64,000 nucleotides of DNA from Shimia sp. R10_1. Lineage in GTDB: Bacteria; Pseudomonadota; Alphaproteobacteria; Rhodobacterales; Rhodobacteraceae. Below are positions 1-64,000 of the stretch, piece after piece. The stretch lies in the NCBI RefSeq assembly GCF_017744095.1, contig NZ_JAGHQX010000007.1, forward strand, positions 62,001 to 126,000, in the 5' to 3' direction. The translations under genes were made by a program, and so were the position numbers. The notes under the pieces are model-generated. The model did no database searches. It saw only the letters and a list, made by a program, of their open reading frames with translations, and was not told where the DNA came from. Positions within the stretch are counted from its first letter, which is position 1; each line of letters starts with the position of its first letter.

Positions 1-2
1 TT

Positions 3-1685
3 GACACCCTAGAGGGTGCGCGCACGGTTACAGTGCGCGAAAAAGACGGTGTGGAGACGGTTTACACACTGCACTCTGTGGGGGGGACGTTCCCCCTGCA
101 GCATCTGATTTTGGAAACGGGGCTTGGCCGTCTGCAAAGTTTCGATGTGGTTTGGGATGTGCAGGAAAAGCGGTGGTTCCACCTCTATCCTGAGCAGGAT
201 TTGCCGCCGCAAGATGCCTATCACTGGTCTGGGGCTTACAAGAACTGGAACGCGCGCTGTGCGGAGTGTCATGCCACGGGTTTTGAGAAAAACTATGATT
301 TTCAGCGCAAGCGCTATGCCTCAACACAGGTGGAAATCGGTGTGGGCTGTGAAGCCTGTCACGGGCCGGGGCAGGCACATCTGGATTTGGTCGCAGGTCA
401 GCCTGAGGTGCATTATCAAGTTGCTTTGACCGACTGGGGATTTTCAGCGGATATGTCTGAGCCGCAGGCGGCCATGGAGCAATGTGCAGGGTGCCATGCG
501 CGCCGGGAAGCTTTTGGTGACGGCAATCCGTTGCCCGGAACGGCATTTGCCGATGCTTATAATTTGGCGATGCTGCGCCCCGGCCAGTATCATGCCGACG
601 GGCAGATCCTGGATGAGGTTTATGTCTATGGCTCTTTCCTGCAATCCAAAATGCATCAGCAGGGCGTGACGTGCGCAAATTGCCATACCCCACATAGCGC
701 AGAGTTGCTGGCGGAGGGGGATGCGATCTGTACGCAGTGCCATTCAGAAGCGGGGAACCCGGATTTTCCAACCTTGAACCTGACGGACTACCAATCGCCT
801 GCGCACACCCATCACGCGGAGGGCAGCGAAGGGGCGCAATGTGTAAACTGCCACATGACGGATCAGGTCTACATGGGCAATGATTGGCGTCGAGATCACA
901 ATTTCCGTGTCCCAAGGCCGGATGTGTCCGCGCGGCTGGATACGCCGGATGCCTGCACGCGCTGTCATAGCGATCAATCTGCGGAGTGGGCCGCCGATCA
1001 GGTGGCAGGCTGGTTCCCAAATGGGCGCTGGACCGAGCCCCACTATGGCGATGTCTTGGCGCGTGGCCGGGCCAACCCGCAGGCCGCAGCTGCGGATTTG
1101 CTGGCGTTGGCGCAGGATGACAGTCAGGCTGATCTGGTGCGGGCCAGTGCACTGTGGCTGCTGGGGCCAGGTGCGACCAGCTTGAACCTGCAGGAAATCG
1201 GTGCCTTTTTGGAAGACGAAGACCCACAGGTGCGTGTTGGCGCGCTTCAAGCGCTCAGATCGCGCGCGGCGGTGGCGGCGGCGCCTTACTTGATAAAGGG
1301 ATTGCAAGATGATGTGCGGGCGGTGCGGATCGCGGCGGCACGTGCCATCATGAGCCAGCCCGCACATCGCTTGCCAGAGAGTTTGCGTGGCTACATGCGC
1401 CAAGCGTTTCAGACTTTTGGCGGCATGGTGCGCAATCAAATGGATTTTGCAGAGGCGCATTTGCAGATGGCAGGCTATGCGATGGTTGCTGGCGACACGC
1501 GATCCGCGGCGGGTGCATTGACGGAAGCGGTGCGCATTAATCCGCAAAACGTGCAAGCCTGGGCGACTTTGGTGCGGCTGACCGCAGAGCTGCGCGGGCG
1601 CGCTGCGGCCAAAGACACGCTTGAGCGGGCTTTGGCGCTCAATCCCGGTGACCTGACCTTGCTGTCTTTGGAGCGCCAATTCTGA
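3..1685 (+). CDS. Multiheme c-type cytochrome with HEAT and TPR repeats, 5'-truncated
   Basis: The reading frame is open to the left edge of the window, so the true start and the signal peptide lie outside; the GTG at 33 is only an internal codon. Seven CxxCH haem-binding motifs are visible (CAECH, CEACH, CAGCH, CANCH, CTQCH, CVNCH, CTRCH), which indicates a periplasmic multihaem electron carrier of the cytochrome c554-like class. After the haem part come HEAT-like helical repeats (codons from about 1180 to 1370) and a TPR-like C-terminus with the pattern ALTEAVRINPQN and LERALALNPGD. Such cytochrome plus TPR/HEAT fusions occur in marine proteobacteria, but the redox partner is unknown. No operon partner is seen downstream, where the Mrp operon starts 127 bp later with its own ribosome binding site. 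Confidence 0.85.
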   Translation, partial: DTLEGARTVTVREKDGVETVYTLHSVGGTFPLQHLILETGLGRLQSFDVVWDVQEKRWFHLYPEQDLPPQDAYHWSGAYKNWNARCAECHATGFEKNYDFQRKRYASTQVEIGVGCEACHGPGQAHLDLVAGQPEVHYQVALTDWGFSADMSEPQAAMEQCAGCHARREAFGDGNPLPGTAFADAYNLAMLRPGQYHADGQILDEVYVYGSFLQSKMHQQGVTCANCHTPHSAELLAEGDAICTQCHSEAGNPDFPTLNLTDYQSPAHTHHAEGSEGAQCVNCHMTDQVYMGNDWRRDHNFRVPRPDVSARLDTPDACTRCHSDQSAEWAADQVAGWFPNGRWTEPHYGDVLARGRANPQAAAADLLALAQDDSQADLVRASALWLLGPGATSLNLQEIGAFLEDEDPQVRVGALQALRSRAAVAAAPYLIKGLQDDVRAVRIAAARAIMSQPAHRLPESLRGYMRQAFQTFGGMVRNQMDFAEAHLQMAGYAMVAGDTRSAAGALTEAVRINPQNVQAWATLVRLTAELRGRAAAKDTLERALALNPGDLTLLSLERQF

Positions 1686-1812
1686 GTGCTTTTTTGCCTT
1701 TCACGGTGAAACAGCAAAAATCTCCGGGTTTTCAGATTGTTAATTCTGTGCTCCCATTGTTTCAGAAGCCCCGGATGATTATCAATATCGTCTAACGGAC
1801 GGGAGGGCATTT

Positions 1813-4692
1813 ATGCGCGACGGCACAGTGCTGGCGATCATCGCCATTTTACCATTTCTGGGCGCCTTGGTGCCCGGGGTGATGATCCGGGCGGGGCGCA
1901 ATGCGTGTGCCACTTTTGCCGCGGTACCAACCGCGCTTGCGCTCCTATTGTTGCTGACACAGGCGCCTGCTGTGATGCGTGGCGAGGTACTGACCACATC
2001 GTTTGAGTGGTTTCCGCAAGTTGGCTTGTCGGTGTCATTCTTCCTGGATGGGCTTGGACTGCTGTTTGGGATGATGATCCTTGGCGTGGGGCTGTTGATC
2101 ACGCTTTATGCGCGGTTTTACCTGTCTGGCGACGATCCGATGGGGCAGTTTTATACCTACCTTTTGTTGTTTCAGGGGGCGATGCTCGGCATTGTGCTGT
2201 CTGACAACATATTGCTTTTGCTCGTTTTCTGGGAGCTCACCAGCCTCTCCTCATTCCTGTTGATCGGCTATTGGAAACATCTGCCAGAAGGCCGGCAAGG
2301 CGCGCGGATGGCGTTGACCGTGACAGGGGCCGGGGGGCTTGCGATGATCGGCGGGATGCTGATCCTTGGCAATATCGTGGGCAGCTACAACCTGACCGAC
2401 ATTCTGGCGCAGGGGGATGTGATCAAGGAGAGCGAATGGTATCTGCCAGCGTTGATCCTGATCCTGATCGGCGCTTTTACAAAATCAGCGCAATTCCCGT
2501 TTCACTTCTGGCTGCCGCACGCGATGGCCGCCCCAACCCCGGTATCGGCTTATCTGCATAGCGCGACGATGGTGAAAGCCGGGGTGTTCTTGATGGCGCG
2601 GATGTGGCCGGCGCTGGCGGGTACGGAAGCTTGGTTCTATCTCGTGGCGACCACAGGGTTGATCACCATGGTGCTTGGCGCACTGATTGCGCTGTTCAAA
2701 GACGATCTGAAGGCGCTGCTGGCGTTTTCCACAGTCAGTCACCTTGGACTGCTGACCATGCTGTTGGGGTTTGGCACCAAGGCGGCGGCAGTTGCGGCGG
2801 TGTTTCACATCATCAACCACCTCACATTCAAAGCCGCGCTGTTCATGACAGCAGGTATTGTCGATCACGAAGCCCATACGCGTGACATCAAACGCTTGGG
2901 TGGTCTCGCCAAGCTCATGCCGATCACTGCCACCATCGGCACGATCACAGCCTTGTCTATGGCTGGGTTGATCCCACTGAATGGCTTTATCTCCAAGGAG
3001 ATGATGCTGGAGGAAGCGGCGCACACCAAGTGGTTTGAAAACCCCTGGATTGTGCCTGCACTGGCCACGCTTGGGGCTTGCCTGTCGGTGGCCTATTCGT
3101 TCCGCTTTGTCTTTCACGTTTTTGCTGGTCCGGTGCGCGATGACTATCCAGCCAAGCCGCATGATCCGCCCTTTGGGCTCTATGCCTCTCCTGCGCTGTT
3201 GACCATTTTGGTGGTGGCTTTCGGCCTGATGCCACATCTGGCAGAGCCGCTGGTGCGCGTGGCGAGTGATGCGGTTGTGGGGTATGAGACCAAAGCCTAT
3301 CTCAAGCTGTGGCATGGGGTGACCCCGGCGCTGTACATGTCTGGTATCGCCTTTGTGGTGGGGGCAATCCTGCTGTATCTTCATGGCGGGCTTGAACGGA
3401 TGTGGAATGCGTTGCCGCGCCCTGAGGCCAAGGTGATTTTTGATCGCTTGGTGACTGGGGCGGTGCGCAGTGCAGAGGCGGTGATCTTCACATTGCACAA
3501 TGGGATCATGAGCCGCTACCTCGCGATATTGATCGTGGTGACGCTTGCCGTGGGCTATTTTGCGTTTTCCACGGCCGATATGTTGCCCCCGACACGAGAG
3601 ATGCTGCCGGTGCCGCCTTTTGTTTTTGTGGTGTGGTTTGGCCTTTTGGTGGCAACGGTGCTGGTGGTGACTCAGCATCACAACCGTTTCCGCGCGCTTG
3701 TGTTTATCTCTGTGATTGGGCTCAGCATCTCTGGCGGTTTTGTCTATCTGTCTGCACCGGACCTGGCGCTGACGCAGATTTCCGTGGAGACTGTGACGAT
3801 CCTCCTGTTGCTGCTTGCGCTTTACTTCCTGCCAAAACACACCCCGCGCGACAGTAGTGATCTGAAACGCACGCGTGATGCGGTGATTGCGATTGCTGCG
3901 GGCGTGGGCGTGACGGCGCTTGCGATGGTTTTCCTGACCCGCGACTTCAGCTCGATTTCTGCCTATCACCTTGCCAACTCTTATGAGGGGGGCGGGGGCA
4001 CCAATGTGGTCAATGTGATCTTGGTGGATTTCCGGGGCTACGATACCTACGGCGAGATCATCGTTCTGGGCATCGCGGGATTGATGATTTACGCAATGAT
4101 GGATGCGTTGTTGCGCGGCCCTGCGGCGAAGCGGCTGCGTGACCGCGATTTCGCGCCGGACCGGTCCCGAGATCGCCACCCGTTGATGATGGTTGTGGCC
4201 ACCCGCGCTTTGCTGCCGATTGCGATGATGGTTGGGATCTACTTCTTCTTGCGCGGGCACAACCAGCCTGGGGGGGGATTTATTGCTGGGCTTGTTGTGT
4301 CAATTGCCTTGCTGACCCAATATATGGCCTCTGGGTTTGCGTGGGCGCAACTGCGGCAGCGGGTGGAATATCACACCTTGATTGGCTGGGGCGTTTTGGT
4401 GGCTGGTCTCACGGGCGTCGGAGCGTGGCTTGCAGGCAAGCCTTTCCTGACAAGCGCCTATGGCTATCTGCATTTCCCGCCCATCGAAGAGTTTGAATGG
4501 GCCACGGCCATTGCCTTTGACCTTGGGGTGTTCCTTGCGGTGCTTGGGGCGGTGATGTTGATGCTCTACAGCTTGTCGCGGATTGCACGCTTTGCAGGTG
4601 AGACAGTGAACGTGGAGCCGATGGATTATGATCCATCAGCGGCCAACCAAGAGAAGTCGGACGAAAAAGCCGCGTCGCAGGAGGGGCAGTGA
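1813..4692 (+). CDS. mnhA: Na+/H+ antiporter subunit A fused to subunit B (MnhA/MrpA-MnhB)
   Basis: This is the largest subunit of the multisubunit Mrp/Mnh/Pha monovalent cation/proton antiporter in the inner membrane. The 959 residues hold an N-terminal NuoL-like segment, a long proton-conducting core (residues about 130-420, with HFWLPHAMAAPTPVSAYLHS and MAGLIPLNGFISKEM), further MrpA-type helices, and from about residue 790 an MnhB domain (FFLRGHNQPGGGFIAGLV). The A-B fusion is the group 2 arrangement known from rhizobial Pha systems, and no separate subunit B gene is present. The ATG at 1813 follows a GGGAGGG ribosome binding site. The operon continues with C, D, E, F and G at very short spacing. 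The likely role is Na+ or K+ extrusion and pH homeostasis, fitting a marine lifestyle. Confidence 0.95.
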   Translation: MRDGTVLAIIAILPFLGALVPGVMIRAGRNACATFAAVPTALALLLLLTQAPAVMRGEVLTTSFEWFPQVGLSVSFFLDGLGLLFGMMILGVGLLITLYARFYLSGDDPMGQFYTYLLLFQGAMLGIVLSDNILLLLVFWELTSLSSFLLIGYWKHLPEGRQGARMALTVTGAGGLAMIGGMLILGNIVGSYNLTDILAQGDVIKESEWYLPALILILIGAFTKSAQFPFHFWLPHAMAAPTPVSAYLHSATMVKAGVFLMARMWPALAGTEAWFYLVATTGLITMVLGALIALFKDDLKALLAFSTVSHLGLLTMLLGFGTKAAAVAAVFHIINHLTFKAALFMTAGIVDHEAHTRDIKRLGGLAKLMPITATIGTITALSMAGLIPLNGFISKEMMLEEAAHTKWFENPWIVPALATLGACLSVAYSFRFVFHVFAGPVRDDYPAKPHDPPFGLYASPALLTILVVAFGLMPHLAEPLVRVASDAVVGYETKAYLKLWHGVTPALYMSGIAFVVGAILLYLHGGLERMWNALPRPEAKVIFDRLVTGAVRSAEAVIFTLHNGIMSRYLAILIVVTLAVGYFAFSTADMLPPTREMLPVPPFVFVVWFGLLVATVLVVTQHHNRFRALVFISVIGLSISGGFVYLSAPDLALTQISVETVTILLLLLALYFLPKHTPRDSSDLKRTRDAVIAIAAGVGVTALAMVFLTRDFSSISAYHLANSYEGGGGTNVVNVILVDFRGYDTYGEIIVLGIAGLMIYAMMDALLRGPAAKRLRDRDFAPDRSRDRHPLMMVVATRALLPIAMMVGIYFFLRGHNQPGGGFIAGLVVSIALLTQYMASGFAWAQLRQRVEYHTLIGWGVLVAGLTGVGAWLAGKPFLTSAYGYLHFPPIEEFEWATAIAFDLGVFLAVLGAVMLMLYSLSRIARFAGETVNVEPMDYDPSAANQEKSDEKAASQEGQ

Positions 4693-4693
4693 C

Positions 4694-5146
4694 ATGGAGA
4701 TGATCGTTGCAAGCACCATTGGTGTTCTGACCGCAGGCGGTGTTTATCTTGTGCTGCGCATGCGTGCCTTTCCGGTGATCGTAGGGCTTGCATTGCTGTC
4801 GTATGCGGTGAACGTATTTCTGTTCTCGACCGGGCGACTGGCCACGGATGCGCCACCGATCCTGAACAAATATGGCGATGCCACTTACAGTGACCCGCTG
4901 CCCCAAGCGCTGGTCCTGACGGCGATTGTGATCAGCTTTGGCATGACGGCCGTTTTGGTGATGATCTCGATTGGGTCCTATTTGGAAGCCGACAACGATG
5001 AGATGGCGCTGATTGATGAAGAAGCGCCGCCTGATGCGGAGTTTGAAGCCGAAGCGCAGGCAGAGGAAGAGGCGGCACGTGCGCGCGCCAGCCTGAGCGA
5101 GGCGGATGCCGCGGACGAAGAAGCACTAAAGGGGCTTGGCGTATGA
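4694..5146 (+). CDS. mnhC: Na+/H+ antiporter subunit C (MnhC), NuoK-like
   Basis: A 150-residue protein with three predicted membrane helices, homologous to NuoK, forming the C subunit of the Mrp complex. I chose the ATG at 4694 because an AGGAGGGG Shine-Dalgarno sequence precedes it and it follows the mnhA stop directly; the frame is open further upstream but that part overlaps mnhA. The C-terminal third, from about residue 99, is an acidic Ala/Glu-rich tail absent from short MnhC proteins and probably cytoplasmic. The stop overlaps the start of mnhD by ATGA, implying translational coupling. Confidence 0.92.
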   Translation: MEMIVASTIGVLTAGGVYLVLRMRAFPVIVGLALLSYAVNVFLFSTGRLATDAPPILNKYGDATYSDPLPQALVLTAIVISFGMTAVLVMISIGSYLEADNDEMALIDEEAPPDAEFEAEAQAEEEAARARASLSEADAADEEALKGLGV

Positions 5147-6687
5147 ACCACTGGATTATTGCGCCTGTTATTCTGCCTGCACTGCTGGCGCCGATCATCG
5201 CCTTTGTGATGCGCCACGACATTGTGCTGGCCCGCGCGGCGTCCGCTTTGGGGGCTGTGGCGCTGGCGGCGATTGCCGTTGGGCTGACGATCTTGGCCAT
5301 GGATGGCAGCACCCATGTGTATTATCTGGGCGACTGGCCTGCGCCTTTTGGCATTGTATTGGTGCTGGATCGGCTCTCTGCCATGATGGTTTTGCTCACC
5401 AGTATTCTGGCACTGGTGATGCTGTGGCATATGATGGCAACGGGCCGCGACCAACGGGGGCGGCATTTTCATGCGCTGTTCCAGTTTCAGCTTATGGGCG
5501 TTTGCGGTGCCTTCCTGACCGGTGATGCGTTCAACCTGTTTGTGTTCTTTGAAGTGCTGCTGATCGCCTCTTATGGGTTGATGATCCACGGTGGCGGACG
5601 TGTGCGAATGCGCGCCGGGCTGCAATATGTGGTGATGAACCTGGCCGGGTCGACGCTGTTCTTGTTTGCGCTCGGGGCGCTCTATGCTGCGACCGGCACG
5701 CTGAATATGGCGGATCTCGCAGAAAAAGTGCGGGCCATTCCGATGGAGGATGCCGCCTTGGTGCGTGTCGCGGCCGTGCTGTTGTTGATGGTTTTTGCCA
5801 TCAAGGCGGCGCTGGTGCCTGTGCATTTCTGGCTGCCTGGCACCTACTCAAACGCGCCAGCACCTGTGGCTGCACTGTTTGCCATTATGACCAAAGTGGG
5901 CGCTTATGCGATCATCCGTGTCTATACGTTGATTTTTGGCCCGGATGTTGTGGCCATTGACGGGCTGATCACCACCCTGCTTGTGCCTGCGGCGACGCTT
6001 ACTCTGGCGGTGGGTGCCCTTGGCGCACTGGCGGCGAAACGGTTTATGCCGATGCTGTCCTTTGCGGTGATCGGCTCCATGGGAACGCTGACCTTTGCAA
6101 TTTCTGGCATGACTCCTGAGGCCATGTCAGCTGCACTGTACTATATGGTGCATTCAACCTTTGCCGCCGCAGCGCTCTTTTTGTTGGCAGACTTGGTGAC
6201 GCGCCGCCGCGGCAATGACGCCCTGACGCCGCAGGTGGAGACAGAGAAACATGGTATTTTCTCCGCACTGTTCTTTGCAGGGGCCATCGCCATGACCGGT
6301 ATGCCGCCATTGAGTGGGTTCTTTGGCAAGCTGTTGGTTCTGGATGCAGTGCGCGACACGGCTTGGATGACGGTGGCCTGGGTGGCCATTCTGGTAGGTT
6401 CTTTGATCACCATCGTTGGCTTTGCGCGGGCAGGCAGTATTTTGTTTTGGAAAGCCAGGCGCAATCCGAATGGGGATCCAGATGCGCAGTGGGTGGCCAG
6501 AAGTGACCGCTCCCCGTTGAATGCGCAGAAGCTCACATCGATCTTCACGATGTTGTTTATGATGGCCATGTTGGTGGCTGCGGCGCGACCGATCTCTGTG
6601 TATATGGATGCCGCTGCCGCTCAGATTTTTGACGTCACAAGTTATATTGAGGCAGTGCTGCGCCCTGCCGGGGAGGTTCTGAAATGA
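5143..6687 (+). CDS. mnhD: Na+/H+ antiporter subunit D (MnhD), NuoN/NuoM-like
   Basis: This 514-residue polytopic protein is the second antiporter-type subunit of the Mrp complex, homologous to NuoN/NuoM of complex I. Typical family segments are visible: the conserved motif HFWLPGTYSNAPAPVAALFA around residue 230 and MTGMPPLSGFFGKLLVLD near residue 390. It overlaps mnhC and mnhE by four bases each (ATGA), as expected for a tightly coupled operon. Length and motif set are normal for the family, so the gene looks intact. Confidence 0.95.
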   Translation: MNHWIIAPVILPALLAPIIAFVMRHDIVLARAASALGAVALAAIAVGLTILAMDGSTHVYYLGDWPAPFGIVLVLDRLSAMMVLLTSILALVMLWHMMATGRDQRGRHFHALFQFQLMGVCGAFLTGDAFNLFVFFEVLLIASYGLMIHGGGRVRMRAGLQYVVMNLAGSTLFLFALGALYAATGTLNMADLAEKVRAIPMEDAALVRVAAVLLLMVFAIKAALVPVHFWLPGTYSNAPAPVAALFAIMTKVGAYAIIRVYTLIFGPDVVAIDGLITTLLVPAATLTLAVGALGALAAKRFMPMLSFAVIGSMGTLTFAISGMTPEAMSAALYYMVHSTFAAAALFLLADLVTRRRGNDALTPQVETEKHGIFSALFFAGAIAMTGMPPLSGFFGKLLVLDAVRDTAWMTVAWVAILVGSLITIVGFARAGSILFWKARRNPNGDPDAQWVARSDRSPLNAQKLTSIFTMLFMMAMLVAAARPISVYMDAAAAQIFDVTSYIEAVLRPAGEVLK

Positions 6688-7175
6688 TGAGCAGACTTCT
6701 ACCGCACCCGTTTTTCAGCCTCACGCTCACTGTGGTTTGGCTGATGCTTGTCAATAAGGTGACTGTTGGGAATGTGCTTCTTGGTGGTTTCTTTGGCGTG
6801 GTTGTGCCGATGATCACCGCGCCTTATTGGCCGGGCCGTCCAACTGTGCGCAAACCAGTCCATGTTGCTGGCTACATGGCGATTGTGCTGTGTGATATTG
6901 TTGTCGCGAATTTTCAGGTGGCGGCAATCATTTTGTTCAAACGCAACAAGACGATACATTCCCAATGGGTGGAGGTGCCGCTGGATATCACTTCTCCTGA
7001 AGCGATTACGATTTTGGCTGGAACGATCACCATGACGCCGGGGACGGTCTCTGCCATGCTCAGTGCAGACAGTGCGAGTATTCTGGTGCATTGTTTGCAT
7101 ACCGATGACCCCGAAGCGGTGCGTGACCAGATCAAACACCGCTACGAGCGCCGATTGAAGGAGATTTTCCCATGA
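6684..7175 (+). CDS. mnhE: Na+/H+ antiporter subunit E (MnhE)
   Basis: A 163-residue MnhE-family subunit with two to three N-terminal hydrophobic helices and a soluble C-terminal domain containing the family signature region TITMTPGTVSAML. It starts with an ATGA overlap to mnhD and ends with an ATGA overlap to mnhF. It is required for assembly of the Mrp complex in characterised systems; nothing unusual is seen here. Confidence 0.92.
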   Translation: MMSRLLPHPFFSLTLTVVWLMLVNKVTVGNVLLGGFFGVVVPMITAPYWPGRPTVRKPVHVAGYMAIVLCDIVVANFQVAAIILFKRNKTIHSQWVEVPLDITSPEAITILAGTITMTPGTVSAMLSADSASILVHCLHTDDPEAVRDQIKHRYERRLKEIFP

Positions 7176-7441
7176 TCACAATTGCGCTTCATTTTGCCTT
7201 CTTCTGTTTTGGTTTCGGCTTGCTTCTGTGTCTGTGGCGTATGGCGCGCGGCCCATCTGCTGCGGATCGTATTCTTGCCATGGACACCATGGTCATCAAT
7301 TTGATCGCTTTGCTTGTCCTGTACGGTATCTTGCGCGGCACTGCGATTTACTATGAGGCGGCGATGCTTGTGGCGATGGTGGGGTTCGTTTCGACCGTTG
7401 CCTATTGTCGTTTTGTGTTGCGCGGCGACATCATCGAGTAG
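7172..7441 (+). CDS. mnhF: Na+/H+ antiporter subunit F (MnhF)
   Basis: An 89-residue small membrane protein with three hydrophobic helices and the family segment RMARGPSAADRILAMDT. It is coupled to mnhE by a four-base overlap. The identification rests on the sequence and on its invariant place between E and G in Mrp operons. Confidence 0.92.
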   Translation: MITIALHFAFFCFGFGLLLCLWRMARGPSAADRILAMDTMVINLIALLVLYGILRGTAIYYEAAMLVAMVGFVSTVAYCRFVLRGDIIE

Positions 7442-7453
7442 GGAGAGCGAGAG

Positions 7454-7822
7454 ATGTTTGTGGAAGTTTTGATCTCTTTTTTTCTGGTCTTGGCAGGTGT
7501 CTTTGGACTTGTTGGCAGTTTTGGGCTCATCAAGTTACGCGACAGTATGCAGCGGCTACATGCCCCAACCAAGGCGACGACATTGGGCGTTGGGGGGGTG
7601 TTGATTGCGTCGATGCTCTATTTTCTTTTGGTCAAAGGCCAGTTGTCTTTCCATGAATTGCTGATCACGCTGTTTTTGTTCATTACGGCCCCAGTGGCCG
7701 CGCATTTCGTGGCTAAGGCTTACATTCAAGCATCGATGAAACCTAAGGACCTGCCAAAGTGTGACGGTCCTTATGGGTGGGCCGTATTTGATGATCCACC
7801 AAACGCCTTTGATCAGGACTGA
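7454..7822 (+). CDS. mnhG: Na+/H+ antiporter subunit G (MnhG)
   Basis: A 122-residue MnhG/PhaG-family subunit with three membrane helices and the conserved pattern GLIKLRDSMQRLHAPTKATT. A purine-rich ribosome binding site (GGGAGAGCGAGAG) precedes the ATG. It is the last gene of the Mrp operon, and no strong intrinsic terminator follows before the RND efflux gene at 8020. The C-terminal tail is hydrophilic and ends in an acidic stretch. Confidence 0.92.
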   Translation: MFVEVLISFFLVLAGVFGLVGSFGLIKLRDSMQRLHAPTKATTLGVGGVLIASMLYFLLVKGQLSFHELLITLFLFITAPVAAHFVAKAYIQASMKPKDLPKCDGPYGWAVFDDPPNAFDQD

Positions 7823-7900
7823 TTTGCTTTTGCTGCGTGCCTCTTCAGATCCCAGGTGGCGCGCAAGTTCTTATCGACGCCGAATTTTGCTTAGTGACGA

Positions 7901-7917
7901 GCTGCAAATTTTGCAGC
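7901..7917. promoter_or_regulatory. Perfect palindrome in front of the RND efflux operon
   Basis: GCTGCAAATTTTGCAGC is an inverted repeat with 8-base arms around a single T. It lies about 100 bp upstream of the efflux adaptor start. There is no T-run behind it, so it is more likely an operator than a terminator. No repressor gene is adjacent, so the binding protein is unknown. Confidence 0.35.
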
Positions 7918-8019
7918 ACTTGCCGAAGCTGTAAGCGCATGTTTTAGTGCTATTGCTTTGTTTCGATCCTGTTTTCTGCACCAGCGAATTGGATCTCAAA
8001 ATCCATATGGGAATATCAT

Positions 8020-9156
8020 ATGACTTTTTTTAAGTTCATGCGCATGGCAACCGTGGCTTTGCCTGTCTCTTTGGCTGCGTCCGCAACTCTTGCACAGGAC
8101 GCCCCAGCCCCCAAGGTTTCTATCGCCGCTGCCTACACAGACGAATTGCTGGATGAAGCGATTTTCATCGGCAAGGGGGAGGCGATCGACAAGGTGGATT
8201 TGGTGGCCCGCGTGAGCGGATTTGTCGAAAAGATCCATGTGAAAGATGGGGATGTGGTCTCAGCGGGTGATCTGTTGTTTGAGATCGAGCCTGAGGTCTA
8301 TGAGGCGACATTGGTTGCACGTCAGGCAGATCTGGCTCAGGCCGAGGCAAATTTGCGTCTGACTGAAGTGGAGCTGGTGCGTAAGACAGAGCTGTTTGAA
8401 AGAGATGTGGGCACCGAAGCCGATCGCGATGTTGCGCTGGCCAACAATGAGGTCGCAAAGGCGCAGGTGGAAATGGCGAAGGCTGCCATTGAACAGGCTC
8501 AGTTGGATGTGGACTACACCAAAGTGCATGCGCCATTTGATGGGCGCGTGGGCCGCGCATCTGTAAGTGTTGGTGAATTGGTTGGCACCGGCTCTGCCTC
8601 CCTGATCAATATTGTGCGCACAGCGCCAATTTACGCTGAGTTCTCCCTGTCGGAGAAGCAGTTGGTCAGTGTGATGGAGCAACATGACGCAACAGTCGAT
8701 GAGCTTGCAAACGAAGGCAAAGCGCCAGACGTCCATGCGATCTTGCCGAATGGAGATGAGTTGGATGAAATCGGGCGGATTGTGTTTGCGGACAACCGCA
8801 TTGATCCGACCACAGGTACAATCACACTGCGTGCTCAGTTTGATAACGCGCGCGGACTGTTGCTTGACGGAGCCTTTCTCAATCTTCGCATTTCCAGCGC
8901 GGAGCCTTCGCAGGTTCTGATGATCCCACAGGCCGCGGTGCAACGCGATCAGCGCGGCGACTTTGTTCTTGTGGTTGGCGAGCAGCAAACCGTGGAGCAG
9001 CGCTATGTGACGCTGGGCCGACAGGTTGAAGCAGCTGTGGTTGTCGAAGACGGTATGCGCGAAGGTGAAGCCGTGATTGTCGAAGGTCTGCAGCGTGTGC
9101 GCCCCGGTGTCGAGGTGGATGCGGTTCTGGCGGGCCAGCCGACAGAGGAGCAATAA
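8020..9156 (+). CDS. RND efflux system periplasmic adaptor (membrane fusion protein)
   Basis: This 378-residue protein is the HlyD/AcrA-family adaptor that links an inner-membrane RND pump to an outer-membrane channel. An N-terminal signal peptide ends near ATLAQ (residues about 1-28). There is no lipobox cysteine, unlike AcrA. A biotinyl-lipoyl-like segment (VSGFVEKIHVKDGDVV), an alpha-helical hairpin (residues about 95-150) and a beta-barrel domain follow. The pump gene begins three bases after the stop, so the two form an operon. No outer-membrane factor gene is included, so the pair probably shares a TolC-type channel encoded elsewhere. Confidence 0.93.
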   Translation: MTFFKFMRMATVALPVSLAASATLAQDAPAPKVSIAAAYTDELLDEAIFIGKGEAIDKVDLVARVSGFVEKIHVKDGDVVSAGDLLFEIEPEVYEATLVARQADLAQAEANLRLTEVELVRKTELFERDVGTEADRDVALANNEVAKAQVEMAKAAIEQAQLDVDYTKVHAPFDGRVGRASVSVGELVGTGSASLINIVRTAPIYAEFSLSEKQLVSVMEQHDATVDELANEGKAPDVHAILPNGDELDEIGRIVFADNRIDPTTGTITLRAQFDNARGLLLDGAFLNLRISSAEPSQVLMIPQAAVQRDQRGDFVLVVGEQQTVEQRYVTLGRQVEAAVVVEDGMREGEAVIVEGLQRVRPGVEVDAVLAGQPTEEQ

Positions 9157-9159
9157 GCC

Positions 9160-12100
9160 GTGTTCTCAACGATTTTCATTAAGCGCCCGAAAATGGCGTT
9201 TGTGATCTCTTTGGTCCTCACCATTATGGGGGCCATCGGATACAACGCGCTACCGGTTGAACAATTTCCTGATATTACGCCCCCTGTGGTGAACGTTTCA
9301 GCCACCTATACCGGGGCAAACTCCGAGACGGTGGAAAACACAGTGGCTGCGCCGATTGAGGCGCAGGTGAATGGTGTGGATGACATGATTTACATGTCGT
9401 CAGACAGCACCGATACGGGATCTTACAATCTCGCAATCACATTTGAAGTTGGGACAGACCCTGACATTGCATCTGTGAACGTGCAGAACCGCGTGGCGCA
9501 GGCGACTTCTCAGCTGCCGACTGAGGTGACTGACAGTGGGGTTGTGACGCAGAAGTCCTCCACCAACATGCTGTTGATTGTGACGCTGAGCTCGCCCAAG
9601 GGCACCTATGACGAGGTGTTCCTGTCCAACTACGCGTCGATCAATATCCGAGATGCACTGGCCCGCGTGAAAGGCGTTGGCCGTGCGGATGTGATGACAA
9701 ACTTTGAGTATTCGATGCGGATGTGGATGGATCCAGACCGCATGGCGAGCCTTGGATTGACGCCCGGTGATCTGGTGGCCGCCATTCGGGAACAGAACCT
9801 TGAAGTGTCTGCCGGCCAGATTGGCACGCCCCCTATCAGAACCGGTCAACAGTTTCAGTACACGATCAAATCCAAGGGCCGTTTGACGACGGTCAAAGAG
9901 TTTGAAGACATTGTTCTGCGCACCGGTGAGGCAGGCAGTATTGTGCGCATCAAAGACGTTGCGCGGGTGGAGTTGGGCTCCAGCAACTACAATGCCTCTG
10001 GTCGCGCGGACGGCAACCCAGCAACCGTTTTGGCGATTTATCAGGCGCCTGGTGAAAACGCGCTGGCTGTCGCTGAAAAGGTGATTTCAGAGATGGATCG
10101 CCTGTCACGGGCCTTCCCCGATGATGTGACCTATGAAATTCCGTATGACAGCACGCTGTTTGTGGAACAGTCCCTCAATGACGTGGTGTCTACGCTGATC
10201 CTGACGTTCATTCTGGTGATTTCGGTTGTTTTCATCTTCCTCGGTAACCTACGGGCCACGGCGATCCCTGCGATTGCAATCCCCGTGTCTTTGATCGGTG
10301 CTTTTGCGTTCCTTCTGGCCTTTGGCATGTCGCTGAATACGATTTCGCTTTTTGCGCTGGTGTTGGCGATTGGGATCGTGGTGGATGACGCGATTGTGGT
10401 GGTTGAAAACGTCGAGCGTATCATCGCAGAGGAGGGCTTGCCCGCCGCAGAGGCCACGCGCAAAGCGATGGGGCAGATCACGGGACCAGTGATTGCCACG
10501 ACGCTCGTACTGTTGGCGGTGTTTGTGCCTGTGACCTTTATGCCGGGCATAACCGGGCGTCTTTACACACAATTTGCGGTGACCATTTCCGTGGCGGTTG
10601 TGATCTCCTCGATCAACGCGCTGACACTGTCTCCGGCGTTGTGTGCCTTGATCCTGAAGCCACGCAATCCGGAGGGGCCCAAGGGGCTGCTTAAGGTCTT
10701 TGAACGAAGCGTGGATGGCGCGCGCAATGGCTATGTCGGTATCGTGCGGCGTTTGGTGCGCATACCACTGATCGCGATCGCTGTGCTGATTGGGCTCGGT
10801 CTGAGTTCGGGGACGCTGCTGAAATCCCTGCCCGCAGGCTTTATCCCGCTCGAAGACAACGGAACCCTATTTGTGGATATTCAGCTGCCTGACGCGGCTT
10901 CGCTTGAACGGACAGAAACAGTGGCGTCACGTCTCAATGAGAAGCTCATGGAGGTGCCTGGCGTGATTGGGTCTGTTCAGGTGAATGGATTCAGTTTGTT
11001 GACGGGCTCTGGCTCTAACGGTGCGATGATCATCCTCAATCTGGCGCCATGGGACGAACGGACCACTGCTGAACTGAGTGCAGATGGTATTTTGCAACAG
11101 GTCTATGGCATAGCCAACCAAGAGATCGCGGCCAGTGTGATTGCCTTCAACCCGCCACCCATTTCTGGCTTGGGCCTGAGTGCTGGCGTTGAGATGAAGG
11201 TGCAACAGACCGGGGGAGGCACAGCGCAGGATCTTGCTGCGGCTGTGGGCTCGATCGTCTATGCGGCCAATCAACGTGACGAGATGGCACAAAGCTATTC
11301 CACATTCCGGGCCAACGTGCCGAAGGTTTTCGTGGATCTAGACCGGGAGAAAGCCAAGTCCCTGAATGTCTCAATCTCTGATGTTTTCACCACTTTGCAG
11401 GGCTACATGGGCTCTATCTATGTGAACGATTTCAACCTTTTTGGTCGTGTGTATCGGGTGATGATTCAGGCAGATGGAGACTTCCGCACACAGGTTGAAG
11501 ACATCAACGCGCTCTATGTGCGCTCTCAAACTGGCGAAATGGTACCTATGGGGACCCTTGTCACTGTGCGCAATGAGTTGGGGCCTGTCGCGCTCAATCG
11601 CTACAACATGTTCCGCGCAGCCACTGTGACCGGTGTGCCCAAAGAAGGGCTCTCAACCGGGGATGCCATCCGCGTTTTGGAAGAAGAGGCGGCAACAGCG
11701 CTGCCACCGGGGTACTCCTATGAGTGGACGGGGACCGCGCAACAGCAGCAGGCCGCAGGCGGTCTGGTGATCCTGATCCTGATCATGGCTGTTGTGTTTG
11801 GCTATCTCTTCCTTGTGGCTCAGTATGAAAGCTGGACCATGCCCGTTGGTATTCTGCTTTCCGTGACTGTGGCGCTGTTTGGTGCCTTGGCCGCGGTGGC
11901 TGTATCAGGTGGGGATGTGAACCTTTACACGCAGATCGGGATGATCATGCTGATCGGTATGGCGTCCAAAAACGCCATTCTGATCGTGGAGTTCGCGATG
12001 GAGCGCCGAGCCGCAGGACTGTCGATCCGCGAAGCAGCGATCGAAGCCGCAAGCCAGCGTTTCCGCGCTGTGATGATGACAGCCTTGTCGTTCCTGCTTG

Positions 12101-12297
12101 GCGTTGTGCCATTGCTGGCAGCGAGTGGTGCAGGCGCGGCGAGCCAGAAAGCGATCGGCGTCGCGGTGTTTGGCGGCATGCTCGCCGCTACGGTGATTGG
12201 TGTGATACTGGTGCCGATCCTCTATGTCCTGCTGCAGGGCACGCGCGAATGGATCAAAGGGTTTGGTAGAAAAGCTGAGCCCACAGATGCAGTCTAG
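9160..12297 (+). CDS. RND efflux transporter permease, AcrB/MexB family (HAE1)
   Basis: A 1045-residue resistance-nodulation-division pump with the usual two-fold architecture of six helices plus a large periplasmic loop, repeated. The proton-relay signature [17 protein letters not shown] with its Asp pair in helix 4 is intact, as are the N-terminal [20 protein letters not shown] and the C-half [18 protein letters not shown]. The start is a GTG three bases after the adaptor stop, with a GAGGAG ribosome binding site inside the end of the adaptor gene. It likely exports hydrophobic or amphiphilic compounds; the substrate cannot be read from the sequence. A strong terminator follows. Confidence 0.95.
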
Positions 12298-12315
12298 CGC
12301 CTTGTGATATTTGTG

Positions 12316-12348
12316 AAAAAGGGCCGGAGTGATCTCCGGCCCTTTTTT
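12316..12348. terminator. Intrinsic terminator between convergent RND pump and multicopper oxidase genes
   Basis: A 14-bp perfect stem, AAAAAGGGCCGGAG pairing with CTCCGGCCCTTTTT across a TGAT loop, with T-runs on both strands. It lies just after the pump stop and before the stop of the oppositely oriented oxidase gene, so it can serve both directions. Confidence 0.93.
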
Positions 12349-12369
12349 GTTGTCGGTTGCGCACGCGGA

Positions 12370-13749
12370 CTAAACCACTTCAAACCAAGTTTTCATGCCA
12401 GCGGACTGATGAGACAGCATGTGGCAATGAAACAGCCACTTACCGGGCGGAGGGGCGACAAAGGCGATTTCGCGCGTTTCGCGTGGCTGCACCAAAATTG
12501 TATCTTTCATCGGACCGAAACCGCCGTCTGGCAGCACCTCTTGAAAGTGCGTGCCGTGGAGATGCATCGCATGGGCAAAGGCCGTGTCATTCGCAATCGG
12601 CATGCGGACCAGTTCGCCCTGGCGCAGGGTGGCGAGCGGGGCGTCTGGCATGCCAACGATGCCGTTGAATGCCCAGACTTTTCCCTTTTGTACCAATTCA
12701 CGTGTGGAGAGGTCTTCACCATCAAATGTTGCGCTTTCCATGCGGCCCATGGCACCGCCTTCCATCACCAGCGGGATCTCGCGGGCTCCTTCGAGACTTG
12801 ATAGATAGCTGACGGGATTGGCAGGCAGCGCCTGGATTGGTCCGCGGGTGGCCTCCGCATCACCTGCGAGTGGGATTTCGTGCAGCAAGTAGCCCGTGTC
12901 TCGTTCTAGAAAAACAATCTGAAGAGCCTGCGCTTCTGAAGGGTCTACGTCGAGTATCACATCGGCACGTTCTGCCGGCCCAAAGACCAGTGCGCCAAGA
13001 TCTTCGGGCGCCTGCAATGGCATGCCGTCGCGTGCCACCACTTTGCCGCTGCCACCTTGAATGGCGATGGTCATGATCCTGTCAGAGGCCACATTGACAA
13101 ACCTCAGTCGCACGCGCGCGTTTTTCTGCAAGGTATCAGGTGAGGGGGTCAGATGTGCGTGGACATAATTCCCCATACGTCCGGCGTGGGTCCAGTCGTG
13201 CATGGCACCAAAGTCATCGGTGATCTGTGCGGTTTCGTCGAGGCGCCAGTCGTCCAGAACGACCACGATGTCATGGTCTACATCAGGTGGAGTGTGTTCT
13301 TTGACAACGATCACGCCGTAAAGGCCGCGCGCAACCTGTTCTGTGGATCGATTGTGCGAGTGATACCAGAAGGTTCCGGCATCTTTCAAAGGAAAGGCAT
13401 AATCAAATGTCTCACCGGTTGGCACTGCATCCTGAGTGAAGCCGGGAACGCCATCCATTGCATTGGGCAGACGCAACCCATGCCAGTGTATTGAGGTCGG
13501 TTGTGGCAGATTGTTGTGCAGCGTTTGTTGTAGGGTGTCCCCCTGTTTGAAGCGCAGGAGTGGGCCTGGGACAGTGCCTTGAAAGCCCCAGATCTCAGTT
13601 TTTGGATAGTCGCCAAATTCAGCACCAATCAATTGCATACTTGCGGCTTTGGCTTCCAGAATCGCGCTGGGAATGTTCGCTTTCGCTATTGTCGGCAAAA
13701 GGTAAAGTGCTGCTGTGGCTTTTAGAAACCGTCTTCTTGTTACATTCAT
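12370..13749 (-). CDS. Multicopper oxidase, Tat-exported
   Basis: A 459-residue periplasmic multicopper oxidase. All four copper-ligand motifs are visible: HWHG, WYHSH, HAMHLHG and FHCHMLSHQSAGM, so both the type 1 site (with an axial Met) and the trinuclear cluster should be intact. The chosen start at 13749 gives the Tat signal MNVTRRRFLKATAA and has an AGGAGCG ribosome binding site. The frame extends 55 codons further upstream but without such features. It stands alone on the minus strand, convergent with the RND pump. A role in copper tolerance or phenolic oxidation is plausible, but no copper-binding Met-rich insert or copper-handling neighbour is seen. Confidence 0.9.
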   Translation of the reverse strand: MNVTRRRFLKATAALYLLPTIAKANIPSAILEAKAASMQLIGAEFGDYPKTEIWGFQGTVPGPLLRFKQGDTLQQTLHNNLPQPTSIHWHGLRLPNAMDGVPGFTQDAVPTGETFDYAFPLKDAGTFWYHSHNRSTEQVARGLYGVIVVKEHTPPDVDHDIVVVLDDWRLDETAQITDDFGAMHDWTHAGRMGNYVHAHLTPSPDTLQKNARVRLRFVNVASDRIMTIAIQGGSGKVVARDGMPLQAPEDLGALVFGPAERADVILDVDPSEAQALQIVFLERDTGYLLHEIPLAGDAEATRGPIQALPANPVSYLSSLEGAREIPLVMEGGAMGRMESATFDGEDLSTRELVQKGKVWAFNGIVGMPDAPLATLRQGELVRMPIANDTAFAHAMHLHGTHFQEVLPDGGFGPMKDTILVQPRETREIAFVAPPPGKWLFHCHMLSHQSAGMKTWFEVV

Positions 13750-13875
13750 TTGCCGCTCCTGTGCTCTCAGTCTGGCATGATCGCGCTGGGTGTAAGGTAA
13801 TGGATCTCTAGGCGCAGATGCCAATAACAGAGAAGTGAATGCGCGGGATGGCGAATGATTTGGGTAAAGAGGCTG

Positions 13876-13907
13876 CGAAAGGGCCAGAGTTGGTTCCGGC
13901 CCTTTCG
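13876..13907 (-). terminator. Candidate terminator hairpin after cpdB
   Basis: A 10-bp perfect stem (CGAAAGGGCC / GGCCCTTTCG) with a 12-base loop lies just behind the minus-strand stop at 13921. The T-run is short, so termination strength is uncertain. Confidence 0.55.
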
Positions 13908-13920
13908 TATTCATGAGGGA

Positions 13921-15882
13921 TCAAAGTTGAATGCGGAAGCGGGCGAAGCCGTCTGGGCCTTCGCCTGCGGGCTCAATAGAGACCCCTTCGACGCTTTCGC
14001 TGTATTCAGCTGCTTTCGGGCCGGTGTCAAACAGCACGGAGGTGTCGGGCAGAGGTGCAAAGGTCCAGTTGGCGTCGGCGCGGGGGCTGATGGTGCCTTT
14101 CTCGACGATGTAGCGCACGATCACGTCTCGGTTGGTGTCCGGCCCTTCAAACACAATGGTATCGCCCATAGCACCCGGGAATTTTCCGCCGCCGCCAGCG
14201 CGGTAATTGTTGGTGGCGATTATGAATTCTGCGTTCAGATCCAGGGGTTTGCCATCAAACATCAGGTTCACGATACGGTTGGCATCGGCGTTGATCAACG
14301 CGCCTTTGGGGTCAAACTTTGAGGGTTGGGACAGGTCGATTTGATAAGAAACACCGTCCATCACATCAAAGTTGTAGGAGGGGAAATCCGGGTTCAGAAG
14401 CACCTGATCGGCTTTGCCCGGCTCAACCTGATTGAAGATCCCGGCAGAGCGCTCAAGCCAGTCTTTGACCTCTTGTCCGGTTACTTTCACCGCGCGGGCG
14501 GTGTTGGGGTAAAGGTAGAGGTCGGAGACGTTTTTGATCGCTACGTCGCCTTTGGCCACGTCTGTGTAATACTCCGGGCCACCGCGGCCGCCAGCCTTGA
14601 AGGGTGCGGCGGCGGAGAGGATGGGAAGGCCCTCATATTCGGTGCCTTTCATCATCTGCCCGATGTACCAGAGCTGCGCGATGGAGACGATTTGCACCGA
14701 TGGATCATCGGCCACGAGCGCGAAGTAGCTGTGCAGTGGGGCATCGGTTTTGCCAACCGCGCGACGCACATAGGCGAGGGTTTCGTCGTGCTCTTTCTGT
14801 ACGGATTTCAATACGTTCTGCTGACTTTCCACCAGTGCGGTGATAGAGCGATCCTCGTTGCGCTTGGAGATCGGGCGGGCCTCTGTGCTGTGGCTGACGA
14901 TGCGCCATTCGTTGCCGTCGCGTTCCAGCATGAGGTCGATCAGGCCGAGGTGTGAGCCCCAGAAACCGCCCATGGCGGCGGGCTTGCCCATGAGGGTGCC
15001 AGCGGCGACGTCGACGCCTGCCATGCCCTCATAGGCGGAAGAGGGGAAGACGCGGTGGTGGTGGCCGGTGAGTACGGCGTCAATGCCCTCAACAGCGGCC
15101 AGTGGGACGGAGGCGTTTTCCATGCCGTCGGTGTGATCAGCTGCGCCGATGCCGGAGTGGCTGAGCGCGATGATGATGTCTGCGCCTTCTTCTTTCATTT
15201 GCGGAACAAAGGCTTGCGCGGTTTCCACGATGTCGCGGGCCTGCACATTTCCCTCAAGATGACGGCGATCCCAGTTCATGACTTGGGGTGGTGTGAAGCC
15301 GATAACGCCAACTTTGATCTGGTGCTTCTCACCTGCGCCATCGGTGATTTCACGGTCCAGAATGGCGTAGGGTTTGAAGAGGGTTTTGTCCTCGCGAGGG
15401 CTTGCACCCTGCTCCAGAGAGATGTTGGACAGCACGGTTTCAAAGCCTGCTCCAGCCATGGATTTCATAAGGAAATCAATGCCGTAGTTGAACTCGTGGT
15501 TGCCGATTGTGGCGGCGTCAAAACCCACGGCGTTCATGGCGGTGATGATGGGGTGGCTGTCGCCTTCTTTCATGCCACGTTCATAGGCGATGTAGTCGCC
15601 CATGGGGTTGCCCTGCAGGAAATCGCCGTTGTCGATCAGGAGCGAATTGGTGGCCTCGTCGCGGATTTCTTTGATCAGGGAAGCGGTGCGGGCAAGGCCG
15701 ACTGTGTCGCGCGGTTTGTCGGCGTAGTAGTCATAAGGGAAGACATGCACATGCAGGTCTGTGGTCTCCATGATCCGCAGATGTGCTTGATTTGTCGAGG
15801 CTTTTGCGGAGAACGGGTGCAGCGCGATGAAGCCTGCGGTGGCACCGAGGAAATGACGGCGGGACAGGGTGAATTGAGACAT
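13921..15882 (-). CDS. cpdB: 2',3'-cyclic-nucleotide 2'-phosphodiesterase/3'-nucleotidase, Tat-exported
   Basis: A 653-residue periplasmic metallophosphoesterase that scavenges phosphate and nucleosides from nucleotides released by RNA breakdown. The calcineurin-like metal motifs are clear: TTDLHVHV near residue 40, DNGDFLQGNPMGD, GNHEFNYG, LSHSGIG and LTGHHHRVFP. The C-terminal substrate-binding nucleotidase domain follows (residues about 370-600, including NNYRAGGGGKFPG). I start it at 15882, which yields a Tat signal (SRRHFLGATAGF) and is preceded by a GAGGG site; 23 extra upstream codons in frame are ignored. It is monocistronic, with a 560-bp gap upstream. Confidence 0.92.
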   Translation of the reverse strand: MSQFTLSRRHFLGATAGFIALHPFSAKASTNQAHLRIMETTDLHVHVFPYDYYADKPRDTVGLARTASLIKEIRDEATNSLLIDNGDFLQGNPMGDYIAYERGMKEGDSHPIITAMNAVGFDAATIGNHEFNYGIDFLMKSMAGAGFETVLSNISLEQGASPREDKTLFKPYAILDREITDGAGEKHQIKVGVIGFTPPQVMNWDRRHLEGNVQARDIVETAQAFVPQMKEEGADIIIALSHSGIGAADHTDGMENASVPLAAVEGIDAVLTGHHHRVFPSSAYEGMAGVDVAAGTLMGKPAAMGGFWGSHLGLIDLMLERDGNEWRIVSHSTEARPISKRNEDRSITALVESQQNVLKSVQKEHDETLAYVRRAVGKTDAPLHSYFALVADDPSVQIVSIAQLWYIGQMMKGTEYEGLPILSAAAPFKAGGRGGPEYYTDVAKGDVAIKNVSDLYLYPNTARAVKVTGQEVKDWLERSAGIFNQVEPGKADQVLLNPDFPSYNFDVMDGVSYQIDLSQPSKFDPKGALINADANRIVNLMFDGKPLDLNAEFIIATNNYRAGGGGKFPGAMGDTIVFEGPDTNRDVIVRYIVEKGTISPRADANWTFAPLPDTSVLFDTGPKAAEYSESVEGVSIEPAGEGPDGFARFRIQL

Positions 15883-16446
15883 GGGACCCTCGCTGTTGGA
15901 AATGAATGAAGCCCGCCAGACAGGCGCCAAGGCGGGTTTAGGGGCAATCAATAAGGTGACTGTAACAGCTATTTGACCGGGTGGATAAACTTCTGCGACG
16001 GCGGCGGATGTTTGCGCGTTAACACTTAAATTTGTGGCGGATTTGACGTCGGTATCGCGTCGGTAATGCGGCTGTATTGCGGAGGTGCGATTTTCAGGCG
16101 GCGCGGATTAACGCAGCGCGCGGCGCGACGGGGGGGTGCGCAACGAAATGTGCCATGTGGGGAGGACTTAAAAACGGACTTGTTGCGGGGAGCAGAGCGC
16201 AGCCAAAGGCTGTCAAGTCCCGCGAAATTTCTCCGTGGTAGGGCGGGTGTTGGGCGGTGAGTTGTGAGAGAGCGCGGTCCAATGAAACGAGAAGGCTTGC
16301 CTCCGTTCAAAGAGGCCAGCCCCCGACACTGGGTGGGGGTGGAGCCCCCTCCCTTGGGGAGGGTCGGGGGCTGGTCGGCTTCGCCGTCCGTGAAAGGGTG
16401 GTGACCGCGTGCTGCTGGTTTTCAGAAGGACGCTTTACAGTCTAGC
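15883..16446. other. Intergenic region between cpdB and trpE (no gene seen)
   Basis: About 560 bases hold no convincing coding frame. The half next to cpdB should carry its promoter. The half next to trpE carries the large GC-rich hairpin listed at 16316-16374. Short open frames here lack ribosome binding sites and have biased composition. Confidence 0.6.
16316..16374. repeat. GC-rich inverted repeat downstream of trpE
   Basis: CCAGCCCCCGAC and GTCGGGGGCTGG form a 12-bp perfect stem whose loop can fold further (GGGGGTGGAGCCCCC). It lies about 75 bases past the trpE stop and could end transcription or be a dispersed intergenic hairpin. A similar G/C-block hairpin occurs at 21305-21319. Confidence 0.5.
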
Positions 16447-17958
16447 TCACGAATTGCCGTTGCCGGTGAAGCGCGCGGCGTCTGCGGCGGCGCGGCGGAT
16501 GGCGTTGGATTTGTGGACGGTCTCCATGTATTCGGCCTCCGGGTCGCTGTCATAGACAACGCCGCCACCGGCCTGAATGTAGAGCTTTTCGTCTTTCACA
16601 ATCGCGGTGCGCAGGGCGATACAGATGTCCATGTCGCCGCCGGAGCTGAAGTAGCCCACACCGCCCCCATAGATGCCACGTTTTTCTGGCTCCAGCTCGT
16701 CGATGATTTCCATGGCGCGCACTTTGGGCGCACCGGAAACGGTGCCGGCGGGCATGCCAGCAAAGAAGGCATCAAGCGCGTCTTTGTCCTCGGCCAGTTC
16801 ACCGACGACGTTGGAGACGATGTGCATCACGTGGCTATACCGCTCGATGATGAATTTCTCGGTGGGGCGCACGGTGCCGACCTTGGCCACGCGGCCGGTG
16901 TCGTTGCGGCCCAGATCGAGCAGCATGAGGTGCTCGGCCAGCTCTTTCTTGTCGGCCAGCAGATCCTCCTCAAGCGCCTTGTCCTCTTCCGGCGTTGCGC
17001 CACGGGGGCGGGTGCCTGCGATGGGGCGGATGGTCACTTCGTCGCCAAAGACCCGCACGAGGATTTCGGGGCTCGCGCCTACCACCTGAAAGCCGCCGAA
17101 GTTGAAGTAGAACATGAACGGCGAGGGGTTGGTGCGGCGCAGGGAACGGTAGAGCGCAAACGGCGGCTGCGGGAAATCCTGCGTCCAGCGCTGCGCTGGG
17201 ACCACCTGAAAGATGTCGCCTGCCTTGATGTAGTCTTTGGCCTTCTCCACAGCGGCCATGTAGCCTTCTTTGGTGAAGTTGGAGGTGGGCGGGGCCACCT
17301 CGCGCGCTTCGCCCAGATCGCGTGCGGCCTGGGGCATGGCGCGTTCCAGATCGCGCACCGCATCCATCACTCGTTCGGCGGCCTGTGCATAGGCGGCTTT
17401 GGCGGATTGGCCTTCGCTCACCCATGCGGGGGAGACCACGGTGACCTCGCCTTTCACACCATCCAGCACGGCGACCACGGAGGGGCGCAGCATGCAGGCG
17501 TCGGGCAGGCCAAGCGGATCGGGGTTGATGTTGGGCAGGTGCTCGACCAGCCGGATCATATCATAGCCAAGATAGCCAAACAGACCGGCGGAGGCCTGTG
17601 GCAGGTCTTCGGGCAAGTCGATGCGGCTCTCCTCAATGAGGGCGCGCAGGTTGGTGAGTGGATCGCCCTCCTGTGGCGCAAAGCCATCCGGATCAAAGCG
17701 CGCAGACCGGTTGATGCGGCTTTCTGTGCCATGGCACTGCCAGATCAGATCGGGCTTCATGCCGATGATGGAGTAGCGCCCGCGCACCTCTCCGCCGGTC
17801 ACCGACTCTAGCATAAAGGCATCTTTATGCGCGCCGGTGAGTTTCAGCATGAGGGACACAGGGGTATCCAGATCGGCGGCAAGCCGGGTGTAGACAACCT
17901 GATTTTGGCCCGCCTCGTAGGCGGTGGCGAAGTCTTCAAAGCTCGGGGTCAGGTCCAC
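16447..17958 (-). CDS. trpE: Anthranilate synthase component I
   Basis: The 503-residue chorismate-binding subunit converts chorismate and ammonia (from TrpG) to anthranilate, the first step of tryptophan synthesis. Conserved parts include the tryptophan feedback region around MLESV, the active-site stretch IAGTRPRG, LLDLGRNDTGRV, AGTVSGAPKVRAMEIID and AGGGVVYDSDPEAEY. The start codon is GTG at 17958, 14 bases after the ppiD stop, so it is expressed with ppiD. No leader peptide or attenuator is visible, and trpG, trpD and trpC are not in the window. The ppiD-trpE pairing is usual in Rhodobacteraceae. Confidence 0.96.
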   Translation of the reverse strand: MDLTPSFEDFATAYEAGQNQVVYTRLAADLDTPVSLMLKLTGAHKDAFMLESVTGGEVRGRYSIIGMKPDLIWQCHGTESRINRSARFDPDGFAPQEGDPLTNLRALIEESRIDLPEDLPQASAGLFGYLGYDMIRLVEHLPNINPDPLGLPDACMLRPSVVAVLDGVKGEVTVVSPAWVSEGQSAKAAYAQAAERVMDAVRDLERAMPQAARDLGEAREVAPPTSNFTKEGYMAAVEKAKDYIKAGDIFQVVPAQRWTQDFPQPPFALYRSLRRTNPSPFMFYFNFGGFQVVGASPEILVRVFGDEVTIRPIAGTRPRGATPEEDKALEEDLLADKKELAEHLMLLDLGRNDTGRVAKVGTVRPTEKFIIERYSHVMHIVSNVVGELAEDKDALDAFFAGMPAGTVSGAPKVRAMEIIDELEPEKRGIYGGGVGYFSSGGDMDICIALRTAIVKDEKLYIQAGGGVVYDSDPEAEYMETVHKSNAIRRAAADAARFTGNGNS

Positions 17959-17972
17959 CTTGGCGACCTTTC

Positions 17973-19814
17973 TTATTGGAACTGCGCGTGCACTGCATTC
18001 AGTGCCTGCTGATTGATCTCTGCCGGATACATCGCTTGCAGCGCCTCGGCATAGGCCTGGAACATGTCCTGGGACACGCCGCTGGCCAGCTGCGTGGTGA
18101 TGCGCGATTTGAGGGCGGCGATTTCCGGCTCGTCGTTTTTCGGCGCGGTGATGGCATCAAGGCGCACAAGGATCACGCCGTTTGCGCTGTCAAGCACGCG
18201 GATTTCGCCCGCTTCCATTTCAAACACGGAGGACAGGAAGTTTGCCGGGGTGCCGGGAATGAAGCCGCCGCGATCCATGCCGGTTTCCTCAATTGCGGTG
18301 AAGCCGAAAGAGGCAATTTCGGTGCCTTCGGACAGGCGTGGCATCAGCCCGTCAACCAGCGCATTCAGCGCGTCGGCGGTGCGCTCTGCCGTGACGGCTG
18401 CGGCTGCGGCCTCTTTCACATCTTCGAGCGGGGCCGGGTGGGCCTCGGTTTCGCCGTCAAGGCGCAGGGCAAAGATGCCGCCATCTTCCAGCACTTCAAT
18501 CTGTGGGAAGTCACTGTCGGTCACAGCCGAGGCGGTGGCGCGGAAGCCCTCGTAGCCCGCAAGCGGGTGATCGACGGCGCTGTGCCAATCGACGCTGCCG
18601 AGTTGCATATCCGTTTCGTCAATCAGCTCTTCGAGGGTTGCACCTGCGGCGAGCAGATCGTCGATGTCGGTGATTTGGGTTTCAATCAGGCGGCGGGCGC
18701 GGTCTGCGGCGAGCTCATCACGCAGGATGGCGCTGGCCTCTTCGAAGCTGGTGCTTTGCGCAGGCAGGATGCCGTTCACGCGGAAGAGGGCCGGGCCAAG
18801 GTCGGATGGCACGGGGCCTGCAACGCCGCCCACTGGGGTGAGGAACACGGCTTCGCCTGCGGCGCTTAGCTCTGCCTTGGTCACGTCGCCCATATCCACA
18901 TCTGCAAGGTCAAGACCGCGGCCTTCGACCAGCGTCTCAAAGGTGGCGGTGCCTGCAGTGATTTCCGCGAGTGCGGCTTCGGCGGCGGCCTCATCGCCAA
19001 AGGCGAGGCGTTCCACCAGGCGGCGCTCTGGGCGGTTGAATTCCGCATCACGCTCTTCATAGAGCGCCTGCAGCGCGGTTTCATCGATCTCGACCTGATC
19101 GATGATCATGTCCGGGCTGAGCCACGCATAGGTGATCTGACGGGTGGCGGGCACCATGAAGCTGTCCTGATTGGCCTCATAATAAGCGGCGATGTCGGCC
19201 TCCGATGGAGTCTCAACCGGGCGGGTCAGGTTCTCTGCGGTGAGCTGCGCCCAGGTGAAATCACGCTCTTCGGCGATGTAGGAGATCACCGCATCGGCAT
19301 AGGCATCCGACATGGACAGGCCAGAGACAATCGCGCCCTGCAGAAGGCTGCGGGCGGTGTCCTCGCGCACGCTGTCTTCGAATTCGGATTCGCTCATGCC
19401 TGCCTGATCAATGGCGAAGCTGTAGGCATCGCGATCAAAGGAGCCATCAAGGCCCTGAAAGGCGGGGATGTTGAGCAGCTCGCTGCGCAGGTTTTCGTCG
19501 CCGATGGAGAGACCAAGGCGGTCGTTTTCCGCATCAAGTGACCGGGTGGTGGCGAGGCGGGAGAGCACGAGACGGTCAATGCCGAAAGCCTGCGCCTGCA
19601 CGAAGGGCAGGGACTGGCCGGTCTGTGCCTCAAGGGCGCGCAGCTCTTCCTGAAGGGCGCGGGCGTAGGCATCCACGGAGATGTCCTTGTCGCCCACAGA
19701 GCCGACGGAATGCACGGTGCCTGTGAGGCTGGTTGCGCCAAAGCCACCCAAGCCCAAAATGAGCAGGCCCATGAGAATCCAGACCGCTGTTTTAGAGGTT
19801 TTGCTCTGCGCCAT
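17973..19814 (-). CDS. ppiD: Peptidyl-prolyl isomerase, PpiD/SurA-like membrane-anchored chaperone
   Basis: A 613-residue protein with one N-terminal membrane anchor (residues about 10-32, WILMGLLILGLGGFGA) and a large periplasmic part. The N-terminal SurA_N-like helical domain (residues about 38-170) and a central parvulin-like region fit PpiD, the inner-membrane periplasmic folding helper. A canonical parvulin active site is hard to see, which is common for PpiD. It is the first gene of a ppiD-trpE unit, and the upstream aminotransferase ends 107 bp away on the same strand. Confidence 0.85.
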   Translation of the reverse strand: MAQSKTSKTAVWILMGLLILGLGGFGATSLTGTVHSVGSVGDKDISVDAYARALQEELRALEAQTGQSLPFVQAQAFGIDRLVLSRLATTRSLDAENDRLGLSIGDENLRSELLNIPAFQGLDGSFDRDAYSFAIDQAGMSESEFEDSVREDTARSLLQGAIVSGLSMSDAYADAVISYIAEERDFTWAQLTAENLTRPVETPSEADIAAYYEANQDSFMVPATRQITYAWLSPDMIIDQVEIDETALQALYEERDAEFNRPERRLVERLAFGDEAAAEAALAEITAGTATFETLVEGRGLDLADVDMGDVTKAELSAAGEAVFLTPVGGVAGPVPSDLGPALFRVNGILPAQSTSFEEASAILRDELAADRARRLIETQITDIDDLLAAGATLEELIDETDMQLGSVDWHSAVDHPLAGYEGFRATASAVTDSDFPQIEVLEDGGIFALRLDGETEAHPAPLEDVKEAAAAAVTAERTADALNALVDGLMPRLSEGTEIASFGFTAIEETGMDRGGFIPGTPANFLSSVFEMEAGEIRVLDSANGVILVRLDAITAPKNDEPEIAALKSRITTQLASGVSQDMFQAYAEALQAMYPAEINQQALNAVHAQFQ

Positions 19815-19921
19815 GTCGGTTGTCCGCCCTGTGATCGTTCAAGTTTCTGAGGGCAAGGTCTACGCGGTTGGGGCAGGGGGGGCAAGCCACATTGGCCTGC
19901 CCGGAGGTGCAGAGTGCGCGC

Positions 19922-21097
19922 TCAGTAGGCGACCGTTGCGAGGCGGTCAAAAAGCACGCCGATTTCGTCGCGATCGACATTGGCAAAGGCGATGCGCAGG
20001 GTGCGGGCGGCGTCGGGATCTTCCTCGGGCATGAACATGGTGCCGGGCAGCGTGAGGATGGCGTGATCGCGCACAAGTCTTTGGGCGAGTTCGTCACTGG
20101 CCAAATCGAACGGATGTTCGAAATAGGCAAAATATGCGCCCACTCCGCGCAGTTTCCAGCCATTTTTGTCGATTTTTGGCAGGTTGTCGGTGATGGCGGC
20201 ACGGCGATCAAGGATCTCCTCACGCTCTTCTGACAGCCAATCGGACAGGTTTTGCATGCCCCAGAGGGCCGCATGCTGGCCAAGCTGGTTGGGACAGATG
20301 GCAACGGTGTCGAGAAACTTCTCGGCCTCCGCCAAAAGTGGGGTGCTGCTGACCATAGCGCCCACACGATGGCCGGTGAGACGGTAGGCTTTAGAGAAAG
20401 AATAGAGGTGGATCAGCGTGTTCGCCCAATCGGGGTCAGAAAACAGATCATGCGGCGCGCCGTCGCGAGAATCAAAGTCGCGATAGGTTTCATCCACGAT
20501 CAGACGCAGCCCATGGGCCTTGGCGAGATCATACATCCCCCGCACTAGGGAAGCCGGATACTCCACGCCGCCCGGATTGTTGGGGGTGACCAGCACAATG
20601 GCGCGCGTGCGCGGTGTGATCAGCGGGGCGGCCTGTGCCACATCGGGGAGAAGATCTGCGCCTGTTTTGAGCGGCACAGCGGTGACGCCCTGCATGTCGA
20701 TCCACATTTTATGGTTGAAATACCAAGGGGTTGGAATGATAACTTCATCCCCTTCGCTGGCAATTGCGGCGAGCGCTGCGCTGAAAGCCTGATTGCAGCC
20801 CGAGGTGATTGCCACCTGATCTGGTGCAATTTCTGCGCCATAGGCGGCGCTCCATTGGCTGGAGACCTCTGCACGCAACTCTGGCAGGCCCAGCACCGGG
20901 CCGTAGAGATGGGCCTGCGCCACGTTTAGAGCCGTGTCGGCAATGTGGCGGCGCAGCGGCTCTGGCGGCGGGGCAACGGGCGCAGCCTGGCTGACGTTGA
21001 TGAGCGGTTTGTCATCTGAGAAAACCACGCCCTCAAGCCAGCGACGGGCCTCCATTACGGGCGGGGCAAAGGTGGCGTTGGTGCGAGACACGGTCAT
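19922..21097 (-). CDS. Class I/II pyridoxal-phosphate aminotransferase
   Basis: A 391-residue fold-type I aminotransferase. Seen in the sequence: LTPNNPGG-type motif (VLVTPNNPGG), the cofactor-binding Asp/Tyr region (LIVDETYRDF), the Schiff-base lysine in SFSKAYRLTGHRVG, and the C-terminal Arg in TLRIAFANV. This places it among aspartate/aromatic-type aminotransferases. The amino donor cannot be assigned from sequence alone. It starts at an ATG with an AGGAT site, on the same strand as ppiD-trpE but separated by 107 bp. Confidence 0.85.
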   Translation of the reverse strand: MTVSRTNATFAPPVMEARRWLEGVVFSDDKPLINVSQAAPVAPPPEPLRRHIADTALNVAQAHLYGPVLGLPELRAEVSSQWSAAYGAEIAPDQVAITSGCNQAFSAALAAIASEGDEVIIPTPWYFNHKMWIDMQGVTAVPLKTGADLLPDVAQAAPLITPRTRAIVLVTPNNPGGVEYPASLVRGMYDLAKAHGLRLIVDETYRDFDSRDGAPHDLFSDPDWANTLIHLYSFSKAYRLTGHRVGAMVSSTPLLAEAEKFLDTVAICPNQLGQHAALWGMQNLSDWLSEEREEILDRRAAITDNLPKIDKNGWKLRGVGAYFAYFEHPFDLASDELAQRLVRDHAILTLPGTMFMPEEDPDAARTLRIAFANVDRDEIGVLFDRLATVAY

Positions 21098-21361
21098 GGC
21101 GGCATCCTGAAATCTGTGGTGAGGCCGACCTATGTGCGAGAGGCGGGAGGATCAGCGGCTTTCCTGCAGAAAAGCCGCCAATGCAATGATGTGCAAGCAG
21201 ATGTTTGCCTGAGCGCGTGCGACAGTCAGTATCGGCGGCTTTATGGGCGAAGTGGCCTTCCTCTTGCCCAAAATATCCCGGGGGAGCCTCATCTGTGATG
21301 GGGCGGGGGCAGCGCCCCCTTTCACACGCCTCCCCAGACACAGGGGGAAGATCCTCAAAGA
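21098..21361. other. Intergenic region with hairpin between gpt and the aminotransferase
   Basis: These 264 bases hold no gene. A GGGGGC-AGC-GCCCCC hairpin sits at 21305-21319, 42 bases past the gpt stop. Near it is the stretch CCCAAAATATCCCGGGGG, which I recall as recurring between genes in roseobacters. Together these look like a dispersed intergenic element that may also stop gpt transcription. Confidence 0.45.
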
Positions 21362-21880
21362 TCAGTCGGTGCCGCGATACGGCTCAACATATTGCAGGGC
21401 CATATCCCACGGGAAGAAGATCCATGTGTCCTGGCTGACACCGGTGATGAAAGTGTCGACCTGTGGCTCGCCCTGCGGCTTTGCATAAACAGTGGCGAAA
21501 TGCGCCTTGGGGTAGGTTTCGCGTACCAACTCAAGGGTTTTGCCGGAATCCACCAGATCGTCGATGATTAGCACGCCTTCGCCGTCGCCCATCAACTCGG
21601 CATCTGGGGCTTTCAGGATTTCGGCCTCGCGGCGCTGGTCGGCTTTGCCGCCGCCGGAGTGGTAGGATTTCACGGAAATCGTGTCGACCACACGGATGTC
21701 GAGCTCGCGCGCCACAATCATTGCAGGCGCCATGCCGCCGCGGGTGATGGCGACAATCGCGCGCCATGCGCCATCATCAGGGCCTTTGCCGTCCAGACGC
21801 CACGCCAATGCCCGGCTGTCGCGGTGGATTTGATCCCAGCTGATGTGGAAACCTTTTTCGTGTGGCAGACGCTCGCTCAT
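21362..21880 (-). CDS. gpt: Xanthine(-guanine) phosphoribosyltransferase
   Basis: A 172-residue type I phosphoribosyltransferase that salvages xanthine and guanine to their nucleotides using PRPP. The PRPP-binding loop [13 protein letters not shown] is intact, and the length and N-terminus ([19 protein letters not shown]) match the Gpt subfamily rather than Hpt. It is a single gene. A 79-bp gap separates it from the L,D-transpeptidase gene upstream on the same strand. Confidence 0.93.
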
Positions 21881-21959
21881 GGTGGACTCACCCCTTTGTG
21901 GCAGATTTCGGCTCTTCTAGCAGAAGCGCTTTGCTGCGCAAACCGTTTGATTGTTGTGG

Positions 21960-22703
21960 CTATGGCGTGACGACATAGCGGCCATCTTGCACAGAAATGG
22001 CTGGTGGTTGATGGCTGCTGGCAAAGCTATGGTAGGCGGGGGCGAGACTTTGCCAATAGCTTTCCCAACGGTGCCCGGAGGCTTTTGCCATGCGGGCTTC
22101 TGTTGGGCGGAAGGGGAAGGCGTGGACCGGCACAAAAGCCTGTCCGCCCTTCAGCGCGGCCTCTACGGTGACATAGATTTCTTCGATCATGGGATCGGTC
22201 ATCGCGTAGCAGCCAACAGAGACACAGTCCCCGTGCACCATAAGATAGCTGCCGGTGCGCCGCTGCGCGCGGTCATAGCGGTTGGGGAAGCCCAGATTGA
22301 ACGACAGATGGTAACTGCTGTTTGGGTTGAGCGCGGCTTTGTCCACGCGGTAAAAGCCCTCGGGGGATTGGCGGTCGCCTTCTTTCAGCTTGGGGCCAAG
22401 CGCACCAGAGTGGTTGCAGATTGGGTAGCTTCTGAAGAGCTGATATGGACCTGCTTCTGATTTTAGCCAGAGTTCGAGGGTTTTTTCTTCTTTGAAGATG
22501 CGGATGTAGGTTGGTGCCCCAAGGCGGGTGCCTGCATCGGCCATCGCTTTGCTGAGGCGCGGCGTTTGGTAGGCGCGGATTTCAGAAATTCCAGAACGCG
22601 GAGACCGCAGGTCAGGTTTCTGTGTCGGGATCTGGGGTGTGTATTGGATGGCAAGCACCGCAAGCGCGCTGCATGCCACAAAGATCGCCAAGAGGCGGCG
22701 CAT
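21960..22703 (-). CDS. L,D-transpeptidase (YkuD/YafK-type) family protein
   Basis: A 247-residue exported protein with an N-terminal hydrophobic segment (residues 1-20) and a YkuD catalytic domain. The signature HGxxxSxGC is seen as HGDCVSVGCYAMTD, with the nucleophile Cys intact. The family cross-links peptidoglycan or anchors proteins to it; YafK-like members can also cleave such links. The ATG at 22703 shares one base with the TGA of the lysE-type gene (TGATG), so the two are coupled; a TTG codon just before it is less likely as start. It is the third gene of the fabI-lysE-ykuD run. Confidence 0.85.
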   Translation of the reverse strand: MRRLLAIFVACSALAVLAIQYTPQIPTQKPDLRSPRSGISEIRAYQTPRLSKAMADAGTRLGAPTYIRIFKEEKTLELWLKSEAGPYQLFRSYPICNHSGALGPKLKEGDRQSPEGFYRVDKAALNPNSSYHLSFNLGFPNRYDRAQRRTGSYLMVHGDCVSVGCYAMTDPMIEEIYVTVEAALKGGQAFVPVHAFPFRPTEARMAKASGHRWESYWQSLAPAYHSFASSHQPPAISVQDGRYVVTP

Positions 22704-23317
22704 CAAAGCGCTGCGATTTTTATGCCGAGCGCGGCCAGAAGCCCGCCAAAGATGCGGTCAATCCAGTGCTTTAGGTCGACATAGACCTCACGTGTTTTGC
22801 TGAAAGAAAACAGGCGCGCCACCGCGGTGTTCCAGAGAAATTCTCCGAGGAAAATGCACAGGAGCACAAGCGCCAGCGCCGGGGGCGTTGCGTCGCTTGG
22901 TATGGTGCCGACAAAAACCGCGCCAAAGAACACGGCGGGCTTTGGGTTGGCGAGCTGGGTCCAGATGCCAAGGCGGAAGGCTGACCAGAGCGTGGGCAGG
23001 GCGGCGGCGTCTTCACCGTCTTCCAGAGGCACATCTGCGGTGCGCCACATTTTGATCGCGGTCCAGATCAGGAAGGCGGCGCCGCCGATTTTCAGCGCGG
23101 TCAGCAGGAAAGGTGCGTATTCAAACAGCAACGCCAGACCGAAAAGAGCGGCGGCGGCCCAGAAAACCGCGCCAAGGCCGATGCCTGCGGCCAGCGCGGC
23201 ACCGGTTTTCAGGCCATCACGCAGCCCTACGCGCGCTGCCATCAAGACGGCAGGGCCGGGGCTGATCGCGGCCATCAGGCAGAGTGAGATGGTCGCGATA
23301 AAGGCAGCGAGGCTCAT
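22703..23317 (-). CDS. LysE/RhtB family amino-acid exporter
   Basis: A 204-residue membrane protein with about six helices and the family N-terminus CLMAAISPGPAVLMAARVG. LysE/RhtB proteins export amino acids such as lysine, threonine or homoserine lactone. The substrate is not predictable here. It overlaps the fabI stop by ATGA and its own stop by one base with the transpeptidase start, so it is the middle gene of a coupled operon. The functional reason for coupling to fabI is not obvious. Confidence 0.9.
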   Translation of the reverse strand: MSLAAFIATISLCLMAAISPGPAVLMAARVGLRDGLKTGAALAAGIGLGAVFWAAAALFGLALLFEYAPFLLTALKIGGAAFLIWTAIKMWRTADVPLEDGEDAAALPTLWSAFRLGIWTQLANPKPAVFFGAVFVGTIPSDATPPALALVLLCIFLGEFLWNTAVARLFSFSKTREVYVDLKHWIDRIFGGLLAALGIKIAAL

Positions 23318-24132
23318 TTGCGGCCCACCACAGCGTCGATGTCAGGTGCATCCACAGCTTTCATGCCGACAACATGGTAGCCCGCGTCGACGTGCAGATT
23401 TTCACCGGTCACGCCGCTGCCGAGGTCTGACAGAAGATAGAGCGCAGAGTTGCCCACATCCTCAATAGACACATTGCGGCGCAAGGGCGAATTCAGCTCG
23501 TTCCATTTCAGGATGTAACGGAAATCGCCAATGCCAGACGCGGCCAGCGTTTTGATCGGGCCTGCGGAAATTGCGTTTACGCGAATGCCGTCTTTGCCGA
23601 GGTCTTCGGCCAGATATTTGACGGAGGCCTCAAGCGCGGCTTTGGCCACACCCATCACGTTGTAGTGCGGCATCACCTGCTCAGCGCCATAATAGGTGAG
23701 GGTGAGGGCGGAACCGCCATCTTTCATGAGTTTTTCGGCTCGCTGCATCACCGAGGTGAAGGAGTAGACCGAGATGTCCATGGTCATCAGGAAGTTGTCC
23801 TTGGACGTGTCGACATAGCGGCCGCGCAGCTCGTTTTTGTCCGAAAAGCCAATGGCGTGAACGATAAAATCGAGTTTGCCCCATTTGGCTTCGATTTCGG
23901 CAAACGCCGCATCGACGGAGGCCGCATCAGACACATCACAATCAATCAGCGTGTCGACGCCCAACTGATCAGCCAGTGGCCCGACGCGTTTCTTGAAAGC
24001 TTCGCCCATGTAAGAAAAGGCCAGTTCCGCGCCCGCATCGGCGCAGGCCTTGGCGATGCCCCACGCGATGGATTTGTCGTTGGCGAGGCCCATTATCAGG
24101 CCACGTTTGCCTGCCATGAGTTGATTTGACAT
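23314..24132 (-). CDS. fabI: Enoyl-[acyl-carrier-protein] reductase (NADH)
   Basis: A 272-residue short-chain dehydrogenase-type enoyl-ACP reductase that completes each fatty-acid elongation cycle. The family N-terminus GLANDKSIAWGIAKACADAG and the Tyr-x6-Lys catalytic pair in YNVMGVAKAALEASVKYLA are visible, together with SAGPIKTLAASGI. It starts the minus-strand operon and is divergent from pdxH with a 127-bp shared promoter region. Confidence 0.96.
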   Translation of the reverse strand: MSNQLMAGKRGLIMGLANDKSIAWGIAKACADAGAELAFSYMGEAFKKRVGPLADQLGVDTLIDCDVSDAASVDAAFAEIEAKWGKLDFIVHAIGFSDKNELRGRYVDTSKDNFLMTMDISVYSFTSVMQRAEKLMKDGGSALTLTYYGAEQVMPHYNVMGVAKAALEASVKYLAEDLGKDGIRVNAISAGPIKTLAASGIGDFRYILKWNELNSPLRRNVSIEDVGNSALYLLSDLGSGVTGENLHVDAGYHVVGMKAVDAPDIDAVVGRK

Positions 24133-24259
24133 ACCGCACTCCCAGTCCCAAATCGTTGTTGCTGACCATTAGGCGATTGCGCATGGTGCATCAAGAGCTT
24201 CACAAAGCAGCTAATCGGCACCATATGCGGTGTGGCCCTAAGGCGAGCGGAGAGAATAG

Positions 24260-24865
24260 ATGACAGACCGTACCGGGATATTTGCGGGCGATGACCCGTT
24301 TGAGATTGCACGGTCTTGGCTGAAAGAGGCCGAGAAGAGCGAACCTAATGATCCGAATGCGATTGCCTTGTCGACGGTGGATGCCACTGGCATGCCCAAT
24401 GCGCGGATGGTGTTGTTGAAAGATGTCGAAGAGGATGCTTTCGTTTTTTACACCAACTACGGCAGTGCAAAGGCGCAGGAAGTTGAAAGCGCCGGTGCGG
24501 CGGCTTTTGTGATGCATTGGAAGAGTCTGCGCCGCCAGATCCGTGTCCGTGGACACGTTGTGCGCGAAGAGGGCCCAAAGGCAGATGCATATTTTGAGTC
24601 GCGCAGTCTCAAAAGTCGGCTGGGGGCCTGGGCGTCAAAACAGTCCCATCCTCTCGGATCGCGGGCTGAATTGATGGCAAAAGTGGCAAAAATCACCGCC
24701 CAGCATGGCACAAGCCCGAAACGGCCTGATTTTTGGGGGGGATTCCGGATTAATCCCATTGAAATAGAGTTCTGGGCGGATGGTGCATTTCGTTTGCATG
24801 ATCGCTTTCGCTGGACGCGCGAAACGCCTGAAAAACAGTGGGAAATTGCCCGCTTGAACCCATAA
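24260..24865 (+). CDS. pdxH: Pyridoxamine 5'-phosphate oxidase
   Basis: A 201-residue FMN enzyme that oxidises pyridoxine or pyridoxamine phosphate to pyridoxal phosphate. Family motifs are [32 protein letters not shown] and the C-terminal [12 protein letters not shown] followed by W and RLNP. Length is normal and a GGAGAGA ribosome binding site precedes the ATG. It is divergent from fabI. Confidence 0.95.
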
Positions 24866-24883
24866 TCATCACAGCAATCGACA

Positions 24884-24921
24884 GGCAAGCGCATGAAATG
24901 CAAGATATTTTTGCGCTTGCC
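24884..24921 (+). promoter_or_regulatory. Hairpin between pdxH and the cold-shock gene
   Basis: GGCAAGCGC and GCGCTTGCC form a 9-bp stem around a 20-base loop containing ATTTTT. It lies 20 bases in front of the cold-shock start, so it could be part of a temperature-responsive leader or a weak terminator for pdxH. Confidence 0.35.
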
Positions 24922-24941
24922 GATTTGCCCCAGATGCAGCA

Positions 24942-25520
24942 ATGATGGGCTTCATCATGGGGATGATACAAACTAAGGTTGAGGCATTGAGTACTCTAGA
25001 GAAAGACACCACACGTATCTTTGGTGTGGTGAAGTGGTTCGATCCGGTCAAAGGATTCGGCTTCATCGTTTCTGATGAAGGTGGTCCAGATATCTTGTTG
25101 CATGCGAATGTTCTGCGCAATTTTGGCCAAAGCTCTGTTGCGGATAATTCCGTTATTGAGGTGTCGATCCAGACGACAAATCGCGGTGCACAGGCCGTTG
25201 AAGTGCATAAAATCGAAGCGCCGATGACAGAGGCCCCGGTGGCTTTGGCGGACTTTGAGGGTATGGACCTGAGCGAGATTCGCGCCACCCCTCTGGAGCC
25301 AGCACGGGTGAAGTGGTTTGACAAAGGCAAGGGCTTTGGCTTTGCCAATGTTTTTGGCAACTCGGAAGATATTTTCCTACACATCGAAGTTCTGCGCCGT
25401 TCCGGCCTGGCGGACCTTCAGCCCGGTGAAGCCTTGGCGCTGCGTGTGATCGACGGTAAACGTGGTCGCATGGCAACCGAGGTATTGGCGTGGGAAAACG
25501 CAGCATTGGAACTTTCCTAA
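24942..25520 (+). CDS. Cold-shock protein with two cold-shock domains
   Basis: A 192-residue protein with two CspA-type OB folds in tandem. The first has GVVKWFDPVKGFGFIVSDE (residues about 27-95) and the second RVKWFDKGKGFGFANV (residues about 124-190), joined by an acidic linker. Both retain the RNP1-like KGFGF core. Two-domain Csps are typical of alphaproteobacteria and act as RNA chaperones. The start is uncertain: ATG codons at 24942, 24957 and 24963 are all in frame and none has a clear ribosome binding site. The 3' end overlaps the next gene by 31 bases. Confidence 0.88.
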   Translation: MMGFIMGMIQTKVEALSTLEKDTTRIFGVVKWFDPVKGFGFIVSDEGGPDILLHANVLRNFGQSSVADNSVIEVSIQTTNRGAQAVEVHKIEAPMTEAPVALADFEGMDLSEIRATPLEPARVKWFDKGKGFGFANVFGNSEDIFLHIEVLRRSGLADLQPGEALALRVIDGKRGRMATEVLAWENAALELS

Positions 25521-26017
25521 GACAGAAGAAGGGCGCCGGCCAAAAGATCGGCGCCGTATTGGTCGCAGTGGCTTTGTCTGGCATGTTGCCAGACCGCAGC
25601 GCGGCCCAAGGTGCCTGCCGAGAAGACACCCTTTGGATCAAAGGGGACTGGGGGCAGGCGCGATTCTCCGTAGAAGTGGCAGATACGTTTGATGAACGTG
25701 CGCAGGGCTTGATGAATCGCCCGGCGATGGCTGCCAGTGCGGGTATGATTTTCATTTATGAGCGCACGGGACCTGTGTCTTTCTGGATGAAAAACACACT
25801 GATTCCTCTCGACATGCTGTTCGCAGATGAGGCCGGTGTGATTCAGCACATACATCACGAGGCGATTCCCCTTGATGAGACCCCGATTCCGGGGGGAGAG
25901 GCCATCCGATACGTGCTCGAAATCAATGGCGGAATGGCAAAATCTCTAGGAATTACAAAGGGAAGCGCCATGCGGCACCCATTTTTTTTACAAGAAATCG
26001 CAAACTGGCGTTGTTAG
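25490..26017 (+). CDS. DUF192 family exported protein
   Basis: A 175-residue protein with a signal-like N-terminus (residues about 18-40, ending SAAQ) and a DUF192 domain containing [23 protein letters not shown] and the C-terminal VLEINGG. The function of DUF192 is unknown; the family is widespread in alphaproteobacteria and often lies next to two-domain cold-shock genes. The GTG start at 25490 lies inside the cold-shock gene, implying translational coupling. Confidence 0.85.
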
Positions 26018-26062
26018 GGGTTTTCATTCCCGAACAGTGGGGGTAAACGGTGCCTCACGGAT

Positions 26063-26139
26063 CGGGGCGTAGCGCAGTCTGGTAGCGCACCTGTTTTGGG
26101 TACAGGGGGTCGCAAGTTCGAATCTTGCCGTCCCGACCA
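26063..26139 (+). tRNA. tRNA-Pro, anticodon TGG
   Basis: A 77-base tRNA with encoded CCA end. The acceptor stem CGGGGCG pairs with CGTCCCG, the D-arm is GCGC..GCGC, the anticodon stem CCTGT/ACAGG encloses loop TTTGGGT with anticodon TGG, and the T-loop is GTTCGAATC. A terminator follows directly. Confidence 0.96.
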
Positions 26140-26161
26140 TGTTTCCTCCGAGAGGAAAAGA

Positions 26162-26192
26162 AAAAAGGCGTCACCTTTGGTGGCGCCTTTTT
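26162..26192 (+). terminator. Terminator of tRNA-Pro
   Basis: AAAAAGGCGTCACC pairs with GGTGGCGCCTTTTT (one G-U pair) over a TTT loop, ending in a T-run. It lies 23 bases after the tRNA CCA end. Confidence 0.9.
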
Positions 26193-26290
26193 CTGTTTAT
26201 ACGCCGAGACTTAAGGCGCGTGAGCTCTTCGAAAGAGGGCGCGGATTTTCAGCCTTTTTTGAGGCGGGACTTCGCCTTAGGCTCGCAACC

Positions 26291-26710
26291 ATGATGATCC
26301 TTGCCGCGTTGCCTTATCTCTATTTTCTCAGCTGTCTCTGTGTGATCGGATTTCAGTTTGCGCTGATCTTTGGCGCGCCCTGGGGGCGGATCACGCAAGG
26401 GGGCACACATGAGGGTGCATTGCCCCTGTCGGGGCGCATCGCGGCCGGGATCTCTGTGCTCATTCTGCTTGGCATGGCATTTGCCATCACCTCTGCCGCA
26501 GGCTGGTGGCCGCAATGGCCGCTCTGGGCCAGTTGGGTCGCGCTGGCGGTGCAAGGACTGTCTTGCGTGGCGAACTGGATAACACCGTCACAGCCCGAAC
26601 GGCGGCTCTGGGGACCGATCACATCATTGATGCTGGTGACGGCGGGCGCGATTGTTTTTTCGACTTTAGCGTGTTTTTTGCTCATTGAATACACCAAATG
26701 GTGTAGGTAA
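26291..26710 (+). CDS. Small membrane protein of unknown function
   Basis: A 139-residue protein with four predicted membrane helices (beginning MMILAALPYLYFLSCLC, then a helix near residue 50, one near 80, and a last one near 115). I start it at the ATG at 26291 because the frame upstream runs back through the terminator and the tRNA, which cannot be coding. I do not recognise the family. It sits between tRNA-Pro and the ParA-like gene, with codon use like the rest of the chromosome. Confidence 0.65.
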   Translation: MMILAALPYLYFLSCLCVIGFQFALIFGAPWGRITQGGTHEGALPLSGRIAAGISVLILLGMAFAITSAAGWWPQWPLWASWVALAVQGLSCVANWITPSQPERRLWGPITSLMLVTAGAIVFSTLACFLLIEYTKWCR

Positions 26711-26742
26711 GATCTTCAGAAGGCATAATTTAGGAGAGTGCG

Positions 26743-27672
26743 ATGAAGGTCATTTCGGTCATCAACTACAAGGGCGGTGTTGGCAAGACAACGGTCACCG
26801 CTAACCTAGCAGCCGAGCTGGCGTGGAATGGAAAACGTGTCTTGGTTGTCGATATGGATGCACAGGCCAGTTTGACGTTTTCGTTTATTACCCCTAGCGA
26901 ATGGGCCCGTGACTACAATGCCGGCGGAACTATCAAGTCCTGGTTTGATGACTTCTTGAGTGGTCAGGAATCAGACTTAAAAGACATTATCCAAACGCCA
27001 GAAATCATTAACGATAAGGTATCAATCAATGGTGGATGTGTAGATGCGATCTACAGCCATCTTGCGCTGATTAACGTTGACCTCGAATTGGCCACGAAAC
27101 TTTCCGGAGCAAGCTTAACACAGGCAAAAGAAAACTTCCTCAAAGTTCACAAGCGCTTGGCCGATGGCTTGGCGGGTATTCAGGACAAAGGTTACGATGT
27201 CGTCCTTATTGATTGTCCACCGAATTTCAACATTGTTACAAAGACGGCAATTGTTGCAAGCGATCTTATCTTGGTGCCTACGAGACCAGATGAATTATCC
27301 ACACTTGGTATTGACTACTTGGTGCGTAGTATCGATCAGTTAAAACTGGATTTTAATGACTATGCTAATCACTCAGGAGGCTCAATTGTCGAGCCTATCG
27401 ATCCAGAGATACTTGGCGTTGTCTTCACGATGATACAAGAATACGCAGGGGGACCAATTCAGGCTCAGCAAGTATTCATGAATCGCTTGAGCAAGAGTGG
27501 CTATCCTCCCGTTTTTGACGCATATATCAAACGCAATGATAGCCTGTTGTCGAGTGCTCCTGCCTACGGTACACCTGTAGTGTTAGAACCGACATCCAAC
27601 GCAAGTCACCAGAGTGTCGTTGAATCGTTTGAAGAGTTCTGTCAGGAGTTCCAGTCTAAAGCGGGGGTATAA
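26743..27672 (+). CDS. ParA/MinD-like ATPase, chromosomal orphan
   Basis: A 309-residue ATPase with the deviant Walker A motif KGGVGKTT at residues about 10-17, the switch LVVDMDAQASLT, and LIDCPPNFN. It therefore belongs to the ParA/Soj class, which moves cargo by ATP-dependent binding to the nucleoid. A GGAG ribosome binding site precedes the ATG. No ParB with a helix-turn-helix and no parS-like repeats are adjacent. The partner at 27672 overlaps its stop by one base. Codon use is more AT-rich than the neighbours, suggesting acquired DNA next to a tRNA. It may position an unknown cargo or belong to a mobile or defence cassette. Confidence 0.85.
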   Translation: MKVISVINYKGGVGKTTVTANLAAELAWNGKRVLVVDMDAQASLTFSFITPSEWARDYNAGGTIKSWFDDFLSGQESDLKDIIQTPEIINDKVSINGGCVDAIYSHLALINVDLELATKLSGASLTQAKENFLKVHKRLADGLAGIQDKGYDVVLIDCPPNFNIVTKTAIVASDLILVPTRPDELSTLGIDYLVRSIDQLKLDFNDYANHSGGSIVEPIDPEILGVVFTMIQEYAGGPIQAQQVFMNRLSKSGYPPVFDAYIKRNDSLLSSAPAYGTPVVLEPTSNASHQSVVESFEEFCQEFQSKAGV

Positions 27673-28070
27673 TGGGAATCGACAAAGTTTCCGCTGACAT
27701 TTTGTCACGGACTACTCAGATACTGAGATCAGGTTCCGAAGCGGACATAAAAAAACTTGGGCAATACTTAGCGCGATTTCAGTTCCAAAAGACTGAAAAC
27801 TCTGAAACCGACTTGCATAAAGTCGAAGAAGTGCGTCAGGTCATACGAGATCTGAGAGAGTTAAGCTCTTCTAGCGCTGCAATGTCTCTACTCGAGCAGA
27901 AGCACCTATCAAGAGCATTGCTTTTGCTTGCCTCAAAGGAAATTGGTCTGCCGATTTCCAAGACTGACAAAGTGGACCAGTTGAAGCGAAAAATTGTGCA
28001 TGAGATCGTCGAGTCTAGACTGAATTCAGCTGCAATCCGAAATCCGAATGCTGAGCCTCCGAAGAGGTAA
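27672..28070 (+). CDS. Small partner protein of the ParA-like ATPase, unknown function
   Basis: A 132-residue, mostly helical and highly charged protein without recognisable domain. The start ATG shares one base with the stop of the ATPase gene (TAATG), so they are translated together. Heptad-like stretches around residues 20-85 could form coiled coil. As a small helical protein encoded directly behind a ParA-like ATPase, it could be its ATPase activator or adaptor, but this is inference from position only. Confidence 0.65.
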   Translation: MGIDKVSADILSRTTQILRSGSEADIKKLGQYLARFQFQKTENSETDLHKVEEVRQVIRDLRELSSSSAAMSLLEQKHLSRALLLLASKEIGLPISKTDKVDQLKRKIVHEIVESRLNSAAIRNPNAEPPKR

Positions 28071-28125
28071 ATAGCTCGATTTTTGACTAAGGCAGTATCA
28101 GTCATGTGTCTGCCACAAAAACAAA

Positions 28126-28151
28126 AAAGGCGCTGCAAATGCAGCGCCTTT
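28126..28151. terminator. Bidirectional terminator between the ParA pair and cspA
   Basis: An 11-bp perfect stem, AAAGGCGCTGC / GCAGCGCCTTT with an AAAT loop, flanked by A-run and T-run, so it can work on both strands for the convergent genes. Confidence 0.9.
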
Positions 28152-28170
28152 CTTTCCAATCACTGGCGGC

Positions 28171-28377
28171 TTACAGCAGCGCCAGATCCACAGCACTTTC
28201 GCGGCCGTCACGGCCCGCGCGCAGCTCGTAGCTGACTTTTTGGTTGTCTGCGAGGCCGGTCAGACCGGAACGCTCAACAGCAGAAATGTGTACAAACACA
28301 TCGTTGCCGCCTTCGTCCGGTGCAATGAAGCCGAAGCCTTTGGTGGTGTTGAACCATTTGACGGTGCCTGTGGCCAT
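28171..28377 (-). CDS. cspA: CspA-family cold-shock protein
   Basis: A 68-residue single-domain RNA chaperone with the classical TVKWFNTTKGFGFIAPDEGG and DVFVHISAVE motifs (RNP1 and RNP2). I choose the ATG at 28377, preceded by AGGAGAAACG; the frame runs further upstream but only through leader DNA. It is convergent with the ParA-like pair. Confidence 0.95.
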   Translation of the reverse strand: MATGTVKWFNTTKGFGFIAPDEGGNDVFVHISAVERSGLTGLADNQKVSYELRAGRDGRESAVDLALL

Positions 28378-28777
28378 CGTCGTTTCTCCTGATCTTATGC
28401 TGTCCACGGAATGCAACAGCGCGGCTCGGTCACATGATCGAATGACTGAGCCCAAAATAGGAGCAGATGGTCGAAGATGAAAACTTAGCGCTTTTTATCT
28501 GTATGCCTTAACGCCGCATTGCAAGCTGTATCGTGTGAAAATTGCATGAAAAGCGGCATTCTGCTGTGCTTGAGTGGCAATTGGGGCGTGGTTTCGGCGG
28601 TTGGAACGGGTTTAATCAACCTTGGGGAGAGGGGGTGATTTGGGCTGCACTGTTTAATCTATAGGCGTTGAGCGGCGCGCGTGTGGATTATTTTGACCGG
28701 TCGGTAAAAAAATGTTGCCTGAGTCGAATCCCTGTGCAAGCCTGAGTGGGTAGCCAAATAGGTGTCTGGGAGGTCTT
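28378..28777. other. Divergent intergenic region between cspA and preT
   Basis: About 400 bases without a gene. The left part is the cspA leader and promoter region, likely a long structured leader as usual for cold-shock genes. The right part carries the preT promoter with the RutR-type operator at 28693-28708. Confidence 0.6.
28693..28708. promoter_or_regulatory. RutR-type operator in front of preT
   Basis: TTGACCGGTCGGTAAA is an imperfect inverted repeat resembling the RutR box TTGACCANNTGGTCAA. It is 70 bases upstream of the preT start and matches two boxes in the divergent promoter at 32868 and 32901. This places preTA under one of the TetR regulators nearby. Confidence 0.65.
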
Positions 28778-30100
28778 ATGTCCAACACACTGTTCAGCAA
28801 TGGCATTCAAGCAGGGCGACTGACCTCTGCGGAACTGGCCGAAAATTTTGGGGATTTGCACCCCCGCTTTGATGATCACGAGGCACTTGTTGCCGCGGAT
28901 CGCTGTTACTTCTGTCACGATGCGCCCTGTATGACGGCCTGTCCGACAGACATCGACATTCCGTTGTTCATTCGCCAGATCGCCACCGGCACGCCGGAAG
29001 CGGCGGCCAAGACGATTTTGGATCAGAATATTCTAGGCGGCATGTGCGCGCGGGTGTGCCCGACAGAGACCCTGTGTGAGCAGGTTTGCGTGCGCGAGAC
29101 AGCGGAAGGCAATCCGGTGGAGATTGGCCGCTTGCAGCGTTACGCGACAGATGTGCTGGTGGATGCGGGTGTACATCCGTTTGAGCGCGCAGCCTCCACA
29201 GGCAAGAAAGTGGCGGTTGTGGGCGCGGGGCCTGCGGGCCTGTCGGCGGCGCATCGTTTGGCGATGCATGGTCATGACGTGACCGTTTATGATGCGCGCG
29301 CCAAGGCGGGTGGGCTGAATGAATTTGGCATCGCGGCCTATAAATCTGTCGACAGCTTTGCGGAGCGCGAGGTGGACTGGCTGCTGCAAATCGGTGGTAT
29401 CTCGATTGAGACCGGCAAGAAGCTGGGCGACGGGCTGTCGCTCGACGGTCTGAAGGCTGAGTTTGACGCGGTGTTCCTAGGCATTGGTCTGGGCGGTGTG
29501 AACGCGCTCGGTGTGGACGGCGAGAATAAGGACGGCGTGGAGGATGCGGTGGATTTCATCGCGGAGCTGCGTCAGGCCAAGGATCTCACCCAGTTGGAAA
29601 TCGGGCGTGATGTTGTGGTCATCGGTGGCGGTATGACCGCAGTTGATGCCGCGGTGCAAGCCAAGCTGCTGGGCGCGCTGAACGTGAGCCTTGTCTATCG
29701 CCGTGGCAAAGACCGGATGAATGCCTCAGAATTTGAGCAGGATCTGGCGGCCTCCAAAGGGGTGCGGATCATCACCAATGCGTCGCCCAAAGCGGTGATC
29801 GGCAATGGTGCGGTGCGCGAGATCGAGTTTGAGTACACCGATGATGATCTGAAGCCGACGGGGCAAAGTGTGCGTCTGGTGGCGGATCAGGTGTTTAAGG
29901 CGATTGGTCAGACGTTGGTGGGTGAAGGCTTGCCGGCGCTGGAATGGGGTAAGATCAAGGTTGATGAGACCGGACGGACCTCTGTGGAGGGCATCTGGGC
30001 CGGGGGCGATTGTGCCACGGGTGGCGATGATCTGACCGTAACCGCCGTTGCTGAGGGCCGTGATGCGGCCGAAGACATTCACGCCGCTCTGTCGGCGTAA
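28778..30100 (+). CDS. preT: Dihydropyrimidine dehydrogenase, NAD-dependent, subunit PreT
   Basis: The 440-residue flavoprotein subunit feeds electrons from NADH to PreA for reduction of uracil or thymine to the dihydro form, the first step of the reductive pyrimidine pathway. An N-terminal iron-sulfur domain has CYFCHDAPCMTACP and CARVCPTETLCEQVC. FAD binding uses VVGAGPAGLSAAHRLA and NAD binding VVIGGGMTAVDAAVQA. preA begins 17 bases downstream, giving a two-gene operon under a RutR-type box. Confidence 0.94.
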   Translation: MSNTLFSNGIQAGRLTSAELAENFGDLHPRFDDHEALVAADRCYFCHDAPCMTACPTDIDIPLFIRQIATGTPEAAAKTILDQNILGGMCARVCPTETLCEQVCVRETAEGNPVEIGRLQRYATDVLVDAGVHPFERAASTGKKVAVVGAGPAGLSAAHRLAMHGHDVTVYDARAKAGGLNEFGIAAYKSVDSFAEREVDWLLQIGGISIETGKKLGDGLSLDGLKAEFDAVFLGIGLGGVNALGVDGENKDGVEDAVDFIAELRQAKDLTQLEIGRDVVVIGGGMTAVDAAVQAKLLGALNVSLVYRRGKDRMNASEFEQDLAASKGVRIITNASPKAVIGNGAVREIEFEYTDDDLKPTGQSVRLVADQVFKAIGQTLVGEGLPALEWGKIKVDETGRTSVEGIWAGGDCATGGDDLTVTAVAEGRDAAEDIHAALSA

Positions 30101-30117
30101 GGTAGGAGATAAGCGAT

Positions 30118-31422
30118 ATGGCCAATCTCGAAAGTGATTTTGTCGGGATCAAATCCCCCAACCCGTTCTGGCTCGCCTCTGCGCCGCCAACGGATAAGGA
30201 ATACAACGTGCGCCGCGCCTTTGACGCGGGCTGGGGTGGCGTTGTCTGGAAGACGCTTGGGGCGGAAGGTCCGCCCGTCGTCAATGTGAACGGCCCGCGC
30301 TATGGCGCGATCCACGGTGCGGATCGGCGCCTGCTGGGGCTCAACAACATCGAGCTGATCACCGACCGTCCGCTGGAGGTGAACCTGGAGGAAATGGCGC
30401 GGGTGAAGCGGGATTATCCTGATCACGCGCTGATCGCCTCGGTCATGGTGCCCTGTGAGGAAGATGCGTGGAAGCGCATTCTGCCGATGATCGCGGAAAC
30501 CGGCTGTGACGGGTTTGAGCTGAACTTTGGCTGCCCGCATGGCATGGCGGAACGCGGCATGGGTTCCGCTGTGGGGCAGGTGCCGGACTATATCGAAATG
30601 GTCTCGCGCTGGTGTAAAGAGGCCACCGACCTGCCGGTGATTGTGAAGCTGACGCCCAATATCACCAATATTCTGTATCCCGCCGAAGCCGCGCTGCGCG
30701 GTGGGGCGGATGCGGTGAGTCTGATCAACACGATCAACTCGATCACCTCGGTGAACCTAGATGCGATGAGCCCGGAGCCGATGATTGATGGCAAAGGCAC
30801 GCATGGCGGCTATTGCGGCCCGGCGGTAAAGCCGATTGCGCTTAACATGGTGGCAGAGATCGCGCGTAACCCTGAAACCGCGCGCCTGCCGATTTCCGGC
30901 ATTGGTGGCGTGACCACCTGGCGCGATGCGGCGGAGTTCATGGCGCTGGGGGCGGGCAACGTGCAGGTCTGTACGGCGGCGATGACCTATGGTTTCAAGA
31001 TCGTTCAAGAGATGATCTCTGGTCTGTCCCAATGGATGGATGAGAAGGGCTATACCTCCACCGCGGATTTTGTCGGCATGGCGACGCCCAATGTCACCGA
31101 CTGGCAGTATCTGAACCTCAATCACGTCACCAAAGCGGTGATCAATCAGGACGATTGTATCAAGTGCGGGCGCTGCTATGCGGCCTGTGAAGACACCAGC
31201 CACCAGGCGATCGAGATGTCTGAGGACCGTGTGTTCACCGTGAAGGATGATGAATGCGTGGCCTGTAACCTGTGTGTCAACGTGTGTCCGGTGGAGAACT
31301 GTATCACCATGCGCACGCTGGATGTGGGTGAGATGGATGAGCGCACCGGGACGCCGGTTGCTGCCGAATATGGTAACTGGACCGCGCATCCCAACAATCC
31401 CGCGGCGACAGCTGCAGAGTAA
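30118..31422 (+). CDS. preA: Dihydropyrimidine dehydrogenase, NAD-dependent, subunit PreA
   Basis: The 434-residue catalytic subunit has an FMN-binding TIM barrel of the dihydroorotate dehydrogenase family (ELNFGCPHGMAERGMG, IVKLTPNIT, ISGIGGV) and a C-terminal ferredoxin domain with two 4Fe-4S motifs (CIKCGRCYAAC and CVACNLCVNVCP). It reduces uracil and thymine together with PreT. The order preT-preA and the short spacing support co-expression; a strong terminator follows. Confidence 0.95.
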   Translation: MANLESDFVGIKSPNPFWLASAPPTDKEYNVRRAFDAGWGGVVWKTLGAEGPPVVNVNGPRYGAIHGADRRLLGLNNIELITDRPLEVNLEEMARVKRDYPDHALIASVMVPCEEDAWKRILPMIAETGCDGFELNFGCPHGMAERGMGSAVGQVPDYIEMVSRWCKEATDLPVIVKLTPNITNILYPAEAALRGGADAVSLINTINSITSVNLDAMSPEPMIDGKGTHGGYCGPAVKPIALNMVAEIARNPETARLPISGIGGVTTWRDAAEFMALGAGNVQVCTAAMTYGFKIVQEMISGLSQWMDEKGYTSTADFVGMATPNVTDWQYLNLNHVTKAVINQDDCIKCGRCYAACEDTSHQAIEMSEDRVFTVKDDECVACNLCVNVCPVENCITMRTLDVGEMDERTGTPVAAEYGNWTAHPNNPAATAAE

Positions 31423-31439
31423 GTCGTCGCAAGACGCAG

Positions 31440-31477
31440 ATGCGCCGCTGCTGGGGATGGCAGCGGCGCATTTTTTT
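31440..31477 (+). terminator. Terminator of the preTA operon
   Basis: ATGCGCCGCTGC pairs perfectly with GCAGCGGCGCAT (12 bp), followed by a run of seven T. It lies 18 bases after the preA stop. Confidence 0.95.
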
Positions 31478-31508
31478 GACGAAGCACAAGTGTGTTGGTG
31501 ACGTGGGC

Positions 31509-32138
31509 TCAGACGGTGAGCAGCTTGCGGTACATTTGTTCCAGATAGGTTTCGGCCCCATCCAGCACATCGGTTTCATCCGCTGTAAGCACGCGAACCT
31601 GCGCATCAAAATCGGCGTAGTGCTGGGTTGTGGCCCAGATGGAAAACAGCAGATGACGTGGTTCAACCGGGGCAATGCGCCCCTCTCTGACCCAGCGGTT
31701 GATCAGGGTGACTTTGCGATCAAACAACGGCTTTAGCCCGGTTTCCAGATGCGGGGCCATGCGCGGCGCGCCTTGCACGATCTCATTGGCAAACAGCCGG
31801 CTTTCGCGGGGGAACTGCCGGCTCATTTCCAGTTTGCGGTGCACGTATCCCAAGAGTTCCTCAAGCGGTTCCCCCTCGGCGTCCAAGCCTTCTAGCGGGT
31901 CCAGCCAGGTTTCCATCAACTGGTTGAGGAGCGTGACGTGAATGTCTTCTTTGCCACTGAAGTAATAGAGGATGTTGGGTTTTGACAGACCGGCCTGCTC
32001 GGCGATCAAGTCGAGTGTCGCCCCCCGGTAGCCATGCGCTGAAAACACCTCGAGCGCCGCATCAAGGATGCGTTTGCGATTGCGCTGTTGAATGCGGCTG
32101 GGTTTGCGGGTTGGGGCCTCAGGCATATTGTTTTCCAT
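31509..32138 (-). CDS. rutR: RutR-like TetR-family regulator (copy 1)
   Basis: A 209-residue TetR regulator. The N-terminal helix-turn-helix spans residues about 18-63 (AALEVFSAHGYRGATLDLIA, then GLSKPNILYYF). The C-terminal domain is of the YcdC/RutR type, with SRLFANEIVQGAP, AGRIAPVEPRHLL-like VREGRIAPVEPRHLLF and WATTQHYADF. RutR senses uracil and thymine and represses pyrimidine catabolism genes. Of the two copies here, this one resembles E. coli RutR more in the ligand domain. It is convergent with preTA and lies 71 bp downstream of the second copy on the same strand. Confidence 0.85.
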   Translation of the reverse strand: MENNMPEAPTRKPSRIQQRNRKRILDAALEVFSAHGYRGATLDLIAEQAGLSKPNILYYFSGKEDIHVTLLNQLMETWLDPLEGLDAEGEPLEELLGYVHRKLEMSRQFPRESRLFANEIVQGAPRMAPHLETGLKPLFDRKVTLINRWVREGRIAPVEPRHLLFSIWATTQHYADFDAQVRVLTADETDVLDGAETYLEQMYRKLLTV

Positions 32139-32209
32139 AGCTCGGTCACATTTAGGCTAATGGAGCGCGCTGGCGCGGTCCATAGGGCAATAACGTGCGC
32201 GCCTTATGC

Positions 32210-32845
32210 TCAGCTTAGTGCGCCGATGCCACGCAGAATGATGGATTTGATATTGTTTTTCGCCTCGTCCCATTGCGCATCTGACAGCGGTGCACCGTGG
32301 TTGAGGGTTTCGATCTGATGGCCAAAATCGGCATAATGCTGCGTGGTCGCCCAGAGCATATAGAGCAAATGCCGGGGATCGATGGGCTGCATGCGCCCTT
32401 CGGCAATCCAGCGTTCGATCACTTTGATTCTGCCGTTTGTCCATTCTGTCAGTGTGGTTTCGAGATAATCCTGAATAACAGGCGCCCCGTGCATCACTTC
32501 GCTGGCCCAGACTTTTGAGCCATCCGGATGGCGGCGGGAGATCTCCATTTTGGCATCAATGTAGGCGCCGATGCCATCTTCGGGGCCTTCGGCGTTGTCA
32601 AAGGTGTCAGCGGCTTGAAGCCAGATCTCAAAGATATTCTGCACCACCTGTCGATAGAGTAACTCTTTGGTAGGAAAGTAATAATGCAGGTTTGCCTTGG
32701 GCAACCCGGCCACATCGGCAATGAGCTGCATGGTAGCGCCGCCAAAACCGGCCTCCGCGAACACTTTTTCCGCTGCTGATAAAATCAGCGTTTCTGCCTC
32801 TTTGCGGCGCAGTTTTTTGCTGTTTGAGGGGCGTGTCGTGGACAT
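32210..32845 (-). CDS. RutR-like TetR-family regulator (copy 2)
   Basis: A 211-residue TetR regulator, paralogous to the gene downstream. The DNA-binding domain covers residues about 15-60 (GFGGATMQLIADVAGLPKAN) and the C-terminal domain shares SKVWASEVMHGAP and LWATTQHYADF with RutR. I start it at 32845 (MSTTRPSNSKK); the longer frame would run into the operator region. It is divergent from the pyrimidine hydrolase operon, and two RutR-type boxes lie in the shared promoter, so it probably represses itself and that operon, with a pyrimidine or its breakdown product as inducer. Confidence 0.87.
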   Translation of the reverse strand: MSTTRPSNSKKLRRKEAETLILSAAEKVFAEAGFGGATMQLIADVAGLPKANLHYYFPTKELLYRQVVQNIFEIWLQAADTFDNAEGPEDGIGAYIDAKMEISRRHPDGSKVWASEVMHGAPVIQDYLETTLTEWTNGRIKVIERWIAEGRMQPIDPRHLLYMLWATTQHYADFGHQIETLNHGAPLSDAQWDEAKNNIKSIILRGIGALS

Positions 32846-32867
32846 GAATGGGGCCTTGAGAATTTTC

Positions 32868-32883
32868 TTGACCGAATGGTCAG
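32868..32883. promoter_or_regulatory. RutR-type operator, box 1 of the divergent promoter
   Basis: TTGACCGAATGGTCAG, an inverted repeat with TTGACC and GGTCA half-sites. It is close to the copy 2 regulator start (23 bases) and 33 bases from box 2, about three DNA turns. Confidence 0.72.
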
Positions 32884-32900
32884 GCTGTGTTGCTCTGAAA

Positions 32901-32916
32901 TTGACCATACGGTCAG
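32901..32916. promoter_or_regulatory. RutR-type operator, box 2 of the divergent promoter
   Basis: TTGACCATACGGTCAG, the same half-site design as box 1. It lies 83 bases upstream of the hydrolase start. Together with box 1 it could allow cooperative binding that controls both directions. Confidence 0.72.
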
Positions 32917-32998
32917 GATGACCGTGAAAGCAAGAGCCCCGCCAGCGAGGAACCGACTTAAAAAGTCAGGAATCCAGGCCAAACTAGGGAGTGAAGTC

Positions 32999-34249
32999 AT
33001 GGGTGCACCCGGAGAAAATCTGAAGGTGAATGGCGACCGACTGTGGGACAGTCTGATGGAAATGGCCAAAATCGGCCCCGGCGTGGCAGGCGGCAACAAT
33101 CGTCAGACGCTGACCGATGAGGACGCTGAGGGGCGCGCGCTGTTTCAGACCTGGTGTGAGGAAGTGGGCTGCACCATGGGGCTCGATACCATGGGCAATA
33201 TGTTTGCCACCTATCCCGGCACGGATCCTGACGCCTTGCCAGTGTATATGGGCAGCCATTTGGACACCCAGCCGACGGGCGGGAAGTATGACGGGGTGCT
33301 TGGGGTTTTGGGTGGTCTGGAAGTGCTGCGTAGCATCAAGGATCTGGGCATCAAAACCAAACACCCGATTGTTGTGACCAATTGGACCAATGAGGAAGGC
33401 ACGCGGTACGCCCCGGCGATGCTGTCCTCTGGTGTGTTTGCGGGCGTTCACTCGCAGGATTGGGCCTACGACCGCGAAGATGCGGAAGGCAAAAAATTCG
33501 GTGACGAGCTGGCGCGGATCGGCTGGCGTGGCGATGAGGACGTGGGCGCGCGCAAGATGCACGCGATGTTTGAGCTGCACATTGAGCAGGGGCCCATTCT
33601 GGAAGCAGAAGGCAAGGACATTGGCGTTGTCACCCATGGGCAGGGCCTGAGCTGGACGCAGGTCACGATTGAGGGCAAGGATGCCCATACCGGATCGACG
33701 CCGATGCCGATGCGCAAGAATGCGGGCCTTGGCATGGCGCGGATTTTGGACAAGGTGGATGAGATCGCCTATTCCCATGCGCCCCATGCGGTGGGCGCGG
33801 CAGGCCATATTGATGTGTATCCGAACTCGCGCAATGTGATCCCCGGCAAGGTGGTCTTTACCGTCGATTTCCGCAGCCCGGAGCTGTCGGTGATTGAGGA
33901 CATGGAAGCCCGCCTCAAGGTCGAGGGCCAGAAGATCGCTGACGACATGGGCCTCACGATTTCCTTTGAGAAGGTGGGCGGATTTGATCCGGTGAAATTT
34001 GATGAAGGCTGCGTGACGGCCGTGCGCAATGCGGCGGAGCGTCTGGGCTATAGTCACACCAATATCATCTCAGGTGCAGGCCATGATGCCTGCTGGATCA
34101 ATCAAGTGGCGCCGACCGCGATGATCATGTGTCCCTGTGTGGACGGGCTTTCGCACAATGAGGCGGAAGAGATTTCCAAAGAGTGGGCGGCGGCAGGCAC
34201 TGATGTGCTTTTGCATGCGGTGCTCGAGACGGCTGAGATCGTCGAATAA
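32999..34249 (+). CDS. M20-family Zn hydrolase: N-carbamoyl-beta-alanine (ureidopropionase-type) amidohydrolase
   Basis: A 416-residue member of the M20/M28 metallopeptidase fold, in the branch with beta-ureidopropionase, hydantoinase-associated carbamoylase and allantoate amidohydrolase. Metal ligands are visible: GSHLDTQPTGGKYDG (His and Asp), NEEGTRYAP, ELHIEQGPILE and AGHDACWINQ..LSHNEAEE. In this gene context the likely reaction is the third step of reductive pyrimidine breakdown, releasing beta-alanine, CO2 and ammonia. I start at 32999 with an AGGGAG ribosome binding site; frame upstream overlaps the operators. Confidence 0.88.
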   Translation: MGAPGENLKVNGDRLWDSLMEMAKIGPGVAGGNNRQTLTDEDAEGRALFQTWCEEVGCTMGLDTMGNMFATYPGTDPDALPVYMGSHLDTQPTGGKYDGVLGVLGGLEVLRSIKDLGIKTKHPIVVTNWTNEEGTRYAPAMLSSGVFAGVHSQDWAYDREDAEGKKFGDELARIGWRGDEDVGARKMHAMFELHIEQGPILEAEGKDIGVVTHGQGLSWTQVTIEGKDAHTGSTPMPMRKNAGLGMARILDKVDEIAYSHAPHAVGAAGHIDVYPNSRNVIPGKVVFTVDFRSPELSVIEDMEARLKVEGQKIADDMGLTISFEKVGGFDPVKFDEGCVTAVRNAAERLGYSHTNIISGAGHDACWINQVAPTAMIMCPCVDGLSHNEAEEISKEWAAAGTDVLLHAVLETAEIVE

Positions 34250-34257
34250 TTTAGCGA

Positions 34258-34276
34258 CCGGGAGCGTGGCTCCCGG
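34258..34276 (+). other. Hairpin between hydrolase and dihydropyrimidinase genes
   Basis: CCGGGAGC-GTG-GCTCCCGG, an 8-bp stem with a 3-base loop, 9 bases after the hydrolase stop. There is no T-run, so it may stabilise the upstream mRNA or tune expression inside the operon rather than terminate it. Confidence 0.5.
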
Positions 34277-34355
34277 ACCCCGGTACACTTTCCAGAAAGA
34301 GAAAGCGGGGCGCAGACATAGCGCCAATGGCGCAGCATATTCAGGGAGTGAAGAT

Positions 34356-35813
34356 ATGGCGACGAAAGTCATTAAAAACGGCACCGTTGTGACGGCGGAT
34401 CTGTCTTATGAGGCGGATGTGCTGATTGAGAACGGTCAAATCATCGAGATTGGTAAGGGCCTCAAAGGCGACGAAGAGCTGGACGCGACCGGCTGTTACG
34501 TGATGCCGGGCGGGATTGACCCGCATGTGCATTTGGAAATGCCGTTTATGGGCACCTATTCCAGCGATGATTTTGAGAGCGGCACGCGGGCGGGTCTGGC
34601 GGGCGGCACCACCATGGTGGTGGATTTCTGTCTGCCAAACCAAGGCGAGAGCCTGCTGGATGCGATCAAGCGCTGGGACAACAAATCCACGCGTGCGAAC
34701 TGTGACTACTCTTTCCACATGGCGGTGACCTGGTGGGGGGAGCAGGTTTTCAACGATATGAAGACCGTGATCGAGCAGCGCGGTATCAACACGTTTAAGC
34801 ACTTCCTCGCCTATAAGGGCGCGTTGATGGTGAATGATGATGAGCTGTTTGCCTCTTTCAACCGTCTTGCGGAGCTGGGCGGGATTGCCATGGTGCATGC
34901 TGAAAACGGCGATGTGGTGGCAGAGATGACCGCCAAATTGCTGGCTGAAGGCAATGTGGGGCCGGAAGGCCATGCCTATTCGCGGCCCACGCAGGTGGAA
35001 GGTGAAGCCACCAACCGCGCGATCATGATTGCCGATATGGCCGGTGTGCCGCTTTATGTGGTGCACACTTCCTGTGAAGAGGCGCATGAGGCGATCCGGC
35101 GTGCGCGGATGCAGGGCAAGCGCGTTTGGGGCGAGCCGCTCATTCAGCACCTGACGCTGGATGAGAGCGAATATTTCAACCCGGATTGGGATCACGCCGC
35201 ACGTCGGGTGATGAGCCCGCCGTTTCGCAACCAAAAACATCAGGACAGCCTGTGGGCCGGTCTCCAATCGGGCAGCCTGAGTGTGGTGGCAACAGACCAT
35301 TGCGCCTTCACCACTGAGCAGAAACGCTATGGGGTGGGCGATTTCTCCAAGATCCCCAATGGCACCGGCGGGCTTGAGGACCGGATGCCGATGCTCTGGA
35401 CACATGGCGTGGAAACCGGCCGTCTGACGCCCAATGAGTTTGTCGCCGTGACCTCCACCAATATTGCCAAGATCCTGAACTGTTATCCCAAGAAAGGCGC
35501 GGTTCTGGTGGGGGCGGATGCGGACCTTGTGGTCTGGGATCCGGCCAAGACCAAGACGATTTCCGCAGGCAGCCAGCAGAGCGCGATCGACTACAACGTC
35601 TTTGAAGGGCAAGAGGTCAAAGGCCTGCCGCGCTTTACCCTGACACGGGGCCATGTGGCGGTGCATGACGGCGAGATCCGCACGCAGGAAGGCCACGGCA
35701 AGTTTGTGGAGCGTGAGGCCAACACCACGGTCAACAAGGCGCTGAGCACCTGGAAAGAGCTGACCTCGCCGCAGCCTGTGCAGCGCAGCGGCATTCCGGC
35801 CACGGGTGTGTAA
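34356..35813 (+). CDS. hydA: Dihydropyrimidinase
   Basis: A 485-residue cyclic amidohydrolase that opens dihydrouracil/dihydrothymine to the N-carbamoyl-beta-amino acid, the second step of the pathway. Features: metal motif GGIDPHVHLEMPFMG, the carboxylated Lys region FLAYKGALMV, VHAENGD, VVHTSCEEAHE and TDHCAFTTEQK. The start at 34356 follows a CAGGGAG ribosome binding site; upstream frame is a shadow of the hydrolase gene. It lies 106 bases after the hydrolase gene in the same operon. Confidence 0.94.
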   Translation: MATKVIKNGTVVTADLSYEADVLIENGQIIEIGKGLKGDEELDATGCYVMPGGIDPHVHLEMPFMGTYSSDDFESGTRAGLAGGTTMVVDFCLPNQGESLLDAIKRWDNKSTRANCDYSFHMAVTWWGEQVFNDMKTVIEQRGINTFKHFLAYKGALMVNDDELFASFNRLAELGGIAMVHAENGDVVAEMTAKLLAEGNVGPEGHAYSRPTQVEGEATNRAIMIADMAGVPLYVVHTSCEEAHEAIRRARMQGKRVWGEPLIQHLTLDESEYFNPDWDHAARRVMSPPFRNQKHQDSLWAGLQSGSLSVVATDHCAFTTEQKRYGVGDFSKIPNGTGGLEDRMPMLWTHGVETGRLTPNEFVAVTSTNIAKILNCYPKKGAVLVGADADLVVWDPAKTKTISAGSQQSAIDYNVFEGQEVKGLPRFTLTRGHVAVHDGEIRTQEGHGKFVEREANTTVNKALSTWKELTSPQPVQRSGIPATGV

Positions 35814-35825
35814 GGTAACTTATCT

Positions 35826-36305
35826 GTGGGTCACAACGATTTTCATAACAAGTTTGGGCGGCTCTTTGGGCCGGTGTTCGGTGTGACCTATGGCGTAACC
35901 GCCATAGCGTTTCCGTTTCTCATTTTGGGTCACGGCGGCACGACAGCAGCAAACATCGAAGGATCCGGGTTTTCATTCTTGGTCGTGCTCATCGCGATTG
36001 GGGTTGCACTCTCTTTGTTGCCCAAAGTGGCGATTATTGCCGCGCCAGTCTTTGTAATGGTGTCGTGGTTTGTGGATCGTGTAGCGCCATCCTTTCTAGC
36101 GTTTTTGCTGGGATGTGGAGGGGCTGCGTTCTGTGCGGGGTTTGTCGCACTTGGGACAAATGTGGATGTGTTTCCACCGAGCGCGCGCTGGCTGCCTGAC
36201 AGTTTTTCTTTCGCTGCGTTCTTAGGCCAGGCGGCTGCAGTCATTGCGGTTTTGGTCTCGGCGGTAATGTGGATGGTAAAGGGAGCGAGTTCGGATGTGC
36301 CGTGA
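35826..36305 (+). CDS. Membrane protein of unknown function in the pyrimidine operon
   Basis: A 159-residue protein with four predicted helices (residues about 15-37, 49-68, 72-105 and 128-150) and a GTG start 12 bases after the dihydropyrimidinase stop. I do not recognise the family. Placement suggests co-transcription with the pyrimidine genes, but it could also be independent, as it ends convergent with the cupin gene. Confidence 0.55.
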   Translation: MGHNDFHNKFGRLFGPVFGVTYGVTAIAFPFLILGHGGTTAANIEGSGFSFLVVLIAIGVALSLLPKVAIIAAPVFVMVSWFVDRVAPSFLAFLLGCGGAAFCAGFVALGTNVDVFPPSARWLPDSFSFAAFLGQAAAVIAVLVSAVMWMVKGASSDVP

Positions 36306-36354
36306 ATACCGTTTCAACCGGCAGCGTGCCGCCGATGAGAACGGAGTGCCAATG

Positions 36355-36771
36355 TCACTCTGGCACCAGATCCTCAAGCTCTGGCAGGAGGCGCACGCTT
36401 TCCTGTTCGTGCGGGTCGGTGCGCGCGATGATGGCGACAGCCTCCACCGTGCCGGTGTTGATCGGCAGGTGGGGCACGCCCGCAGGGATATAGACCAGAT
36501 CGCCCGGATCGGTTTCCATATAGTGCTCAAGCTTTTCGCCCCAATACATCGCGGCGGAGCCTTCCATCACATAGATCGCCGTTTCATGGCTTTCATGCAG
36601 ATGAGCTTTGGCGCGACCGCCGGGCGGGATGCGCAGGATGTGCATGCAGATGCCCTGAGCACCGGTGGTTTCGCGGGCAATGCCCTCAAAATAGCTGAAA
36701 CCCTGTTTGCCGGCATAAGTGCCGCCTGGGCGCAGCTTTTGGCATTTGGTGGGCATAGAAGAAGATGTCAT
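36355..36771 (-). CDS. Cupin-domain protein
   Basis: A 138-residue single-cupin protein. Motif 1 is GGRAKAHLHESHETAIYVME and motif 2 is PGDLVYIPAGVPHLPIN, with the His/His/Glu metal ligands in place. Cupins of this size are often metal-dependent isomerases or dioxygenases, or small-molecule sensors; the substrate is unknown. It is divergent from the ABC importer operon with only 32 bases between the starts, suggesting linked function in pyrimidine uptake or breakdown. It may act on a reactive intermediate such as malonic semialdehyde, but that is inference. Confidence 0.8.
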   Translation of the reverse strand: MTSSSMPTKCQKLRPGGTYAGKQGFSYFEGIARETTGAQGICMHILRIPPGGRAKAHLHESHETAIYVMEGSAAMYWGEKLEHYMETDPGDLVYIPAGVPHLPINTGTVEAVAIIARTDPHEQESVRLLPELEDLVPE

Positions 36772-36803
36772 GGGGGCGTGCTCCCGAAAAAGGCAATAAT
36801 GAT

Positions 36804-37607
36804 ATGACTATGACAGATGGGGAGAACGGTGTGTCAACCGTGATCAGCGCCAAGAACCTGAGCCTGACGTTTGAGACCAACGATGGTCCGGTGCATGCGC
36901 TTAAGGATGTGAACCTTGATATCAAGAAGGGGGATTTTGTCTCCTTCATCGGGCCTTCGGGCTGCGGGAAGACCACGTTTCTGCGCTGTATGGCTGATCT
37001 GGAACAGCCCACGGCGGGGGAGATTACCGTCAATGGGGTGAGCCCGGAGGAAGCGCGCAAGGCGCGGGCTTATGGTTATGTGTTCCAACATGCGGGGCTC
37101 TATCCGTGGCGCACGATTGGGGGCAACATTCGCCTGCCGCTGGAAATCATGGGGGTGAGCAAAGCCGAACAGGACAAATCTGTGAAAGAGGTGCTGGAGC
37201 TGGTGCATCTGGAGGGCTTTGAGAAGAAGTTCCCCTGGCAGCTTTCCGGCGGGATGCAGCAGCGGGCCTCCATTGCGCGGGCGCTGGCGTTTCACGCCGA
37301 TATCCTGTTGATGGATGAGCCGTTTGGCGCGCTGGATGAGATTGTGCGCGATCACCTCAATGAGCAGCTTTTGGAGCTTTGGGCGCGCACCAACAAGACC
37401 ATTGGTTTTGTGACGCACTCCATTCCCGAGGCGGTCTATCTGAGCACCAAGATTGTGGTGATGAGCCCGCGTCCGGGGCGCATTCATGATGTGATTGAGA
37501 GCACGCTGCCCAAAGAGCGGCCGCTCGACATTCGCGACAGCCCCGAATTCATCGAGATTTCCCATCGCGTGCGCGATGGCCTGCGGGCGGGGCATGAAAA
37601 TGACTGA
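36804..37607 (+). CDS. ABC transporter ATP-binding protein (NitT/TauT type), likely pyrimidine import
   Basis: A 267-residue ATPase with Walker A GPSGCGKTT, signature LSGGMQQRASIARAL and Walker B LLMDEPFGALDE, of the nitrate/sulfonate/hydroxymethylpyrimidine class. The start at 36804 is chosen because upstream codons overlap the divergent cupin start. It is followed by a GNAT gene, two permeases and a binding protein. Location inside a pyrimidine catabolism locus, together with the THI5-like binding protein, supports uptake of pyrimidines or precursors. Confidence 0.88.
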   Translation: MTMTDGENGVSTVISAKNLSLTFETNDGPVHALKDVNLDIKKGDFVSFIGPSGCGKTTFLRCMADLEQPTAGEITVNGVSPEEARKARAYGYVFQHAGLYPWRTIGGNIRLPLEIMGVSKAEQDKSVKEVLELVHLEGFEKKFPWQLSGGMQQRASIARALAFHADILLMDEPFGALDEIVRDHLNEQLLELWARTNKTIGFVTHSIPEAVYLSTKIVVMSPRPGRIHDVIESTLPKERPLDIRDSPEFIEISHRVRDGLRAGHEND

Positions 37608-38031
37608 GCTGCAGATCAGACGGGCGACGCCTGAGGATGTCGAGGCCATGGCGCAGATTGTCTGTGACTGGGAGGCCGCGACGGAGTGGATGGACTCTGC
37701 CTATGGGCCGGAGGAGATTTCCGGGTTTATCCGTGAGGCCATGCCGGAGCGGGAGATGTGGGTCGCCGGAGACCCAATTGAGGGCTATCTCTCCTATGAT
37801 CCCAAAGCGACCCGTGTCGGCGGGCTCTATTGCCGCAAGAGCGGGCAGGGGCTGGGCAAAGCGCTGATGGACAAGGTGAAAGAGGGGCGTGATTTCCTCT
37901 GGCTCACCACCCATGAGCCAAACCTGAAAGCGCAGAAGTTCTACAAACGCGAAGGGTTTGTCGAGGTGAGCCGCCATGATGCGGAGCCGCCTGAAACGGT
38001 GCGCGAAGTGCGGATGGAGTGGCGGCGATGA
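37600..38031 (+). CDS. GNAT-family N-acetyltransferase embedded in the ABC operon
   Basis: A 143-residue acetyltransferase-like protein with the acetyl-CoA loop region RKSGQGLGKALMDKV and the C-terminal YKREGFVEVSRHD. The ATG at 37600 lies inside the end of the ATPase gene (8-base overlap; an ATG at 37594 is an alternative) and the stop overlaps the first permease by ATGA. It is thus translationally coupled to both transporter genes. The substrate is unknown; it may modify an imported compound or be a passenger. Confidence 0.8.
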   Translation: MTELQIRRATPEDVEAMAQIVCDWEAATEWMDSAYGPEEISGFIREAMPEREMWVAGDPIEGYLSYDPKATRVGGLYCRKSGQGLGKALMDKVKEGRDFLWLTTHEPNLKAQKFYKREGFVEVSRHDAEPPETVREVRMEWRR

Positions 38032-38960
38032 GAAACCTACTCCCGATTTTGACCGTACTGGCGGCCATCGTGGCGATCTGGTGGCTGGCGGTGGCGCCAA
38101 TGAACGTGCGCCCGGCGCTGGATATTGCCGAACGGGGCGGCGCGGTGGTGGTGCCGGAAGGCTCGGTAGAGCGCCGCGATGTGTCGGTTTTCAAGCTGAT
38201 GCTCGACAACCCGTCGCTGGTGGCGGCGGGCTATGATCTGAAGCGGCCCCGGCTGCCGACACCGGCGCAGGTGGGCGAGGAGTTGTGGAAGACAACCGGG
38301 GCGATGGTGGCCAAGGGGCGGGCCTGGTCCAAACGCTCGCTGATTTATCATGCCTGGGTGACGTTGCAGTCCACCCTATGGGGCTTTGTGCTGGGCACCA
38401 CGGTGGGCATTCTGGGCGCGGTGGCGATTGTTTATAGCCGCGTGTTTGACATGAGTGTGATGCCCTGGGCGATCATCAGCCAGACCGTGCCCATTGTGGC
38501 CTTGGCGCCGATGATCATCGTGGTGTCCAATCAGGTGGGCATTGAGGGGCGCGGCGTGCCCAAGGCGATCATCTCTGCCTATCTGTGTTTCTTCCCGGTG
38601 CTGGTGTCGATGGTGAAAGGCTTGCGCTCCCCGACAGGGGAGCAGTTGGATCTCTTAAAAACCTATAACACCAGTGGGTTGCAGAGTTTTCTTAAACTGC
38701 GTTTGCCGGCAAGCGTGCCTTATCTTTTCACCGCGCTGAAGGTCGGCATTGCTGCCGCCTTGGTGGGCACGATTGTCGGCGAGTTGCCAACGGGGGCGAT
38801 CAGCGGGCTGGGTGCGCGCATTCTGATCGGGGATCAGTTTGGCACGCCGCTGGCGATCTGGTCGGCGCTGATCTGTGCGGCCATTCTCGCCGGTATTCTG
38901 GTGACACTGATTGACATCACTCAGCGGGTGACACTGCGCAAGATGGGGTTCCACGGATGA
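38028..38960 (+). CDS. ABC transporter permease 1, likely pyrimidine import
   Basis: A 310-residue inner-membrane permease of the NitT/TauT class. An N-terminal helix (residues about 5-25) and a soluble segment (to about 110) precede the core of five or six helices. The cytoplasmic loop motif in LLKTYNTSGLQSFLKLRLPA corresponds to the EAA loop that contacts the ATPase. It overlaps both neighbours by ATGA. Confidence 0.88.
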   Translation: MRNLLPILTVLAAIVAIWWLAVAPMNVRPALDIAERGGAVVVPEGSVERRDVSVFKLMLDNPSLVAAGYDLKRPRLPTPAQVGEELWKTTGAMVAKGRAWSKRSLIYHAWVTLQSTLWGFVLGTTVGILGAVAIVYSRVFDMSVMPWAIISQTVPIVALAPMIIVVSNQVGIEGRGVPKAIISAYLCFFPVLVSMVKGLRSPTGEQLDLLKTYNTSGLQSFLKLRLPASVPYLFTALKVGIAAALVGTIVGELPTGAISGLGARILIGDQFGTPLAIWSALICAAILAGILVTLIDITQRVTLRKMGFHG

Positions 38961-39802
38961 TCTGGATTGTTGCAATGGTGGTGTTTTGGGCGGCAGCCTG
39001 GCGCACCAATGTCTGGCTGGCAAACTCGGCCTATGCGGAGCAGACGGCGGTGCGTATTGTGGTGCCGGTGCTGTTTGGGATCACCATTCTGGTGCTGTGG
39101 GAATGCCTTGTGCGTGGCTTTGGCGTCAGTCAGGTGATCCTGCCACCGCCCAGTCAGGTGATGGTGGTGTTTGCCCAATCGACAGACCTCTTGTGGGTGG
39201 ATTTTGTGCAAACGGTGCTGAAAGGCGCGTTGCGTGGCTTTCTGATGGGGGCGGCGGCGGCCTTTGTTGCGGCGCTTCTGATTGACCGCAGCGCGTTTCT
39301 GACCCGCGGGTTGCTGCCGATTGGCAATTTTGTCGCCGCGCTGCCGATTGTTGGTGTCGCGCCAATTTTGGTGAACTGGTTTGGGTTTGACTGGCATTCC
39401 AAAGCCGCCGTGGTGGTGGTGATGGTGTTCTTTCCCATTCTGGTGAACACGGTGCAGGGGCTGCGCGCCACGGATGCGATGCAGCGGGATCTGATGCGCA
39501 CCTATGCGGCGGGCTATTTTCAGACGCTGCTGAAACTGCGCATTCCGGCGGCGCTGCCTTTCATTTTCAACGGGTTGAAGATTGCCACGACCCTTGCTTT
39601 GATAGGCGCGATTGTCGCTGAATATTTTGGGTCGCCCACGCGGGGCATGGGGTTTCGCATCTCAACCGGCGTTGGCAGCCTGTCGATAGATTTGGTCTGG
39701 GCTGAGATTTTTGTCTCAGCGCTTGTGGGCAGCGCCTTTTACGGGGTTGTTGCCTGGATCGAAAAGCGGGTGACCTTCTGGCACCCATCACAAAGAGGTT
39801 GA
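38957..39802 (+). CDS. ABC transporter permease 2, likely pyrimidine import
   Basis: A 281-residue permease with six predicted helices and the ATPase-contact loop LMRTYAAGYFQTLLKLRIPA. Two different permeases indicate a heterodimeric channel, as in other pyrimidine/THI5-type importers. It overlaps permease 1 by four bases; the binding protein follows after 38 bases. Confidence 0.88.
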   Translation: MIWIVAMVVFWAAAWRTNVWLANSAYAEQTAVRIVVPVLFGITILVLWECLVRGFGVSQVILPPPSQVMVVFAQSTDLLWVDFVQTVLKGALRGFLMGAAAAFVAALLIDRSAFLTRGLLPIGNFVAALPIVGVAPILVNWFGFDWHSKAAVVVVMVFFPILVNTVQGLRATDAMQRDLMRTYAAGYFQTLLKLRIPAALPFIFNGLKIATTLALIGAIVAEYFGSPTRGMGFRISTGVGSLSIDLVWAEIFVSALVGSAFYGVVAWIEKRVTFWHPSQRG

Positions 39803-39840
39803 ACAACAACCCAAATAATATTCAACAAGGAGAAACTTTC

Positions 39841-40830
39841 ATGAAACTCTCGACGACTTCTTTAACGGCCGCGGCGCTTTCCCTTTTGGGCTCCGCCGCC
39901 TTGGCCGCAGATGATGTGACGCTTCAGCTGAAGTGGGTGACCCAATCGCAGTTTGCAGGCTACTACGTGGCGCTGGAGAACGGTTTTTACTCGGATGAAG
40001 ACCTGAATGTGACCATCAAGCCCGGTGGCCCCGACATTGCGCCGACACAGGTGCTGGCCGGTGGCGGTGCGGATGTGACCGTGGAGTGGATGCCAGCGGC
40101 GCTGGCGGCGCGTGAAAAGGGCCTGCCGATGGTCAACATCGCGCAGCCGTTTAAATCGTCGGGCATGATGCTGACCTGCCGCAAGGATGCGGGTGTGGCC
40201 ACCACCGATGATTTTGCCGGCAAGACGCTGGGCGTGTGGTTCTTTGGCAATGAGTTCCCCTTCCTGAGCTGGATGTCGCAGCTGGAGCTTGGCACCGATG
40301 GCGGGGACGCCGGTGTTGAGGTGCTGAAGCAGGGTTTCAACGTGGATCCGATCCTGAACGGTCAGGCGGCCTGTGTGTCCACCATGACCTACAACGAATA
40401 CTGGCAGGTGATTGATGCGGGTCTGACACCCGATGATCTGACCACCTTCAAATACGAAGATCAGGGTGTGGCGACGCTGGAAGACGGGCTTTATGCGCTG
40501 GAAGAAAACCTCGCCGATCCGGCCTTTGAGGACAAGATGGTGCGTTTTGTGCGCGCGTCCATGAAAGGCTGGAAGTGGGCTGAAGAGAACCCGGAAGACG
40601 CAGCCATGATCGTGCTGGAGTATGATGAAACCGGTGCGCAGACCGAAGAGCATCAGGTGCGCATGATGGGCGAGATTGCCAAGCTGACCGCGGGCTCCAA
40701 CGGCGCGCTTGATCCGGCGGACTATGAGCGCACGGTGGCAAGCCTGATGTCTGGTGGTTCTGATCCGGTGATCACTGCCACTCCAGAAGGTGCGTGGACC
40801 CACGCGATCACCGACAAAGCGCTGAAGTGA
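39841..40830 (+). CDS. ABC transporter substrate-binding protein, NMT1/THI5-like
   Basis: A 329-residue periplasmic binding protein with a signal peptide cleaved near ALAAD and an NMT1/THI5-like fold (LKWVTQSQFAGYYVALENGF). ThiY and related proteins bind formyl-aminopyrimidines and other pyrimidine compounds. In this context uracil, thymine or their derivatives are plausible ligands. A GGAGAAAC ribosome binding site precedes the ATG; it is the last gene of the operon. Confidence 0.9.
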   Translation: MKLSTTSLTAAALSLLGSAALAADDVTLQLKWVTQSQFAGYYVALENGFYSDEDLNVTIKPGGPDIAPTQVLAGGGADVTVEWMPAALAAREKGLPMVNIAQPFKSSGMMLTCRKDAGVATTDDFAGKTLGVWFFGNEFPFLSWMSQLELGTDGGDAGVEVLKQGFNVDPILNGQAACVSTMTYNEYWQVIDAGLTPDDLTTFKYEDQGVATLEDGLYALEENLADPAFEDKMVRFVRASMKGWKWAEENPEDAAMIVLEYDETGAQTEEHQVRMMGEIAKLTAGSNGALDPADYERTVASLMSGGSDPVITATPEGAWTHAITDKALK

Positions 40831-40855
40831 TTGATCGTCTTCAGTTGAGATGACG

Positions 40856-40883
40856 AAAGGCCGGGGGCGTCCCGGCCTTTTTT
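40856..40883. terminator. Terminator after the pyrimidine ABC operon
   Basis: AAAGGCCGGG pairs with CCCGGCCTTT over GGCGT, followed by T-run. It sits between the convergent importer operon and the FAD oxidoreductase. Confidence 0.93.
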
Positions 40884-42042
40884 ATTTCTGTGGTGATGCG
40901 AGCGCCCGGAAGAGATAAGTCGGCAAGCGTGTGATAATTCGACGGGTGAGCGCGGGGTATTCCACCTGACCGGCGAGCAGTTGCATATACATCATGCGCA
41001 CCGTGCCGGAGCGTTTGAAGCTGGCCATCAGCGGCTTTTGCCAGCGCGGGCCAAAGAGGGCGCGGCGTAGGTTGCGGGCGATGCGCAGGTTGCGGTGCAT
41101 CTCTTTGAGCGCGCTTTGGTAGCGGGGTAGGGCGCTGGCTGGTGCCTCCTCACGGAGCGCTTCACAGGCGGCTTGTGCGGCGAGCTGACCGCTTTTCATG
41201 GCAAAGGCGATGCCTTCGCCGGTGATCGGATCCACCAAGCCGGCGGCGTCCCCTGCGAGCAGCACAGAGGCGCGGCCGGGCACCTTGCGGAAATCTCCAA
41301 ACGGCAGGTGATGGCCTTTGAACTTGGCCACATCCTCAGGCAGGCCCAGTGTGCGCAGATAGGCGGCCATATGCGTCTTCATATCCGGGTTCTCTGCACG
41401 AATGCCGCCAACGCCAACAGTGGTGGACCCCTGTTTGGGAAAGGACCAGCCATAGCCCCATTGGGCGGCGGCAAAATCAATGCGCAGGGGCTGCGATTGC
41501 GGGTCTTGCAAGGCTGCGGGGGCTTCGATTTCAAGGCCAAAGCCGATGGTTTTGGTGTCAAAAGCCTTGCCAAAGAGGTGGCGGGCGACAATCGAGCTGA
41601 CCCCATCCGCCCCAATCAGCACGCGGCATGTGAGGGTGTCGCCATTGCGGAAGGTGACAGAGGTGTCTGTCATCTCTGAAATAGTGTGGCCTGTGAAATC
41701 GGCAACGCCTGCGGCGCAGGCATGGGCAAACATCTGCGCGTCAATGTCCAGACGCATGGTGAGATGCAGGGGCGGCACATCCTGCAGGGTCGCCAGCTCT
41801 TCGCCCTGATACCAGAGGGCGCAGGCGGTGCGGGTGACAGCTTGGGAGAGGTCGATGTCCGCGCCGAAAATCTCGCGAAAATAGCTGCGGCTGCGCTCGG
41901 TAAACAGGCCGCCACACAGTTTGCTGCGTGGAAAGCTGGCTTTGTCGATCAAAGCCACACGCGCGCCGTTTCTGGCGGCCCAGGTGGCGGCGGCGCTGCC
42001 AGCGGGGCCTGCGCCAACGACGATGATGTCAAATTCTGCCAT
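40882..42042 (-). CDS. Geranylgeranyl reductase-family FAD oxidoreductase
   Basis: A 386-residue flavoprotein with Rossmann motif VVGAGPAGSAAATWAARNGA, the family's KLCGG segment and the second FAD motif GDAAGLVDPITGEGIAFAM. This is the geranylgeranyl reductase/digeranylgeranylglycerophospholipid reductase branch of the PHBH superfamily. In photosynthetic relatives the ChlP/BchP member makes the phytyl tail; no bacteriochlorophyll genes are present here and this sequence may act on another isoprenoid or lipid. It is divergent from the thioesterase gene. Confidence 0.85.
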   Translation of the reverse strand: MAEFDIIVVGAGPAGSAAATWAARNGARVALIDKASFPRSKLCGGLFTERSRSYFREIFGADIDLSQAVTRTACALWYQGEELATLQDVPPLHLTMRLDIDAQMFAHACAAGVADFTGHTISEMTDTSVTFRNGDTLTCRVLIGADGVSSIVARHLFGKAFDTKTIGFGLEIEAPAALQDPQSQPLRIDFAAAQWGYGWSFPKQGSTTVGVGGIRAENPDMKTHMAAYLRTLGLPEDVAKFKGHHLPFGDFRKVPGRASVLLAGDAAGLVDPITGEGIAFAMKSGQLAAQAACEALREEAPASALPRYQSALKEMHRNLRIARNLRRALFGPRWQKPLMASFKRSGTVRMMYMQLLAGQVEYPALTRRIITRLPTYLFRALASPQK

Positions 42043-42125
42043 GGTGTATCCTTCGCCGCGCTTCTATCAGCTTTTCCAGGTAAGGCCATACGGATAGGAT
42101 GGGCCACCCAAGGAAAGGATGCGGC

Positions 42126-42533
42126 ATGACCGAAGAGAAACAGCCCGAGGGCGAAGCAACATTGCGGGTGGCGGCGATGCCCTCTGATGTGAACATCAAC
42201 GGAGACATCTTTGGCGGTTGGGTGTTGAGCCAGATGGATATGGCGAGCGGCATTGTGGCTGCGCAACGGGCCAAGGGGCGGGTGACCACAGTGGCGGTGG
42301 ATGCGATGAAGTTCATTCGGCCGGTGCGCGTGGGCAATATCCTTTGTGTCTGGGCCTGGGTGGAACGTGTCGGGCGCAGCTCTATGGCGATCAAGATCGA
42401 GGCCTGGGCGGTGCGCCATCGGCGTGGGATTTCTGAAAAGGTGACCGAGGCGGTGTTCACCTATGTCGCGATTGATGAGGAAGGCAATCCGCGGCCAGTC
42501 CCGGCAGAGGATGCGCCCTGGCCACAAGCCTAA
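42126..42533 (+). CDS. Acyl-CoA thioesterase, YciA-like hotdog fold
   Basis: A 135-residue single hotdog domain with the family motif NINGDIFGGWVLSQMDMA, in which Asn and Asp are the active-site residues, and VDAMKFIRPVRVGN. YciA enzymes hydrolyse short to long acyl-CoAs. The start at 42126 follows AAAGGATGCGGC; the frame extends 9 codons upstream without a ribosome binding site. Confidence 0.9.
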   Translation: MTEEKQPEGEATLRVAAMPSDVNINGDIFGGWVLSQMDMASGIVAAQRAKGRVTTVAVDAMKFIRPVRVGNILCVWAWVERVGRSSMAIKIEAWAVRHRRGISEKVTEAVFTYVAIDEEGNPRPVPAEDAPWPQA

Positions 42534-42619
42534 GGCCGCGTTGCAGCGCAAAGATAGCGTGCGGTCAACTTTGGAAAGCGTAACCTTTTGTTGCTGTTGT
42601 CAGTCCCAAAGGAGGCGCC

Positions 42620-43036
42620 ATGTCGGCAGACACCCGCAAGATATCCAAGTCCGCGAGAGGCTCCAAGGCGCAGCAGCGCGCGCGGGAGGCGTTGGGGCGC
42701 AACCTGTTGTTGTTGACCACCGAAACCTGGGTGAGTGATGCCCTGCGCGAAGCGGTGCCGGAGGCCTGGCACCGGCTTGAGCAGGATTGTGATGTTCAGG
42801 AGCGCAAAGAGAAGGTGACGCTGTATCTTGATCAGTCCGTGGCGCGGTTTTATCGCGCGATGGGCAAAGGTTATCAGGGGCGTATCAACCGTTTGCTGGC
42901 GACCTGGGCGCAGATGAAGATTGCAGAGGAGTTGCGCGTGGAGGCGGCCTTGACAAAGCCATCGGGCCACGAAGGCACGGAGGGGGATGACAAAGGCGCA
43001 CCGGACGGCGCGACAGGGGGGCATGACAATTTGTGA
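42620..43036 (+). CDS. BrnA-type antitoxin family protein without a BrnT toxin
   Basis: A 138-residue protein whose central part (VTLYLDQSVARFYRAMGKGY and QGRINRLLATW, residues about 67-105) matches the ribbon-helix-helix-like BrnA antitoxin family. A strong AAAGGAGG site precedes the ATG. No BrnT-type RNase toxin is encoded next to it; the gene upstream is a thioesterase. The C-terminal 30 residues are acidic and low-complexity. It may be an orphan regulator derived from an antitoxin. Confidence 0.75.
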   Translation: MSADTRKISKSARGSKAQQRAREALGRNLLLLTTETWVSDALREAVPEAWHRLEQDCDVQERKEKVTLYLDQSVARFYRAMGKGYQGRINRLLATWAQMKIAEELRVEAALTKPSGHEGTEGDDKGAPDGATGGHDNL

Positions 43037-43152
43037 GAGAGGCTGTCATCGCAGCCAGCAAGGAGCGCGGTGCAGAATTTGCACGCGTTTCAATGCCTGC
43101 GCACTACGCGCGCAATGTGTCTGACTGGATCAGGCCGTATCAGGCGCTGTGA
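43033..43152 (+). CDS. Candidate 39-residue ORF behind the BrnA-type gene
   Basis: GTG at 43033 overlaps the stop of the preceding gene by GTGA and opens a frame ending RNVSDWIRPYQAL. Length and overlap are the only support; I do not recognise the product. Its 3' end overlaps the convergent small membrane gene by 13 bases, so at least one of the two calls may be wrong. Confidence 0.25.
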   Translation: MREAVIAASKERGAEFARVSMPAHYARNVSDWIRPYQAL

Positions 43153-43355
43153 AATTCCGTGCTGTCCTGTGCAGAGGCTGCTTTGCGACTGCTGCAGTTG
43201 AGATAAGATGTGGCAAGCACGGCCACAGGTACCCCAAAGCCGAAGGCGAAGTAGACTGCGGCAGCGATCCAGAGTGTAGACTGTAGCACAAACAGCGCCA
43301 AGAGGGATGCAAGAAATCCCACAATGCTGCCAGGTATGAAGAGTGCGAATGCCAT
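43140..43355 (-). CDS. Small two-helix membrane protein
   Basis: A 71-residue protein with two adjacent hydrophobic helices (residues about 3-25 and 28-50, rich in Ala, Leu, Phe) and a polar tail. No family recognised. The ribosome binding site (CAGGCAC) is weak. Real coding is plausible because the hydrophobic pattern and start are coherent and the antisense frame is not better. Confidence 0.45.
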   Translation of the reverse strand: MAFALFIPGSIVGFLASLLALFVLQSTLWIAAAVYFAFGFGVPVAVLATSYLNCSSRKAASAQDSTEFHSA

Positions 43356-43478
43356 GATGTGCCTGAATCTTCGGGTGCGTCTATTGGGCTTTGAGAATAC
43401 GGCAAAAATATGTCAAAGCAAGCGAAGAACTGTATAGGTTGGGTAAATTTTTTGGGAACTTGTTTAGGTTTTAGTAAC

Positions 43479-43877
43479 TTATCGCGTTTTCGCAGCAGGA
43501 CTTTTTGAGTCGCTTTGTGGTGCAAAACAATCAATGATTGCAGTGAGTAATGCCGCTCCTGAAATTGCTGTGAAAATCCATCCAAAATACCAAGCCTGCC
43601 CTGCGAGCTGGTTTTCAGCGTATGAGGCTGCGAACTGGAGTTGGCCGTATTTGGCGGCTGCAAAGGCCAGTAGGGTGGCGGCCCCGAAGGCTGGGATCTG
43701 CGCAACGGGCTGGAGTTTGAGTCGCGCGAGGGAGGCGAGGATCAGGCCAATTGGGGCGCCGATCAGGAGGGTCTGCTGGCTCCACCACGGATGCGCGCCG
43801 AGTGGGCGGGCCAGATCAAAGGCAATGAAGACAGCCATCAGGAGGGCGGCGGCGAGGGCTGGGATCAGGTGGCGCAT
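43479..43877 (-). CDS. Membrane protein of unknown function, four helices
   Basis: A 132-residue protein with four predicted helices: residues about 5-20, 33-50, 58-78 and 95-118. I start at 43877 (MRHLIPALAA), preceded by a GGGAACC-type weak site; the longer frame upstream is proline- and histidine-rich and unlikely to be translated. No family is recognised and there is no co-oriented close neighbour. Confidence 0.6.
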   Translation of the reverse strand: MRHLIPALAAALLMAVFIAFDLARPLGAHPWWSQQTLLIGAPIGLILASLARLKLQPVAQIPAFGAATLLAFAAAKYGQLQFAASYAENQLAGQAWYFGWIFTAISGAALLTAIIDCFAPQSDSKSPAAKTR

Positions 43878-43992
43878 GGTGGGTTCCCGTGAGTGGTGGT
43901 GCTCAGAGAATGGGAGTGCGTGGTGGGGATGAGAAGGGATGTTACAGACGGCTGGCGGGGGTGTGATGGGGTGTGTTTTTGTGGGGGCGGGT

Positions 43993-44013
43993 GGTGCGCA
44001 GCAAGTGCGCACC
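43993..44013. repeat. Short palindromic intergenic element
   Basis: GGTGCGCA-GCAAG-TGCGCACC is an 8-bp perfect inverted repeat followed by CTAC. I recall near-identical copies between genes in roseobacter genomes; within this window I see a single copy. It could be a mobile or regulatory hairpin. Confidence 0.45.
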
Positions 44014-44078
44014 CTACTGGGATTGTTAGTGCGTCGCGCGGCGGGCGCAAGACTGTCCGGTCGAGGGGGAGCGCAAGT

Positions 44079-45374
44079 TTAGCGTTGCGCTTTGGATTGA
44101 ATGGCTTCGACAAGATACCGCTCGAAGCCTTCCCACAATGAAATCAAGTCGTTTTTAGAGATGCTGAAGGAATTGCTATGAACCACCCTGTGGAGAGCTT
44201 CTAGCTCTCGGGATGACTTCGTGTCGCCTAGCAATCTTGCAAGATCTTTTGCTTCCTTTGGGGAAAAACTTCCTATTTTTTCTAGATGCTCGACTGCAAC
44301 TTTTATGCTTAAGGCCAAGCTCTTACCTTGCCGGAGATTCTGTGTTGCAATGTACCGATTGGTTGCAAGCTCAAGTAGCGAGCGGAATACAATGGGGATA
44401 GCTAATTCGTGCCTGTCCAAATAGAGCTTGAACTGCAGCTCCTGCCAAAGACGCTCCATCTTCCCCTGATTAGGCCGCCACTGGATCGTGTATTCCACAT
44501 GGTTCGGGATCAGAGTGTCGCGCTTTGGTGGTCTTTTCGGAGATCGGGGAGAAGCAGGTAGAACTTTTTCAGTCGGATTAGGAACAGGAGGAGTCTCTTC
44601 GTTGAGGCCATAGTCGCGAAGTGTCTTTAGATATTCCTCTACATTCTGGACTTTCAACAAATTGTTGAGGGTCAAATTTTTCGCTTGGATGTCGTTAGCC
44701 ACTTTGCTTAACAGGCTGATCACGTCTTCCTTAGGTCTAGAAAGGCCAAGCGTATTGTCAGGTTTGAGAAAAATACCGAATTGTCGCTGGCGCTTCTTCG
44801 CATTCATCAAGCGGTACATCGTAGAGCGCCCGACCCTATCGGCGTCAGGATACCCTTGTTCAGTCAGAAAGACCTCAATAGCTTCTGCAATCGGATATTG
44901 GTTTGTTCCACCAGTTCTGTTTGCATGGTTGGCCTTTGCTCTTGGGTCCCATCCCAGCTGGCCTCGGCCTCCATCTGTGCCATTGTGACGACGGCTTAAG
45001 GCTTGATCTATCTCATGTTGATTGTGCTCAACTTGGCACGCGATAAGACTTTCCAAAGTGAAACCACTCGCTTGAGAAAGGCCTTCGAACTTTTTGCGAA
45101 ACGGTTCCGGTGTGTGAGATGGATCTGCCAAAAGCTTCAAGCAGGTCACTCGGCGGTTTCCATCGAAAACGACAAACTTGTCCTCAACAGGTTTGACCAG
45201 CGGTGCGTCAAAAATTCTCTTGCTTTCAACAATGCTCTCGGCGAGTGCGACCATCTTAGGGCCATGATGCTCAAACAGCCAAGCTATTGCAGAATCTTCC
45301 GACGGCGTCTCTCCGTGACGGTCGTTGTTTTTGTTTACCACAAGCGCTGAAATGGGAAGATTTAAAAAGTTCAA
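44079..45374 (-). CDS. Orphan ParB-N-domain protein with helical C-terminal domain
   Basis: A 431-residue protein. Residues about 5-80 form a ParB/sulfiredoxin-like domain with the pattern VVFDGNRRVTCLKLL, the same core used by ParB, DNA-sulfur-linked DndB-like and KorB-type proteins. A central region has a short possible DNA-binding helix pair (ADRVGRSTMYRLMNAKKR near residue 175). After a proline-rich linker (about 265-295) comes an all-helical C-terminal domain with the pattern EALHRVVHSNSFSISKNDL. Codon use is more AT-rich than the flanks. No ParA neighbour exists (the one at 26743 is 16 kb away). It resembles accessory or defence-island ParB-like proteins, function unknown. Confidence 0.72.
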   Translation of the reverse strand: MNFLNLPISALVVNKNNDRHGETPSEDSAIAWLFEHHGPKMVALAESIVESKRIFDAPLVKPVEDKFVVFDGNRRVTCLKLLADPSHTPEPFRKKFEGLSQASGFTLESLIACQVEHNQHEIDQALSRRHNGTDGGRGQLGWDPRAKANHANRTGGTNQYPIAEAIEVFLTEQGYPDADRVGRSTMYRLMNAKKRQRQFGIFLKPDNTLGLSRPKEDVISLLSKVANDIQAKNLTLNNLLKVQNVEEYLKTLRDYGLNEETPPVPNPTEKVLPASPRSPKRPPKRDTLIPNHVEYTIQWRPNQGKMERLWQELQFKLYLDRHELAIPIVFRSLLELATNRYIATQNLRQGKSLALSIKVAVEHLEKIGSFSPKEAKDLARLLGDTKSSRELEALHRVVHSNSFSISKNDLISLWEGFERYLVEAIQSKAQR

Positions 45375-45440
45375 TTCTACAGCCTCAAAATGCCATTCTT
45401 GGAGAGGCTTGCATCTAATGCGTGTATTTTCAAGTGGATA

Positions 45441-45468
45441 AGAGGCGGCAATTGCCGCCTCTGTTTTT
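45441..45468. terminator. Terminator hairpin between ettA and the ParB-like gene
   Basis: AGAGGCGGCAATTGCCGCCTCT is a perfect palindrome (9-bp stem, AATT loop) followed by GTTTTT on the plus strand. It lies just after the ettA stop on the minus strand, where the T-run is short, so termination there is likely but weaker. Confidence 0.65.
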
Positions 45469-45476
45469 CTCTACTT

Positions 45477-47144
45477 CTAACGCGTAAATTTCTTATGCTT
45501 CAAGCGCTTTGGCTCAAGCGCATCTGGACCGAGGCGGCGTTTTTTGTCTTCTTCGTAGTCCTCGAAGTTGCCTTCGAACCATTCCACATGGGCGTCGCCT
45601 TCAAAGGCGAGGATGTGGGTGCAGATCCGGTCAAGGAAGAAGCGGTCGTGGGAGATGACCACGGCGCAGCCTGCAAAATCCACCAGCGCGTCTTCGAGCG
45701 CGCGGAGGGTTTCCACGTCCAGATCGTTGGTCGGTTCGTCGAGCAGCAGCACGTTGCCGCCTTCTTTGAGCAGGCGGGCCATGTGTACACGGTTGCGCTC
45801 ACCACCGGACAGCAGGTTCAGCGGTTTCTGCTGATCACCACCCTTGAAGTTGAACGAGGAGCAGTAGGCGCGGGAGTTGACCTGCGCATCCCCGAGCTCG
45901 ATGATCTCGGCGCCGCCGGAGATGGCTTCCCAGACGGTGTCTTTGTCGTTCAGATCATCTCGGGACTGATCCACATAGCTGAGCTTCACAGTGTCGCCGT
46001 ATTCCACGGTGCCTTCGTCAGGCTGTTCCTGACCGGTGAGCATCTTGAAGAGCGTGGATTTACCGGCGCCGTTGGGGCCGATCACGCCAACAATCCCACC
46101 TGGCGGCAGCGAGAATTCGAGGTTTTCAATCAGCTGTTTGTCGCCAAAGTGCTTCGACAACCCGTTGACCTCGATCACCTTGGAGCCAAGGCGCGGGCCG
46201 TTTGGAATGACGATCTGCGCGCGGGTGATTTTCTCGCGCTCAGACTGGCTGGCCAGATCGTTATAGGCGGCGATACGCGCCTTGGATTTCGCCTGACGGG
46301 CTTTCTGGCCCTGACGCATCCATTCCAGTTCGCGCTCAAGCGTTTTCTGCTTGGATTTGTCTTCGCGCGCTTCCTGCTCCAGACGTTTGGCTTTCTGCTC
46401 CAGCCACGCGGAGTAGTTGCCTTCGTAAGGGATGCCGCGGCCGCGGTCGAGCTCGAGGATCCAGCCGGTGATGTCATCCAGGAAGTAACGGTCGTGGGTG
46501 ACGCAGAGGATGGTGCCTTTGTAGTCGATCAGGTGCTGTTGCAGCCAAGCGATGGTTTCCGCATCCAGGTGGTTGGTCGGTTCGTCAAGCAGCAGCATGT
46601 CGGGCGCCTCGAGCAGCAGTTTGCAGAGCGCGACACGGCGTTTCTCACCACCGGAGAGATCGGCGATATTGGCGTCATCAGGCGGGCAGCGCAGGGCCTC
46701 CATAGAGATGTCGACCTGACTGTCCAGATCCCAGAGGTTTTCGCTGTCGATGGCATCCTGAAGGACGGTCATTTCCTCCATCAGCTCGTCGGTGTAATTC
46801 TCCGCCATTTCGATGGCGATGGCGTTGAACCGATCAACTTTGTCTTTCTTTTCTTTCACACCCAGCATGACGTTTTCACGCACGGAGAGGCTTTCATCCA
46901 GCTGTGGCTCCTGCGGCAGGTAGCCCACTTTGGCGCCCTCGGCGGACCACGCCTCACCGGTGAAGTCTTTGTCGAGACCGGCCATGATCTTCATCAGGGT
47001 GGATTTACCGGCGCCGTTGACGCCGACCACACCGATTTTCACGCCCGGAAGGAAGGACAGGTGGATGTTTTCAAAACATTTTTTACCACCGGGGTAGGTC
47101 TTGGACACACCCTGCATGTGGTAGACATATTGATAAGATGCCAT
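45477..47144 (-). CDS. ettA: Energy-dependent translational throttle protein EttA (ABC-F)
   Basis: A 555-residue ABC-F ATPase that binds the ribosomal E site and gates elongation according to the ADP/ATP ratio. Two ABC domains are seen: Walker [10 protein letters not shown] with [16 protein letters not shown] and [11 protein letters not shown], then GPNGAGKST with [15 protein letters not shown] and [11 protein letters not shown]. The arm and the linker ([17 protein letters not shown]-like, [18 protein letters not shown]) between them match EttA. Length is normal. It is a single minus-strand gene. Confidence 0.96.
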
Positions 47145-47223
47145 GGGAGCCGACTCCGTTCGCCAAAATCACGTTAGAGCGTGTGATAGCGGAGGGCGCG
47201 GGCGGGGGCAATGGAGGTTAGAG

Positions 47224-47385
47224 TCAGTCGATAGCTCTGTCCAAAACTGCAAACAACGCGAGAAATATCGCAGCAACCGCAATATTTCCCCAAGTCCATC
47301 CCGTCTCAATGCCAAATTGCTTAAGGACGAAGTTTGAAGACCCTGCGATTACGGATGCCACAAGTAAGAGATGTCGCCAGTGCAT
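47224..47385 (-). CDS. Very small membrane protein, 53 residues
   Basis: A complete frame from ATG 47385 to TGA 47224. Its N-terminal half starts MHWRHLLLVASVIAGSSNFV and the second half has IAVAAIFLALFAVLDRAI, giving two hydrophobic helices. Third-position use is compatible with coding. No family recognised. It lies downstream of three other small membrane genes on the same strand. Confidence 0.5.
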   Translation of the reverse strand: MHWRHLLLVASVIAGSSNFVLKQFGIETGWTWGNIAVAAIFLALFAVLDRAID

Positions 47386-47409
47386 AGATGAAATATCCAA
47401 TATCCAATA

Positions 47410-47517
47410 TTAGAGTGGCATTATTAGCGGCTTTTTGCGCGACACATCCAGCACCGATTTGTCTTCATCTTGTTGGCCTAGGGTGAAGATTTGACCAAAG
47501 AGCGCTAGGGTGTTCAT
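47410..47517 (-). CDS. Candidate 35-residue ORF
   Basis: ATG at 47517 with an AAGGG motif 14 bases upstream opens MNTLALFGQIFTLGQQDEDK and ends RKKPLIMPL. It is listed only because it lies on the same strand between two other small genes; it may be the fragment of a larger decayed gene. Confidence 0.2.
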   Translation of the reverse strand: MNTLALFGQIFTLGQQDEDKSVLDVSRKKPLIMPL

Positions 47518-47653
47518 GCCAGTGAGCCCTTAGCCACATCTCGTTCAGTAGCTCATTTAGCACTACTTTTGTGTACAGTGTATTTCTAAAGGGCGATGCA
47601 TTTCTGGCGCAAACGGGAAGAGCTCGTAGTCTGGTTGAGGTTCGAAGAGTATA

Positions 47654-47857
47654 TCACTTTTGCCGCAACACCCTATATAACTGAAAAGCTATGTAGAAAG
47701 GGCCCAAAAATACGGCGACGCGTAGATACTTGTCAGCGCTTCCGATGTCCAACCCGAGATACGGCAGGGAGTAAACTCCCAATGCAAAAACATATCCGAT
47801 CAGATCCATTTTCAGTTGCTCTCTCGGAGGCAGGTTTTTGTAAGAGAACTTGGACAT
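47654..47857 (-). CDS. Small membrane protein, 67 residues
   Basis: A 67-residue protein with one or two hydrophobic helices (residues about 18-40 and 48-62, LRVAVFLGPFYIAFQLYRVL) and a polar N-terminus. No family recognised. It is followed upstream by another small membrane gene 19 bases away on the same strand, suggesting a two-gene unit. Confidence 0.5.
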   Translation of the reverse strand: MSKFSYKNLPPREQLKMDLIGYVFALGVYSLPYLGLDIGSADKYLRVAVFLGPFYIAFQLYRVLRQK

Positions 47858-47876
47858 TCGTTGTGTTTCTCAGTTT

Positions 47877-48158
47877 TTAATTGTCGTCAGATTTGTGAAA
47901 GCGCAAGTAATCTCGAACACCGTAAGCAAAGAGCCAAAAGAGGCTGAAGAAGATTATGCCTTTCACGTGACCTATGGAGAGCCCGTAGGTATCCCGCATG
48001 GTTTCTTCGGTTGCAAATAGTAGGGCGTAAACTCCAAAAACATAGATCGCTGTGAGAACTATTGCTTTTCGCACACCGCCTTTTTGGCGCAGTTTTTGCT
48101 TTAGATAGTGGAGAATTTTTGCCCTAGAGAAATGGCTTGTGTTGGTTTCGGTGCTCAT
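47877..48158 (-). CDS. Small membrane protein, 93 residues
   Basis: A 93-residue protein with a basic N-terminal region (KILHYLKQKLRQKGG) and two hydrophobic helices at residues about 31-48 and 64-82. A GGAAAATTC-like site precedes the ATG weakly. No family recognised. It would be the first gene of a unit with the 67-residue protein gene at 47654. Confidence 0.55.
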   Translation of the reverse strand: MSTETNTSHFSRAKILHYLKQKLRQKGGVRKAIVLTAIYVFGVYALLFATEETMRDTYGLSIGHVKGIIFFSLFWLFAYGVRDYLRFHKSDDN

Positions 48159-48296
48159 TGAATTTTTCCGTTGAAAGGAAAATAGGCGTTAGAGAGACAG
48201 CTCCGCGAATGAGTGCGTGTAGATTTTTGGACTCCGCTCTGGCAGGGGCGCAATGATCTTAGTATAATTTCCTTAGGGCTAGTTTGTATGGATCTC

Positions 48297-48497
48297 CTAT
48301 GATCGCGGACCAGTGAATGGTTCAAGGATCCTTTGAATACTGTCGTAGAACACCAAGCACAGTCCGATCATGATCAAGCCAACAATTTCTATGAGGCCGA
48401 AGCGTCCATCTTCGAAATAGCTGCCTAAAACAAAGATTGCAAAAATTGCGATGCGAGTTGGATAGGTCATTGCTGCTGTCACTTGAGAGGCTGCCAA
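48297..48497 (-). CDS. Small membrane protein, 66 residues
   Basis: A 66-residue frame with two hydrophobic helices (IAIFAIFVLGSYF and IEIVGLIMIGLCLVFYD). A shorter start at MTYPTRIAIFA is also possible. No family recognised. It belongs to the run of small membrane genes on the minus strand between ettA and the hybrid kinase. Confidence 0.45.
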   Translation of the reverse strand: MAASQVTAAMTYPTRIAIFAIFVLGSYFEDGRFGLIEIVGLIMIGLCLVFYDSIQRILEPFTGPRS

Positions 48498-48803
48498 ACA
48501 GGAATTTGTTCGTCAGTCTAATGTCAACTTGCTTCTTGTGCCTAGACCTTGGCGACCGCTCTCACCCTTTCTATCTGTTGGTATGCCCCCGGATGTACAG
48601 GACGCCAAGTATCCGCGTTTTGGCGGGAGCGACTTGAGAGCCTCTACGCAAACTCTACCAGCCGTTTGCCCACACCATTGCACGCATAAAATGCCGTGTG
48701 AGCCAGCGGCTATTGGGCGGGCCTCGCGCGACCGTGGCGGCGCGGCAAAGGCAGCGTTGCACCAAGTCTATGTATTTAGAAACTCACTGATCCTGCGGCA
48801 GGG
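48498..48803. other. Intergenic region without recognisable gene
   Basis: About 300 bases between a small membrane gene and the hybrid kinase stop. No frame with ribosome binding site or family match, and no clear terminator. Composition is mixed and GC-richer around 48700, so decayed coding DNA is possible. Confidence 0.5.
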
Positions 48804-50756
48804 TTACGTAAGCCAACGGCTGAGGGTGGCGATGAGATCCCGCTTGCGCAGGGGTTTGCCAATGAAATCCGACATTCCTGCATTGAGGCACAGGTTTCTG
48901 TCGCTGTCCTGAACATTTGCAGTGAGCGCGATGATTGGACAGGCGGGCGCGTTGTGCTCGGCTTCATGGGCACGTATGTGCGACGTCGCTTCCAGACCGT
49001 CCATTTCCGGCATCGACACATCCATCAGGATCACGTCAAAATCGGTGTCCTGTGCCGCCTGAAGCGCGGCTTTGCCTGTGCTGGCAAAGGTCAGATCTGC
49101 TTCGGTGTGCTGCAGCATTTTTTGCAGCATCATCTGGTTGGTTTGATTGTCCTCTGCAATCAGCACCTTTCGGCCCGCAAAACATACCCCTGCCACCGCG
49201 CTGGTGCCGGATACCGTGCATTTGGAGTGACTGTTGATCCTTTTCAGAAGGGTGGGATCAGGCAGCGGCAGTTTCAATGTGAAACTTGAGCCTTTGCCGG
49301 GCTGGGATGACACATGTATTTGCCCTTTCATCAACTGCACAAGGCGCTGCGTGATCGCGAGGCCGAGGCCGGTGCCTTCAAAGGCGCGTGACGCTTTGTT
49401 GTCGACTTGCTCAAAAGCGGAGAAGATCGTGTCGATACGGTCCGCAGGGATGCCAATGCCGGTGTCGCTGACGGTGATGTGCAGTTGCTGACTGGCCAGA
49501 TCGGTGTCAATTTTGAGGGTCACATCCCCCATGTCCGTAAATTTGATCGCGTTCCCGACCAAGTTCATAAGAATCTGCCGGAGGCGCCCTTCGTCGCCAA
49601 TCAAGTCTTTGGGGGCATCCTCTGCATAGATGAGCGACAGGCTGAGATCTTTTTGCTGCGCAATGGGAGTGAGCAGGCAGATCACATCATGCGCCACGTC
49701 ATACAAACAGAACTGCTGTTTCTTGATGGTGAATTTGCCGGCTTCCATCTTGGAGAAGTCTAAAACACTGTTGATGATGGACAGCAGCGCATTCGCAGAG
49801 GTTGTTATGGTCTGCGTATATTGTTTCTGTTCGTCGGTGAGGTTGGTTTCGCTCAAAAGATCGCACATGCCGATGACGCCGGTCATCGGGGTACGTATCT
49901 CGTGGCTGACATTTGCCAGAAATTCGGACTTGGCGTTGTTCGCCGTTTCCGCGACCTCCTTCATGTCGCGGAGCATTTCCTTGCGATCTCTCTGGTGGCT
50001 GGCGTCCTTGCGCGCGCTTACAAGATTCATCTGCAGTTTCAGCAGCAAGCTGCCCATCAGGGCGACAGCCATAAAGATGACAAAGCTGACCATAAACGCC
50101 TCTTTGCGCAATGCGGAGAACGCGGCGGTGGTGGGCGCGTCGACAACAAATGCGCCCATCAGATCCCCCATTTTCCATTCTACTTCAGGGGCCTGAAGCG
50201 CGTTATGGCAGCTTACGCAATTGGGCTGATTGGCGACGATGGGTTTGACGATGCGCAGATGGAGCTCGCCATCCTTCCGGTGGTATTCTGACCAAGTTTC
50301 GATGGCAGGGTTGGCCGCCAGAATGGACATTGTTGCTTCGGCATGAGGGTCAGGCGACACACCGATTTCCCGACCCGCGCGGCCCACGGCAACAGCGACC
50401 GACCCATCATCCTCGGACTGCAATTCGCTAAACAAATGCAGTGCCTCTGCGCGCAGTGTCTGTGGTGAGGGCATACCAATTGTGCCTTCAGGGCCAAGGT
50501 GGCTCGCATAGCTTTCAAAAAACGCCGCTGTGACTTTCCAGATTGCGGCCTTTTCCTCTTCTTTGCGTTGTCTGAAATTGTCCTGACCACTTTGATAGGT
50601 CACGGTGCCAACAACAATGCTGATGAGCAGTGAGAGAGCGACCAACAAAACAAAAGGCAGAGATTTTTTGTGCATACCGGATGCTAAAAAAAGATCTTTC
50701 CACCTTTCGGACTGGTTTCTTTTGCCCAATGCGAGATTGGTAGCAGCGTGATCCAT
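48804..50756 (-). CDS. Hybrid sensor histidine kinase with Tll0287-like haem-motif sensor domain and receiver
   Basis: A 650-residue membrane kinase. Order: transmembrane helix (about 34-55), periplasmic Tll0287-like/DUF3365 domain with a CVSCH haem-binding motif at about residue 178, second helix (about 213-235), HisKA with [14 protein letters not shown] (His near 283), HATPase ([37 protein letters not shown]), and a receiver with [11 protein letters not shown] (phospho-Asp near 579). The haem motif suggests sensing of redox state, oxygen or NO. No separate partner regulator is adjacent on this strand. It is divergent from the second kinase gene. Confidence 0.9.
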
Positions 50757-51136
50757 AACTCGACGGCCTTTTAACGGTAGCGCGCTCAGTTTCGATAAAA
50801 TACAGTAATTTTTCTTGAGAAACTATTAACAAACCTCTCACCCAAGAGCCTGTTTGGCGGTGGGGCGGGAGGAGAAAAGCAAAGCCTAGCTTGATACGGT
50901 TGGTCTCGCTCCTTCTTCTTAAGCGCCTAAAGTCAAAGTTTCTCTTAATTCGGTCAGCGGCGCTCATGGTCTTGCGTGCGTTTTGGCCTCAGCCTTGGCC
51001 AAGGCAATTCAGGCCACTTTTATCCAGGAGGCGGGCTCTAGACGCAGGCACTCCTTTTGGATAGGTATCTCCCACGCATTCGCTTTATCGGCGTATTTAT
51101 TACTACGAAACGATTGACGGTTATTGGGGGGCAATC
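50757..51136. other. Divergent promoter region between two sensor kinase genes
   Basis: About 380 bases with no gene. It must hold promoters for both kinases. A 14-bp perfect palindrome, GCCTTGGCCAAGGC, lies at 50992-51005, and AT-rich stretches at about 50800 and 51090 could be promoter elements. Confidence 0.5.
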
Positions 51137-53794
51137 ATGAAGTATTTTGCTGCCTTAATGATAGTATTGACTGTGTTGATTGGAAGTAAGACGCCGTCTC
51201 ATGCACAGGAGCATGCTCAACCTTTCGTCGTGGGGTGGGCAGAAATTTTACCGTTGTTTCGCGCGCTACCCGACGAGACCCCGGGTGGGTTTGGTGTGCA
51301 GGTGATGGAGGAAATCGCGGCAAAAGCGGGCTTTGAGATCACCTTCAAGAAGTTTGAGAGCGCTGAGCAGCTCATTCGCGCACAGGCGGCTGGGGACATT
51401 GACATTTTGCCGGCAATTGCGGCGCTCCCATTGCTTGAAGTCAATAATGTCTTTTCGGCACCGATTGCGACGACCCATATTCGTGTCTTTGTTCGGGTGG
51501 AGGATGCAGAAGAATTGCATCCAGCGACCATGTCAGGGAAACTGATCGCCGTACCCTCGATCCCGCTGGGACCGACCGGTGAGTTTTTACTTGGGCGCAA
51601 CACGGCGGTTCAGGTGCCGGTGTCAACGCTTTCTGTGATGGAACTGCTGCGGGGCACTGTGGACGCGTTGATCGCCAGTGACAGCGTTACGATTGCGGAT
51701 GCGCATTCTTTGCGGTTGGATCACCGACTTGTTGCGGTGGGAGAGCCGTTGGTGAGCTTTGACCGTGTTGTGACAGTGCGATCTGAACTTTCGGATTTGT
51801 TGGCACCGATCAATCAGGCGATTGCCGAGCTGGAAACAACGGGTGTTCTGGAAGAGCTGCGCAATCAAAATCAGGTCAGCGTTGCACCGCCAGAACCCGA
51901 AGTGCTGAGGGCCGGCATTATACACAACCCGCCCTATACAATTATTGGGGCCAATCAGCGCTTTAGCGGGTTTTCTGTTGAGACATTGCAAAACCTCGCA
52001 TCTGCGGCGGGTATCGACATTCGCTTTATTGCAATTGACGCAGAAGCATATGCGCAGGGGCCTTCGCCCTCACGATATGATCTTCTTGCTTACCAGCCCA
52101 TCTCCGATGACGCTAAACTACGGATGGATTTCACCGCACCGCTAGACCGTTCGGCCTATGCCGTTTTCACGCGCCAAGGAAAAGGCGCTGAGATCTCTGG
52201 GCTTGAGACACTCGCTGGGCTGCGCATTGGCATCGAAGCGGCCAGCATCGCCAAACAACTGGCCGAGCAACAAGATAATCTGGCGCTGCGCGTCTATGAG
52301 ACACCGGATGCGCTTTTGGGTGGGCTTCTTGATGGTGATGTGGATGCCATTTTGGCACCGCGCCATACAGTCAGCCTTGCTGCTGCGGCGCTTGGCGCGG
52401 AAGATCAGGTTCAGGAAGCCGGCACACCTTTTCACACCATAGACAAGGCGATCGCGCTGCGATTTGGCTTGGGCCAAACGCGCGAGCGTTTAAATGCTGT
52501 GATCCCGGGGTATCTGGCATCGTCGACGAATTCGCGGCTTAGAGAAAAATACTTTGGCACGCCCTCGTTTTGGACCACCGAACGCATTGAATTCTTTCGA
52601 AACTCTTTGATCTTCTGCGTTTTTGCTGCGATTGGCACCGCGATCGTCTGGGCGCGCTGGCGGCGCAAAAAAGAGACGCAGGAGCGCAGAAGATTTGCCT
52701 CACAATTGATCGATCAAATTCCCCTCGGAATGATCTTGGTCTCTCAGAAAGGGAGCATTGAATTTGCCAATCGGTTTGCCAAAGACATGACCCCAAACGG
52801 TGATAGCCAACTGGTGAAAGGGCACAATTTCAGATCGGTTGTTGAGCAGCTCATTGATGATGGGACGATGCTTTTGGGGGCGTCTGACAAAGCAACGGTT
52901 CTGGCGTATCTGACGCATGAAGGGCTGCGTGATGCGCATTCTAACGAGTTTCAGCTGGCCAACAGCAAGACCTATGTGCGCAATGCGATCCCGCTGGGCG
53001 CCGATGGAACGTTGTTGACATATTTGGATGTCACAGATGATCGCTTGCGGCTTGAGGAAATTGAAAACCTCAATTCTCAACTGCTTCAGCAAATCACATT
53101 GTCCAATGCGGCCAATGAAGAATTGCGGGCGTTTGCCTATGCCACATCACATGATCTGAAGGCGCCGACCAACACAATTGCGCTGCTGGTAAATGAATTT
53201 CACAATTCGGTCGCGTCTAAGATGACCGAAGATGAAATTGAGCTTCTTGAAGATTTAACGGCCACGAACAAACGTATGGCTCAGTTGATCGATGATGTTT
53301 TGGAATATACGAACGCCATTGGCAGCGAAATACAGCGAGCAGATATCGATTTAAATGACGTCCTGTCAGAAGTTTTGGATGACATGAAGGCCGATATTGA
53401 AGACAGTGGTGCGCAACTCACATTTTCCACGCTGCCCGTAGTCTATGCCAACCGAGGTCAAATACGACAATTGCTCCAAAATCTTATTGGCAACGCGATC
53501 AAGTTTCGATCTGAGGACCGCAGTCCGTTGATCGAAATACATTCCGAGCCGGCGACAAAAAAATGCGTGGCATTTTCTGTCTCAGACAACGGAATTGGCA
53601 TGCCCTCTGAGTTTGTCGACCGCATCTTTACGCCTTTTTCACGCCTGCATGGACATCAAGACTACGAGGGCTCCGGTCTCGGATTGGCGATCTGTCAGCG
53701 CGTTGCGGTAAACCATGAAGGGAGCATCCGCGTGACGTCGACAGAAGGTGTCGGGAGCAGATTTACGGTCACCTTGAGAGGGGCAGCAAGATGA
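51137..53794 (+). CDS. Sensor histidine kinase with two periplasmic solute-binding (SBP_bac_3-like) domains
   Basis: An 885-residue kinase with a signal peptide (to about residue 24, HAQ), two SBP_bac_3-type domains in tandem (about 30-250 and 255-480), a membrane helix (about 490-512), a PAS-like region (about 530-640), HisKA with the phospho-acceptor in SHDLKAPTN (His672) and HATPase (LIGNAIKF, DNGIGMPSEFVDRIF, GSGLGLAICQRV). The architecture is BvgS-like but with a simple kinase instead of a phosphorelay. It probably senses a small molecule such as an amino acid through the venus-flytrap domains. Its stop overlaps the receiver gene by ATGA. Confidence 0.9.
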   Translation: MKYFAALMIVLTVLIGSKTPSHAQEHAQPFVVGWAEILPLFRALPDETPGGFGVQVMEEIAAKAGFEITFKKFESAEQLIRAQAAGDIDILPAIAALPLLEVNNVFSAPIATTHIRVFVRVEDAEELHPATMSGKLIAVPSIPLGPTGEFLLGRNTAVQVPVSTLSVMELLRGTVDALIASDSVTIADAHSLRLDHRLVAVGEPLVSFDRVVTVRSELSDLLAPINQAIAELETTGVLEELRNQNQVSVAPPEPEVLRAGIIHNPPYTIIGANQRFSGFSVETLQNLASAAGIDIRFIAIDAEAYAQGPSPSRYDLLAYQPISDDAKLRMDFTAPLDRSAYAVFTRQGKGAEISGLETLAGLRIGIEAASIAKQLAEQQDNLALRVYETPDALLGGLLDGDVDAILAPRHTVSLAAAALGAEDQVQEAGTPFHTIDKAIALRFGLGQTRERLNAVIPGYLASSTNSRLREKYFGTPSFWTTERIEFFRNSLIFCVFAAIGTAIVWARWRRKKETQERRRFASQLIDQIPLGMILVSQKGSIEFANRFAKDMTPNGDSQLVKGHNFRSVVEQLIDDGTMLLGASDKATVLAYLTHEGLRDAHSNEFQLANSKTYVRNAIPLGADGTLLTYLDVTDDRLRLEEIENLNSQLLQQITLSNAANEELRAFAYATSHDLKAPTNTIALLVNEFHNSVASKMTEDEIELLEDLTATNKRMAQLIDDVLEYTNAIGSEIQRADIDLNDVLSEVLDDMKADIEDSGAQLTFSTLPVVYANRGQIRQLLQNLIGNAIKFRSEDRSPLIEIHSEPATKKCVAFSVSDNGIGMPSEFVDRIFTPFSRLHGHQDYEGSGLGLAICQRVAVNHEGSIRVTSTEGVGSRFTVTLRGAAR

Positions 53795-54189
53795 TAGAAA
53801 ACCTGATGATGATTGATGACAGCGCAATCGAGCAGAAAATCTATCAGAAAATTGTCACACGGTCAGAGATCGTCAGCAATTTGCATCAGTTTTTTGAACC
53901 TGAGCGCGCGCTTGAGTTCATGCGCACCAATCGCGACTTTCGCGCTGATGCGATTTTGCTTGATATCAATATGCCGCGCATGAACGGGTTCGAGTTTCTT
54001 GAGGCAGCAACATCCGAATTTGGGGCCGATTTCACAAACGCCACGGTGATTATGCTCACCACCTCTATTTCTGAACGTGATATGGAGAAAGCGCGGTCGT
54101 TTGAGGTTGTGCGTGCCTACATAAACAAACCGCTGAAACTGGATCATCTGGCAATGATTGATGATCTTCTGACTCAAGACACAGATTGA
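53791..54189 (+). CDS. Stand-alone response regulator (receiver only)
   Basis: A 132-residue receiver domain without output domain. The acidic pocket (MIDD), the phospho-acceptor Asp58 in ILLDINMPRMNGFEF and the conserved Lys in YINKPLKL are present. It is coupled to the kinase by a four-base overlap, so it is that kinase's likely phosphorylation target. Receiver-only proteins often act by protein contact, for example on chemotaxis, a phosphorelay or a diguanylate cyclase. Confidence 0.93.
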   Translation: MIENLMMIDDSAIEQKIYQKIVTRSEIVSNLHQFFEPERALEFMRTNRDFRADAILLDINMPRMNGFEFLEAATSEFGADFTNATVIMLTTSISERDMEKARSFEVVRAYINKPLKLDHLAMIDDLLTQDTD

Positions 54190-54243
54190 TATCTGTCTGA
54201 ACAGGCAGGTCAGCACTGCCGGTGTAGGCCGATCCCCATTGAG

Positions 54244-55272
54244 TTAACTTGCGCGCCTGCGCACTTCACCGGGCGTTTTGCCGAACTGCTTTGCAAAAGC
54301 GCGCGAAAAGCTGGCGGGTTCCGCATATCCAACGCGCCAGGAGACGGTTTCTATGTTCAGGCCCGCAGACTCAAGCAGCTCATAAGCAATCGCCATCCGT
54401 GTTTCGGTGTAGAGTTGTCGAAAGCTCGTGCCTTCATCTGTCAGCCGACGTCGTAGGGTGCGTTCGGTCGTGGCAAGTTTTGCGGCGGCATCTTCGATTT
54501 GATACTCGCCCCCCATGTTATCGACGATGGCATCTCGGACCTGCTGGGACCATTGGGGGAGTGTGCCAGACTGTTGCTCCAAAAGCGTTTTGCATTGATC
54601 GAGGCAAAATTGCAGTGAGACCGGATCTGATTTTGGGAGCGGTTCATCAAGCAAGGCCGACGGGAAGACCAAAGCGTTGACGTCTTGATTGACCCTGATC
54701 GGGAGCGGGGTAAAGGCGGCCATTTTCTGAGGATAGCTTGAATCCTGATCCATAAGGCGCGCCTCAAGTGTGCTTAGATCTGGCTGTTGCAGAAGGTCCC
54801 GAATGAACTTCACGGCCACGACCAAGTGTCGCTCCAATATGAAGCGATGCGCGGCGGGCGGGATTCCGGAGGTGTCAAACGTCAAAAAGGCTTCGCCGTT
54901 TTTTTCCGACAACGACATTTCTGCCACCAAGAAAGAGAGCTTTGCATAGTCGATGGAGGTTGCAATAGCGGCGCGCAATGTGGGACTCGTCAGAATGGCG
55001 AACCCCCAGATACCAAAAGCGTGGACATGGGTCGCACGCGCAGCCGCAAAGCCCAACCCGACATTTTCCGGCGCAAGTCGCACCAAATTCTCAATCGCGC
55101 GGATTTCATCGGTTGTGCTGTGAACGGCATTGGGGTCGTCCAGCGCGTCGATAGAAACCGAGGTGCCTGACAGGCAAGAGGCTTCGGAGATGCCGAATTT
55201 TGCGGCCTCATTGCACAGCAGGCGGAGACTGGTCGAAGGACGGTTTTGGGAGTGCACGATCATCGGGAGCAT
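54244..55272 (-). CDS. AraC-family transcriptional regulator
   Basis: A 342-residue AraC/OruR-like regulator with an Arabinose_bd-type N-terminal domain and a C-terminal double helix-turn-helix (TTERTLRRRLTDEGTSFRQL and SWRVGYAEPASFSRAFAKQF). The start is uncertain: ATG at 55272 or 55263, neither with a good ribosome binding site. It follows the tautomerase genes 41 bases downstream on the same strand, so it is a likely local activator of the ALDH-ADH-tautomerase operon. Confidence 0.85.
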   Translation of the reverse strand: MLPMIVHSQNRPSTSLRLLCNEAAKFGISEASCLSGTSVSIDALDDPNAVHSTTDEIRAIENLVRLAPENVGLGFAAARATHVHAFGIWGFAILTSPTLRAAIATSIDYAKLSFLVAEMSLSEKNGEAFLTFDTSGIPPAAHRFILERHLVVAVKFIRDLLQQPDLSTLEARLMDQDSSYPQKMAAFTPLPIRVNQDVNALVFPSALLDEPLPKSDPVSLQFCLDQCKTLLEQQSGTLPQWSQQVRDAIVDNMGGEYQIEDAAAKLATTERTLRRRLTDEGTSFRQLYTETRMAIAYELLESAGLNIETVSWRVGYAEPASFSRAFAKQFGKTPGEVRRRAS

Positions 55273-55290
55273 GATGATGATATGTCCGAT

Positions 55291-55309
55291 ATTATCAAGT
55301 GGTGATAAT
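55291..55309. promoter_or_regulatory. Perfect inverted repeat in front of the AraC gene
   Basis: ATTATCAAGTGGTGATAAT has 7-base arms around a 5-base centre and lies just upstream of the regulator start, overlapping the distance to the tautomerase stop. It is a candidate site of autoregulation or of another dimeric regulator. Confidence 0.45.
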
Positions 55310-55313
55310 GGGT

Positions 55314-55712
55314 TTAAGGTGCGGCGGCTGCGTGCTCTGCAAGCCACGCAGCCTCCTCGCCGGGTTCTGGGAGCACATCCCCTCCTTCCATCACCCAGCT
55401 GGCGGGTACATCCATCGTATCGGCGAGGACTTCCGCCAAAGGGATGCCTGCGTGGGCCACAATGGAGGCGCGGATGCGACCGAGCATATTTGGTTTCTGT
55501 TCCGCAGAGCGCCCGTGACGGATGCTGCCAAACAGGAAAATGCTTTTTCCATGAACCGGAATTTGAGGCGCATCTTCAAAGAAAAACACATGAACAAAGG
55601 TGCGTGGCGCGCCCGTGATATCACAATGGATATCGGTGATATCCGCTGCGATCTTGGCTTTTGCGCCTTCTGGGATGACCCCTTTGACGGCGTTGCACAG
55701 ATAAAGGGGCAT
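55314..55712 (-). CDS. Tautomerase-superfamily protein, cis-3-chloroacrylate dehalogenase (cis-CaaD)-like
   Basis: A 132-residue member of the tautomerase superfamily that begins MPLYL, so Pro1 becomes the catalytic N-terminus after Met removal. Numbering without Met gives His28, Arg64 and Arg67 (IRHGRSAEQK) and Glu108 (VMEGGD), which line up with His28, Arg70, Arg73 and Glu114 of cis-CaaD (recalled from the literature). The Tyr103 position appears to be Asp. It likely hydrates an activated alkene or alkyne acid or tautomerises a keto acid. An AAGGA site lies in the end of the upstream gene, four bases away, so the two are coupled. Confidence 0.8.
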   Translation of the reverse strand: MPLYLCNAVKGVIPEGAKAKIAADITDIHCDITGAPRTFVHVFFFEDAPQIPVHGKSIFLFGSIRHGRSAEQKPNMLGRIRASIVAHAGIPLAEVLADTMDVPASWVMEGGDVLPEPGEEAAWLAEHAAAAP

Positions 55713-55716
55713 TTGC

Positions 55717-56034
55717 TTAGTCCTTTGGGTTGCGGATCGACGTCACAACTTCATGCGCGGATCGTCCGGTCAGTGTCGTGCAGATCTCGGTCAGTTCGTT
55801 CAGAAGGGAGATCCGCTCGTCTTGTGGGAGCGCGCGATTGGCATGCAGAGAGGCGACAATGCTGGTGGAGGGCACTGCTGCGGTGAATCCGCTGCCTTCA
55901 GGAACCACGATCCAATCGATTTCGGCAGGCGCTGAAAAGGCGCGTTGGGCGAATTCTGCGATTTGGGTTTTGAGCTGCGTTTCTGTTTGAGCGGGGATTT
56001 GTCCGTCTTGGACAATACACATGATAGGTATCAT
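55717..56034 (-). CDS. Tautomerase-like protein lacking an N-terminal proline
   Basis: A 105-residue protein whose two halves each fit the beta-alpha-beta unit of the 4-oxalocrotonate tautomerase fold (PIMCIVQDGQI with the helix TQLKTQIAEFAQRAFS; then TSIVASLHANRAL with ISLLNELTEICTTL). It starts MIPIMCIV, so the proline is residue 3, not the N-terminal residue after Met removal. It might be a structural partner of the cis-CaaD-like protein, a differently acting enzyme, or have a mis-assigned start. Gaps to neighbours are 22 bases (ADH) and 4 bases (tautomerase). Confidence 0.65.
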   Translation of the reverse strand: MIPIMCIVQDGQIPAQTETQLKTQIAEFAQRAFSAPAEIDWIVVPEGSGFTAAVPSTSIVASLHANRALPQDERISLLNELTEICTTLTGRSAHEVVTSIRNPKD

Positions 56035-56056
56035 TGGCCTGTTCCTTTCTCGTCGA

Positions 56057-57268
56057 TTAGCCGAAGTGAACGGAGCGATTGCCGGTCACAACCGAGTCTA
56101 GGATTGTGGCCACATCTGACTTGCGCATCTTTTTTGGGACCGCATAAGAGGATCTGGCTTCGGCCAAGGCATCTTTGGCGATCGCGGCAAAGTCGCTTTG
56201 CTGAACGTCTTCAAGGCGCGCGGGGATACCGACAGAGTCTGCCAGCGCATCAATGCGGTGAATGAAGGCCGATGCCTGTTGCGCTGCATCCCCTGGACTA
56301 CTGTCTTGTGTCAGCATCCGCTCCAGCGTGGCGAAGCGGTCCCGGCAGGCTTTCTCATTAAATCGCAGAACGCGCGGCAGCAGAACCGCATTCGCGAGAC
56401 CATGTGGTGTGTTGTAATGGGCGCTGATCTGGTGGGAAATCGCATGAACGTATCCAAGGCTCGTGCGGGTGAAGGCATATCCGGCCAGGAAAGATCCCAG
56501 CGCCACCATTTCACGGGCGCGTGCGTTTTCCGGATCGCGGTAAGCGATTGGGAGGAACTCCACAATCAGGCGCACCGCTGTCGCGGCGTCCCGTTCGGTG
56601 GCTGGCGTGCGCGCAAGGGAGGTGAAGGATTCAAGTGCATGCGTCAGCGCGTCCATTCCCGTGCCTGCCGTCATGGGCCCGGGCAGCGACGTCAGGAGGT
56701 CCGTGTCAAAGGCGGCTGCGATTGGCAGATACTTTGGATCAACAAAGAAGTTCTTTTTATGCGTTGTGGTGTCTGAAATCACAGCGGCGGTTGTCACCTC
56801 TGAGCCTGTGCCGGAGGTGGTCGCAACAACGTATAAAGGCAGCGGCGTCTCGCGGACTTTCAAGATGCCTGCAAGCCTTTGGAGTGACTTCTTATTTGTG
56901 CTGGCGGCGGCGATGACTTTTGCTGCATCGATGGCTGATCCACCGCCCACTGCAAAAACGCTGTCGCATTGGCCTGTGCGGATTGCCGAGATCCCCGCTT
57001 CGACAACAGCAAAGGTCGGATTGGGCACGATGTCCTCAAAGATTGAAACGTCACAACCCTCTTGTTTCAGAAAGGCCAGCAGGGTGTCGAGCATGCCATT
57101 TTGCAGCAGGAAGCTGTCGGTAACGATCAGCGGGCGCTTTGAACCGCTGCGCACCATAAGGTCGGCAAGTTTGATCATGGCCTCGTGGCCAAAGAATGTC
57201 AGCGGCTTTTCAGGGGTGAACAAGCGGTTCATGGCGCGCAAAGCTAAAGCCATTGGAGAACGGATCAT
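56057..57268 (-). CDS. Iron-containing (group III) alcohol dehydrogenase
   Basis: A 403-residue Fe-type alcohol dehydrogenase. Nucleotide-binding GGGSAIDAAK, the family stretch TTSGTGSEVT and the metal-binding helix residues in GMDALTHALESF and GYVHAISHQISAHYNTPHGLAN are all present. The chosen start at 57268 follows an AAAGGACAG site; 36 in-frame upstream codons are ignored. It lies between the aldehyde dehydrogenase and the tautomerase genes and probably oxidises a primary alcohol to the aldehyde used by the next enzyme, or the reverse. Confidence 0.93.
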   Translation of the reverse strand: MIRSPMALALRAMNRLFTPEKPLTFFGHEAMIKLADLMVRSGSKRPLIVTDSFLLQNGMLDTLLAFLKQEGCDVSIFEDIVPNPTFAVVEAGISAIRTGQCDSVFAVGGGSAIDAAKVIAAASTNKKSLQRLAGILKVRETPLPLYVVATTSGTGSEVTTAAVISDTTTHKKNFFVDPKYLPIAAAFDTDLLTSLPGPMTAGTGMDALTHALESFTSLARTPATERDAATAVRLIVEFLPIAYRDPENARAREMVALGSFLAGYAFTRTSLGYVHAISHQISAHYNTPHGLANAVLLPRVLRFNEKACRDRFATLERMLTQDSSPGDAAQQASAFIHRIDALADSVGIPARLEDVQQSDFAAIAKDALAEARSSYAVPKKMRKSDVATILDSVVTGNRSVHFG

Positions 57269-57382
57269 GGCACTGTCCTTTGTGTTCTGAGGGAAGGGTG
57301 CATTGGAGCTGAGAGAGCGTTTTGGGCGCCGAGGGAGACCTGCGGTCAGGCGGCTGCACCGGCCGCCCGAACGCATGGCGCG

Positions 57383-58777
57383 TCAGCCAAGCCGTTTGAT
57401 CCACTTCATTTGGCGATCACTGTGGCCGTAATATTTGAGATTGGTTTCGAAATCGAAGGTCTTTTCCAAAACCGGTTTCATATGGGAGAAACACTCAAAG
57501 CTGAACGCGCCGTGATACCGTCCGATGCCGCTGTTGCCGACGCCCCCAAACGGCAGGTTTGCGTTGGTGATTTGCATCACGGCGTCATTGATTGCCCCGC
57601 TGCCAAATGGGATCTCAGCCAGGAAGCGCTGTTTGGTTGTCTTGTCGTTTGAGAACAGATAGCCTGCCAGCGGTTTTTCGAGTTGGCGCACGATATCAAA
57701 GGCTTCATCTAGTGTGTCATACTCCAGCACAGCAATGATCGGCCCGAAAATCTCGTCCTGCATGATCGCATCATCTGGGCTGACGTTGTGAACGATGGTT
57801 GGCTGGATGACGCGGTCTTCGCGGCTGGTTTCGCCACCATAGTACACCTTTTCAGGCTCGATGAGCGCTGCCACACGATCAAAGTTGCGTTCGTTGATGA
57901 TGCGCGTGAAATTTCCCCGCTCTACCGTATAGTTGTGCTTTTTGATTTCAGCGACCATGCGTTCCATGACGCGGGTCTTGATGCTCTTGTGAACCAGAAC
58001 ATAGTCAGGGGCGAGACACAGTTGACCGGAGTTGATGAACTTTGCCCAGATCAATCGTTTGACACTGACGTTGATGGAAGCGTCTTCGGTGATGATTGCG
58101 GGGTTCTTGCCGCCCAGTTCCAATGTCACATTTGTGAGGTGCGGCGCCGCTGCGGTGTTGACGATCTTGCCAACCTGCGGGCTGCCGGTGAAGAAGATCT
58201 TGTCCCAACGTTGGTTCAAAAGCGCGGTCGTTTCTGCAACCGCTCCCTCAACCACGTGCAGGTAACCCGGATCGAAGTTTTCATTGATGATTTTCGCCAT
58301 GATCCGGCTGGTTTCTGCGGGAAGCTCTGACGGTTTCAATACTGTGGTGTTGCCTGCCATCATGGAGCCAATCACCGGGATCAGAGACAGGTTATACGGG
58401 AAATTCCACGCCCCGATGACAAGAGAGGTGCCAAGTGGCTCTGGCACGATATAGCTTTTGCCCGGTTGGTTTATGAAGTTGGTGGGCACTTTGCGTGGCT
58501 TTGCCCAGCCTTGCAGGTTTTTCAGTGCCGTTTTCAACTCTTCAAAGATTGGGAACAGTTCAGTCAGCTGGGTGTGGTGCTTTGACTTGCCAAAGTCATT
58601 GTAGATGGCGTCATAGAGGTCTTGCTCATGGGCGCGCAGCAAATCTCCAAGCTTCTTAAGTTGGGCAATGCGGAAGTCGACCGGAAGCGTGGCCTTTGTG
58701 CGAAAATAGGTGCGTTGGTTGGCAACAACGTCGCGGATCCGTGCTTCGACGGCAGTGATTTCAGTTTGGGCGTTCAT
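57383..58777 (-). CDS. Aldehyde dehydrogenase, ALDH3/coniferyl-aldehyde dehydrogenase-like
   Basis: A 464-residue NAD(P)-dependent aldehyde dehydrogenase of the shorter class 3 type. The general base Glu sits in TLELGGKNP and the catalytic Cys in NSGQLCLAPDYV; the C-terminal SGAINDAVMQITN region also fits. The start at 58777 has a strong TAGGAGG site. It is the first gene of a minus-strand unit with the alcohol dehydrogenase (114-bp gap), the tautomerases and the AraC regulator. Substrate unknown. Confidence 0.93.
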   Translation of the reverse strand: MNAQTEITAVEARIRDVVANQRTYFRTKATLPVDFRIAQLKKLGDLLRAHEQDLYDAIYNDFGKSKHHTQLTELFPIFEELKTALKNLQGWAKPRKVPTNFINQPGKSYIVPEPLGTSLVIGAWNFPYNLSLIPVIGSMMAGNTTVLKPSELPAETSRIMAKIINENFDPGYLHVVEGAVAETTALLNQRWDKIFFTGSPQVGKIVNTAAAPHLTNVTLELGGKNPAIITEDASINVSVKRLIWAKFINSGQLCLAPDYVLVHKSIKTRVMERMVAEIKKHNYTVERGNFTRIINERNFDRVAALIEPEKVYYGGETSREDRVIQPTIVHNVSPDDAIMQDEIFGPIIAVLEYDTLDEAFDIVRQLEKPLAGYLFSNDKTTKQRFLAEIPFGSGAINDAVMQITNANLPFGGVGNSGIGRYHGAFSFECFSHMKPVLEKTFDFETNLKYYGHSDRQMKWIKRLG

Positions 58778-58915
58778 ATCAATCCTCCTAGGCAAGGCAG
58801 CGGCGGTCATGTCCTGTACCGGATGCATTCAAATCTCTGACACACTGTGCAGAAAGACAGGAAGGAACGGTATGTCGCCTGCGGACAGGCTATTGATTTT
58901 TTCGGCCAAATCACA

Positions 58916-58932
58916 GTGTCCGATCCGGACAC
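58916..58932. promoter_or_regulatory. Inverted repeat upstream of the aldehyde dehydrogenase operon
   Basis: GTGTCCGATCCGGACAC has 7-base arms and a 3-base centre, 139 bases upstream of the aldehyde dehydrogenase start. It is a candidate operator, for the AraC regulator or another protein. Confidence 0.4.
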
Positions 58933-59224
58933 ATGCGCATTGATGCGTGTTTTTTGGCCGGATTGATGAGGGCGTTGGACATGGTGGTTTTGGCAGTCAA
59001 ACCTGTCAGAGGTGCGCCGTGAAACGCTCCCGATTTGATAGGAGATCTCTGCGCCCAAGAGGTCTGGAATTCCTCACTGTGATTTTGGAATCAATTGCGG
59101 AAAGATTGTGAATATCTTAGCATTTTATTATTCGACTTTTTTATTGAACGGTTTTTAGCTGACGTCACGTGTTATTGTGGTCTTTAATTCTTTGAACTTA
59201 AATATCTTCATTGTTTGCGTAATA

Positions 59225-59240
59225 TATTCAAATATTTGAA
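59225..59240. promoter_or_regulatory. Perfect palindrome in the AT-rich leader of the injection locus
   Basis: ATTCAAATATTTGAAT, a 16-bp perfect palindrome about 165 bases upstream of the sheath gene. It could bind a dimeric regulator controlling the contractile system. Confidence 0.4.
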
Positions 59241-59402
59241 TTGGCGTATTCATGATCTGACAAGCGCAATAACCAAAAAGTGGTGTGGGCAACTGCAATC
59301 AGGGCCTTTGGTTGAATCCCGTTTTTATTATGCGGTTCGATAAGCGGATCGCCGCTCTTTTCGGCGACTTGCGATCAGAGCCTCAATCGGGAGACACTGA
59401 CC

Positions 59403-61037
59403 ATGTACAAGCACCCCGGTGTTTATATTGAACACGTTCCCTCCAACACCTTGTCCATTGAAGCGGCCTCGACTTCGGTGACGGCTTTCATTGGGCATGT
59501 GAAGCGCGGCGTCGCGGTCACAGCAGGGGCAGGCGAGCCGATCTTCATTTCGTCACCTGCGCAATATGCGCAGATGTTTGGCCCGCTGGTGGGCGGCGCA
59601 GGCGGTATTCGCAACGCCGGTGATCAGGTGGATGCCTTTGGCCATGCCATTGCGCAGTACTTCGCAAATGGCGGGGCAAAGGCTTTTGTGGTGCCAGTGG
59701 CGCATACCACGGGTGCCCCCGCCTCAGCGACGGCGTCGCTTGTGATTGCCAATGGGTCTGGCCAGTCGGTTACGTTGACGTTGACGGCAACGTCGGATGG
59801 TGAGTGGGCCAATGACGTGATGTTTGACCTCTCCAAGAATGACACGGACGATTACACGCTGACACTTGGCACGCTCGATGCGGCCACGCGACAGGCTTAT
59901 GAAGATGCTGCGGATGATGCCGCCAAAGCTGCCGTGCTGGCAGATGCGGATTTTGATGTCGAGCTGGAGGTTTTTGCAGGGCTTGATATCGATCCTGACA
60001 GCGGACAGGCCGTGAAAGGCAGGGTTGATGGTCTTTCTCGCATCGTAACGGTGGCCTCGACACCTTTGGCGGCATCGGATCCTGCAGATCTGCAGACCGG
60101 TGTGCGCGCGCTGTCGGCCGGAGGGAGCGATGCCAATGCACCGGTTTTGACGCACTACAGCGCCGCATTGGAGCGGTTGAAAGACTATCGCAGCATTTCT
60201 ACCATCGTGCTGCCGGGTTTGAGTTGGGCCGACAATGTTCATCAGACCATTTATCAATCCGCAATTGCCCACGCGGAATTCATGCAGAACCGGATGGTTT
60301 TGGTGGATCCGAGCAACCTTGTGGGAGATCGGCTTGAGACCGCGCAGAAGGTGAAACAGGAAGGGTTCCCGACCTCCCCGTATTCCGCGCTTTACTACCC
60401 GCATTTGACGGTGGGCAATCCGTTTTATGATGCGGAAACCAATGCCAATGTGCCTGCGACCTTTGAGATTGGCCCATCGGCGATGGCGGCGGGGCTGTGG
60501 GGGCGCATAGATGGCACGCGTGGGGTCTGGAAAGCGCCAGCAGGGCTTGAGGCCACAGTGCGGGGCAGCTTTGGGCCAAATGTGAAAATTGGCAATGCCA
60601 TTCAGGACAATCTGAATGAATGGGGCGTGAACTGTATTCGCTCTATCATTGGCCCTAGTGTGGTCTGGGGCGGACGCACTTTGGCGACAAAGACCAAACC
60701 GCAATACCGCTACATCCCAGTGCGCCGCACCCAGAACATGATAGGCGAGAGCCTGTACAACGCGCTTCAGGCGGTTGTGTTTGAGCCCAATGACCACAAA
60801 CTGTGGGCAGGTCTGCGTGCCTCCGTTGGCAACTTCATGGATGGTCTGCACCGTGCGGGCGCATTTCAGGGTGAAAAAGCCTCTGATGCGTATTTCGTCA
60901 ATTGCGGCCTTGGGGCGACCATGACGCAGGGCGACATTGATGCGGGAATTGTGCGGGTTGTCGTCGGCTTTGCGCCGCTCAAACCCGCCGAATTCGTGGT
61001 TGTGCAAATTCAGCAAATCGTTGGTCAGACGGCCTGA
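59403..61037 (+). CDS. Phage tail sheath-like protein of a contractile injection system
   Basis: A 544-residue sheath protein with the typical N-terminal MYKHPGVYIEHVPSNT and a C-terminal conserved sheath domain (residues about 415-540, GVNCIRSIIGPSVVWGGRTL, NMIGESLYNALQ, RVVVGFAPLKPAEFVVVQI). The central part (about 100-270) is variable, as usual for sheath surface domains. Contraction of the sheath drives the inner tube through a target membrane. A GGGAGAC ribosome binding site precedes the ATG. Only one sheath gene is visible, while many eCIS carry two or three. Confidence 0.92.
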   Translation: MYKHPGVYIEHVPSNTLSIEAASTSVTAFIGHVKRGVAVTAGAGEPIFISSPAQYAQMFGPLVGGAGGIRNAGDQVDAFGHAIAQYFANGGAKAFVVPVAHTTGAPASATASLVIANGSGQSVTLTLTATSDGEWANDVMFDLSKNDTDDYTLTLGTLDAATRQAYEDAADDAAKAAVLADADFDVELEVFAGLDIDPDSGQAVKGRVDGLSRIVTVASTPLAASDPADLQTGVRALSAGGSDANAPVLTHYSAALERLKDYRSISTIVLPGLSWADNVHQTIYQSAIAHAEFMQNRMVLVDPSNLVGDRLETAQKVKQEGFPTSPYSALYYPHLTVGNPFYDAETNANVPATFEIGPSAMAAGLWGRIDGTRGVWKAPAGLEATVRGSFGPNVKIGNAIQDNLNEWGVNCIRSIIGPSVVWGGRTLATKTKPQYRYIPVRRTQNMIGESLYNALQAVVFEPNDHKLWAGLRASVGNFMDGLHRAGAFQGEKASDAYFVNCGLGATMTQGDIDAGIVRVVVGFAPLKPAEFVVVQIQQIVGQTA

Positions 61038-61082
61038 TAGGGGCCGCCTCATTCATTTTGGTATTTTGTTCAGGAGGCTTTT

Positions 61083-61595
61083 ATGGCTGCTCCAACTTTC
61101 CCCGTAAATGCGCATCGGTATGATCCGTATCGCACCTTTAAATTCCAAGTGGTTATTAATGGCCGCGTCGTGGCAGGCCTGTCCAAGATGGGCGCATTGA
61201 AAAAGACCACAGAGGTGGTCAACTGGCGTTCCGCCGGGGATCCCTCAAGTCAGCGCGCCATTCCGGGCGGCACAAAATTTGAAAACGTCACGCTCGAGCA
61301 TGGGCTGAGCCATGATCTGGTGTTTGAGGAATGGGCGAATTCCGTCAACAACGTCTCTGAGGGGGACGCGGGCATGTCGCTCGTGAACTTTCGCCGCGAT
61401 ATCGTCATCAATGTGCTCAATCTGCAAGGCACGCCGACCATGTCTTATCAGTTGCGGCGTGCGTGGGTGACTGAGTTCCAAGCCTTGCCGGAATTTGATG
61501 CCAACAACATGAACACGATCGGCATTCAATCCATCACGCTGGCACACGAAGGCTTTGTCAGAGACATCGCGGTTGTCGAACCCGCAGAGAGCTAA
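61083..61595 (+). CDS. Phage tail tube-like protein (T4 gp19 family)
   Basis: A 170-residue tube protein with the gp19/Pvc1-like N-terminus DPYRTFKFQVVINGRVV and the TTEVVNWRSAGDPSSQRAIP loop. Such proteins stack into the inner tube that carries effectors. It lies 45 bases after the sheath gene with an AGGAGG site; sheath-then-tube order is that of contractile systems. Confidence 0.92.
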   Translation: MAAPTFPVNAHRYDPYRTFKFQVVINGRVVAGLSKMGALKKTTEVVNWRSAGDPSSQRAIPGGTKFENVTLEHGLSHDLVFEEWANSVNNVSEGDAGMSLVNFRRDIVINVLNLQGTPTMSYQLRRAWVTEFQALPEFDANNMNTIGIQSITLAHEGFVRDIAVVEPAES

Positions 61596-61598
61596 GCC

Positions 61599-62387
61599 AT
61601 GCATCGCGCCGCGCAAACTCTGGCTGTCGCCTTTCCAAGTCACACACCCCGGTCGATGACGGGGGATGTGGAGTTGGGCGTTGCGGCGGCTTTGGCGTCT
61701 GGGCGGCGGCGCCCGGATGCTGTGACGGCGGTGCTGGTGCATGTGTTTTCTGAAATTGGCGGATTGGCAACAGAGATTGGCGACGTCTGGCGGCTTGCCT
61801 CCGGCAGTCGGGAGTGGCTATTGCAGCGCGCGGCAGCGCTGTTCTGGCACGATGCAGGGTGGTTTCAGGCGCGCTGCGCGCATTGCGATGCGGCCTATGA
61901 TTTGCCGCTGAAGTTGGCGTCTGCGCCACGCAAGCCAGCGGGGCGCCCATTTCCCACCGTGACCGTGCGCACGTCTCTTGGGGCACGCCAGTTTGAAGTG
62001 CCAAATGGGTTGCATGAGGCGGATCTGGCAAAAGACAGTCCGCATGCCCCGGAGCGCAGGTTGGTTGCCCTTTGCGGTCTTGGCAGGGACGCACAGGCGG
62101 ATGCTGACGGGTTTACGGAAGGGGACCTGCGCGTCATTGAGGACGCGCTGGATGCCGCCGCGCCTGACGTGGCTGATGAGGCATCCATCATTTGCCCAGC
62201 CTGCAAAACATCGACTGTAGCGCGCATTGACCCTCTGGATTTTGCCTTTCCGGATATGCAGGGGATCTTGCGGGACGTGCATGCGCTTGCCAGCCGCTAT
62301 CACTGGTCTGAAGACGCCATTCTTTCGCTGCCCAGCGCGCGCCGTCGTGCCTATGTGCGTCTGATTGGACAGGAGGCACGCAGATGA
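61599..62387 (+). CDS. Zinc-ribbon protein resembling the T4 gp51-like baseplate hub chaperone of injection systems
   Basis: A 262-residue protein with two CxxC pairs, CAHCDAAYDLPL near residue 90 and CPACKTSTVARIDPLDF near residue 207, that could together bind one zinc. The layout of variable N-terminus, first CxxC, an FTEGDLRVIEDAL segment, then CPxC and a C-terminal helical tail fits the gp51-like proteins found in extracellular contractile systems. It begins three bases after the tube stop and overlaps the next gene by ATGA, so it is part of the operon. Assignment is moderate. Confidence 0.65.
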   Translation: MHRAAQTLAVAFPSHTPRSMTGDVELGVAAALASGRRRPDAVTAVLVHVFSEIGGLATEIGDVWRLASGSREWLLQRAAALFWHDAGWFQARCAHCDAAYDLPLKLASAPRKPAGRPFPTVTVRTSLGARQFEVPNGLHEADLAKDSPHAPERRLVALCGLGRDAQADADGFTEGDLRVIEDALDAAAPDVADEASIICPACKTSTVARIDPLDFAFPDMQGILRDVHALASRYHWSEDAILSLPSARRRAYVRLIGQEARR

Positions 62388-63340
62388 GCCTGTTTGCCAA
62401 AGTGATTGCACGTGCCGCGGTGCCCGGCCAGCCCGTTCTGCCAACGGCGCAGCCCAAAGGCCTGTTGCGGCGCGACGCCTCTGTGCCTGAGGTTGCAGCC
62501 CCTTTGCAGCGCGTCGAGGGCGAAGAAGATGCCCTGGCGCCCTTGAGACGCATGGAAGAGGAAGAGACGGCGCAGAGCCTGCGTCGCACGGAGTTGGCAG
62601 AGGTAGACGCGCTGCCCTTGCGACGGTCTGAGTTGGAAGAGGAGGCCGAGGCGCAGCCTGTGCGGCGGGAGGAGCTGGAGCAGGAAGAGGTCGCCCAGAC
62701 GGTGAGACGCGCTGAAGAGGAAGGTGAAGAAGAGATGCAGGCGTTGCGGCGTGAGTTTGTTGAGGAGGAAGAGAGCGAGGCGCAGGCTTTGCGCAGAACC
62801 GAGGCCTCTGAGGCGGATATGGAAGAGGATGCTGCACAGCCATTGCGCCGGGCTGAGATGATGGAAGAAGAGGCTCAAACGCTTCGTCGAGAAGCCGAGC
62901 TGGCAGAAGAAGAGGAAGAGGTACTGACGCTCCGGCGCTCAGAACTGGCGCAGGAGGAACTGGGGCCTGTGCGGCGTGCAAGCGAGCAAGAGGCTGAAAG
63001 CGCGGAAGAAACGGCGCAGCTTTTGCGCGCGGAAGAGCCGGACTTCCCCGAAGAGCCAAGCCCAGCGCAGGCTTTACGGCGTTTAGATGGACCGTCTCCA
63101 GCAATAGAGGCTGGCGCAATGTCAAACGATGTGTCCGCACCCTTTGCGGAGCCTGACCCGTTACATGCGCTTGTGCCCGTGCCGCCGCCGCAAACTGTGT
63201 CTCAGTCAGACCGGCCGCGCGTGCAGATCGATCAGATTGATGTGATGATCCATGAACCCACGCCCAACACCCAGAGCAGCCCTGATTTGGGCGCACAACT
63301 GTCTCGGATGCTGTCCGGGCGGTATTTGCGGGGGCGGTAG
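62384..63340 (+). CDS. Arg/Glu-repeat protein of the injection locus
   Basis: A 318-residue protein dominated by about 14 imperfect units of 12-18 residues, each with [LV]RR followed by a run of Glu/Asp and Ala (for example LRRMEEEETAQS, LRRSELEEEAEAQP, VRRAEEEGEEEMQA), residues about 40-240. It starts LFAKVIARAAVPGQP and ends VQIDQIDVMIHEPTPN and SRMLSGRYLRGR. The C-terminal motif resembles that of small eCIS proteins encoded before the DUF4255 cap gene. The charged repeats recall the Glu/Gln-Arg repeats of eCIS-core (DUF4157) proteins, but no HExxH is seen. It may be a linker, cargo-loading or tape-measure-like protein. Confidence 0.7.
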   Translation: MSLFAKVIARAAVPGQPVLPTAQPKGLLRRDASVPEVAAPLQRVEGEEDALAPLRRMEEEETAQSLRRTELAEVDALPLRRSELEEEAEAQPVRREELEQEEVAQTVRRAEEEGEEEMQALRREFVEEEESEAQALRRTEASEADMEEDAAQPLRRAEMMEEEAQTLRREAELAEEEEEVLTLRRSELAQEELGPVRRASEQEAESAEETAQLLRAEEPDFPEEPSPAQALRRLDGPSPAIEAGAMSNDVSAPFAEPDPLHALVPVPPPQTVSQSDRPRVQIDQIDVMIHEPTPNTQSSPDLGAQLSRMLSGRYLRGR

Positions 63341-63343
63341 GAT

Positions 63344-64000
63344 ATGGCCACGCCGGAAAGCTCGCTCTCGGTTGCACTGCAGGAACTGGCGGAATTCATC
63401 GCCGGTCAGATGGCCGATGATGTGATTGTTTCGGTGGATGTGCCCAACCGTGTGAGCAAAGCGGCAGAGGACAGCGACAAACACCATCTGAATCTTTTCA
63501 CCTATCGGCTGGCCCCCTCCGGCATCCATGCAGATCAGTCAATGCAAGAGCCGTTTTTTGTCCGTGCACAAGTGCTTGTGACGGCTTTCCCGGCAGGCAA
63601 AGGCAACCCGCCCGCAGATGCGGATCTGCGCGTGCTGGGGCAGGCAATGCGGGTGCTGTCCTCGGTGCCGGTGTTGCCTGTGGTGCTGCCCGGGGCGTTG
63701 CCCGTTGATGCAGAACCGGAGGATTTTCGGGCAGCACAGACCACGCAGTATCGGCTGCAGGTGGTGTTCCAAGCCCCAACGATGGAAGAGTTGAACCACA
63801 TCTGGACCACACAAGGTGGCGAGCTGCCGTATCGATTGTCTGCGGCCTATGAGCTGGCGCTTATTCCGATAGAGCCGTTGGTGCATGCCGCGCCTCCGGA
63901 GCCTGTGCAGGCTGTTGAGCTGCTCTCAGGTGTGGGCACTCAGGCGGCGCCGTTTCAGATGTTTGTGTCGGCGGGGCGGCTGTTTTCCCATCTTGAGGTG
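63344..64000 (+). CDS. DUF4255 family protein (Pvc16/Afp16-like cap), 3'-truncated
   Basis: The frame starts at ATG 63344, four bases after the previous stop with a GGTAGG site overlapping it, and runs open to the window edge. The 219 visible residues contain the DUF4255 pattern: SLSVALQELAEFIAGQM near the start, HHLNLFTYRLAPSG, then a beta-rich segment LPVVLPGALPV and AYELALIPIEPL. Pvc16/Afp16-type proteins terminate the tail tube and sheath in extracellular contractile systems. The stop codon is outside the window. Confidence 0.82.
   Translation, partial: MATPESSLSVALQELAEFIAGQMADDVIVSVDVPNRVSKAAEDSDKHHLNLFTYRLAPSGIHADQSMQEPFFVRAQVLVTAFPAGKGNPPADADLRVLGQAMRVLSSVPVLPVVLPGALPVDAEPEDFRAAQTTQYRLQVVFQAPTMEELNHIWTTQGGELPYRLSAAYELALIPIEPLVHAAPPEPVQAVELLSGVGTQAAPFQMFVSAGRLFSHLEV

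Follow-up and report, generated by a model that had tools for sequence, protein, structure and literature searches.

The right end of the window (the whole 64,000-nucleotide stretch of Shimia sp. R10_1 DNA that was analysed) very probably opens a complete operon for an extracellular contractile injection system (eCIS), with assembly, loading and firing as proposed below; the system is of a known kind. The cluster runs past the window end on the same contig, to window-equivalent position 83,992, and comprises 18 genes on a single (+) strand, with the sheath gene first and two eCIS_core (DUF4157) proteins last. Its gene content, gene order, family relations, sheath clade and conservation were observed directly. 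Five of the genes begin inside the window (59403..64000):

59403..61037, + strand, tail sheath, 544 aa, the sole sheath gene of the locus (Pfam, PDB CIS sheaths, tree)
61083..61595, + strand, inner tube, 170 aa (PF06841 (gp19), 1.6e-38; TIGR02241, 4.9e-34)
61599..62387, + strand, 262-aa protein with two CxxC pairs (sequence; relatives)
62384..63340, + strand, acidic repeat linker, 318 aa (position, tail motif, charge)
63344..64000, cut by the window end, + strand, Pvc16/Afp16-like cap, 315 aa (PF14065)

These are the five genes named in an earlier sequence-only reading, all of them on the + strand and where it had placed them, and the spacings from sheath to cap (45, 3, −4 and 3 bases) agree with the overlaps or 3–45 base gaps that it had described. 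Its assignments of the sheath, gp19-type tube and DUF4255 cap are upheld by Pfam matches above curated cut-offs, namely PF17482 (1.2e-8) and PF04984 (8.3e-8) for the sheath, PF06841 for the tube, and PF14065 (Pvc16_N, 1e-19) for the cap, whose complete gene occupies contig positions 125344-126291, i.e., to window-equivalent 64291. The tube is 170 aa long in 22/22 relatives compared, with 72–89% identity over the best segment. The 262-aa protein had been read as a gp51-like zinc-ribbon protein; the two CxxC pairs are visible, but the likeness to gp51 was not confirmed, with no Pfam family at E ≤ 0.1; the one PHROG match, at E 0.008, is weak and has no assigned function. Present in 22/22 relatives at 36–57% identity, this protein is a possible assembly factor.

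Extension to the right, which had been suggested as a check, yielded the other 13 genes, including those for an AAA+ ATPase, a CIS_tube protein, a hub, a VgrG-like spike, gp25, two J-like baseplate proteins (each with a sub-cut-off TIGR02243 match), a possible Tail_P2_I-type adaptor, a 1177-aa DUF6519-type protein, and the two eCIS_core proteins as putative cargo. One locus therefore holds the sheath, the gp19 tube, the spike and a gp25/J baseplate, with a Pvc16 (DUF4255) cap and an AAA+ ATPase both present by Pfam. Only one sheath gene is found, as had been noted; no lysis gene was recognised at the locus, and no PAAR-type tip protein was recognised without a dedicated search. A LacI-type/sugar-ABC operon follows the cluster on the right, and homology to a comparison genome (G003) starts again at window-equivalent 84118, adjoining this operon. 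On the left, homology to the same genome is broken from about 47-48 k, so that the comparison gave no clean empty site.

Core gene order is identical in the 22 relatives compared; for the five genes listed above, this agreement is far beyond chance. In a quick tree of 76 sheaths, none of them from a T6SS, the sheath falls within a 20-sequence clade (SH-aLRT 100) of Rhodobacteraceae, Kordiimonas, Halomonas, Reinekea, Ancylobacter, and Nitrospirales and Zixibacteria MAGs, and none of the phage sheaths in the tree lies inside it. The clade groups with eCIS sheaths that come mostly from multi-sheath systems, apart from the single Streptomyces sheath, which sits on a long branch. Named hosts of the lineage include Litoreibacter, Sedimentitalea, Kordiimonas, Halomonas, Ancylobacter and Reinekea. 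Its distribution is patchy (5/394 genomes of the family, source genome counted), and the lineage is conserved and has apparently spread horizontally.

Phage tails share the sheath, tube, spike, gp25 and J-like genes, and a sheath-like match occurs in 258 of 50,697 phage records; the locus might accordingly be taken for what remains of a contractile-tailed prophage, for a satellite of one, or for an R-type tailocin. We rejected this origin and regard it as extremely improbable, on the evidence of the sheath matches, the phage-record search, the tree and the flanking genes. None of the phage matches covers 80% of the sheath, and the 25 of 258 records listed show 22–34% identity over 38–59%. By contrast, E values of the sheath profile lie between 8e-58 and 8e-27 for PDB sheaths named as CIS (All3325, Pvc2-4, Afp2-4, Algoriphagus), but only between 8e-4 and 1e-2 for T4-like gp18 or pyocin, so that the comparison with known CIS and phage sheaths, also suggested beforehand, agrees with the phage-free clade. 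Pvc16, CIS_tube, AAA+ ATPase, the DUF6519 relatives and the two eCIS_core proteins are eCIS markers. The 10 flanking proteins searched against Pfam are catabolic or regulatory, in line with the catabolic neighbour reported previously, and no capsid, portal or terminase gene was seen among ORFs read by eye between 54 k of the window and window-equivalent 98 k, which extends the earlier remark that no capsid or terminase gene was visible. The preference for an eCIS over a prophage expressed in that reading is therefore borne out by the gene set to the right, the non-phage flanks and the sheath matches.

From this inventory, we infer how the particle would be assembled, loaded and fired, what it would meet as a target, and that its cargo would be enzymatic. 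The baseplate would consist of the hub, the VgrG-like spike, gp25, the two J-like wedges and the possible Tail_P2_I-type adaptor; sheath and inner tube would polymerise on it and be closed by the Pvc16-like cap. The 1330-aa eCIS_core protein and an exchangeable 436-aa eCIS_core protein are expected as lumen cargo, probably loaded through basic leaders at their N-termini, assisted by the AAA+ ATPase. Contact with a target cell, probably through the DUF6519/eBAP5-type protein as fibre, would trigger sheath contraction, injecting tube, spike and cargo into that cell.

The sequence-only reading had placed cargo and targeting fibres to the right. The two eCIS_core proteins are indeed there; as to the fibre, no Pvc13-like gene was recognised, and it is probably the large DUF6519/eBAP5-type protein instead. 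The 1177-aa copy at this locus has no DUF6519 match itself, and is called DUF6519-type because 20/21 members of its family reach DUF6519 at E ≤ 0.1 (best 1.1e-10) and align to it at 28–51% identity; its length varies with a CV of 5.9% across loci. Similarly, Tail_P2_I is matched by 5/19 members of the adaptor family at E ≤ 0.1 (best 3.2e-4), and not by the copy here. A 2026 study presents DUF6519 as the tail-fibre anchor eBAP5, adjoining Tail_P2_I adaptors (PMC12923769). The 1177-aa protein ends in a coiled coil, the only region with PDB sequence matches among the 60 of 191 rows listed, and no lectin, macroglobulin or pectin-lyase domain was found among the 25 of 49 families listed in a Pfam scan of the DUF6519-type family. 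Foldseek with the predicted model of the 1177-aa protein returned nothing at E ≤ 0.001; the top five, with E from 1.7e-3 to 0.11, are baseplate proteins of phage phi812 and of the Anabaena CIS. A PDB sequence search with the 555-aa protein gave nothing credible.

A putative fibre with a coiled-coil end and no recognised binding domain, together with the lack of a recognised lysis gene, is what might be expected of a contractile system that is cell-bound or intracellular and releases no particle, such as Streptomyces CIS or the thylakoid-anchored tCIS; moreover, a DUF4157 effector with tape-measure likeness is described as acting inside the producer in Streptomyces davawensis (PMC11126660). We consider this unlikely, since DUF6519 proteins are now interpreted as fibre anchors (PMC12923769), the sheath groups away from the Streptomyces one in the quick tree, and the five proteins outside the 1330-aa protein that exceed the hydrophobicity threshold of 1.6 reach at most 1.87, against 2.32 in that cargo.

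The two eCIS_core proteins (E 3.7e-18 and 1.1e-23) lie at the 3' end of the cluster, a known pattern of eCIS-associated toxins (PMC8213781), and the cluster combines one large conserved cargo protein with one exchangeable cargo slot. The slot, just before the 1330-aa gene, varies among loci, and its proteins have an Arg-rich leader in common; eCIS cargo N-termini are described as hydrophilic and positively charged (PMC11297309), and loading in PVC as depending on an N-terminal signal and the ATPase Pvc15 (PMC11495950). The 1330-aa protein resembles a tape-measure-related effector, and its conserved, duplicated E...DH motif suggests a catalytic C-terminus. The middle of the protein is common to proteins on Streptomyces plasmids, while PDB sequence searches with the whole protein, its C-terminal part or the C-terminus of the 436-aa protein gave nothing credible. 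It is conceivable, although somewhat doubtful in our judgement, that this protein serves mainly a structural role, as a tape measure, and does not act as a toxin. Its length is nearly constant (1287–1355 aa in 21 loci, CV 1.3%) despite identity of about 40% (only 16–50% to the copy here in the C-terminal part), variation is greater in the linker (CV 8.6%) and in the 1177-aa protein, and the hydrophobic segments of the 1330-aa protein resemble those of tape-measure-related effectors (PMC11126660). On the other hand, it carries an eCIS_core domain, the duplicated motif looks catalytic, and several other operon proteins are equally constant in length (CV 0.7–0.8%).

The acidic repeat linker has an unchanged position in the 23 loci (22/22 relatives by position, plus the locus here), and consists of a mostly conserved N-end, degenerate (E-rich..LRR) repeats and a C-end VQIDQIDVMIHEP, the tail motif being present in 23/23. 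Its core carries a net charge of −13 to −57 in these loci, and it has no Pfam match at E ≤ 0.1, leaving it a missing entry in the eCIS parts list. No DNA-level tandem repeat was found in the linker gene here at score 30; that of Halomonas ventosae has a strong one (39-base unit, 10.7 copies). Position equivalents with IGRI-type tails occur in two other eCIS loci. In two further eCIS loci, the linker has a charge of −3.8 and −13.4 per 100 aa and the cargo leader one of +4 and +5; a third linker is at −1.7. These values speak neither for nor against co-variation of an acidic linker with a basic leader. Sharing of the linker LRR motif with cargo leaders was considered and set aside as weak: the motif exceeds shuffles in 18 slot leaders (48 vs 6.0) and 21 leaders of the 1330-aa family (33 vs 6.7), but also in sheath (49 vs 13.1) and tube (39 vs 8.4), and basic leaders favour it. 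Two slot rows that gave no leader were dropped from this count and three others (two Litoreibacter, Palleronia) are really the 1330-aa protein, and therefore only the statement on linker charge is kept.

We offer, as a speculative and rather improbable proposal, that this is a mobile eCIS lineage whose large DUF4157 protein belongs to the invariant core and joins a tape measure to a conserved duplicated-DH effector, and that it has a second, exchangeable slot addressed by a DUF4157-independent Arg-rich leader, which the hyperacidic linker between tube and cap would gather as a multivalent loading adaptor. Since eCIS structures and biology depend on few systems, the locus adds a tight, alignable lineage in which a constant machine with a variable cargo slot forms a natural experiment on cargo addressing, and which also bears on whether the DUF4157 protein sets tube length.

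AlgoCIS, PVC and Afp share with the locus the sheath, gp19-type tube, cap, AAA+ ATPase, spike, gp25 and wedges, although gene order here differs from that of PVC and Afp. There is one sheath gene here, compared with Pvc2-4 in PVC and Afp2-4 in Afp (molecule names in PDB), and no Pvc13-like fibre was recognised at the locus. DUF4157 cargo is found here as in AlgoCIS (PMC8894135). A likeness to DUF6519 (eBAP5)-type eCIS loci is seen in the J-like and gp25 baseplate, the possible Tail_P2_I-type adaptor ahead of a DUF6519-type protein, Pvc16, CIS_tube, AAA+ ATPase and eCIS_core cargo. However, the source on those loci stresses Actinobacteriota, whereas the lineage here is mostly of Alphaproteobacteria and Halomonas; it gives eBAP5 fibres macroglobulin, pectin-lyase or lectin domains in place of a coiled-coil end; and it describes eBAP3/5 loci as largely without Afp12 homologues, in possible contrast to the two J-like genes here, candidates for Afp11 and Afp12 with TIGR02243 matches below cut-off (PMC12923769). 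The 1330-aa protein resembles Tme of Streptomyces davawensis in DUF4157, hydrophobic segments, a C-terminal putative catalytic domain and a very large ORF, but its gene comes last and not upstream of the baseplate genes, and, compared by description, its C-terminus has the E...DH duplicate where Tme has an EndA-like DRGH/H-N-N domain (PMC11126660).

The sequence-only reading had taken sheath, tube, zinc-ribbon, repeat and Pvc16-like cap genes in the rightmost part of the window as an extracellular contractile injection system (eCIS) and not a prophage. All five genes are present with the spacing it described, three of them with Pfam families above cut-off, and its interpretation proved correct: once the sequence right of the window was read, the locus is a real, complete eCIS belonging to a known kind of system. 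The window is G000:C37:62001-126000, in a genome of 4.37 Mb in 39 contigs. The operon comprises 18 genes on a single strand at 59403-83992 in window numbering run on past 64,000 (adding 62000 gives the position on contig C37). Inside the window lie, in order, the sheath, the tube, a 262-aa protein with two CxxC pairs, a 318-aa acidic repeat protein (hereafter the linker) and the beginning of the cap; from the cap onward the genes, all on the same strand, are:

63344-64291, Pvc16 cap, crossing the window end
64296-65678, AAA+ ATPase (PF00004, 1.3e-17)
65675-65905, 76-aa protein
65895-66527, CIS_tube (7.7e-8)
66530-66859, 109-aa protein at the LysM position (no Pfam match)
66863-68032, hub (PHROG, 3.9e-4)
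68032-68847, VgrG/gp5-like spike (3.5e-18)
68844-69239, gp25 (6.4e-12)
69242-70435, J-like, 397 aa (TIGR02243, 6.5e-14, below cut-off)
70432-73458, J-like, 1008 aa (TIGR02243, 6e-19, below cut-off)
73455-75122, 555-aa protein
75149-78682, 1177-aa protein
78693-80003, eCIS_core protein, 436 aa (3.7e-18)
80000-83992, eCIS_core protein, 1330 aa (1.1e-23)

Upstream, genes for an aldehyde dehydrogenase, an iron alcohol dehydrogenase and an AraC-type regulator point away from the operon; on the downstream side it is followed by genes for a LacI-type regulator, a sugar-type ABC transporter and a mannitol dehydrogenase. The closest relative of this LacI-type regulator (92%, G003:C1:43372-44403) shows one in-match stop codon. 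An ARAGORN search of the surrounding stretches gave no tRNA, and the Rfam scan a single one, at 26 kb of the window.

The sheath speaks for an eCIS and against a phage. A profile built from 20 sheaths was searched against solved sheath structures, and its best matches, 9ezm, 8bky and 8bl4 (1.6e-83 to 4.5e-75), are named merely phage tail sheath proteins, although we take them to be CIS sheaths. Structures named as CIS sheaths range from All3325 of Anabaena (8e-58) through Pvc2, the Algoriphagus sheath, Pvc3, Afp3, Afp2 and Pvc4 to Afp4 (7.8e-27), whereas T4-like gp18 and the pyocin sheath reach just 7.6e-4 to 9.6e-3. Phage records do contain relatives (258 of 50,697 match the sheath), but none covers 80% of its length. 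A quick tree was built from 76 sheaths, 20 from the window's lineage and 56 others, none of them from a T6SS. In it the lineage forms a single clade (SH-aLRT 100), and the phage sheaths sit elsewhere, several of them on long branches. This clade joins (support 95) a clade of 12 loci, 11 of which have at least three sheath ORFs. A phage identity was rejected.

Several observations concern sheaths more widely. Against the eCIS sheath profile, those of Streptomyces phages pSt2308 (PV588686.1) and BRock (KX925554.1) score 160 and 171 bits, higher than five further phage sheaths retrieved; in the quick tree they cluster with some sheaths from viral contigs. Sheath relatives are encoded in 116 stretches of IMG/VR viral contigs, from which 80 loci (L077-L156, some sharing a contig) were kept; because several of those scanned carry at least three sheath ORFs, some of these "viral" contigs are probably eCIS loci. 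The sheaths of L027-L039 and L041 (Halomonas, Nitrospirales, Ancylobacter and others; not L040) have about 100 or more extra residues relative to the window's branch, a variable domain in mid-protein that separates a conserved N-end from the C-terminal half, which is strongly conserved.

One contig scan yielded 31 loci, of which 22 were compared with the window's own (L027 and L037 being short and seven, L042-L048, distant). Locus halves were fetched separately and arranged by contig position, and in the Sedimentitalea, F11138, Vin29 and Shimia relatives 2-3 kb within the region of the second J-like gene were unread. For the core genes found, the order is identical in all 22, covering 15 genes in 20 relatives and 12 in the two read just to the second J-like gene. 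An activator-like gene, presumably BTAD-like, lies upstream in 5 of 23 loci, the window's not among them; apart from it, no neighbouring gene family is common to at least five of the 23. Hosts include Kordiimonas, Sedimentitalea, Litoreibacter, Shimia, Mesobacterium, Ancylobacter, Woodsholea, Palleronia, Halomonas and Reinekea, as well as MAGs labelled Nitrospirales and Zixibacteria. The window's sheath pairs with that of Kordiimonas, and that of the Zixibacteria MAG groups with Halomonas and Reinekea (support 90 in both cases, quick tree). Because sheath relations cut across hosts, these sequences point to spread by horizontal transfer, with the usual caution over MAG labels.

The lineage is conserved and patchy. 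Its CIS_tube protein occurs at E<=1e-50 in 5 of 394 genomes of the window's family, its own included, one at just 55% identity, and a close sheath copy is absent from all 24 other genus genomes searched. Among these, G006 has a weak sheath match (5e-4) and G017 a different eCIS (43% in the sheath), such that one genus holds two different eCIS. The G017:C3 system (L157, L182) encodes a DUF6519-family-like protein of 1431 aa, one of 424 aa and one of 1217 aa matching the profile of the slot cargo described below.

The linker, encoded after the CxxC protein and ahead of the cap, is built alike in all 22 relatives. Its N-end is usually MS....R.......PKG, and an acidic core 217-318 residues long (net charge -13 to -57) follows, in which (L/V/I/M/F)(R/H/A/Q/S)R steps recur with a median spacing of 13, gaps <=4 excluded. 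The C-terminal tail, V.I(D/E)(Q/R).DV, is present in 23 of 23 once the window's copy is counted. Palleronia and uncultured Roseobacter linkers have few repeats, with 3 steps each. By eye, other eCIS carry a low-complexity protein at the equivalent position, with an IGRI-type tail in L158 (same-family genome) and L084 (viral contig) and without it in L157 (same-genus genome). We take the protein to be an eCIS linker in a form specific to this lineage, possibly a cap adaptor, an assembly factor or a cargo-loading adaptor. In Halomonas ventosae (L034:13457-13876) its gene contains 10.7 copies of a 39-base unit in tandem (94% matches), and linker lengths across three Halomonas species are 279, 286 and 297 aa, likely reflecting repeat copy-number change in a structural gene. 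We found no literature report of an acidic repeat or disordered cap/tube protein of contractile injection systems.

Tail_P2_I is matched (E<=0.1) by 5 of 19 members of the 555-aa family, and DUF6519 by 20 of 21 members of the 1177-aa family; the window's own copy is without the match in each. DUF6519 is described in PMC12923769 as eBAP5, a baseplate anchor for tail fibres adjoining Tail_P2_I adaptors. The structure model of the 1177-aa protein (mean pLDDT 69, pTM 0.41) shows a region of mixed character at the N-terminus, one helix about 100 residues long and a small helical domain at the C-terminus. Foldseek returned no match at E<=0.001; its top five hits are baseplate proteins of phage phi812 and the Anabaena CIS, with TssK entries at ranks 21 and 36. 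We read the protein as the putative fibre-type protein of the lineage, without a recognised receptor-binding domain.

Before the 1330-aa protein is a variable cargo slot, holding 1-3 proteins in 17 of the 20 relatives read (20 proteins in total) and none in three. Seven of the eight slot proteins Pfam-scanned have eCIS_core; beyond it, OmpA, TIG and transglutaminase (TGL) matches are above cut-off, reprolysin-, M91- and a second TGL match below it, and the others show nothing further. The exception, of 247 aa (L064:8410-9150), still has the leader: over the first 25 residues of slot proteins the net charge is between +4 and +12, at least +9 in 17 of 20, the three lower values coming from an upstream start codon used by the script. 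Basic N-termini are a published property of eCIS cargo (PMC11297309), with which this charge agrees, and therefore we claim no new signal; the new detail is the strong leader likeness inside the lineage.

The 1330-aa protein aligns over its whole length at 35-61% identity in 21 loci (1287-1355 aa, CV 1.3%). BLAST similarity ends at residues 1103-1176 in AlphaCo244, Palleronia and uncultured Roseobacter, so that divergence is greater in the final part of these three. By eye, all 21 have a hydrophobic segment near residue 650, and 17 have another near 590-613. The C-terminal 593 residues of the window's protein share 16-50% identity with the other copies, but all 21 keep R, EG, DH, G, E, DH and Y, and the G that follows the second E is almost invariant; the two E...DH stretches are alike (hhalign probability 95.4%, E 1.9e-8, 40 columns). 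The middle of the protein is shared with proteins on plasmids, among them those of Oscillatoria, Deinococcus and Streptomyces; 31 of 72,556 plasmid records match at E<=1e-20, and no match spans 80% of the length.

Among the papers listed on contractile injection systems of Rhodobacter, Rhodobacterales, Roseobacter, Halomonas and the named host genera, we met none that describes the lineage. The passages available of PMC8320451 and PMC9230969 hold no description of it, nor is it met in the available text of the surveys PMC8213781, PMC12923769, PMC11297309 and PMC12210884, whose supplements may include it. Three details of the lineage are testable, namely the acidic linker, the length-fixed double-DH cargo and the leader-addressed slot. 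In its build, the 1330-aa cargo is reminiscent of Tme, the tape-measure-related effector that PMC11126660 describes in Streptomyces davawensis.
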